From Acrasis kona (Eukaryota > Heterolobosea > Eutetramitea > Acrasida > Acrasidae), in assembly GCA_026419775.2 (NCBI GenBank), contig JAOPGA020001533.1:1-39239 (forward strand): DNA of 39,239 nt, given 5' to 3'. The translations under genes were made by a program, and so were the position numbers. A model generated the notes under the pieces. That model had not been told where the DNA came from and ran no database searches. It saw only the letters and a list, made by a program, of their open reading frames with translations. This document shows positions 1 through 39,239 of the stretch, piece after piece. The stretch's first letter is position 1. Every line of letters starts with the position of its first letter.

Positions 1-299
1 CTGCAAGCAATGCCCAACCACCTCCGCACCAACCACCAGTGCACCACCAGTCAACTTGACACCAAGACCAACAACATCTGCACCATCAACCAGCGCACCA
101 TCCACCTCAGCTCCAACTACCTGTCCACCATGTCCATGCGGTGAGACCAACCTTTCAGGTGACAACAATGCTTCACCAGCAAGAGGTATTAGAACTACTT
201 GCCCAGTCTGCAAGCAATGCCCAACCACCTCCGCACCAACCACCAGTGCACCAACTATCAACTTGACACCAAGACCAACAACATCTGCACCAACTACCT
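1..299 (+). repeat. Direct repeat of about 208 bp inside the surface-protein gene
   Basis: The sequence starting at position 1 (ctgcaagcaatgcccaacca...) recurs almost exactly at position 209, and the NLTPRPTTSAP-coding segment recurs again near 345 and 776. This is the pattern left by unequal crossover or slippage in a repetitive surface-protein gene, so copy number may differ between strains. Confidence 0.8.
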
Positions 300-955
300 C
301 TGCACCAAAACCAACCACCAGTGCACCAACCACTTCATCACCACCAGTCAACTTGACACCAAGACCAACAACATCTGCTCCTCAAACTTCACAATCACCC
401 AAACCAACTCTACCAGTCTGCAATGCCAACCTTTCAGGTGACAACAACGCTTCACCAGCAAGAAGAATCAGATCCAACACTTGCCAAGCTAACTTGTCTG
501 GAGACAACAATGCTTCACCAGCAAGAAGATTCAGAAATATCTTCGCTCAAGAATGCAACGGAAATGGATACTGCAGCGGCGGATCATGCGTATGTAAGCC
601 AGGATATCAGGGAGCTGATTGCGAAGAAGAATGCTTGCAAGTCAACCCATGCTGGACATGCCCAACTGGGTTCGTACACTGGTACGAAACTGAGTTGACC
701 AAGGCACCAGGTGATGACAGATGCGCTTGCGTTCCAGCTTCATCAACTTCAGCTGCACCAACTACCTTGCCACCAGTCAACTTGACTCCAAGACCAACCA
801 CTAGTGCACCAACCACTTCTGCACCAAGACCAACAACTAGAGCCCCAACTCAAAACGAGTCTGGAGACGATTTGTCAAGAGAAAACAATTCTGCTGCTCA
901 AAAATCATTCCTTGTTGGCGTTGCTGTTGCAGTGATTGTCGCTTTTGCCATGTAA
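2..955 (+). CDS. Thr/Pro-rich repeat surface protein with EGF-like module, 5'-truncated
   Basis: The frame is open from the window edge, so the N-terminus lies outside. The visible part is mostly TTSAP/PTTSAP repeats with NLTPRP units, a mucin-like stalk likely to be heavily O-glycosylated. Between these lie three copies of NLSGDNNASPAR with basic ends and short Cys-rich linkers such as CPVCKQC. A single EGF-like module (CNGNGYCSGGSCVCKPGYQG) lies around 550-640, followed by another Cys-rich stretch. The protein ends in a hydrophobic run (FLVGVAVAVIVAFAM) with no basic residue after it, which is typical of a GPI-anchor signal rather than a transmembrane helix with a cytosolic tail. At DNA level a block of about 208 bp is repeated (positions 1-85 resemble 209-295). 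Inferred role is cell-surface adhesion or recognition. The partner is unknown. AATAAA-like signals follow the stop. Confidence 0.75.
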   Translation, partial: CKQCPTTSAPTTSAPPVNLTPRPTTSAPSTSAPSTSAPTTCPPCPCGETNLSGDNNASPARGIRTTCPVCKQCPTTSAPTTSAPTINLTPRPTTSAPTTSAPKPTTSAPTTSSPPVNLTPRPTTSAPQTSQSPKPTLPVCNANLSGDNNASPARRIRSNTCQANLSGDNNASPARRFRNIFAQECNGNGYCSGGSCVCKPGYQGADCEEECLQVNPCWTCPTGFVHWYETELTKAPGDDRCACVPASSTSAAPTTLPPVNLTPRPTTSAPTTSAPRPTTRAPTQNESGDDLSRENNSAAQKSFLVGVAVAVIVAFAM

Positions 956-1210
956 ATAAGTTAAAACATAAATAAAGAAATAAATAATCAAATTAATAAT
1001 CAATTTTGAATGTCTGACCTCCAATAAAAAAAGTTCTCAGCGATTAGTGATTTTAAGGGTTTGACAAATTAACCAACTAGGTGAATGTTTTATGGGATTT
1101 AATAACGACATTGGATATGAACCGAATTTTAGATCGGAGGAGTATACCAGCATCTACAGTAAAAATGATTTCGAATTTTAAAGATTTTGAGTGACTACAA
1201 TTTTAAAATG

Positions 1211-1294
1211 TGTTCGAACTGGGGATTGAACCCAGGACCCTAAGTGACCTTTACGTATGTAAGACTTATGATCTAACCACTGATCTATCCGAAC
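1211..1294 (-). tRNA. tRNA-Val(UAC) with an 11-nt intron
   Basis: Read on the minus strand, the acceptor arm GTTCGGA/TTCGAAC, D-arm GATC/GATC, anticodon stem TAAGT/ACTTA and T-arm CTGGG/CCCAG all pair. The anticodon loop is 18 nt. Removing 11 nt (TACGTAAAGGT, 1247-1257) after position 37 leaves CTTACAC with anticodon UAC. Intron GTAA can pair with UUAC around the anticodon, as in canonical eukaryotic pre-tRNAs. The discriminator is A, and TTTT follows 2 nt downstream as a Pol III terminator. Confidence 0.92.
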
Positions 1295-1410
1295 TTCGGT
1301 AACTTATCGCCAAAAATACATTATATAATATTATGATTTGATCTATTGTTCGTTAATGTCTTTTTTTATGAAAAGGCCAACTCGCGAACTTCTTGTGAAC
1401 TCCGCCAACC

Positions 1411-1417
1411 TATAAAA
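1411..1417 (+). promoter_or_regulatory. TATA-like element upstream of the VIT/VWA gene
   Basis: TATAAAA lies about 41 bp before the ATG at 1458, a plausible core-promoter distance for a gene with a short leader. The assignment rests on sequence and position only. Confidence 0.4.
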
Positions 1418-1457
1418 TAATCATCAATCCTCTACTCCAAAATACAATTAAACAAAC

Positions 1458-4400
1458 ATGTCGATCAAACAGTGCGAACGCCCCAGAATTACATTCTCAG
1501 ATAATGTTTATACACCATTGGAGATGTCGTCTTATAAGATGAAGGCTCAAATCACACTTCCCCTTGCAAGAGTAACCAACACATTGGAATTTACAAACAC
1601 AAATCAAAAAACGCTTGCAGGTGAATTCATTTTCCCCTTACCAGAAGAGGCTACATTGGTCGGCTACGCTTTGGACGTAGACGGCGTACTTATAGATGCC
1701 GTACCAATAGAAAAAGAGAAGGCAAAAGCAGTTTTCGAAGATGAAGTGCGCTCACACGGTGCGGGTGTATCGATCGTCCAACAGGTCGCAAACAGCAACG
1801 CATTCAAAACATCAATTTATCCATTACATCACAACACCAAAAGAACAGTCCAGGTCACCTATACCATTCCAGTCACTTCCACAACAAATTCATCAGAAGT
1901 GCAACTGCCCTTGCTCTATGCGCAGGGTGCCAGCGTTAGTGCACAAGTAGAGTGGAACTATGCAGACCCACAAAAGGATTTATCCGTTGAGCTTGTCAAG
2001 CCCGACAATCAAAGCGCAGCAGTACAGTCCGAACCAATTATCGACGGAAGCAAAAAGACCATAGTCATCAGCGAAGAAATCCTAACCAACGTCAACTCTC
2101 TACTAATAAGGAGCAACGAAACACAACAGGACAATCAAGTCACGGTAGAGGGAGAGTACTTTTGTGCGAGAATGAAGGTAGAAAAACCACAAGTGGAAAA
2201 AGAAGGCCCATCAAAAGTACAAATCGTCTATGACACTTCCTACAGTAGACGCGACCAATTAGCATCAGATTCGGATCTATTGAAGAAGATTTTGGAAAAG
2301 AAGAGTTGCTCTGAATTCGTCCTTAGCACGTTCAGTATTACTCCACAAGCCTCACAAACATTTGCCAACGTCTCATCTTTGATGAGCGCACTATCGAAAA
2401 TCATTTTCGACGGTGCCACCAATTTGGATAATTTGGAGTCGATTTTGGACGACTCCTGCGACTATTGTATTGTGTTTACCGACGGCCAACACACTCTAGG
2501 TCGCGATGTGTCTCCCTCCGACACTTATTCCGTTCCAATGTACATTTTGAGCACATCAACCAAATCAAACTCTCAATTACTATCCCACATTGCTACAAAG
2601 AGCGGAGGTGCCTACTTTAACGCATCCACTCCACGTCATCACGACGCCATAATCTCGCAGATCGCACAACCCATTTTATACTTTTTGACTGCTGATTACG
2701 AACAAGAAGAATTCGAACAAGTTTATCCCAACGAACCCGTGCCTGTGGATAAGAATGGTTATTTCTGCTTGTACGGCAAAGTCAAAAACATCACTTCGGG
2801 TCAAATCACTTGCATGTTTAAATACGGTTCACAATCCATTCCAATCATTCAAGTTGACTTTCCAAAAATAGAATCCAATAAAAAAATTGATCCCAAAGAT
2901 AACATCACGGCACAATTATGGGCCAAACAAAAAATGAACAGCCTGAGCGCATTCCCACAATTATTTTCCGACGAAATGAAACAATTAAGTTTCGAATGGA
3001 AAATCTCATCGCCCAATACATCTCTGATCGTGTTATCTACATTAGAACAATATCTCAAACACAAAATCAAACCCAACCAACAATTATCATTCGCGAAGGA
3101 ATATGATCGAAAAGTCAACCAACAACAATTGGATGTACAAAAAGAACAAGACCAGAAAATCGAAAGAGTGTTGGAAATGTGGAAATCTAGAGTGCAATGG
3201 TATCAAACTGATTTTGCACAAAAAATTCAACAAGAAAAGGAAAGAATTCAAAAAGAAAAAGAGAAGGCAAAAGAAGAAGAAAAGAGAAAGAAATCTAGAC
3301 AATCTTCTAGTTCACAACAAGATGACATCATGACTTGTTCAATGCCAAGAATGCGTATGGCTGCTCCCTCTGGATGTGCTCCGATGGCAATGCGTTCTTC
3401 AATGGCAATGTGTGCTCCTCGATCTGAATCACTTCTCATGGAAAGTGCATGTGATCTATCACTACCACCTCCACCACCTTCTTCTTCTCAAGCACTTTCC
3501 GCATCAGTACCGCCACCAGGCAACAATGCTGCTCTATCCACATCAGCATCAGTACCGCCACCAGGTAACAATGCTGCTCCATCCACATCAGCAACCATCA
3601 AAGTCAACCAGTGGACTTCACAAGAACCATACATGGACAAGATTAAAAATTCACAAGATCCCTATCGAACCTATTTGGAACTAAGAAGAGAGTTATCAAA
3701 CTCTCCAGCATTCTTCTTGGACGTAGCCGATTACTTCTTGACACAATCTACGCCTTCATCGTCACCTATAGGACTCAACATTTTAACAAACTTGCTAGAG
3801 TTGGAATTAGATAGCGAACAGCTCTATAGAATCGTTGCTTATCGACTAGATCAAGAGCGTCAATTCGAATGGGCGGATTACTTGTTTACAAAAGTGTTGA
3901 GCATGAGACCAGACGAACCACAGAGCTATCGTGATTTGGCATTGGTAAAAGAAAAAATGAATCAATTGGAACAAGCAGCAGATCTACTCAACCAAGTGAT
4001 TTACAAAAAGTGGGATTCGAGATTCGATGAGATTGAAGTGACGGCCATCATCGAATTGAACCACGTGTTGTTCAAGAACAAGTCATTACCGATTTGTAAC
4101 GAGGGATTTAGACAACAAATGGATTTGGATTTGAGAATAAGCATGGCGTGGGATACGAACGATACTGATGTTGATTTGCACGTAGAGGAGGTGACTGAAT
4201 TGGGACAACAGGCTAGTTTTAGCAACAGGAATACTATGATTGGTGGACACGTGAGTAGAGATTTTAGACAGGGATATGGACCTGAGGAGTACATGTTAAG
4301 AGTTGCTCCAAAGGGATCTTATAAAGTTGCTGCAAATTACTTTTCTAATCATCAACAGAGTCTACACGGAGGAACTACCGTGTTGTTGACGTTCTTTACG

Positions 4401-4493
4401 AATTATATGAGACCTAACGAGAAATCAGAAACAATTACTGTGAGGTTGGTTACTACTGCTAACAGGTTACCTGTTTGCACGATTGATGTTTAA
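1458..4493 (+). CDS. VIT and von Willebrand factor A domain protein with C-terminal DUF2135
   Basis: This is a single 1011-residue frame. An N-terminal VIT domain (about residues 10-140, with PLPEEATLVGYALDVDG) resembles that of inter-alpha-trypsin inhibitor heavy chains. A VWA domain follows (about 250-405) with an intact metal-binding MIDAS signature DTSYS starting at residue 259 and VFTDGQ around residue 342. After a charged, coiled-coil-like stretch (about 550-620) come a Met/Cys-rich segment and two SASVPPPGNNAA repeats. A TPR-like pair of helices (about 785-860) precedes a DUF2135/YfaP-like beta domain (about 890-1000, AWDTNDTDVDLHVEE). No signal peptide is visible, so a cytosolic location is likely. 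The molecular role is unknown; family members mediate protein binding through VWA. The ATG is the first in frame and follows a TATA box. Confidence 0.88.
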   Translation: MSIKQCERPRITFSDNVYTPLEMSSYKMKAQITLPLARVTNTLEFTNTNQKTLAGEFIFPLPEEATLVGYALDVDGVLIDAVPIEKEKAKAVFEDEVRSHGAGVSIVQQVANSNAFKTSIYPLHHNTKRTVQVTYTIPVTSTTNSSEVQLPLLYAQGASVSAQVEWNYADPQKDLSVELVKPDNQSAAVQSEPIIDGSKKTIVISEEILTNVNSLLIRSNETQQDNQVTVEGEYFCARMKVEKPQVEKEGPSKVQIVYDTSYSRRDQLASDSDLLKKILEKKSCSEFVLSTFSITPQASQTFANVSSLMSALSKIIFDGATNLDNLESILDDSCDYCIVFTDGQHTLGRDVSPSDTYSVPMYILSTSTKSNSQLLSHIATKSGGAYFNASTPRHHDAIISQIAQPILYFLTADYEQEEFEQVYPNEPVPVDKNGYFCLYGKVKNITSGQITCMFKYGSQSIPIIQVDFPKIESNKKIDPKDNITAQLWAKQKMNSLSAFPQLFSDEMKQLSFEWKISSPNTSLIVLSTLEQYLKHKIKPNQQLSFAKEYDRKVNQQQLDVQKEQDQKIERVLEMWKSRVQWYQTDFAQKIQQEKERIQKEKEKAKEEEKRKKSRQSSSSQQDDIMTCSMPRMRMAAPSGCAPMAMRSSMAMCAPRSESLLMESACDLSLPPPPPSSSQALSASVPPPGNNAALSTSASVPPPGNNAAPSTSATIKVNQWTSQEPYMDKIKNSQDPYRTYLELRRELSNSPAFFLDVADYFLTQSTPSSSPIGLNILTNLLELELDSEQLYRIVAYRLDQERQFEWADYLFTKVLSMRPDEPQSYRDLALVKEKMNQLEQAADLLNQVIYKKWDSRFDEIEVTAIIELNHVLFKNKSLPICNEGFRQQMDLDLRISMAWDTNDTDVDLHVEEVTELGQQASFSNRNTMIGGHVSRDFRQGYGPEEYMLRVAPKGSYKVAANYFSNHQQSLHGGTTVLLTFFTNYMRPNEKSETITVRLVTTANRLPVCTIDV

Positions 4494-4776
4494 AATAAAT
4501 GTATTTTTTTTGCATGTGATGTGTTGTCTTTTGCTTGAAATTGTAAGTTAACCACAATTTATTGGTACTCGATCACAATCAATAACATAAATATATTAAT
4601 AACAGCATGTTCAAGGATACTAACAGCAACTAAGAAAAATATCATGTTGATGAAAAACGTATCCTGTTAAAGTATTGTATGCTCGACGTATATTAGTTTT
4701 TTTACCAAATCGAAGTGTCTTGTAGGTGGGTTTCCAAGTGCATTTAGTTTTGATTTCTGCTGTCATATCCTTTGTG
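4494..4776. other. Intergenic stretch, nothing recognised
   Basis: AT-rich sequence between the VIT/VWA stop and the NTH1 promoter. I see no open frame, RNA fold or repeat worth naming. Confidence 0.5.
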
Positions 4777-4784
4777 TATAAATA
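4777..4784 (+). promoter_or_regulatory. TATA-like element upstream of NTH1
   Basis: TATAAATA lies about 32 bp before the ATG at 4816, a position similar to the TATA box of the preceding gene. Inferred from sequence only. Confidence 0.4.
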
Positions 4785-4815
4785 CCTAACTTTCTTTAAA
4801 TAGATTCAATTTACC

Positions 4816-5709
4816 ATGAAATCTAAAAGCACTGAGCACAACGTTGCAGAGGAACCATCCACTCAATTGAACAAAAGGAAAAGAGAACATCTAAGTATCA
4901 GTTATGAACAACCATCAATCCAGTCTTTCTTCAAATCAAAACAACCAACAAAGAATGTAAATGACACAATAGAAATTCAAATCAACAAAATAAAAGAAAT
5001 GAGAAAACCAGACGGAGTTGCAGGAAATGCCCCTGTAGATTCAGACGGTTGCAATTATCTAGCAGAACAAACCAAGGATCCAACTTTGACTGAAGAAGAA
5101 AGACATGAAAAAGAAAAAACATTCAGATACCAAACTCTCCTGTCGCTACTTATAAGCTCACAAACCAAAGACACTACCACTGGTGTGGCCATGAAAAAGC
5201 TTCAAGAACATGGGTGCACTGTGGACCACATTATGAACACACCTATAGAAGACATTGCGAAGCTCATAAAACCTGTAACATATTATACTAAAAAAGCCCA
5301 ATATATTCATGATACTACTAAAATACTACAACAACAGTACAAGGGAGATATTCCGAAGACTATTGAAGGACTTGTAAAACTTCCGGGCATAGGTCAAAAG
5401 ATGGCTGTCCTATGCATGAATTCAGCTTGGCACAACCCTGTTGGTGTGGGTGTGGATACACATGTGCATCGCATTTCTAATCGTCTCAAGTGGTCCAATA
5501 CTAAAACGCCGGAGCAAACAAGAAAGGTTCTGGAAGAAAAGATCCCTAAAAAGTATTGGTCCGAAATAAATGAACTTCTTGTCGGTTTTGGGCAGATGAC
5601 TTGTAAGCTGAAACCGAAATGTGATTCTTGCTTGTTATCTTCAGAACCTGGAATATGTCCATACTTTGAAGAGATGTCAATAGAACCAGAGGCAAAACGA
5701 AAAAAATAA
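4816..5709 (+). CDS. NTH1: Endonuclease III homologue (bifunctional DNA N-glycosylase/AP lyase)
   Basis: The 297-residue protein carries the complete endonuclease III core that removes oxidised pyrimidines in base-excision repair. The helix-hairpin-helix is LPGIGQKMA with the predicted catalytic lysine at 195. The general-base aspartate is D214 in VGVDTHVHRISNRL, and the 19-residue spacing matches eukaryotic enzymes. A C-terminal four-cysteine cluster (C263, C269, C272, C281) should bind 4Fe-4S. Its spacing is CX5CX2CX8C, unlike the bacterial CX6CX2CX5C. The N-terminal extension holds a basic NLS-like NKRKR (19-23) and QPSIQSFF (32-39), which fits the PCNA-interacting PIP-box consensus. Basic KRKK ends the chain. 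Nuclear location is inferred from these motifs. Confidence 0.93.
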   Translation: MKSKSTEHNVAEEPSTQLNKRKREHLSISYEQPSIQSFFKSKQPTKNVNDTIEIQINKIKEMRKPDGVAGNAPVDSDGCNYLAEQTKDPTLTEEERHEKEKTFRYQTLLSLLISSQTKDTTTGVAMKKLQEHGCTVDHIMNTPIEDIAKLIKPVTYYTKKAQYIHDTTKILQQQYKGDIPKTIEGLVKLPGIGQKMAVLCMNSAWHNPVGVGVDTHVHRISNRLKWSNTKTPEQTRKVLEEKIPKKYWSEINELLVGFGQMTCKLKPKCDSCLLSSEPGICPYFEEMSIEPEAKRKK

Positions 5710-5766
5710 ACAAAATGGCAGTAATTAGATAAACTACCATTGTTTACGAAAATTTTGAGTTTAGCT

Positions 5767-5849
5767 GCCAGCATAGCTTAGTGGTAATTTCATTGTAAAG
5801 CGTTCGCCTTGTAAGCGAAAGATCATGAGTTCAATCCTCATTGTTGGCT
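5767..5849 (+). tRNA. tRNA-Thr(UGU) with an 11-nt D-loop insert
   Basis: The acceptor GCCAGCA/TGTTGGC, anticodon stem TTCGC/GCGAA with loop CTTGTAA (anticodon UGU), and T-arm ATGAG/CTCAT pair well. The D-stem GCTT/AAGC encloses an 18-nt loop instead of about 7-9. Removing about 11 nt (ATTTCATTGTA, 5787-5797; borders ambiguous by a base or two) restores a normal 72-nt tRNA with D-loop AGTGGTA. The discriminator is T, as in the other tRNA-Thr in this window. A T-run terminator follows at 5853-5858. The extra segment is either an ectopic intron or an unusually long D-loop. Confidence 0.88.
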
Positions 5850-5859
5850 TCGTTTTTTA

Positions 5860-6785
5860 ATTTACGTACTTTAGATTCGATGATATGTTGTGTTCTTCAA
5901 GCGTTTGTCTTGTGTTTTTGTTTTCTTAAACTCGTACAAAGAGAACGTTGTGAAAACTAATCATTGAAACCCTATGGATTGGGTCCTTTGTTTGCGGGAG
6001 TTATCTATTACCGTATTGTATGGAATGAGTAGAATTTATCAACTAATTAGAATTAGAGATTCTCAAAGCAAAGTTTATAAAGAAGAGTCAAGATTCACCT
6101 GTCGAATAAATTATATTACTAGCGCAATTGATCCAAAAAACCTTTTTATTTTCTATTCTATATCTCTTCACCACCTGGAATAACTACATCCATTCTTGAT
6201 TATTTGATTTGTTTGTTGTGTCATGATTTTCAAACCATCATCGATTATCCACATTTTTTTGTTTTCTCAGTCTAAAAAATTTCAATCAAAATGACAATTT
6301 CAATGGAGTTGAAATTTGGTCCTTTTTACAAAATTTGAGGCTATATTTTCTTGATTATCCAAGTAGCAGGGAAGTTCTGAAATTTCTTTAGTTCTTGTTC
6401 CTCACTCTGATTGATTCCATAACTATATTTAAAGTTGCGGTGGTTTACGCGTGTTTTTCTGATTCGACATTTTGTTCACGAACGTGTTGACCAAATGTAT
6501 GCACTTTCGATCCAATCTTTATATATACAGAAGATATAGAACATTCACTCTAAGAATCATTCGCAGTCGAACTGGAATTAAGTAGTTACAGTTACGAAGA
6601 TGGCATTCCTTCATGAATTTAAATCTAAAGTTGTGTTTGTAATACAATCTATTATGTGTATTATTTCACTTTTAACACATTGCCACCGTTAGAGCTTGGT
6701 ACCGTTGAACGTCAAATGTCCGTTTTTCGGTTGACTGCTACCAAAAGAAACACGGTGCATGTGTTAGCTAAGCTTAGCACTGCGC
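5860..6785. other. Intergenic stretch of about 0.9 kb without a convincing gene
   Basis: A 69-codon frame (5974-6183) and a 30-codon frame starting at 6600 (hydrophobic, with little else) lack homology or convincing composition. A TATATATA run lies near 6520. It may hold the promoter and leader of the PH-domain gene downstream. Confidence 0.45.
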
Positions 6786-7654
6786 ATGAAAAATAGATGG
6801 GACATAACGGAAAAACTTACAAGCAATACAAAGTCAAATTCAAATCCTATTACAGCAAATATAAATATAAACGGCGATGATTTTGTGATTGTGGAAAAAC
6901 CAGCAGCACGTCATGATGAGACTATAACATTTTCTGGTTATTTACTACGCCCCTCTTTGTCTGTGAATAGTGGTGTGAGAACCTGGAAGGAAGTTTGGAT
7001 GGTTCTTCGAACCGATAAAACATTATCTTATTATGAGGACGAACTTTCAAAAAAAGCTGTAAATCACATTCTTATGGATAATGCTGATGTGCGGGTGAGT
7101 TTTTTGTTTTTTAATTGCCTCATAAAAATAGATTACAGAGAATGACAACTTTTGTTTCGAGATAATCACCCCTCAATTGAGGTGGCAGTTTATGGCCAAT
7201 ACCATGCTCGAGCTGTTAGAATGGACACAAGCCCTCTATAACGCCTCAGGCTTAAGCAAAGAAAACCTATTAATAGACCAGGTAAGAGTTTTCTGTTAGA
7301 ATTATTAATTCACAATGCAAGGCTGAACAAATTATCTCTGAAAGAGCAACACAGCGAAACACTTTAAATCCAAACGAACTTATTAGAAACAATAGAGAGT
7401 CTCAGGACATGCGCAGAAACTTTTACAATCAAGTACTGCGGAGGAACACACCCCCTGTAACAATCAAAATCAATCCAGAGAACAACATCTCAAGGTCGGC
7501 TAGTCTCATTGTAACAAAATCAGAAAGGAGGCGTAGTGTATCACCAAGACTGCAAAGAGTGGTTCAAGGAGACCTAAGTATGACGGAACCTCGCCATGCA
7601 CTATCCGAGAAATTATCACATTTAAACATTTCAGGCGAATACCAAAACGTGTGA
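6786..7654 (+). CDS. Pleckstrin-homology (PH) domain protein, three exons
   Basis: Three exons (6786-7094, 7132-7281, 7322-7654) separated by GT-AG introns of 37 and 40 nt join in phase 0 to give 263 residues. The PH domain spans about residues 50-153. It begins with SGYLLRPS, continues with WKEVWMVLRTDKTLSYYED and ends in the C-terminal helix around MLELLEWTQALYNAS, which has the invariant Trp. Without the first splice the domain would stop half-way, which supports the exon model. The C-terminal 110 residues are basic and Ser/Arg-rich with no recognised domain. PH domains usually bind phosphoinositides or proteins at membranes. The specific partner here is unknown. Confidence 0.8.
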
Positions 7655-7795
7655 ATATATTAATAAATTTGTATTTTACTGTAATCTTATTGTTCTACTA
7701 ATAGTACGCACAATGATGGATGAGAAAAGCACCCAAACCAAAGATTTTAATATTCTTGTAATGAGCAACTTCAAATATACAATTGAGTTAACACA

Positions 7796-8959
7796 ATGGT
7801 TCTCAATAAGGCTTCAAGCAGACTAACTGAGAGACTTGACAAACTAAAGACCACCAAACTTTCAAAACAAAATGTCAAAAAAACAACAGATAAAAACAAA
7901 ATTTCAAAAACACACAAAACATTGGAAAAGGTCACATCAACAGCGAGTACTATACAAAACAATGCAAAAGATAGCAAAAGTAAAGTAAAAAAAGCACTTT
8001 TGAGCACAGCAACCAACGTATTGGGCTTAAACATTAACGATCCTCTACGTTTTCAAGTGCCCGAGTTCCCAAAAGTAGACCACGATATCATAAGAAAAGA
8101 CGAAACCATAGATCCAAACGTTATCAAGGCAGCACTTCACAAGAAGATCTACACTGCCCCATCAAAAGACAAATCAATCAAAAAACCAGAACCATCAGAA
8201 AAGCCCTCATTCTTTGCTTTCCATCAAGAGGCCATCAATAAAGACAATAGTTTACCAGGTTTGTTTTTCATGTCCCCTTGTTCGAACCAAGAGAAAAAAG
8301 AAGATGAAGACATGATGACAGACAAGGATCCAAGTTCTGACCCTGGAAAGAAGATGCAAGCATTGAGAAGGTACGGTTGGGGAGATCGATGGACCAACGA
8401 GGCCATCACCTGCCGCTGTGCCAAATGTGAGCTAAAGCATATCGCTACCAAAAGTTCTCAATGTAAAGTTTTCCTTCTTGTTGATCTTGACAATTGGGGC
8501 ATGATTCCAATGTCCAGCAACACAACGTACAAATCAATGTCTCAGTTTTACTCTGGAGAGGGATCGGATCACATGTTCATTTGGGCCATGCACGGTAGTG
8601 GTTTCAGAGCTCACCTTGAACCAAACTATAAAGCCATCTATGATAAGGTCATTAGCAGCAATGATGATTACGTCGAAGTACAAAACTCAATGTTCGGATA
8701 CTTTAAGAAGAAGAACCATCTGCGCGTATCTCCCACTGGTTCCCACAAACAAAGTAGCGATCTCGCCATCCTAAACGTCATCAAATTATTAAGAGACAGG
8801 GTCCACCTCATAGTTATCACCAAGGACAAACAATTGTTATCCACATCCGAAAAGATCCATTCGGGAAAGACTGGCACCGGAAAGTTACTAACCATCAATC
8901 CCGACACTCATGTGAACGTTTTCAAAAAAGCACAAGAATTTTACAATGAAATTAAATAA
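7796..8959 (+). CDS. Putative PIN/NYN-like nuclease with a basic N-terminus
   Basis: The protein has 387 residues. The first 90 are Lys/Thr/Ser-rich and probably disordered. The C-terminal half looks like a PIN/NYN fold: a beta-strand FLLVDLDNWG with acidic residues D230 and D232, a helix beginning SSDLAILNVIKLL with D322, and a strand VHLIVITKDKQLL with D344. That is the usual set of metal-binding acids for this nuclease superfamily. Just before the domain, C206, C208, C211 and C223 could bind zinc. Function is inferred from this pattern alone; RNA cleavage or NTPase-independent RNA processing would be typical. The stop lies only 7 bp from the convergent CC2D2A stop. Confidence 0.55.
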   Translation: MVLNKASSRLTERLDKLKTTKLSKQNVKKTTDKNKISKTHKTLEKVTSTASTIQNNAKDSKSKVKKALLSTATNVLGLNINDPLRFQVPEFPKVDHDIIRKDETIDPNVIKAALHKKIYTAPSKDKSIKKPEPSEKPSFFAFHQEAINKDNSLPGLFFMSPCSNQEKKEDEDMMTDKDPSSDPGKKMQALRRYGWGDRWTNEAITCRCAKCELKHIATKSSQCKVFLLVDLDNWGMIPMSSNTTYKSMSQFYSGEGSDHMFIWAMHGSGFRAHLEPNYKAIYDKVISSNDDYVEVQNSMFGYFKKKNHLRVSPTGSHKQSSDLAILNVIKLLRDRVHLIVITKDKQLLSTSEKIHSGKTGTGKLLTINPDTHVNVFKKAQEFYNEIK

Positions 8960-8966
8960 TTGTTTT

Positions 8967-11900
8967 TTAATATTGATCTTTTTGTACCAACGACACTATA
9001 TAAACCCACAGCGAACAAAAATTACTGACGTAGGGATGACAATAAACAGCCAGAGCGAATTGAACATCCTTCTCATTATTTTCATAAATTAAAGTATTAA
9101 AAATCTCATCGATAATGGGCCTTGGTTCAGTGTAGGCATAATTCAAAGGAAAACCAACCACCACATAACTACTCAACACTTCGTTCAGCAAATCATCGTG
9201 TTGTTGTTTCATTTCAATATTATTTTGTTTCACCTCCTCTAGCTTCTTCAACAAGTCATGTAGAATACTACCGACGTGTCCATTCCAAATAGTAATGCCT
9301 CTCCTTCTCCACTGCTCCACGTTCCTCCTGATTTGAGCCGACAGGTTATTCTCGATCTTTGTGGTGTAACTATCGGGTATGGCGCGATAGATTAATTGAG
9401 AGGGCTGTACGCTCTCTAATCGTTTATTTTTATTCATTAATTGATCGATCGGAGTGCCATCGCCTCTTCTATACAATGGTCTCCAGTCGCTTCCCGACTC
9501 AAAGTTGAATCTCATTTTACTGGGCTGACTTTCTTTTTGTATATTGGCCCATACATTAGTATCGTCATACACGCAACCCACCTGATGAAGTGGACACAAG
9601 GCATCATCGATGCTGTATCGATCGCCAGTGGCTGCATTCCACAGCGTAATTACCTCTTGTTGTAGAGCAACAGGAGAAGAAGGAGAAGAATCAAGAGTAG
9701 AAGAAGAATCTGGTTTCGAAATTTCCATCACATAGAATGTTTCGCCCTCTGGGACAGCTCTTCCCACCACCACATAGGCACTCAAACCAAAGTATTTAAA
9801 GTAATTACATAACAGATTAGCATGTTCCTCCCAATCGCTTGCACCATGATCCAAGAACTCTTGACTATTGAGCCAACGATCCTGAGCATCGCTGCTCATT
9901 CGATCGCTCACGAACGGAATCATGCTCACGAATCGAACCACCTGCGAAGGTTTGATGAAATCTTTAGGAGGTTCTTGTGCACAAATGAACCTACAGATCA
10001 AAGTAGCCTGTCCATCAGCATTAGGTCCAGTAGCCAACACGATTCTCTTTTTGGCATATTTATGATCCTTTAGTCGATGAACAAAGAAACGAGCTTGTTG
10101 ATACACAGTAGGTGGTTCTCCACTGGTAGTAAACCCATCATCTTGATCATCATCTATGGGCATGGGCAACGGAGGATCCAACGTCACACAAACACTCAAC
10201 GAAGTGTGTTGATCGGATCGTTGATAACCTAATCGAATATCAGGCGTTTTCACTCTGAACGTACCCATGATTTGTCCTTGGTTCGTATAGAGCGTTTCAA
10301 AGGGTAAAGAAAAACTACCCAACCACCTAAACTCTGCTCGTTGGCTCGTCAGGTGTATATCTCGTTCGTCCTTCAAATTATCGATCAGCAGCTCATCGAA
10401 TAAATCAAAATAAATGTGTTGATCGATTTGAGACAGCGTGGATGGTTTGAAATCAGAGCGAGGAGGTACGAAGGGTAGTATCAGCGTTTGATTGATTTGT
10501 GGAAAAGGTCCTTCGTTGATTTTTGTTTTTTGAGTGCGATTATTAAAAGTAACCATCACGAAACTCATCACTCTTTCTTTTTTAGAGTGATTTGTAGTTT
10601 CTTGTTGGTTATTATCGGCATCTACCGTAGATTGTTTGATGTAATCATGATCGTCTTCGTTTACATCATCATGATCGATCGTAGGTTCCTTTCCTGTCCT
10701 TCTGAACTGATTGATTTCTTCGACTTGTTTCAGTCGATGACTACGATAAGTACGATACGCTTCATTTTCGTCATTAGCACGAATGGGCACGTGAAATCCC
10801 CTCACGATTTGAATCACCAAATTACATTTCTTGATTAATTCATAATTCTTGATCATCGATTGTTCCCTATTGATTCTAACGGGTCGTAAAGGTCTCTTGG
10901 GTTCGAAGAACAAAGTGAACCATGAATCTCCATTCGATAATTGAGGCATGGGAGGTTCCGATACATATTGTGTTACCTTGATGTTATTACGAACCAATCG
11001 AAAGCTTTTTTGAGGTAATTGATTCGATGACGAATCGCCGTCTTGATTTTTGAAGTGATCTCTAATTTTTCTAACGTATTGACTGGCGTGATGATCGTCG
11101 TGTAGACATTTCAAAATGTTGGATTCATAATTCTTGACCATTTCGATCGATGGTTCGAATGGTATCTGGAGAGGCACTTTATTTTTGGTTTCGAATCGTA
11201 ATTTGAGCAAATGTAATCTGAAATGATTTTCGGAGAATTGATCGTTTGGGAAAAATAAATGTTCGTCTTGTTGGGCCAAGTGGAACGAATGGTGATTGGG
11301 AGGTATTTGATTCTTCAAACGAGTCAATAAGCTCAATAAACCAGTGTTGCGTGGATCGTTTGGATCGATCAAATCATGAGAGTGATGATCGAATCTAAAA
11401 TTCATGTTCTTGATTAAATCTTGATGAGAGTCGACGGCGGTTCGATTGTTCGTGGATGGTTGTGACGGAACGTCTCCGATCCAATTTAATTGAATGCAAA
11501 TGCATCCATTATTTAATTTGTATAAAGATGGATTAGGTTTATGAAACCATTTGCTAAACCAACCCGTTTGGTTGTCTGGATGATTGGGATCCCATAGCGG
11601 TATGAATGGTTTTTGATGATTACAACTAAAACGTAATTGTTGAAAATGTGATTTTGAATCGTTAATGGAATCCGGTATTCCTATAAAAGTGGTCGCTAGT
11701 TTCGTGTCCATCAGTCCTTGTTTTTGCCAAATTTCCATCCATAGGGAATCGGGCCATTTGGATATTGCACACGGAATGACTTCGGAGAATTTCACGACAA
11801 AGTAATTATTGTCCGTGTTGCGTAGTGATTGTGAAAGTGTTTTGCTCACGAACATTCCGTTCATGAATAATTTAATGTAATATTCGTGATTTTTAATGCT

Positions 11901-13631
11901 TTGAATTCTTTGTATTTCCTTTTGATTGAGATTGGTTTCCTTGGTGATTTCTATTTTGCTGAGGATGGGTTTGATTTCTGGTTGACCTGGCTGTCGACAT
12001 GATTCATTGATGCGATCCAGAATGGATTGATATAGAGTTGACTCTTGTTGAGTGGATCCTTCTTCGTAACGTTCCAACATTTCTTGTCTGATGCGATCGT
12101 CGCGTTCTTGTTGTTCTTGTGCTAGGTCGTGATGGATTTTATCGAATTGAAACCTGACGTTGCAGGTAACGATTTGGTTCCTGTTAGGGTTAGTGAAATG
12201 GATTGGAACGAAAAAATTACTTTGAACGTATTTCTTTGACCAACTTCCATTTTTCGACAATGTTTGTGATTAGACGCAATTGTTTGTGTTCTTCTGACTC
12301 TAACAGGGAACGGAACTTCTTCATTTCAAGACGAAGATGTACCATGTTTTGATTGTCTGAATCTGATTGAAGCGTGTTGCGAATTTTTTTCATTTCGGAT
12401 GTTAATGACTGTTAGTGAGTTAAGTGTAAATATTAATGGGTACGTACTATAGTTCTCTTCTTGTAATAATGATATAAAGAGTCTGGTCTTGTTAATTCTT
12501 GATATTGATTGTACATTTCAACAAGTTGTTTGCAATGATACTCCTCCTCTGACATGATTTCATGTTCATTGAATGAAATATCCTTGATTTCAATTTCTAA
12601 TCTGTACATGCGATTTGTATAAGAGGTTGTAACTTCATGTGGTAGAGTTTCTGTTTTCTGTTTGTTGTTGAAATCCAAAAATGTTATTGTACTTACTTTT
12701 AAAAGTTCTCGTGGATCGGTTTGAAGATTAACGTCAAGGTAATCCTCCTCCACTTTTGTTGGAGTAATTTTTACAGGATCCAAGTATTGGGGCAAATGAC
12801 CATCCTCATCAAAAAATCTCTCCAATCTATTGTTTATTAGTGCTTTTGAATTGCTAAAACTTACGAATTTGGCTGTCTTAAATAACGTTGCTCGATAATG
12901 TGAGTTTTATTTTTTAGTAAATGTGGCTCTTCAGGGACATACAGACCCTCTGCTTTTAAATCTCTATCTCTGTACATTTTTTTGTATTCTTCTTTCAAAA
13001 ACGTAATTTGTTCTGTCAATTTCGCACAACTTTGAACGCACATTTCTGCTGCTACATCTTGTTTTGAAGTTATGAGCTGAGGTTGAAGTTTTTGTAAAGA
13101 TTCTTTTTTTGATTCTAACTTTGATATTAACCCATCAATTGCTGGCGCTTGATTACTGATTTCGGTCAGTAGCATTGTCTGCTTGATGTGTACTTCCTTG
13201 GCGTCTGGCTTTTTTGGAACACATCGATTTAGTGGTAGCTCTGTTTTTGTCGGGATTTTTATTTTTACAGACGATTGTTTAGTTTGTAGATTAGTAGGAG
13301 CTGGTTCATCCTCTTCATCATCTAATTTATATTGTACATCATCATTATAAGGCTCCTCTTCAATGTCCTGCTCAACCTGTATAACTGCATCACCCTCATC
13401 CTCTATTGTTTGTTCATTTATAACCTCAAGACGACTATTTCTATTACTTCTCTTTCTGCGCTTCGACCTATAACTAGTTTGTGTTTGCTCGACAGTGGTT
13501 GTTTCTGTTTCGTTAAATTGATTGAACGAAGTATCAATAAGCATCTGTTCTTCCTCATCATCTTCGAAAGTTGGTAAACCTCTGTTCTTTCTCCTCTTAG
13601 AAGGACTCAGCCTTTCTATTAGGTCACTCAT
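8967..13631 (-). CDS. CC2D2A: CC2D2A homologue, ciliary transition-zone protein, four exons
   Basis: Four minus-strand exons (13631-12865, 12826-12448, 12408-12221, 12180-8967) with GT-AG introns of 38, 39 and 40 nt join in frame to 1515 residues, close to the animal protein. The N-terminus is acidic and coiled-coil, with FFDEDGHLPQYLDP as in animal CC2D2A. A first C2-like domain is near residues 545-630 (YYIKLFMNGMFVSKTLSQSL) and a second near 900-1080 (LVIQIVRGFHVPIRA). A transglutaminase/peptidase-like domain follows near 1140-1345 (WEEHANLLCNYFKYFGLSAY, then PLHQVGCVYDDTNVWANIQ). The end FALAVYCHPYVSNFCSLWVY is the family's signature tail. The position of the transglutaminase catalytic cysteine is not conserved, so the domain is expected to be inactive. 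In other organisms it acts in the MKS/B9 complex at the ciliary base. Confidence 0.9.
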
Positions 13632-14101
13632 ACTAGATGTGTCCTATGAGGCGGGAAAATCTACTACACAGACGAACATTTATAAGGTTGACATTGAACC
13701 GAAAAAATAAAAAACACAACAAGAAGATAACGTCAAAGCTTCGGAGCAGAAGAAAAAATTGATTACATCAAGAAGGTAGCAGCACAATTTAATGAACAAC
13801 AGCAAGTGTTACCGAAGAAGAACAACCGAAAGACAACAAACAAGTTACGACGATAGATCCATCAAGAGTGTGAATCTAGATTACAACTACGACTGTGGTT
13901 CACATTTCCGACCACAACAAGAATTAAAAAACCAAAACAGAATTTTTATTAACATGAAAGCTTTTAAGCGACTGAACGTAATCTAGTCACCTGACACACC
14001 CTACGCTACATGTAAATTGCGCATTTTGTCATGTTGACGTTTATGATGATCGCGTGAAGAGTACAAGACGTAAACCAAGATAGCCGGTCGAGATAAAACT
14101 T
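13632..14101. other. Upstream region of CC2D2A, no gene recognised
   Basis: The sequence holds a 64-codon frame (13792-13986) rich in Asn/Arg/Gln without domain signals. It probably contains the CC2D2A promoter and the flank of the tRNA-Glu gene. Confidence 0.4.
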
Positions 14102-14204
14102 CTTCGATACCGGGAGTTTCGTATGCTATATTATCGAACCCGGGTCTAGAGAGTGAGAGTCTCTCATCCTACATGGCAGACGAAAACCACTGGACTATAT
14201 CGAA
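14102..14204 (-). tRNA. tRNA-Glu(CUC) interrupted in both the D-loop and the T-loop
   Basis: On the minus strand the acceptor TTCGATA/TATCGAA (7 of 7), anticodon stem AGAGA/TCTCT with loop CTCTCAC (anticodon CUC) and T-stem CCGGG/CCCGG (5 of 5) are perfect. The D-stem GTC/GAT is the form seen in eukaryotic tRNA-Glu. Two inserts break the standard layout: TTCGTCTGCCATGT (14 nt, 14171-14184) in the D-loop and AATATAGCATACGAAAC (17 nt, 14116-14132) in the T-loop. Without them the RNA is 72 nt, with D-loop CAGTGGTTAG and T-loop TTCGATT, position for position like other eukaryotic tRNA-Glu. The discriminator is G. TTTT lies 3 nt downstream. The internal B-box is split by the T-loop insert. Exact borders are ambiguous by a base or two. 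Confidence 0.85.
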
Positions 14205-14780
14205 GTTATTCAAATTAGTTCTCGACTGAGATTGTTAATTAATTATTATATAAAAACCAAATTGCAGATTTCGAGATCCTTCTTTTGTCATCATCATATT
14301 TTCTACAACATCACCTGATAAGAGATCTTTGGACGCTTGCAATGTCGCGTTGTTGTTTAAAAATTTTTCGAAAATCGATGTCCATGTGCGTACGAACCAG
14401 ACGAATAAAAAGTAGAAGAAATACGAAAAGTTTGTTATTACAATAAAAAACAATAATTATTGAGCACCAACAGAAGATCTATTATGTCCTGGTATTCAGA
14501 AGCAACTTATGAACAAGATGAGGGCGACGGAAACGGCATCAACCCCGAATCTAAACATTGATTTGATTTTTTATAGATGGACTAAGAGATTTATGATTCA
14601 ATATTTTGATAAACACTAGCGGAAATATAAAACGCCACACCGTCAAGTGTGGAAGGAATAATTAGGGAATCTGTTAAGATGTATCTACTACAACGACTTT
14701 TTATATTTGAATTTTTTTATAATTATAATAAATCATCGTAATCCTTACAATTCTTGTCGTAATCCACTGGTTAGGGAGAA
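14205..14780. other. Intergenic stretch with only doubtful short frames
   Basis: A minus-strand 72-codon frame (14453-14235) with a hydrophobic start and a plus-strand 25-codon frame at 14485 (MSWYSEATYEQDEGDGNG...) are the only frames of note. Neither can be supported as a gene. Confidence 0.4.
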
Positions 14781-14785
14781 GTGAA

Positions 14786-15089
14786 TATGTTTGTCTTAGC
14801 TGCTTGTGGTGGAAAACCTAACCACTTTGAGAAAAATCTTGCGTGCGTATCAAACAACGGATCACATATGGCTTTAACAAGATTCAAGAACCTTCTTATC
14901 CCTGGACGTCTCTTGTTCTACAAAATGTTGACGAACCTTCAATATGTACTCATCAAGTATACTTCCTCAACACTCATCGAAGAGTTCGTAGTTTGTTATT
15001 GGCCCACCTTGATCTCTGAAGTCACATCAATCAAGATCCCTAACATCTCTTCTAACAAACACAACCATTCCAGAGGTGCTCAAATCTAA
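14786..15089 (+). pseudogene. Doubtful 100-codon frame, possible gene remnant
   Basis: The frame reads plausible protein in its middle (ACVSNNGSHMALTRFKNL) but matches no family I know and has no convincing promoter. It could be a decayed exon, together with the F-box-like fragment about 0.5 kb downstream. Kept at low confidence. Confidence 0.2.
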
Positions 15090-15527
15090 GGTCGTATTTT
15101 GTAGTTTTGCATAATTCTTTTTATTGCAATATATCTCCTCCGAATACTTTACTTGAGCCAGGGCTCCACTTATAAATAAATATACCTTCCATTTTAGTGT
15201 GAGTATGTGTTAATGTTCATGCATAGTCCCAATAGTAATTCTTTATCTTGTATTGATTATTGTTATTACGTACCTCACTACAATTTGACCCTTTTTTGTT
15301 TGCTGTATTCAACTTCATGCTTGAGGATGTTACTTAACAAGTCTAGTACCGTCGTGAGTGTATAAAATTCTTTATTCTTTAACATTTCGGTGTCTCCACA
15401 ATTTAATTTGTTCAGATCCAACATCTAAAATAGTTGATTAGAAAAAAACAACGTTACATGGTATGTTTTTAAAGGTAGTCAAAGTGGAACCTAAACCGCC
15501 ACCCTCACTCTTGTCCTCAACACGTTG

Positions 15528-15858
15528 ATGGATATTAATCACAGCCAATTTGGATGTTTCGTTGAACGTGGAGCTACTTTGGCTGTAGCAAGTGTGTGTA
15601 AACAAGAGCTTGCTCGAACACTGCGAACAAGCAACGAGGTATCTATGCCCAAAAGTAAATTTCTTGTTTTGTTCATTAATTTACCGTAGTTGGAAGGAAT
15701 TGACTATATTCAATCAAAGTGTCCACTATCCATCTGCTGTTGAAGACGTTCATGATTGCGACATGTCCTTGTCACAAATATGTGTTCCATATTTAAGGAG
15801 ATTCTGCGCAATTCAACTTATGTTTTTGGATTTAGCCGCTAATCGCGTTGTGACTTGA
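15528..15858 (+). pseudogene. F-box-like fragment, possibly a two-exon small gene
   Basis: An upstream frame from 15528 reads ATLAVASVCKQELARTLRTS, which resembles the second half of an F-box (the VCK signature). It runs into a GT at about 15639. The downstream frame continues ELTIFNQSVHYPS and ends at 15858, so a small intron ending near AAG|GAATTG would join the two in phase. The N-terminal F-box part is poorly preserved and no substrate-binding domain follows. A decayed or partial member of an amplified F-box family is the likeliest reading. Confidence 0.35.
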
Positions 15859-16035
15859 CAGATGGGACAAATAACTAAGTAAGCTCCTAGGCACACATTC
15901 TCTTTAAACCAATGCGAATCTAAAAAACACAAAATTAAACGACTCTTGCTTCAGATCATAGTCAATACAAGGGTATTACGAATCAAAAAGAAGGATTGAA
16001 TCCATAGAATTTATCCGACAACGGGACAAATAATT

Positions 16036-16458
16036 ATGGACGGAGGTGAACAGAGCTTCTTCTATGAATATAGAGAGGAGACGATGGAAGAGTTGGAAGC
16101 AATAGGCTTGGAAAGGGAGAGACAACAAATACAGAATCCATTTTTACATATCGTACAACCACCACCACAGCCACCCACCTTAATGATACCACAGTATTCC
16201 CATCCAATACACACCACTACACCACAGGCCAACAACAACCAATACATTTTCAAGGACGACACGATCATAGCTCAAAACACAACAAATACAACGGAGTACA
16301 GACAAAAGTGTAACATAACCAACGCCATACACAAGGAAGACTGGTCAAAATCTCCCAATCGCAGTGAAAAGAGACTTGTTTTCAACTGCTATGGCAACAA
16401 GAAGAGCAAAAAGAACAGACCAGAAGATGCCTTCGAGATGACATTCTCCTTACAATGA
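16036..16458 (+). CDS. Small protein of unknown function
   Basis: The 140-residue protein starts with an acidic helix (EYREETMEELEAIGLERER), followed by a Pro-rich linker (VQPPPQPP) and an Asn/Thr-rich middle. It ends in a basic segment GNKKSKKNRPEDAFEM that could serve as nuclear signal or nucleic-acid contact. No domain is recognised. Composition and a clean ATG-to-stop frame support a real gene. It converges on the SAPS gene, with 88 bp between stops. Upstream exons cannot be excluded. Confidence 0.5.
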   Translation: MDGGEQSFFYEYREETMEELEAIGLERERQQIQNPFLHIVQPPPQPPTLMIPQYSHPIHTTTPQANNNQYIFKDDTIIAQNTTNTTEYRQKCNITNAIHKEDWSKSPNRSEKRLVFNCYGNKKSKKNRPEDAFEMTFSLQ

Positions 16459-16546
16459 CAGAACTCCGAAAAAACTCCAAAAAAACTCCAGTTTTCCTCC
16501 GATCCTTCTCCCGATAATAACTTTTATAAAAATATTATTTTTAATA

Positions 16547-18712
16547 TCATACATCAGTGTTCAGTTTAGGCAACCCCTTGTCATCCTCCTCCTCCTCATC
16601 GCTACTGCTGCTACTGTACTCCATCTCATCATCAAACGCCTCAAACTCCCTATCAATCTCCTCCTGTTGTTTGGGGTCCAACAAGGGCAACAATTGATGA
16701 ACTTTGGTGGCCGCCAAGTGCTTGTCGCTCATTTCGCTCGAAGTATCGGTCAACGGAGCGCCAATCTGTCTGCTCTCGTCGAGATTTCGATCCCTCAACG
16801 CACTTCCAACGTATTCGTTCCACTCCGAATGCGACCGTATCCATTCGTTCACTTGCGAATCGTTATCCGATGCAAACATGATCAAATTACTAATGTGCGT
16901 CAAATGTCCCATGTAACCTCTCCTCATGCCTTTTGGTTTGGATTGTTCGAAATCGTTCCTCTCGTTGGCAGTCACGATGCGCGTCAATAAATTACATTGT
17001 CGAATCAAACATTTCTTCAAGCATTGGTTCTTATCGGCACGTGCGCTCATGATGATGGCGACGATCCTGCAGAATGCATTGTGCAACATGTTGTTGAATT
17101 CGTAAGCAAAGAACAAGTCGCACAAGATCTCCAACACCTTGCTTTCCATCAACATGGTTTGAATGGAGACGGACCGTTCGCATAATTGGAACAATGTGAT
17201 TAAAAAGTCGACCAGGCGCAGACGAGAATCTCCCAACGGTGGTCGTAACGTTCCGAACGTGGTTTCGATGCAGCGCGCGTCGCTTCCATTCTTGAGGATC
17301 GTCACGATTTGATGCAAGTGATCCAAAATGACTTTGATGGCATCGGGAACGACTTGGTCGGATTCCGATTCTTCTTCTTGCATCATGGCGTCCGATCCAA
17401 AATCTAAAAACGTGATGAGCAACGGTAGAGAGTACCTGACGACCGATTCGTTGGTCAGCGACATGTCGACGAGTCGATCGCAAGTGGTCTTGTTTAAAAG
17501 TTGATTGGCGATGGGATTGGAGGTGTGGCTTGCTTGACTTCTTTTGATGATTTCACACACGAGGCGCGTCAGGTTGACCGACCTGTCTTGAGCGGATGGA
17601 TCGGAGAGCGAATGGATTAATTTATCGACGAAGCCCATCCTCAACCACCACTCCGATACACGTTCCACGTCGGTTAGTGGTTGTTGGCTTGTTTGATCGC
17701 TGCCCATGTAATGAGCCAGGTCTACATTTCCGCTCTTGCCTCCGCCTGTTTGTAACCATATCTTCATCTTGATTTGATGTAGGGTGGCTGCTGATGGATC
17801 CAATGAACATGTGTCGTCGACGAAAGCATCTCCGCAACCCATCAACTTCAGAATGATTTCGTCCATGTCTGGTAGATTGATGTGTTGAATGAAGAGCGAC
17901 ACCAATTGTTCATCTCCTTCCTCCACAATGTACTTTTGGACTTCGGCGCCTCTTCTGGCACAAAGTATGTTCATCACTCTGATCCATGACTCGCTGAGAG
18001 TATCCCTGGGGTGTTGTAGAAAGCTCAATAGGGTATCCATCAATAAACGATCTCTGACGATTCCGTCATAAAGTTCGTCGACGTCACTCGTAAGAATCTT
18101 TGCGGCAATGTCCGGATATCTAACGCTCCTCTTTTGTAATCTTTCTTGGTTGATGACGGTTGTTGGCGTGTCGACTTCATCATCATCGTCTTGTTCAGAG
18201 TCTCCGAATCCATTCGTAACATTGTGAACGCTGGCTTCGTATTCAACCTTGATGGTCAAAAATTCAATTAGCTTGGTTAAGTTTTCTGCTTTCTTAAGAT
18301 ACTCAATAATTTTTGTGTTTCTCGCACGTATCTGAGGTATTAGATCCGCATCATCTAACAATTCCTCCAACGAACATTCATTGTCTACTAAATTTTCGAT
18401 GCTATTTTTTGATTGAAAACCCAAACCCATGAAAAACATTTTTGGGTCTTTAACAATTCCCCAAAGATTCTTGAAGAATTTATTTGGAGATCCTTGTGGC
18501 TCAACAGTGGGTACAGGGGTTGTCGGAGTTTGTACAGGTTCAGAGAGTGGTTGATCCTGGGTGAGAGGAACAAGCCCTGGCTTTTTCTTCTTCCGTTGTG
18601 TATTATTGTTTGGTAGTGGCGGAGTTGAGATTATGTTTTTGCTCTCTGCCTCTGCGTAAGGAACAGAGGGGTCCTTTATGACCAAGGGCTGTAGAGGTGT
18701 TAGGTCGGACAA
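16547..18712 (-). CDS. SAPS-domain protein, PP6-type phosphatase regulatory subunit
   Basis: The protein is 721 residues in one exon. A Pro/Thr-rich N-terminus (about 1-85) precedes the SAPS family start: SIENLVDNECSLEELLDDADLIPQ, then a helical-repeat body containing ENLTKLIEFLTIKVE, RYPDIAAKILTSDVDELYDGI and WWLRMGFVDKLIHSLSDPS. The family (yeast Sap proteins, animal PP6R) binds the Sit4/PP6 catalytic subunit and directs it to substrates in cell-cycle and stress control. The C-terminus is acidic and Ser-rich (EEEEDD), as in relatives. The length is within the family range. Confidence 0.88.
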   Translation of the reverse strand: MSDLTPLQPLVIKDPSVPYAEAESKNIISTPPLPNNNTQRKKKKPGLVPLTQDQPLSEPVQTPTTPVPTVEPQGSPNKFFKNLWGIVKDPKMFFMGLGFQSKNSIENLVDNECSLEELLDDADLIPQIRARNTKIIEYLKKAENLTKLIEFLTIKVEYEASVHNVTNGFGDSEQDDDDEVDTPTTVINQERLQKRSVRYPDIAAKILTSDVDELYDGIVRDRLLMDTLLSFLQHPRDTLSESWIRVMNILCARRGAEVQKYIVEEGDEQLVSLFIQHINLPDMDEIILKLMGCGDAFVDDTCSLDPSAATLHQIKMKIWLQTGGGKSGNVDLAHYMGSDQTSQQPLTDVERVSEWWLRMGFVDKLIHSLSDPSAQDRSVNLTRLVCEIIKRSQASHTSNPIANQLLNKTTCDRLVDMSLTNESVVRYSLPLLITFLDFGSDAMMQEEESESDQVVPDAIKVILDHLHQIVTILKNGSDARCIETTFGTLRPPLGDSRLRLVDFLITLFQLCERSVSIQTMLMESKVLEILCDLFFAYEFNNMLHNAFCRIVAIIMSARADKNQCLKKCLIRQCNLLTRIVTANERNDFEQSKPKGMRRGYMGHLTHISNLIMFASDNDSQVNEWIRSHSEWNEYVGSALRDRNLDESRQIGAPLTDTSSEMSDKHLAATKVHQLLPLLDPKQQEEIDREFEAFDDEMEYSSSSSDEEEEDDKGLPKLNTDV

Positions 18713-18973
18713 CTTCGAATTTGTTGAAAATATGCGCTGGAAACGCTATTGGATTGTATCAATCGTCGAGAATCCTTCGATGGAAGAGAAAATTTCGACA
18801 GTTACAATGACTCAACCAACATGTATAACCATATTCCTCTTAGGTCTTAATATAAATTATTATTGCTTCATATATTGGTTATCTACAAATAACGCTTTAG
18901 CACTATAACATCTCAAAAAGAGAGTGGTGGCTTTGCAGTAGAAAGATTGCATCTCGAATGGTGTTTAAAAAAT

Positions 18974-19046
18974 AGGCTACTAGGAGAATCGAACTCCTGA
19001 CTTCCATCTTACTAGGATGGCACTCTGCCGACTGAGTTAAGCAGCC
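18974..19046 (-). tRNA. tRNA-Thr(AGU)
   Basis: On the minus strand the acceptor GGCTGCT/AGTAGCC, D-stem ACTC/GAGT, anticodon stem CCATC/GATGG with loop CTAGTAA (anticodon AGU) and T-arm AGGAG/CTCCT fold without any insert. The discriminator is T, matching the UGU isoacceptor at 5767. A T-run follows downstream. At 73 nt it is the uninterrupted reference for the other tRNAs here. Confidence 0.95.
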
Positions 19047-19201
19047 ATTAATAATAATGTACTAATTATATTTGGGTTATTTATAAAATGAAAAATAATT
19101 CTTTGCATTTCGATGAATTAATTGACATCACTGAAAATTGCTCGAAACGGAAGTGCATTAATAAATGCCGAACGCACCTAACATTTTGGGATTTAATAAA
19201 T

Positions 19202-21307
19202 TTAATTTATTGTCGATGTTGCATCATCTTCTGTTGGTGCTACCACTTCTTGCTCGCTGTTATGCTCCGCTGTGTTATCGTCCTGTTGTGTAGTCACATC
19301 CTGTAACTCCACTTGAACGTTATTGTAAGCATCCAGATCCTCTTGTGTCTCCAATTCAACAACCCTCTTATTATTATGTTGATACCGAAGCCTTCTGAAC
19401 CATGTAAAGTACAAAATCACAGTTAGAACTGCAGTTATACCTGCAGAAACACCAAACGTTATCCAGGCACTCATAATTATGCTCATCCATAACAAATACA
19501 ATATGTACTGCCAAGGAAGAGCGGCACACAGAGTTATATTATCGAACAGCGTGTCCATATTAACTTGTTTATTAAATTCGACCTTGAACCTTCGTTTGAC
19601 AGGTCCCCATATTCCGAATGGCTGCGTCATACCATAGAACCTTAACAACACATCAGGATCAGTCGGAGGAGTCAACAAGGAGATCACCGCACACAAAACA
19701 AAACTAATAACACTCAATATCAAACTAACATAATATTCTGGTAAATTATAATTAGTGGCAGTCAGTACAATCTTAAAAATAACAGCACATCCAGCACCAA
19801 CAAAAAGACTAATCGAGTATCCGTATCCATTGACTCTGTGCCAATACCATCTCATGAGGTTTGGCACAACCAAACCAGAGCCAAGTGACATTGTGACCCA
19901 CCCCCAAATATCATTTACATTTTTGACAGCTAACATGAACACCAAAGCAACGATGACGACGACAATGCTGCTAAGACGACCTACAAGGATTAGTATTTTT
20001 TGGGATGCAGATTTATGTATATATGCTTGATAAATGTCCTTTACAATGATGGCTGCACATGCATTCACAGTGCTGTCAAAAGTACTCATCGCGGCGCTAA
20101 TCATGGCTGCAACAACCAATCCCTTTACACCAACCGGTAACATTGCAGAGATGACTCTAGGTAATACTACTTCTGGATCTTGTATAACATCTTTTCCGTA
20201 TCCATTTCCATAAAAAATACCAAGCATGCAGATAGCAATGATGAATGGCCAACGAAAGGCCAACAAGAAGATCCATAACCCAGTCATTTGGGAGGCATCA
20301 CGTTCGTCTTTTGTAGCATAGTACCTTTGGGCCATATAGCCCTGAGCACCCCCATAACCCTCGATCATCATTTTAAAAAAATACAAGCCACACGCGACAA
20401 GGAATGGATTATAAACACTGTATTGAGATTCAGGGTCAAAATTTAGAGTTAAGGAAGGAAGAGGATTCGACCACTCCGACCAAGTGGTTTGCTGGATGGA
20501 TGCAGTGCCATTATAAAACAATGTAGATACATTGAATTCATTTGGAAGGGTCACGTTTACCATGCTCAATATACAAACGACAAGAACAGCAATAAAAATA
20601 ACTACACCTTGAAATACATCTGTCCATACTACACCACTCAGTCCGGTGGCAACAGTATACAACATGCTCAAAACGGTCATAATCAAAGCGGCCCAAAACT
20701 CTTTGCGCAATCCTAACCAATATTCGGGCATGTTTAGAAATTCCGCAACAAAGATGCCACTTCCAACAGCAAAGTAGGTAATGCTTCCAATGCTCATCAT
20801 GACTGCCGTAATGGCTGTTGATAAACGCGCCCAATGTCCTTGACGACCGGGTCCAAATCGAAATACCATCCACTCGGCTACGGTCATGACGTTGCTTCTT
20901 CTGCTCCATTTTCCTAAAAATGCCATCAAGAAGGCAAGTCCCATTGTCAAACCGCCCCTCAACTCGATTAACATTCCCTTCACCCCCAACGAATAAATCA
21001 GCGCACAATTAATCATGGTGCCCGATACATCAAGGTTGGATGCCATGCCGCTGGCTGCTAGGGCCCAGAAAGGTATGGACCTGCTCCCAAGAAAATAAGA
21101 ATCAACTTGATCGGCCTCCGTCGCAGCTCCCTCCTCTCCCAATCTGTGATGACTGGTCGACTGCGTGCCTGTCTGCTGCGATCTACGCGTCAAATAATCC
21201 TGCAGCTTACCGCTCAACAATCCCACCACCACAATGACCACAAGGTATACACCAATGATCACATAATCAATCACTTCCAATCCACTTTCATATTGCTCAA
21301 CCATCAA
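19202..21307 (-). CDS. SLC5-type sodium:solute symporter
   Basis: The 701-residue multi-pass membrane protein starts with a transmembrane helix (VIDYVIIGVYLVVIVVVGLL) and continues through about 13-14 hydrophobic helices. It has the sodium:solute symporter core: YFLGSRSIPFWALAASGMASN in the TM1-TM2 region, TVAEWMVFRFG, VMMSIGSITYFAVGSGIF, and a substrate/sodium helix GLVVAAMISAAMSTFDSTVNACA with the conserved SxxDS-like pattern. The family couples Na+ entry to uptake of sugars, amino acids or other solutes. The substrate cannot be read from sequence. The ASNLDVSGT signature is very like bacterial members, so bacterial ancestry is possible. The acidic C-terminal tail should be cytosolic. Confidence 0.88.
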   Translation of the reverse strand: MMVEQYESGLEVIDYVIIGVYLVVIVVVGLLSGKLQDYLTRRSQQTGTQSTSHHRLGEEGAATEADQVDSYFLGSRSIPFWALAASGMASNLDVSGTMINCALIYSLGVKGMLIELRGGLTMGLAFLMAFLGKWSRRSNVMTVAEWMVFRFGPGRQGHWARLSTAITAVMMSIGSITYFAVGSGIFVAEFLNMPEYWLGLRKEFWAALIMTVLSMLYTVATGLSGVVWTDVFQGVVIFIAVLVVCILSMVNVTLPNEFNVSTLFYNGTASIQQTTWSEWSNPLPSLTLNFDPESQYSVYNPFLVACGLYFFKMMIEGYGGAQGYMAQRYYATKDERDASQMTGLWIFLLAFRWPFIIAICMLGIFYGNGYGKDVIQDPEVVLPRVISAMLPVGVKGLVVAAMISAAMSTFDSTVNACAAIIVKDIYQAYIHKSASQKILILVGRLSSIVVVIVALVFMLAVKNVNDIWGWVTMSLGSGLVVPNLMRWYWHRVNGYGYSISLFVGAGCAVIFKIVLTATNYNLPEYYVSLILSVISFVLCAVISLLTPPTDPDVLLRFYGMTQPFGIWGPVKRRFKVEFNKQVNMDTLFDNITLCAALPWQYILYLLWMSIIMSAWITFGVSAGITAVLTVILYFTWFRRLRYQHNNKRVVELETQEDLDAYNNVQVELQDVTTQQDDNTAEHNSEQEVVAPTEDDATSTIN

Positions 21308-21373
21308 TCAACAACTCTATTATTATAACAAACTTTTATTACAAACACAATTTCAAATGCATGTTTGAAACAA

Positions 21374-24300
21374 TTAAAAAATCCCTGCCGTCTTGTCCGC
21401 CACGGCCTTATCGGCTTGAACCTTCCACTCCGAATAAGCATCAGCCCCAATAAAACTCTTAAACTTTCCAAACAAACCAGCAACGTCCTTATCGTTCACA
21501 TCTTGCAATGCATTCAAAACTTGTACTTGGTCCTTGGCATCCTTGATGGCAGATCTCAACAAATCACCATACTTTTCAAAAACATTGGCATCGTTGGTGG
21601 CAACGCTCGCCGCCGCCAATCCCAACGCAATCTTGCCGGCAACATTTGCATCCTTCAAACGATCCGTCAACTCTTGATTCGATTCTTGAGCAATCGCTGC
21701 GCATAACACGCTGGTGGCAACTTCCCAATCCGATGATTTTGATTTGGTCATTTCGGATGCATAATCAGAAAGTGCATCTGATGAATTGTTCCAAACGCTG
21801 ATTCCATTCAATCGCGAAGAATCGATTCGTTGGGTCAACTGCGACCATTCGCTTTTGCTTGCAAATTCCTTCTCTTCGATCAACTTGTCGGCAATGCTGG
21901 TAAAGATTTGTTTGGATTGCTTAGCGCTGCACTTTGATTGTAAAATGATTTGATGAATCGAGTCGAGATGGATGCGATCGTAAATGATGAATTTACCAAC
22001 GGCACCACCCCATATCACGAATGCTTGCGGAACGTCAAAGTATACTTCATTGTTGATGATGTGCTCCATGGATTGTTCTAGACCGGTGGCGACATTTGAT
22101 GCGGTGAGTGCATCCAAATCACGCACCAATTTACAAATCTCATCTTGTTCTTGTGACTTGTTGTCGAACATGACTTGAACGGCAACCTTGACCAATCTCG
22201 AATGGTGCTTGGTTGGAACCTTCTTTTCAAAATCTTGTTTCGAGTCATCAATTTCACCCGATTCAATGTAATCCTTGATGATTAATTTACAATCTTCTTC
22301 GATTTGTTCCAAATCTTCATCCTCTTCTTCTTCTTCCTCCTCTGCTTGTTCCACCTGTTCTTCTTCTTCTTCTTCTTCCTCTTCTTCAGATGTGTTTTGG
22401 TCGTCTCCATTATCTTCGTCCAATACATCGAATTGATTGACCGCAATGCCGCCTGCTTTTGGTTTCTTGTTGGGAGTGTTGTTTTGTGAAGATGTGGCTG
22501 GAGTTTGATTCTTGACGTTGGGCGATGGACCCAATCGTCCAGAAGATGCGTTGCTCATTTGGTTGTAACGATCGCTTCTCGCTGCCAATCGAGTGTCGCT
22601 TGATTGACGAAGTAATCCTCTTCCACGTCCGCTGCTCATGGATTCATCTCTGCGCGAATTCATTGCATTTCCTCTGCGATCCAAATTGCGATCGGATCCT
22701 CTTCTTGAATCTCTGTCGTCGTATTTATTCGATGATGCGCTGATCACCTTCTTTCTATCTTGCTCTTGTTTTGCCTTTTCCTTCTTGGCATCCTCGCGCA
22801 CTTCCTTGATGGTTTTCGATTTGGCAACCTTGATTCTTGGTTCCCAATTGTCTTTGCGCAAATCGATCAAATCTTGTAACAAGAAACGAACTCTGGACGA
22901 ATAGGTCTTTTCTTGCGATAGATTGGTAATCTTTGCAAAGTACACGTTGACCAATTTGATTGATTTCTCGTGCTCCAATTTCTTACCGATTACGGATAAT
23001 AATTTGCACACGTTTTCGATGTCTGGCTCAGATACTTCGTCCTTGATGATGAGAGATCGAATCACTTCGTGCATAATCTTTTCGCTCAACATGTTTTGTT
23101 TGAACAATTCACCAATGAAAATCATGTTGCCGAACATGCGACTGCGTGCCAAGAATTCGCGATACTCGCGCTCTTCGGGTGCCAAATTCTCTCCTTCGAC
23201 TTCTCCCTTCTCCTTCTTTGTGAATTCTTCCTGACACTTGTTCAATAGAGTTCTCTTGAACATGTCCTGTCTCATCTCTCCGGATTGTTGTTCCGTAGAA
23301 ATTTCCTTCGATAAATTCTTGCACAATTCGGCATATAGATCGGAAAAGTTTGGCTGAGTGACGGCCGCATCGTATACTTCGGAGATGATGTCGGTCAATG
23401 ATTCTTGACTTTCAATCTTGATGGCCAAGAATTCCTTCTTGAGCTCTTCGTATTTTTCTCTGGTCAATCTGTTCAACACGCCTCTCACTTCGAGTCTAGT
23501 GGCTTCCTTCTCGCTGGTGGTGAGCTTTCCTGCCTTCCATGCATTTTCGCTGACCGGGAGGATTTCTTGTGGTTGTTTGGGCTCTCTGGGCGTTCTTCCC
23601 TCCTTGCCTGGTCTTCCTTTTCCTCTCTTGCTGCTGTTACCTCTGCTCTCTTCCTTGAGTTGTTGACGGTAAGATTCGAATCCACCAGCGAATGGAGATT
23701 CGCTGGTCTTTGCTGATTTGTTTCCGCGACCCATCGATGAGCGACCTAGTCCTGGTGTTTGTGGGGTTCTTGGAGAGCTGAACGGCTTTTGTTGTTGTGT
23801 CTTGTCCAATTCCTTGAATACGGAATTGTTTTGCATGTCTTTTGGAATGTTGATGGATCCATTGCTCATCATCTTTTGTTGAATTGTGAATAGTTCGTCA
23901 CGAGTGTATCTAATCTTTCCTGATGGAGTTGTTTTGGTTTGGATGGGTTCCAATTCAATCTTTTTGGATGCGGCAGGTGCAGCCTCTTCCTCCTTTTTGG
24001 CATCTTGATCATCCTTGGATTCTTCTTTGTCGGCTTGTTCGGGTTCTTTTTCGTTCGATTCTGATTGTTCGGTTGATGTGGATTGTTCCTCTGATTTGGT
24101 TTCTTCGACGGGCTCTACCTTGACGGGTTCCACTGCGGGTTTGACCTCCTCCTCGACAATGACTTGTTCTTCCTTCTTGTCTTGTTTGGGTTCTGCGACA
24201 ACAGCTTCCTTCTCTTCGTTGGAAGCTTCGGTTGCGGCGGCGGTCTCCTCCTTTTTAATGGTTGGTTCCTCCTTCTTGATGGAAACTTGATCCTTTTCAT

Positions 24301-25371
24301 CTTTTTCTTCAGCAGCAGTAGATGATGGTTGTTGATCCTTTTTGGATTCTTCGCTCTTGGGTTCCGCTGGTTGTTCTTGTTTTTGTTCGACATTGTCCTT
24401 AGCTGCTGGTGCGGCTGATGCGGTTTCTTCCTTCTTTGGTTCCGACTTGGCTTCTTCCTTCTCATCGTGACTATCTCCCTTTAATGTTGGTTTGTCTTCC
24501 TTGATCAAGGTCTGAATGTCGACAGGCTTGTTGCTGGCATCCGTGATGAGGATGGGTTTCCGCACTGGCTTTTGGATTTGTTTCCTACCTGTAGTCTGAG
24601 GCGGTACGTAAGGTTGATTGTTGTATGGTTGATGGAAAAATTGTTGTTGATAAGGGGGATATTGTTGCGCGCCATAATAATTTGGATTGTAAGGTCCTGG
24701 AGCGTATCCGTGGGCTGGAACGAATGGACGTGGGTGCATTGACGTGTGGGACCTATCTGAGTGCGATCCTGGAGTGAATGGCTGACTTCCTACTGTGAGT
24801 GGTTGTGTTTGATGTTGTATTGTTGATGGGTTTTGTGAATTGTTTGTGTTACTATTAGTAGTAGATGGTTGTGGAGTGACGTTTTGTGGTGGTGTTGTTC
24901 CCTGTTGTGGGCTTGGCGCGCTTGTGGAAGGCACAGTAGGGTTTGTTTGGGGAGGCATCTTTGCATCTTGAATGTTCATCCTACCCTTTTCTGGAATGAA
25001 CTTTTGGAATGCGGCCTCTTGCTCTCCGATGTTTGGTGGTGCAGAAGAAGTCCTATTAATCAATAAAGCCTGATCATGCTTAGATAATGGCTTCACCGCA
25101 GTATTAGGCTTGTTTCTATTATCTCCTGGTTGGGAGTTTGATTGACCGCTTGGAGCCTGTGATGGAGTGGTTCCATTTTGTGTGGGTTTTACTTGTGTGT
25201 TATTTGTTGTAGAAGAAGTGGGGCCACTCTTCAAACCTGAATTGCTACCTGAGTTGTTAGGTCTCTTTTGACTAAAATTAAAAATTAACACTGATCAAAA
25301 ATAAATTCCACTCACTTTCCACGATTCGAAGATTGTGTTTGCCAGGCGTTTCCTTTTGGTGTGCTGGACAT
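21374..25371 (-). CDS. eIF4G-like translation initiation scaffold, two exons
   Basis: A 56-nt first exon (25371-25316, MSSTPKGNAWQTQS) is joined across a 44-nt GT-AG intron (25315-25272) to the large exon (25271-21374). This gives 1317 residues and replaces the less convincing start at 25291. A disordered Gln/Pro and Glu/Lys-rich N-terminal third is followed by IRYTRDELF near residue 470, which fits the eIF4E-binding consensus YxxxxL plus hydrophobic. An MIF4G HEAT domain follows (about 600-830, VRGVLNRLTREKYEELKK), then a basic RS-like segment and a Glu tract. An MA3-like helical domain lies at about 1005-1165, with a further helical end (ALGLAAASVATND). It should bridge eIF4E, eIF4A and eIF3 on mRNA. 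It could also be a Paip1/p97-type relative, but the eIF4E motif argues for eIF4G. Confidence 0.87.
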
Positions 25372-25611
25372 AAATTAAAAAATGGGTTTATTTGTCTTTT
25401 TGTTGCTTGTGTGAATGAACTACGAACAAGTGGTCTTGTCTTTCGTTTTTTCAGAATCACTGAGTTGACTTTTCAATTAAAATCTCCTAGGTTCTTTGTA
25501 AATATTCCTTTATTGAAGCTAATTTTATCACCAAAATAGACACACATTCAGGTTCTTTTCTTAGCCTTGACATTTTCTCTATGGAATTTTAAGTATTTGG
25601 TCCTTCGCATG

Positions 25612-26160
25612 ACTGAGAACAAGAACCAAAGCATAAGAAGGCCATTAGTAGGAATGTTGGGTCAGCAAAAAGAAGAAAAGCCAAGTCATTAGAGGAGATA
25701 GAAGATATTAGAGCAGAGCAGAAAGCTCACAAAAACTTCACTCTGGCGAGCGCACCTGCTACAAGTCGGATCGATTTAAATCAAAAAGAACTCCAAATGA
25801 CTATCTTTCGCTGATATTAAATGCTCCAAAGCCCTCAAAGTTCCTAATATCTTTCGCTCTCCAAAGTCATTAAATAGATTACAACAATTGCCTATCCATA
25901 TTGAGGGACTTATCAATCATGGGGTGGATAGAAGGTCACAGGCATTGATGCTTCCAGTATTCAACAACAATTCAAATGTCATTTGAATTGGAGTTCATTC
26001 CCATCAGATTTGCCAGAGGCACTGGGGCCAAATGAAATCAAAGATGATGTGCTTGAGGATTTGAAAAATATTGTGAAAGAACCAGCCCAGTGGAACTTAG
26101 ACAAGTTTTGTGAAATGACATACCGGGTACCTCAAATTTTCGAGCCCGTAGTCCGATGAT
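25612..26160 (+). pseudogene. Decayed protein gene, frameshifted
   Basis: Successive stretches are clearly protein-like but in different frames: ISRNVGSAKRRKAKSLEEIE around 25640-25700, KALKVPNIFRSPKSLNRLQQ around 25830-25890, and NWSSFPSDLPEALGPNEIKD around 25985-26050 running to a stop near 26158. No set of small GT-AG introns that I tried connects them cleanly. I recognise no family. A gene broken by several indels is the simplest reading. Confidence 0.4.
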
Positions 26161-26399
26161 ATTTTAAAAATGGATAAATAAACTTGACACTAGACTGTAT
26201 ATGACTTGTACTTTTTAGCTTGTATGAGCTCTTTGTCCACAGAGCATACACAACTCATTTTTAACACCAAACTAAAAATTTGTCATTTCAGCTAAATTTA
26301 CTGATTACAACATCGGAGTACCCGATATCTCATTGTGTGTGGTGTTTGTATCTTGATACTTTTTACCTTGTCAGTACTCATTTGTGAGGTCTTGTTTTA

Positions 26400-27040
26400 C
26401 ATTACCCCTGGAAAAAACTTGATGAATCTTTTTCAGACTAAGTGGTACAATGAAGTCATTGAGTCAAAAGGTGCTGATTTCATTAATACAACTCCAGATA
26501 ACAATCTGTTACTGCTGCCGCACTTATAACCACGTAAGCAACATGTGAATACAGCGCCTGTCCCTAGATTACGCCCTGTTATTCAAGTATCAAATAACAG
26601 AACCAAAATAGCACAAGAAATTCTTCAAGTTGGAGGATAATGTGCTGCTCTGATGTATTACGAGCCAAATTTACAAATTGGTCGTATTTCCAAAGTTAGT
26701 TGAAGTTGCTCTTTCTAAAATGACATTCAGGAATCAAGAAAAAAAAGCTGAAACGGCCAAAAGTTAGAGATGAGCAATGCAGTATAAACATCAGGTAATG
26801 ATAGCAAAGAATGCTCAGTGTTACAAGATAGCAACTGTACAAGCGACACAGATGATGACAGCTCTGAGTGACAGCTCATATAAGCCAGTCACTGATGATG
26901 CTGATGAGGATTTTGATGAAGAGGTTGATAATGAAGACTGCGAGATGTTTGACAATGATCAAGATTCACAAATAAATGGACTTGCAGAGCAGTTTGATGA
27001 AGTAGTGATCAACAGTGAGATGGATATCGATGACAAGTAG
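26400..27040 (+). pseudogene. Decayed gene remnant with an acidic C-terminal tail
   Basis: Fragments read TKWYNEVIESKGADFINTTP near 26440, VPRLRPVIQVSNNRTKIAQE near 26560-26620 and MYYEPNLQIGRISKV near 26655. An acidic tail (DDADEDFDEEVDNEDCEMF) ends at 27040. Just before it, another frame carries CTSDTDDDSSE, so one frameshift near 26865 splits a single acidic tail. It may be the 3' part of the same dead gene as the remnant at 25.6-26.2 kb. Function is unknown. Confidence 0.35.
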
Positions 27041-27203
27041 TCTATTCCATCTACCACATCAAATAAAAGTTACTATTACGTGTATTGAAAATCATATTGC
27101 GACTTGAAAATCACTGAATGTTGAATAAAAATTTACAAAGCTTGTGCCGATAAAACTTCCACCCAACCTGACCAACTTAAATCGGAAATTCTAACAATCG
27201 AAC

Positions 27204-27854
27204 ATGACCTTTGGGATAGTGGATAATGGACATATAAAATCACTAATGGATTTCCTACCATCATTCAATTTGATTCGACTTGTTACGGAACGTTTTATAG
27301 AAAGAACATACCTGACATTGACATTTCTCAAAATGTCAAAATCGATTGAAGTCGTCATGATTGTTGATCCATCCAACGGAGCATGTATAGCGATAGAAAG
27401 AGCTGCCAAGATTTTCAAAGTTCATGGAAGACTTAGAAGGATCCACAAGGACGATGTCGCTCATTACTACAAAGTTAGGAGCAAATATGGAAGATACAAG
27501 AAAGAGCAGTTTGTGGTGGGAGAGTTTAATCATCCATCAAGAAACACGCTTGCTCTATTCATTTCATGCATTATGGACTCAGACGGTGTGAATCTAATGG
27601 AACTTGTAAAATCCCAACAACCAAGCTTACATCAAGACTTTGCTTTTGAAAATAAGACTGAGGAAGAAAAAAAGGAGAGAAAAAAAAAGAAAAAGTTGTA
27701 CTACAACAGCACTGCACTCGAGTTCGCTGATGATTTATTAAAGGAGGTGGGCTATGGAGAGGAGACTGAAGAAGGAGTGTACACAAGAGAGATTGAACAA
27801 TCTGTGTTAACTTTGGACAAACAATCTGTTACAGATATTCTAAGTCGTAAATAG
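27204..27854 (+). CDS. Hypothetical protein
   Basis: The 216-codon frame may really start at the internal Met at 27333 (MSKSIEVVMIVDPSNGACIA), because the preceding segment is hydrophobic and less gene-like. It reads VHGRLRRIHKDDVAHYYKVR, then has a Lys-run (KKERKKKKK), and ends in an acidic helix. An AATAAA-type signal lies at 27889, 35 bp after the stop. No domain is recognised. The clean frame in an otherwise decayed region suggests a functional or recently functional gene. Confidence 0.45.
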   Translation: MTFGIVDNGHIKSLMDFLPSFNLIRLVTERFIERTYLTLTFLKMSKSIEVVMIVDPSNGACIAIERAAKIFKVHGRLRRIHKDDVAHYYKVRSKYGRYKKEQFVVGEFNHPSRNTLALFISCIMDSDGVNLMELVKSQQPSLHQDFAFENKTEEEKKERKKKKKLYYNSTALEFADDLLKEVGYGEETEEGVYTREIEQSVLTLDKQSVTDILSRK

Positions 27855-27959
27855 AGCACCTTGGGAGGGTTTGTGACGCTTGATGATTGAAATAAATGCT
27901 CTACTTTACGCAATTGATTTAGAGTCTCTTCTTCTGATGCTGAGTCATGTATTTTTAAC

Positions 27960-28175
27960 TGTCATCTAATGATCCAAGCTCCCCTAGAACGAAAAAAATC
28001 CCGCAAGCTCTATTACTAGCAGCATACATCCGTCATTCTGGAAATCCAGAATTACTTAATAATCAAAAGTCTAGTCTATTTGTATTTGTAAGGTTGAAGT
28101 GAATTATTTGTTTGTTGCTTCATTGATTAGTTCTTGGAGAAAGAAGATGAAAATTTAACACCGACACAATATTAA
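27960..28175 (+). pseudogene. 3' end of a gene, two exons, start missing
   Basis: An open frame reads DPSSPRTKKIPQALLLAAYI and RHSGNPELLNNQKSSLFVF up to 28087. A 43-nt GT-AG intron (28088-28130, starting gtaagg and ending attag) joins in phase 0 to FLEKEDENLTPTQY and a stop at 28173-28175. No start codon or upstream exon is apparent, since a stop lies just 5'. Splice preservation shows that it was a gene. I do not recognise the family. Confidence 0.4.
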
Positions 28176-28191
28176 TTAGTTCAAAATGTTT

Positions 28192-28386
28192 TTATCTACG
28201 TATATTACAGTTTGTCGGCATGGTAACCTTTCTTGTCTTTTGGCGTGGTTTCTTGCTCCGTGTCTTATCAACTCTCTTCCAGTCCCAGGCGAATTCATCA
28301 TATGTCATTTTGGTTCCATCACCCGATTCGAGGATTATAATAGGAGTCAACAGACTGTTTAATGTAGTCAATAACAGAAACGCCAT
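28192..28386 (-). CDS. Short basic hypothetical protein
   Basis: The 64-codon frame has a hydrophobic start and a segment KMTYDEFAWDWKRVDK followed by a basic end (KTRSKKPRQKTRKV). It lies 17 bp from the end of the preceding plus-strand gene remnant, tail to tail. It could be the last exon of a longer gene. Support is weak. Confidence 0.25.
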   Translation of the reverse strand: MAFLLLTTLNSLLTPIIILESGDGTKMTYDEFAWDWKRVDKTRSKKPRQKTRKVTMPTNCNIRR

Positions 28387-28822
28387 CTCCCCTTGGGCCG
28401 ACTGTGTGAATTAAATTTGAGTTTCTACTTTTGTCTGTCCTTCCTGGAGGGATTTATTACTCTGTTATGATAAGGTATTTGACGTGATGTTCATGGACAC
28501 TGATACATGTGATGACGATGATTCCAGATAGAAGGATGCAACTATGTGTATTTTAAGTCTTTTCGGCTTTGGTTCAGACTGAAGTTGTCAACCTGATTCG
28601 TTTGTATTAGTCAGTTCCGGAAGATTTTTTTAAGCCCTAAGTTATTGTGTTTCCACTACTTTTATAGTATTTGGAGATTGGTACCCATCTATGTATTGAG
28701 AAATATCACCCTCACATAGCTTGGTTGTTCAAATTCAAATCTTATCTTTGAATGTGCCAATTGCACATGTTTTGATTAGAGTATGAAAATTTTCGAAAGC
28801 CACACGATTTGTANGAACGAAA
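28387..28822. other. Intergenic stretch, nothing recognised
   Basis: AT-rich sequence with no frame, RNA fold or repeat that I can support. It contains one ambiguous base at 28814. Confidence 0.4.
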
Positions 28823-29128
28823 CTAAGGTTTATAGAAGTAAACAATGCTGTTAACATATTGTTTAAAAATTTCAAGTACATCTTGGAACTTCTTTGAGGT
28901 TTCTTGTAGTTTTCTCTCCCTGTTGTTCTTGATCAAGATAAATGTTCCAAGAGAGAAGTTAACTTCATCTTGTGACCTTCCAAGAAGTGACTTGTACAGA
29001 CCGGTTGTGATGGCACGGNAGTCTCTATCATTAACTTTTCTTTTTTTCTTTGGCACTACGTATGCACTTCTAGCTGTTCCATTTGCGATTGATTCAACCT
29101 GACTGAGGTTACGCTTGCGATCCATCAC
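28823..29128 (-). CDS. Small putative nuclear protein with a PKKKRKV motif
   Basis: The 101-codon frame carries VPKKKRKVND, which contains the exact classical monopartite nuclear-localisation heptapeptide, followed by a helical region RAITTGLYKSLLGRSQDEVN and EVNFSLGTFILIKNNRERK. One ambiguous base (29019) falls inside. No domain is recognised. It may be a fragment of a longer transposon or host gene. Confidence 0.35.
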   Translation of the reverse strand: MMDRKRNLSQVESIANGTARSAYVVPKKKRKVNDRDXRAITTGLYKSLLGRSQDEVNFSLGTFILIKNNRERKLQETSKKFQDVLEIFKQYVNSIVYFYKP

Positions 29129-29401
29129 TGCGTGGTTTATCCATAAAACAATGGAATTGTAAAATAGTTCAAATAGGTAACCATCAGAGAGAATATCAGT
29201 TAATGCATAAAACCTTTGCGCGAACTACGACGACAATATGAAAGACAATAGCATATAGAGTGCACGAAGGGATAACCGCATGATCCAAAATACGAGTTAT
29301 AGAGTAGTGAAGCAATAGATAAATTCAAAAAAGGGTAGTTTTAGGAGTGCATATATATAAGGTATACGCAAAGATGAAAATCGGTCAAACTCTAAAAACT
29401 C

Positions 29402-29456
29402 GTTGTAACACAAACAGTCAGTGTTTTTAGTGTTTCCAGTGTTTTCTAGTGTTAAA
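29402..29456 (+). repeat. Degenerate AGTGTTTTC-type tandem repeat, left cluster
   Basis: About four units resembling AGTGTTTTYT follow each other (cagtgtttttagtgtttcca...). The 17-mer cagtgttttctagtgtt is also found in the right cluster near 29896. The clusters lie either side of the short frames at 29531-29940. Confidence 0.5.
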
Positions 29457-29530
29457 AAATAATTTATTTCAGTTATACAAATACTCGTTCGCAGTAGAGG
29501 AGATGGGGTGAAGAATCAACACCAAAGAGA

Positions 29531-29940
29531 GTGGCAGAGCACCGGGCGGATACACCAAACTCAAAACGTAACCGCCTATCAGACGCTTGCCTACAGAGGC
29601 TTGTCAAGAAGCCAAAAATTTTAAATAGTCTTGACCTGCTTTCTCAAGCATGCTTAAAGGAGGAAGATAAAATAGGCACTATTGAGGAGCAGCAAAAAGA
29701 AGACATCGCACCAATTTGAGTGTACCAACAGATGTACCAGCAGTACCGCCAACAGAAGTACCATTTGATGAAAATGCGGCATTCAACCAATTAATGCAGA
29801 TGAATCTAGCATTGATGGAGAATGTAAAGACGATGATGGAACTCCTCAATAATAGACATGTGCAATTAAAAGTCCCTTCTATTTTATTCGCTTCAGTGTT
29901 TTCTAGTGTTTTCCAGTGTTACACAGAGTTTTCAGTGTAA
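29531..29940 (+). pseudogene. Frameshifted short gene between two repeat clusters
   Basis: Two overlapping frames (29531-29719 and 29716-29940) appear to be one gene. The first reads LSDACLQRLVKKPKILNSL and EEDKIGTIEEQQKEDIAP. The second continues with VPTDVPAVPPTEVPFDENAA and a leucine-rich helix NQLMQMNLALMENVKTMMEL, possibly a coiled coil. A single indel near 29715 would separate them. No family is recognised. The second frame runs into the right-hand tandem repeat. Confidence 0.35.
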
Positions 29941-29999
29941 CGCAGAGTTTTTAGTGAAACACAGAGTTTTCAGAGTTTTCAGAGTAACACAGAGTTACA
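29893..29999 (+). repeat. Degenerate AGTGTTTTC/CAGAGTTTTC tandem repeat, right cluster
   Basis: About ten units alternate between cagtgtttt and cagagtttt (for example gttttccagtgttacacaga). It shares a 17-mer with the cluster at 29.4 kb. It is also the sequence immediately 3' of the minus-strand gene that ends at 29995. Confidence 0.55.
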
Positions 30000-30930
30000 A
30001 TAAAAACTCGCGGAAAAATACAAGTCTAATCTGATTGTTGGAAAAAACTCTATCACAAGCAATTTGAAGGTCCAATTGTTGTGCCAGTGTTTCTACAGAA
30101 TAAATTTGGTAGTCAGTTAACAAACACTCGTTCTTAATAGCTTTTTGTGCTCCAACACTCTTGTAAAGTACAGATGTTCTTACTGGCAGAGTTGTAGTTG
30201 CTTTTAATACATGGGTAGGTAGTATTTCTACTGGAGGTTGAATGTATTGATATGGGATAACAGCTGGGTGTGTTGGATTAATTGTTCCAACTGGCTTTGA
30301 TTTTATTGATATTGGTTTAATAAGCTAAAGTGTGGATTGTAAATAAGGGTAATTTACATTTTAGTGAACATGTGCGTTTCTTGATAATTGATTTAATGTT
30401 ATTGAGGGTGTATTTACAAGTTGTTGGTTTGACAAGGTATTTTGAGGTAATGTTTGAATTTGAGAAGAATGATGTATTTGTATAATTGTTGATAATGGTT
30501 GTGAGGATACATTCACATAGTGTTGTTGATTATTCTGGTGTAGTGGGATTTGTGGATTTTAGTTAGTGAATACCTTGTTCATTATGCCTTCATTAGGTAC
30601 AAAATTTTGCAGAAAGCCAGTTATAGAATTATTGTTATTCTGTGAATGTTAGACACAACAAAAAGATTACACACCTTGAGTTTAGTCAATGTTAAATTAT
30701 ATTTATTCTGTTCCCTTGTTTGTGGTAGCTCCTTTCACCTGGAACATCTTTTTTGGTGTGGCCCTTTACTTTTTTGTTGCATATCTGAACCACACCCAAT
30801 GCCTTTCAATAGCTTGAGATAGGCATCATACGTGTGAAGTTTTTGATCTTAGTTGATATTTACAACTCCAAAACCTTCTAATTTATAATAGAAGGTTGAA
30901 AACTCCCCACCTTAATTGATGAGCCTCGAC
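29995..30930 (-). pseudogene. Multi-exon unknown gene with two in-frame stops
   Basis: This gene was found by reading splice sites. Minus-strand exons 30324-29995, 30534-30370, 30639-30574 and one ending at 30675 are joined by GT-AG introns of 45, 39 and 35 nt, all in phase 0. The last exon codes VGTINPTHPAVIPYQYIQPP and DLQIACDRVFSNNQIRLVFF. The exon before it is Gln/Asn-rich (QPLSTIIQIHHSSQIQTLPQ). The 5' part reads KLHTYDAYLKLLKGIGCGSD and GPHQKRCSR, but has a TGA at 30735-30737, where a Cys of a CxxC motif would fit, and a TAA at 30849-30851. The TAA might be spliced out; the TGA cannot be by any intron I found. No family is recognised. Confidence 0.5.
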
Positions 30931-31315
30931 TCTTCTTTGTCTGATCTTATTCCTGGACTTCCAATAACGCAATTGTGCTTTTATCTTTAACCTTCTAACT
31001 CACAATTAACTATCTTCCTTTTCCTTCCTGTGAATTGAATTTATACTCAACTCCTGACTGACTACTCAACATTCTCAATCCACTGGACCCCCTGGTGCGT
31101 GAAGTTTGTACTAAAAACCGTCTCTATACAATATTCTGAAAGGAGGAAGTTGTAGAGAATACGAAGACGAATCGACGTCTCTAGACGGTTGAGTTCATTT
31201 TGCAATTTTGACGGAACTTTAAACATGGTGAAGAAGTTCCACGCCAGAGATCCAGTTACACCAGAAAAATCCTATTATATTACGCGTAGACGCTAACGAA
31301 TGAAACGAAAAGAAT

Positions 31316-31620
31316 TTGCAAAGTATAATAAATCAAAGGAGACATACAATACTTTTAGGACCAAGCCAAAGTGGAAAATCATCAAAAGTTATTCTACTTA
31401 GGATTGTATTAAATAACAGCGGCGAATATTTATGCTTCTACACTTCCGCTCTCTACATGGCAGAAAATCCGAAAGATCTATTCGAGCAGTTCAAAAAGCA
31501 AATCAAAAACCAACTTTTGCAACTTGACCAGAAGTACAAAAGTGTAGAGTTTAACAACTACGGCGAACTATTTGACAACGAAAAGAATGATAAAAAGATG
31601 GTCCTCATCATTGATGTAAA
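31316..31620 (+). pseudogene. N-terminal fragment of a Crinkler/RHS-type P-loop NTPase
   Basis: The fragment reads RRHTILLGPSQSGKSSKVIL, a clear Walker A (GPSQSGKS), then about 80 helical residues, then KKMVLIID, which looks like the strand of a Walker B motif. Homology stops at about 31615, where the frame meets a stop and unrelated sequence begins. There is no good start codon. This is the N-terminal half of an NTPase of the kind found complete at 37.76 kb. It lacks the second Walker B acid, lid and C-terminal parts and should be inactive. Confidence 0.5.
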
Positions 31621-31947
31621 TAGCCCTTTTTGCAGCCATATCATTGTTTGATAAATTATCAAAAATTTTGTCCAACTTTGTCAAAATGTGTCTAAAATCA
31701 GTATCTTCGTTGATGGATTTGCGAGCCATTTGTACAGTTACAGTATTGCTCTTGCTCTTAAGGCGATGCTTTTTGCTTCTGCATGTGGAACACTCTGATG
31801 CGATTTCATATCCTTCAGGCATGTTTTACACTGTTTTAATGCAGGTGTGGTTTTCTGTGTATTTTGTCCCGTATATGTAAATATGGATGTGTATTGTTTG
31901 TATGGGTGGTATAATAGTGCGTCGTTCACCATCAACTTAACCCCCAC
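31568..31947 (-). other. Two overlapping minus-strand frames of uncertain status
   Basis: One frame starts at 31822 (MPEGYEIASECSTCRSKKHR, with a CxxC pair, then RHILTKLDKIFDNLSNNDMA) and reads like an exon. The other (31947-31738) overlaps it. This segment abuts the break point of the NTPase fragment and may be inserted sequence. No function can be given. Confidence 0.25.
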
Positions 31948-32755
31948 ACCAAAAATCGAGACACAAAAGGTTCTCGAATCTCCAGAAATCAGGAACTACA
32001 ACCCCATCACCAACAAACAACCGCTAATCATCGAAGCGACGGTGACAGGTGACAGAGGCAAAGTACAAGAGCTGCTAGGACATCTACAATACAAATTTAA
32101 CAGCGAACCTCTGTTTGTTACGGACGACAGCAAATATCCCACCATTCAAATTGCGAGTTTTGATGTAGTCGCCCTTCGTAAAATAGTCCAAAAGAAAACA
32201 TGGAAGCTCGACGGAGAAAACATTTCCTTTAAAATGAATCCCCAACTAAACCTCCGTGACTTCAACATGGTTATGAAGAGGTCCCAAGAAACAAACAACA
32301 TCGTTGAAGAGAAAGTGCAAGTCATTAGCTCAGACTCCGACTCCGACTCGGATGAAGCGCCAGAACCCACCATACAACCCCACTCATCATCCCGCAAAAT
32401 TATCTTGAAGAGAGGAATAAGAAAAATTACTCGTTTTAACAACATCAAAAAAAACATGTCCATGACCAGAGCTATCGGCAAGTTCCAGGAAGCATACAGG
32501 AACATCATGGAAACATGCAACAACAACAACAACAACAAAGTTAGCAACAATGTCAACAGCAACATCAACATCAACAGCATCAACAGCAACAACAGCAACA
32601 ACAGCATCAACAGTAACAGAGCCAAGTCCGGAAGATATCCGGGAACCTCAGGCTTGAGGACTAGGAGGCTAGTGGAACCCTCATCGAAGGAGCCCACCCA
32701 TACTGCGGTCTCTCGTTTTGGTAGACCACTCAAGAAAGTGTCCAAACACGAGTAG
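31883..32755 (+). CDS. Hypothetical protein with an acidic SUMO-binding-like motif and an Asn/Ser tract
   Basis: The frame is open from 31847. I prefer the ATG at 31883, giving 290 residues. A folded-looking N-terminal part (EATVTGDRGKVQELLGHLQY, then KWLDG-like strands) is followed by VQVISSDSDSDSDE, a hydrophobic core plus acidic/Ser run typical of SUMO-interaction motifs. A basic segment (KIILKRGIRKITRF) and an Asn/Ser/Ile low-complexity tract (about 32517-32620, CAA/CAG/AAC repeats) follow, then a basic C-terminus. It looks like a nuclear regulator. Codon use resembles the housekeeping genes, and the frame is intact despite the decayed surroundings. Confidence 0.5.
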   Translation: MDVYCLYGWYNSASFTINLTPTPKIETQKVLESPEIRNYNPITNKQPLIIEATVTGDRGKVQELLGHLQYKFNSEPLFVTDDSKYPTIQIASFDVVALRKIVQKKTWKLDGENISFKMNPQLNLRDFNMVMKRSQETNNIVEEKVQVISSDSDSDSDEAPEPTIQPHSSSRKIILKRGIRKITRFNNIKKNMSMTRAIGKFQEAYRNIMETCNNNNNNKVSNNVNSNININSINSNNSNNSINSNRAKSGRYPGTSGLRTRRLVEPSSKEPTHTAVSRFGRPLKKVSKHE

Positions 32756-32958
32756 ATGCCAGGAGGCGTCTCGGCAACGACGATAACCACATACAGTCAA
32801 ATGACATCCCAAGTCTTTGGTTTATTCCAACTTTTCGAAAATAAAAATACTTTTTTATTTAATTTCTGTTGCACATTTATTTGCAACTCAGAGAAGGCTT
32901 CTCAAATATTCGATCATTATATTGTTGTAACGCTGAATAATAGTCAACTTGGGATCTA

Positions 32959-33262
32959 TTGCTGGTAAAAGTCAAGTTAATCATCAAATTCAAGTCAATC
33001 ACTAATTTGTGTAAAACTGATGGATATAATATTTTACAATTTTCAACATCAAATACCAAACGCATGGCACAACGACTCGCATATTAGTTAGCATTTACTT
33101 GAAGTACTCTTAATAGGGTACACAACTAGTATGAAAGATGTCGTTGTGATTGCCTTATCATAGAGATATTGGTGCATAAAAATGGTCAACAAAGAGAAAA
33201 TGATTAACTTGACCCTGCAATTCAATTTATAAAAAAGTGATTAACTTGACTTTTACCAGCAA
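32959..33262. mobile_element. 304-bp MITE of Tc1/mariner type
   Basis: The ends form a perfect 25-bp inverted repeat beginning TTGCTGGTAAAAGTC, directly flanked on both sides by TA (32957-32958 and 33263-33264), the hallmark target duplication of Tc1/mariner elements. A second, subterminal copy of GTCAAGTTAATCA lies inside the right end. No coding capacity is seen. Like the larger element at 34.67 kb, the ends start TTG. Confidence 0.8.
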
Positions 33263-33287
33263 TATCAAAATCAAGTGAATCGAGAGA

Positions 33288-34668
33288 ATGAAGAACAAAT
33301 CACAGAACAAAACACGGAAAAAACCATGTTTGATTTTTAAGAAAATAGATCAAATGCCTACTTTCTCGTCAACTATCCCCTTTTATGTTGAGGTGGAAGC
33401 TTACACCAAAATGAATCCTGGATCAAACTATTCACAAGATCAATTATCTTCATTCTATGAATTTTGGGAATTCATGGTCCCTACATTGAAGGATCCGAAA
33501 GTATACCACATTTGCACGTTAAGAGACCCTGCTTTCGCCTTGATCGGACTGGGATTCTTGAGTTTATGGGATGGAAAATCGACTTCATCTAGTCAAATTT
33601 GTGCAGTCTATTATTGAGTTTTTGTATGATCGTGGTCTGAAACAAGAGAATTATAAATTTTTCCTTGAAAATCTCAAATTGAGGACTGGAGGGTTTCCAA
33701 GAATGATTGGTGTGTTGTGAGAATTACGATAACGATATATCTCTTGATTCAGAGAGTACCATTTTAAAAGCTCTGGATGGTGTAGTTTACAAAAAGGTTC
33801 TCGACTATTGCAAGTTGGAACTTGTCATTAAAGTAATCTGCCAGCCATTCGTTCGTCTTGTTATGTTGATGGCATCAATAGGTATTTCTGTTCACAAGGA
33901 TTACAAAATCAAATTCAACAGTCGTGAACTACCAATTGTTTGATTGTTTGCCATCACTGGTGTGTTCACTGAACCAGAAGGACAGAATTGACTGAAAGTA
34001 GTGATTCCAAAGTACATGTCTATGGCTTACAGCAATTTGTATAGCCATCCAAGTCAATTAGCTCATGGACTGATTGGTACGAATCTAGCGGTTGATGAGG
34101 GTACAGCATTTGAGATGGTATTTGTTATATCTCTAATGTGTAGGATTCATGAGTCGAGCACCATTGGTGTCAATAACACATGGGGTGAATTGGTGCCCTT
34201 GTTCAANGATTCACTCATTGTTGGAGGTTTAAAGGCCAATCTGTCACAAGAAAGTGATTTTATTAGGCAGCTACCAAAGGTATCAAAACAAGGTGACTCT
34301 CACATGTCACGTCAGATGGTACAGAATATTCAATCCCATGGTTGGAACCACATTGTTCAAAAGTTCGCATTCGTCCAGATATTTGATTTATTGTTGCCTC
34401 CTGGATACATTGGAATACCAGCCAAAAAATCAGGCTCCTGTGATGGTTTCGTGAAGGCAGCGGAACTTGTGACCATCGGTAATGCAGAAAAGCAGAATTA
34501 ATTCAGGTCAATAACCAAATGCAGTTCGTATTGGTCGTTTTTTGTTTAAAGTTTGAAGAAAACATTTTTCGTCCCTCGAATTGGTGCCCTCCAATCAAAC
34601 TTGATGAAAAGAGTGCACAGAAAGTGGCATAAAAATATGGTCTTTATAATTTCCCATTTCCTTATCGA
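33288..34668 (+). pseudogene. Frameshifted C-terminal half of a Crinkler/RHS-type NTPase
   Basis: Frames read in series: KPCLIFKKIDQMPTFSS, which looks like a Walker B with its acidic pair changed to KK; VYHICTLRDPAFALIGLGFL; then, in another frame, ENLKLRTGGFPRMIGVL, the lid/winged-helix motif; and later the stretch from 34001 to 34500 with GYIGIPAKKSGSCDGFV, resembling the C-terminal nuclease-like region of the family. Several stops and at least two frameshifts interrupt it, and one N is at 34207. The mariner element is inserted at the end of this debris. It is clearly dead. Confidence 0.5.
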
Positions 34669-34670
34669 TA

Positions 34671-34826
34671 TTGTCGATTTCAGTATTCCGTACCCATTTT
34701 GGTTTGAGGCTTTGAGGGGTAAATTAAAGGAACTTTAAAGAATTTATAATTAGTTTGATCAATTTATCCTTCTTTCATCCATTTTCAAAGATTTTCATCC
34801 GCGTTCGAAGATTTTCGAATGTCTTC
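34671..34826. repeat. Left terminal inverted repeat of the mariner element
   Basis: 156 bp starting TTGTCGATTTCAGTATTCCG. The inner end contains palindromic CGAAGATTTTCGAA motifs, repeated just inside the repeat, which could be transposase binding sites. Confidence 0.92.
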
Positions 34827-34858
34827 GAAGATTTTCGAAAAACTTTGAAAGATCAAAA

Positions 34859-35896
34859 ATGACTCGCAACTGTGCCACCTTCGACTTTGTCAAGCTTATG
34901 AGAGAATGCGGAAGAGCTCTAGTTCTTAAACAATTTAGTGCCCAGTCATTTTCAGACCATATAAATGATGTTTTTGTTGAGATGCAAAGATCTCCGCTTT
35001 GGAGTTGCAGCACTCTTGGGAAGACAACAACTGTTACTGAAGTCCGTGATAAAGGAGCCAGTGCTATTAGGCAGTTTGTTCAGACCCCAGAGTTCATTGA
35101 GGTTTGCAAAAGGGCTGGTGTAACTGCGAGAGGACAGGACTTAAAAAAAATTGAATCAAAAAAGGAGAGAAACAATAAGCGAGGATATGAGGCTCTTGAA
35201 AAGCTTTCAAACCCAGAAAAATTCAAGAAGCGAAAGGAAGAGGTATTCAACCAGGCACATCAACGATATGCCAAGAAACAATACCACGAGGTGTCAGATC
35301 AAGACACTGATGATGATGGCAGCAGTGAAATCAAGGCAGAAGTTGAACAACAAGAAGACACTGGCCCAATCCTTGATCACAAACAAATCATAAAAGACAT
35401 GGATAAGGATGTGAGAACTGCCAAAGCTCTTGATCTGGTCAATATGACTGAATCAAATAGTAGTGCTCTTTTAGACAAATACAACATATGCCTACAAGAT
35501 GTATTTGACAATATAGAATTATTGGAAGAGGAAGAGCGCATAATACAAGAGCGTCTCAGAGTGTTTCGTGCACACTGTATTAAATACCAGGAGTATACTG
35601 AAGGGGTGAGGAAAATGATCGAACAGATAGAATCAACCAATTCTAAAAACAAGGCTGATACTACTTCCAGCATCTTTGATGTGCCCTCTATGGTACCATC
35701 TACACCAGCAACTGCACAAATAGTTCAACCACGTGCCCAGCCAGTTCAACCACATGCCCAGCCACAAAACCGGCAATTCCAGCCACAAGTTGTAGATGAC
35801 AACCAAGCACATGGGCAATACCTACCATCAATGGAAGAGATGGATCAGATGTGGGAAGAGGCAAGTAGAACCAATAGACGAATTATACTAGATTAA
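34859..35896 (+). CDS. Transposon passenger protein of unknown function
   Basis: The intact 345-residue frame starts 33 bp inside the left terminal repeat. It begins TFDFVKLMRECGRALVLKQF, followed by a basic helical region (KKIESKKERNNKRGYEALEK), an acidic patch (SDQDTDDDGSS), a long coiled coil (about residues 205-265, ELLEEEERIIQERLRVFRA) and a Pro/Gln-rich repeat (QPRAQPVQPHAQPQ). The stop is 1 bp from the convergent transposase stop. Tc1/mariner elements usually encode only a transposase, so this is an accessory or captured gene. DNA binding or complex formation is a guess from composition. Confidence 0.7.
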   Translation: MTRNCATFDFVKLMRECGRALVLKQFSAQSFSDHINDVFVEMQRSPLWSCSTLGKTTTVTEVRDKGASAIRQFVQTPEFIEVCKRAGVTARGQDLKKIESKKERNNKRGYEALEKLSNPEKFKKRKEEVFNQAHQRYAKKQYHEVSDQDTDDDGSSEIKAEVEQQEDTGPILDHKQIIKDMDKDVRTAKALDLVNMTESNSSALLDKYNICLQDVFDNIELLEEEERIIQERLRVFRAHCIKYQEYTEGVRKMIEQIESTNSKNKADTTSSIFDVPSMVPSTPATAQIVQPRAQPVQPHAQPQNRQFQPQVVDDNQAHGQYLPSMEEMDQMWEEASRTNRRIILD

Positions 35897-35897
35897 A

Positions 35898-36619
35898 TTA
35901 TAATTTATCGCTCATCCAATTTCTAATGCAATGAGCAGTGTTTGAACGAAAAGTATCTATTGAGATAGCGTCTATTGCCCGTAAAATAGCATCACGCATG
36001 CTTTCCTCATCTTCTTCTTCAATATCAAATTCTTCTTCTTGTAAATATGCTTTAATTCGTGAAAATGACAGCTCTATAGGGTTATAGTCAGGTGAATAAG
36101 TCGGAAGGAAGAGATATGGTGTTCTAGTGTCATAAAGAAAATCAATAGTGGCCATTGAATGGTGAGTTGGTGCATTATCCATAATTATAATTTGATCATC
36201 CATTATAATATCAATAAGTTCATCTAAAAATGAAATAAAGTCCCCTGCATGCTGAGTTCAAACTCTTCAAGTAGTATGCTTTTAATTGTTTTTAGCTTAA
36301 TAAATGGGTTGTCAAGGGTCAAAATGTCAATTACAGCAGTAATGTCAGGATTGACAGTGCGAGAATTGTTTGCAGGCCGTCCTTGCCTCTTTAACACAAT
36401 GTTTTGTTGTTGGCATTGAATGTACTTTCGGATTGTTTTTCGGTCAAATCCAGTCTTATCTACAATCAAATGAATTGGTAATCCTTCGCCATGGTAATGT
36501 AAGATTTGCTTTTGTTCTTGTAAGGTTAGTGGAGCTCCTTTTATTAAAACCCTTCCTGCTTTTGAAACACTATAATTTATGACCATGTCAGACTCTCTGT
36601 GATTTTTGAAGACATTCAA
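35898..36619 (-). pseudogene. DD34E transposase with an internal deletion
   Basis: The N-terminal segment (36619-36224) has the helix-turn-helix region LTLQEQKQILHYHGEGLPIH and the second helix pair GFDRKTIRKYIQ. The C-terminal segment (36203-35898, extending upstream in frame to about 36245) has IIIMDNAPTHHS with the second catalytic Asp and YSPDYNPIELSFSRIKAYL with the Glu, 34 residues apart. The joint near 36236-36250 changes frame. The stretch between, which should hold the first catalytic Asp (roughly 90-100 residues in relatives), is missing. The protein cannot be active, so the element depends on a transposase supplied in trans. Confidence 0.85.
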
Positions 36620-36627
36620 AAATCCAT

Positions 36628-36783
36628 GAAGACATTCGAAAATCTTCGAACGCGGATGAAAATCTTTGAAAATGGATGAAAGAAGGATAAATTGATCAAA
36701 CTAATTATAAATTCTTTAAAGTTCCTTTAATTTACCCCTCAAAGCCTCAAACCAAAATGGGTACGGAATACTGAAATCGACAA
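36628..36783. repeat. Right terminal inverted repeat of the mariner element
   Basis: Perfect inverse of 34671-34826. The identity ends at GAAGACATTC, inside which a second GAAGACATTC copy follows. Confidence 0.92.
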
Positions 36784-36935
36784 TAGATTCGAGCCTTTAT
36801 GAGTAAAAAAAGATATTTGAAGGCCGTTTTGATTGAATTGTGTTACAAATGAAACAGCAATTTTTATTGTTGAAAAAACCATTTTTACTGTTGAAACAAT
36901 CATTTTTATCTTTTAAAAATAGCAGAGTTTTACAA

Positions 36936-37195
36936 CTACTTGAACGTGATAGTGCAGTTGTAGAAACTGTTTCCAGTGACATGATCTTTTTTACCACCTT
37001 GTGCGCCCTGTTTAACTGCTTCTTCCACTTCTTCTTGGATATCATTGACAAGGTTGCTGTTGAGTTTAAGACCTACCTTGGACCTTCTGTCAACGTTTTC
37101 GTCAATGTACCTCTCCACAGTACTGCTGCTAGTCCATCTACCTGCTCTTTTCAAATCATTGAAAGATACTCCCGGTGACCCCGCCAATGTTGTAG
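36936..37195 (-). pseudogene. Tyrosine recombinase C-terminal remnant (Crypton/DIRS-like)
   Basis: The minus-strand frame reads GVSFNDLKRAGRWTSSSTVE then RYIDENVDRRSKVG. This matches the last motif of tyrosine recombinases, with the hydrophobic-xxL-K-xxGRW signature and the nucleophile Tyr codon at 37107-37109. The upstream catalytic RHR part is absent and homology begins abruptly near 37190. A C-terminal tail rich in Glu/Lys follows. Eukaryotic elements with such an enzyme include Cryptons and DIRS/Ngaro retroelements; I cannot say which. Confidence 0.6.
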
Positions 37196-37761
37196 ATTGA
37201 ATATTTTATGAATAATTTATTATTACACTGTATTGACTTTTTAAATTGAGATTATATTCTCTGTAGACAGCCGAGGATCAACATTACATTTTTAGGTCCC
37301 AACCTCGGGACGAAAACTATTGTCAGCACTTATCCTCGGAACATGCCTAAAAGTTACTCGGAATTATTAGCTGCGCTAATATTACTCGTAACTGTAATTA
37401 TGCCTGTTCCTCTAATAACAGTGCAGAAAAAAACTAAGCTGTCATCTTGATCTATTGAAGTGTTACAAAAATTTATTGTTTACAATCTTATCACAACCGT
37501 TCTAGTATTATCCCTTCGAAAATATAACACAACATAGATGAAAAAAGTACTACTTTCAAAATCACGCATGATTAAACAAACAAATAAATAACGGATGCGG
37601 ATAATTATTTATTCGAATAATTCGAATATAATTATTAAACGTGCCGAGCCCTAATTCATGGATGCATGTTCATTCAATATTGAATGTTATAATATCGGAA
37701 TCAGGAATGTACACAAGTTGGCCAACCACGGCATGTCAATTCTGTCAACAATTTGTTCCAA
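37196..37761. other. AT-rich stretch with possible hAT-type element end
   Basis: No gene is seen. An inverted pair CCGAGGAT/ATCCTCGG lies near 37270-37340. Near 37580-37655 the minus strand reads TAGGGCTCGGCACGTTTAAT followed by symmetrical TTCGAATTATTCGAA-type sequence, which resembles the terminus of some hAT transposons. The matching other end is not found. Confidence 0.3.
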
Positions 37762-39239
37762 ATGAACAAACGCAGTCGTGATGAATTCGATGAGATCGAG
37801 AGTACCTTCGCAGTTAAACTACCACATTTATCCTGGCCTGTACATAAAGATGTTGCAGAGCTTTCATTCGAATTATAAAAATTTTCGAAGAGGACTAATA
37901 AGATGGAATGTGTCAAGTAGAGAGACCTTTCGCTCATTACTTCTGTGCTGTGCTGGCCAAATGTATGGTGTGGGAAAGACAAGGTATTTTTTTTTTGACC
38001 AGCCTCTAAGATTTATAGGTTTGGAGCGGATATGACAAGTTCTGTAAGCGCCATGCTGGATGAGGAGAAGAACGGAAAAAGCCACTTCGACACAATTGAA
38101 GCCAAACAATTTGCTAAATTGATTTGCGACCCAGAGAAAACGCATTGTGCGGACATACTCTTCGACTTGATGTCAGAGGAAGATGTCAGGGGCCGAAGTG
38201 AGTCTGATATTGTATTTCACATTATACTCAGAACATTTTCCGTGAATGAAGAACAATTTTCGGATTGGTTAAAACAAGAGGAGAGTAAAATTTCAGAGGG
38301 AGCAAAGGAAAGACAATATTACAAAAGATACTTTAAACTATTTAAACTTGCAGAGTACATTTTGAATATGAAGAAGAAGGAAATCATATTCATACACATG
38401 GATGAGATAGACTTGCTCATCCATTTAATTGACGATTCTCGCCAGATTAAGATGAGAGGAGAAGCAAAAAGGGATCTGTCGGAAGTAATCAGCGAAGGTC
38501 TCATTACAACAACATACAAAATATGGGATGCTCTAAACGCGATGATGTCAACAGGCGGAATGATGTTTTATTTGTCGGGTAGATCTCCGATCCTAAGCAT
38601 GCTTGGGAGAGGTTTGTTCAATAGGTACTCTGCACAATCTCCTGGCCTAATTGCTACCATTGATTTTCCACCGTTCACCAAATCAGTATTGAAACAGGTA
38701 ATACTTCAGACTGCTGATTCTACAGGACATCCTCTATTTCAAAATTGCTTAGCAGAAGGAATTGATATATTTGTTGAGGAAGTGTTGAAATACACTCAGG
38801 GAATACCAATACAAGTCCACCATGTTGTGTTCGGGTTCATCTATAGTAGAACATTGTATGACAGCGTGCCACCAACGCTTGAAAGCTTGAAGCGTTACTG
38901 CGAGAAGACTCAAATTGAAAAATTTAAAACAATACCAGGACTGCGGCTTTTAGTAACCCCCTCAGATCGTATTAATATTTATCAGTCACCAAAGCTTCTT
39001 CGTGTTTATAACATGCTCCTCACTATGGCAGTATTCAAACTTCTTACTGATGACGATGCAACATTTCAAGCCTCAACTGCAGGATTTGACGATTTATGCT
39101 CTTTATCACAGGCGAGGATGGGTATTGCAGACGTAGCGAATCTTATGGGTCTTAGTGTTGATAAAAGCAGTGGTACAGGAGCAGTAAAATTAGTGGCATC
39201 CTACTATACCATGCACTTTGCTTCGATGATGTTTAACGA
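37762..39239 (+). CDS. Crinkler/RHS-type P-loop NTPase, three exons, 3'-truncated by the window
   Basis: Exons 37762-37812, 37859-37983 and 38019 to the window edge, with GT-AG introns of 46 and 35 nt, give one open frame of over 460 residues. Without these introns the region looks frameshifted. Exon 2 ends with CCAGQMYGVGKT, the Walker A loop, split from the following FGADMTSSV by the second intron. Walker B is EIIFIHMDEIDLL near 38380-38415. YLSGRSPILSMLGRG follows as a sensor-like segment, then LKYTQGIPIQVHHVVFGF as the lid/winged-helix part. Proteins of this type occur as trypanosome retrotransposon-hotspot proteins and oomycete Crinklers, usually with a C-terminal nuclease-like or effector domain, which would lie beyond the edge. 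In this setting a transposon-linked or nuclear role is likely. Confidence 0.65.

Follow-up and report, generated by a model that had tools for sequence, protein, structure and literature searches.

The window we investigated, a stretch of 39,239 nt, is contig C800 (JAOPGA020001533.1) of a 37.35-Mb, 1021-contig assembly of Acrasis kona. One of its proteins, of the CEP76/CC2D2A type, matches an A. kona protein with 100% identity over 49% of its length, and the match after that, from Naegleria lovaniensis, is at 37%. On its minus strand lies a tRNA-Glu(CUC) gene of 103 nt (14102..14204) that contains two putative ectopic introns and measures 72 nt once these are taken out. Exon 1 (14185..14204) consists of the 5' strand of the acceptor stem, positions 8-9, the 5' strand of the D-stem and the D-loop nucleotides AGTGGTT. 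It is followed by a D-loop intron of 14 nt (14171..14184; ttcgtctgccatgt), located immediately before A21. Exon 2 (14133..14170) comprises A21, the 3' strand of the D-stem, the anticodon arm with the anticodon CTC (14157-14155), the variable region, the 5' strand of the T-stem and the T-loop nucleotides TTCGAT. The T-loop intron of 17 nt (14116..14132; aatatagcatacgaaac) is inserted at position 59/60, and exon 3 (14102..14115) supplies T60, the 3' strands of the T-stem and acceptor stem, and the discriminator G. The sequence-only reading of this locus, which gave no strand, had described two inserts in an intact cloverleaf and a 72-nt product after their removal. Both inserts are where it placed them, and the splice-motif analysis picks the same placements; for the D-loop insert there is one alternative, shifted by one base, which yields the same mature sequence.

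Read from 14204, the acceptor stem is TTCGATA/TATCGAA, the D-stem GTCC/GGAT and the T-stem CCGGG/CCCGG, and the anticodon arm reads AGAGA-CTCTCAC-TCTCT. The D-loop is 22 nt long (8 nt when mature) and the T-loop 24 nt (7 nt when mature); splicing in silico gives the loops AGUGGUUA and UUCGAUU. A probable Pol III terminator, TTTT (14095..14098, minus strand), begins four bases past the discriminator G (14102), and 81 of the 83 tRNA genes parsed have a TTTT within 20 nt of the discriminator. The A box is intact. The B box was said to be split by the T-loop insert, and its final positions are indeed lost to the intron; however, most of it (GGTTCGAT) is retained, since an insert at 59/60 displaces only the 3' end.

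With the inserts in place, ARAGORN does not call the gene in the window, nor is it reported there by Rfam at gathering score, which does report the tRNA-Thr(UGU) gene of the window; with the inserts taken out, ARAGORN calls tRNA-Glu(ctc). The same holds on a larger scale: among 56 insert-bearing genes, ARAGORN missed or misnamed 55 as they stand (1/56 correctly named), and gave the correct name to 56/56 after splicing in silico. This suggests that tRNA gene counts for related protists may be too low. Group I self-splicing introns are structured catalytic RNAs of roughly 100-200 nt or more, and the inserts described here are only 10-21 nt long.

The window holds further tRNA genes. A tRNA-Thr(UGU) gene (5767..5849, plus strand) has an 11-nt D-loop intron (5786-5796), and another gene (L001) has the same mature sequence with the intron absent. 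A tRNA-Val(UAC) gene (1211..1294, minus strand) carries an 11-nt canonical 37/38 intron (1257-1247); other Val(UAC) copies have D-loop introns in place of, or added to, the 37/38 intron. A tRNA-Thr(AGU) gene (18974..19046, minus strand) is uninterrupted. We take these genes to be nuclear because the GC content of the contig is 34-46% in 2-kb steps and it encodes nuclear-type genes (SAPS, MIF4G, CEP76), whereas the mitochondrial DNA of A. kona is reported to be 83.3% AT (PMC4202320).

Genome searches show that the interrupted Glu(CUC) gene is one of many. Using the gene itself as query, with all candidates scored, we found 17 places, 15 of them Glu(CUC) and two Glu(UUC). A pattern search for the middle exon of Glu(CUC), allowing up to three mismatches, gave 15 matches and none with the reversed control; dispersed over the genome as they are, these matches are not due to chance. 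Both inserts are present in 15/15 copies, of which 11 are complete and four have exon 1 cut off by a repeat element, and the anticodon loop is an unbroken 7-nt CTCTCAC, with no 37/38 intron, in all 11 complete copies. The sequence-only reading had named normal Glu(CUC) genes elsewhere as what would make this one a relic; neither the gene search nor the middle-exon search detected an uninterrupted Glu(CUC) gene in the assembly. A corresponding pattern for Lys(UUU), with up to two mismatches, gave 12 genes (control 0), each with a D-loop insert of 10 nt that lies either at 15/16 or close to 20/21; the two positions lead to the same mature sequence. More diverged copies of either gene would escape the pattern searches. 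The assembly is also smaller than the 44.02 Mb estimated for the published genome of this heterolobosean (PMC11589745), so uninterrupted copies could be absent from it; it may be another assembly than the published one, or incomplete.

The Lys(UUU) genes L063 and L064, near contig ends, have identical flanks, and those of L061 and L062 are partly identical; each pair may be one locus assembled twice. L063 and L064 were merged in one analysis, which counts 11 Lys(UUU) genes.

D-loop inserts occur in eight isoacceptors, six of which also have copies without a D-loop insert, and a T-loop insert was seen in Glu(CUC) only. Beyond Glu(CUC) and Lys(UUU) the counts are lower bounds (in one search 40 of 88 candidates were scored): at least 10 Glu(UUC) genes have a D-loop insert and at least six do not, and the corresponding minima are six and one for Thr(UGU), four and two for Arg(UCU), 10 and one for complete Ser(GCU) genes, and six and five for Leu(UAG). 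For Val(UAC), likewise as minima, four genes have a D-loop intron only, six have both a D-loop and a 37/38 intron, and one, that of the window, has a 37/38 intron only, so that the latter is present in 7 of the 11 complete copies. No insert interrupts the copies examined of Asp(GUC), Gly(UCC), Met(CAU), Ser(UGA), Trp or His. Human tRNA queries (Ala, Ile, Phe, initiator Met, Gly) gave two matches, a known Asn gene and an uninterrupted Ala(AGC). A scan of the whole genome with the Rfam tRNA model is biased towards uninterrupted genes and does not amount to a census, because 63 of 2352 candidates were scored. Truncated or degenerate copies of Ser(GCU), Val(UAC) and Ser(UGA) were also encountered (L125, L128, L129, L144); an insert is still present in the D-loop of L125 and at 37/38 in L129.

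The exons of these genes have diverged much less than their inserts and flanks. In a comparison of 56 insert-bearing genes from six isoacceptors (Arg, Leu and later-fetched genes left out), the spliced sequences have a mean pairwise identity of 1.000 in four isoacceptors, Glu(CUC), Lys(UUU), Ser(GCU) and Thr(UGU), and of 0.997 in Glu(UUC) and 0.989 in Val(UAC), whereas this identity ranges from 0.27 to 0.83 for the introns, from 0.29 to 0.38 for the 5' flanks and from 0.33 to 0.47 for the 3' flanks. The 11 complete Glu(CUC) copies have one identical mature sequence, with inserts 83% alike and 5' flanks 29%; the claim that the window gene is not a pseudogene is supported by this uniformity and the lack of exon decay. 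Once the inserts are removed, the copies of each isoacceptor reduce to one or two mature sequences, and in some isoacceptors insert-free genes have the same sequence: one sequence is common to 15 of 16 Glu(UUC) genes (10 with an insert and six without, the six all included) and one to all seven Thr(UGU) genes (six with, one without). The insert-free Ser(GCU) gene has the same sequence as the predicted Ser product, and the D-loop predicted for the Leu product, AGTGGTCTA, is that of three of the five insert-free Leu genes, the other two reading AGCGGTCTA. The exception in Val(UAC) is L124, a gene with two introns in which two acceptor base pairs have changed, both with compensation, as expected of a tRNA in use. 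The inserts themselves vary in length and sequence, and their sequences gave no pointer to the origin of the introns.

The placement of the inserts follows a splice motif. At the D-site of the window gene, the intron strand CCAU (14173..14176) faces exon GUGG (14190-14187) in the central helix, with the 3' bulge GU^A at 14172-14170; at the T-site, CGAA (14118..14121) faces exon UUCG (14138-14135), with the 3' bulge AC^U at 14117-14115 (all on the minus strand). In motifs of this kind, the cut is placed after the second nucleotide of each 3-nt bulge. The bulge-helix-bulge (BHB) motif has a 4-bp helix flanked by two such bulges (PMC3978253). In our register test, only cuts that give the mature sequence were allowed; nucleotides -6 to -3 of the exon, relative to the 5' cut, were compared with nucleotides -6 to -3 of the intron, relative to the 3' cut, pairs were counted with G-U included, and the best of the allowed cuts was used alike for the data, for every register and for the shuffles. 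All 61 distinct introns, from nine families, have three or four of the four pairs, and 38 have four. The family mean is 3.65 of 4, compared with 2.18 (sd 0.19) after shuffling of positions, and none of 2000 shuffles reach 3.65. The BHB register (2,2), the one with 3-nt bulges, ranks first among 35 register combinations (runner-up 3.14). Ten further introns, nine of them fetched after the register test and six from the previously unseen Leu(UAG) family, have four of four pairs in every case (shuffles 1.90, sd 0.28; 0/2000 reach 4). Where substitutions leave a single possible cut (e.g., Glu(CUC) L037 and L041, Lys L063, or Arg L103), it is the BHB cut with 4/4 pairs. The Val 37/38 introns of Acrasis share the register of the ectopic ones.

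The motif is mostly of a relaxed form. The strict hBHBh' form, with at least two adjoining intron-side pairs, was found in 2 of the 61 distinct introns. On the exon side, a flanking helix adjoins the motif in the Glu(CUC) T, Val 37/38 and Thr D sites, and follows after one unpaired A14 in the Glu, Val and Lys 20/21 D sites. At Lys 15/16 and in Arg the central helix takes nucleotides of the D-stem and the adjoining outer helix is absent, and in Ser the adjoining exon-side pair is mismatched. The unconstrained minimum-energy fold of the window precursor has the cloverleaf, both exon-intron helices and both 3-nt bulges; its energy is only mildly better than that of shuffles (z -1.62), and it therefore serves as an illustration and not as a test.

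The genome encodes candidates for the enzymes involved. Two PF01974 proteins match Sen34 (L048) and Sen2 (L049) of known structure. The Tyr, His and Lys of Sen34 and the Tyr and Lys of Sen2 align with those of the matched structure chain, at positions that we take to be the catalytic sites; the His of Sen2 is aligned opposite a Phe, and the chain carrying this Phe is presumably an inactivated construct. The N-terminal domain of Sen54 is encoded on C348. For Sen15, which is poorly conserved, the genome search gave a sub-threshold match alone (E 0.8); in Cyanidioschyzon merolae, too, Sen2, Sen34 and Sen54 were identified and Sen15 was not (PMC4090602). The ligase RtcB has a full-length match at C620:31099-32220. 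A second RtcB locus, at C179:73511-74681, is in pieces, the first of which runs across two TAA codons; this locus is perhaps a gene with spliceosomal introns.

Taken together, the anatomy, motif, conservation, copy census and enzyme genes make it very probable that the window carries a functional nuclear heterolobosean tRNA-Glu(CUC) gene whose two ectopic introns, before A21 and at 59/60, are removed by the tRNA splicing endonuclease. The ectopic-intron interpretation of the sequence-only reading is thus strongly supported at the level of the sequence, by constant exons, variable inserts and insert-free copies of sister isoacceptors with the same exons, by the BHB register in every intron tested, and by the encoded splicing enzymes. 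Pol III would transcribe a precursor that folds into a cloverleaf with D- and T-loop extensions, in which loop nucleotides of the 5' exon would pair with the 3' part of the intron. The resulting 4-bp helix, adjoining a 3-nt bulge on the D- or T-stem, would present a relaxed BHB; Sen2/Sen34 would cleave past the second nucleotide at each bulge, and a ligase, most likely RtcB, would join the exons (GGUU^AGGAU and CGAU^UCCC) into a 72-nt tRNA that could be charged. The same system would process the D-loop introns of at least seven other isoacceptors and the 37/38 introns of tRNA-Val. The mature sequence of Lys(UUU), predicted to read AGUCGGUA, and that of Glu(CUC) are deduced because no intronless copy of either was found.

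The Lys(UUU) genes bear on the choice between readings. AAA accounts for 40.5 per 1000 codons (248 of 6120 codons in nine window ORFs), and with a common codon and all 12 Lys(UUU) genes interrupted, either the inserts are spliced out, or they are retained, or copies are missing from the assembly. Splicing is favored because the register is shared, genes with the same exons lack inserts, and the inserts vary. GAG might be readable by the Glu(UUC) tRNA through wobble.

Splicing might be real and yet performed by something other than Sen2/Sen34 and RtcB, such as a different nuclease or ligase. Most introns lack the intron-side helix, Sen15 did not exceed the cut-off, and according to PMC4033280 the endonuclease of yeast acts at 37/38 alone. 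However, the motif of the endonuclease itself has this register, which recurs at the Val 37/38 site, and in C. merolae Sen2/Sen34 have been proposed to remove introns outside 37/38 (PMC3978253). We consider the involvement of a different enzyme unlikely. Even less likely, in our view, is that the inserts are retained in mature tRNAs with enlarged D- and T-loops. The helices do stay intact in the fold with the inserts present, but insert length and sequence vary, genes with the same exons go without, and it is hard to see what the fixed-register pairing between exon and intron would do in a loop that is kept. An enlarged T-loop is also expected to spoil the contact between D-loop and T-loop. 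That small insertions piled up in a dispensable Glu(CUC) copy is the least credible explanation: where a eukaryote has many synonymous tRNA genes and one of them carries a short insertion in the D- or T-arm, this has been supposed to mark a pseudogene (PMC4090602), four of the 15 copies did lose exon 1 through insertion of a repeat, and truncated Ser and Val copies exist, but the inserts are in every Glu(CUC) copy found and not in one, the 11 complete copies do not differ in their exons, all Lys(UUU) genes found are interrupted, the twice-interrupted Val gene L124 preserves its acceptor stem by compensated changes, and the inserts obey the splice motif.

The four Glu(CUC) copies without exon 1 (L042-L045, on contigs C834, C351, C812 and C770) were considered as split or permuted genes; this was rejected, and each is a Glu(CUC) gene into which a repeat element has inserted. 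The insertion point is the same D-stem nucleotide in all four, and the right-hand 350-375 nt of the element are 99-100% identical across the copies. The left junction lies within the sequence examined for two of the four; in these (L043 and L044) both ends are covered, the element measures 978 and 1067 nt, respectively, and a 5-bp target duplication (AGTCC) is present. Judged by its B-box-like GAGTTCGATTC, the end of the element looks tRNA-derived, suggesting a tRNA-targeting element.

Beyond the single gene, we think it likely that Acrasis harbors a living population of ectopic introns, in which genes with the same exons have none, one or two, and BHB introns of 10-21 nt are still gained and lost in D-, T- and anticodon loops under an archaea-like, position-independent splicing. 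If this is correct, a free-living eukaryote that is not an alga uses position-independent splicing, and all cellular Lys(UUU) and Glu(CUC) tRNAs must go through it. Genes with the same exons and different introns would offer a natural experiment on the gain and loss of tRNA introns, which is hard to follow where genes are single-copy. The occurrence of D- and T-loop BHB introns in a distant eukaryote would mean either that position-independent endonucleases arose repeatedly or that their origin is earlier than supposed.

The accepted position of introns in eukaryotic tRNA genes is 37/38, with a single intron in each gene. A tool paper from 2021 states that eukaryotic tRNA genes are limited to one intron (PMC8450103), and a 2014 table lists C. 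merolae as the eukaryotic genome with multiple tRNA introns (PMC4033280). The sequence-only reading named archaea, some red algae and nucleomorphs as the places where ectopic introns are established, and knew of no description for a heterolobosean-like protist. Nor did we find a report for Acrasis, Naegleria or Heterolobosea in the mostly open-access literature searched, chiefly by titles and the beginnings of abstracts; in the main text of the A. kona genome paper (PMC11589745), the term tRNA occurs twice, both times for synthetases.

As in canonical eukaryotic 37/38 introns, the motif in Acrasis is relaxed and the enzyme probably the same, but the introns of Glu(CUC) are in the D- and T-loops, and no cut would be placed there by a ruler that measures to the anticodon loop. 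With the non-canonical introns of archaea (Thermoproteales and others; PMC8450103, PMC6379350) they share the 4-bp central helix, the 3-nt bulge and the occurrence of several introns per gene; however, the Acrasis genes are eukaryotic and nuclear, and their motif mostly lacks the intron-side helix. In the nucleomorph of Guillardia theta, tRNA genes hold up to three introns each, 3-24 nt long and at non-canonical sites, some of them in the D and T arms (Kawach et al. 2005, via PMC4090602 and PMC3978253). The introns of Acrasis are similarly short and similarly placed, but many of those in G. theta are said to have no defined BHB, whereas every Acrasis intron tested has one, and the host is the nucleus of a free-living amoeba and not the remnant of an endosymbiont. 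Nuclear tRNA genes of C. merolae have ectopic BHB introns (Soma et al. 2007, 2013, via PMC9602550, PMC3978253 and PMC4090602), and the last intron to be removed there is the one at 37/38 (PMC3978253). Compared with this red alga, Acrasis belongs to an unrelated lineage (Discoba, Heterolobosea), and its introns reside in multi-copy families in which presence, position and sequence differ among copies with identical exons. Thus, introns of this kind have precedents in a red alga and in nucleomorphs, and the novelty appears to lie in the lineage and in the mixed intron states among identical-exon copies.
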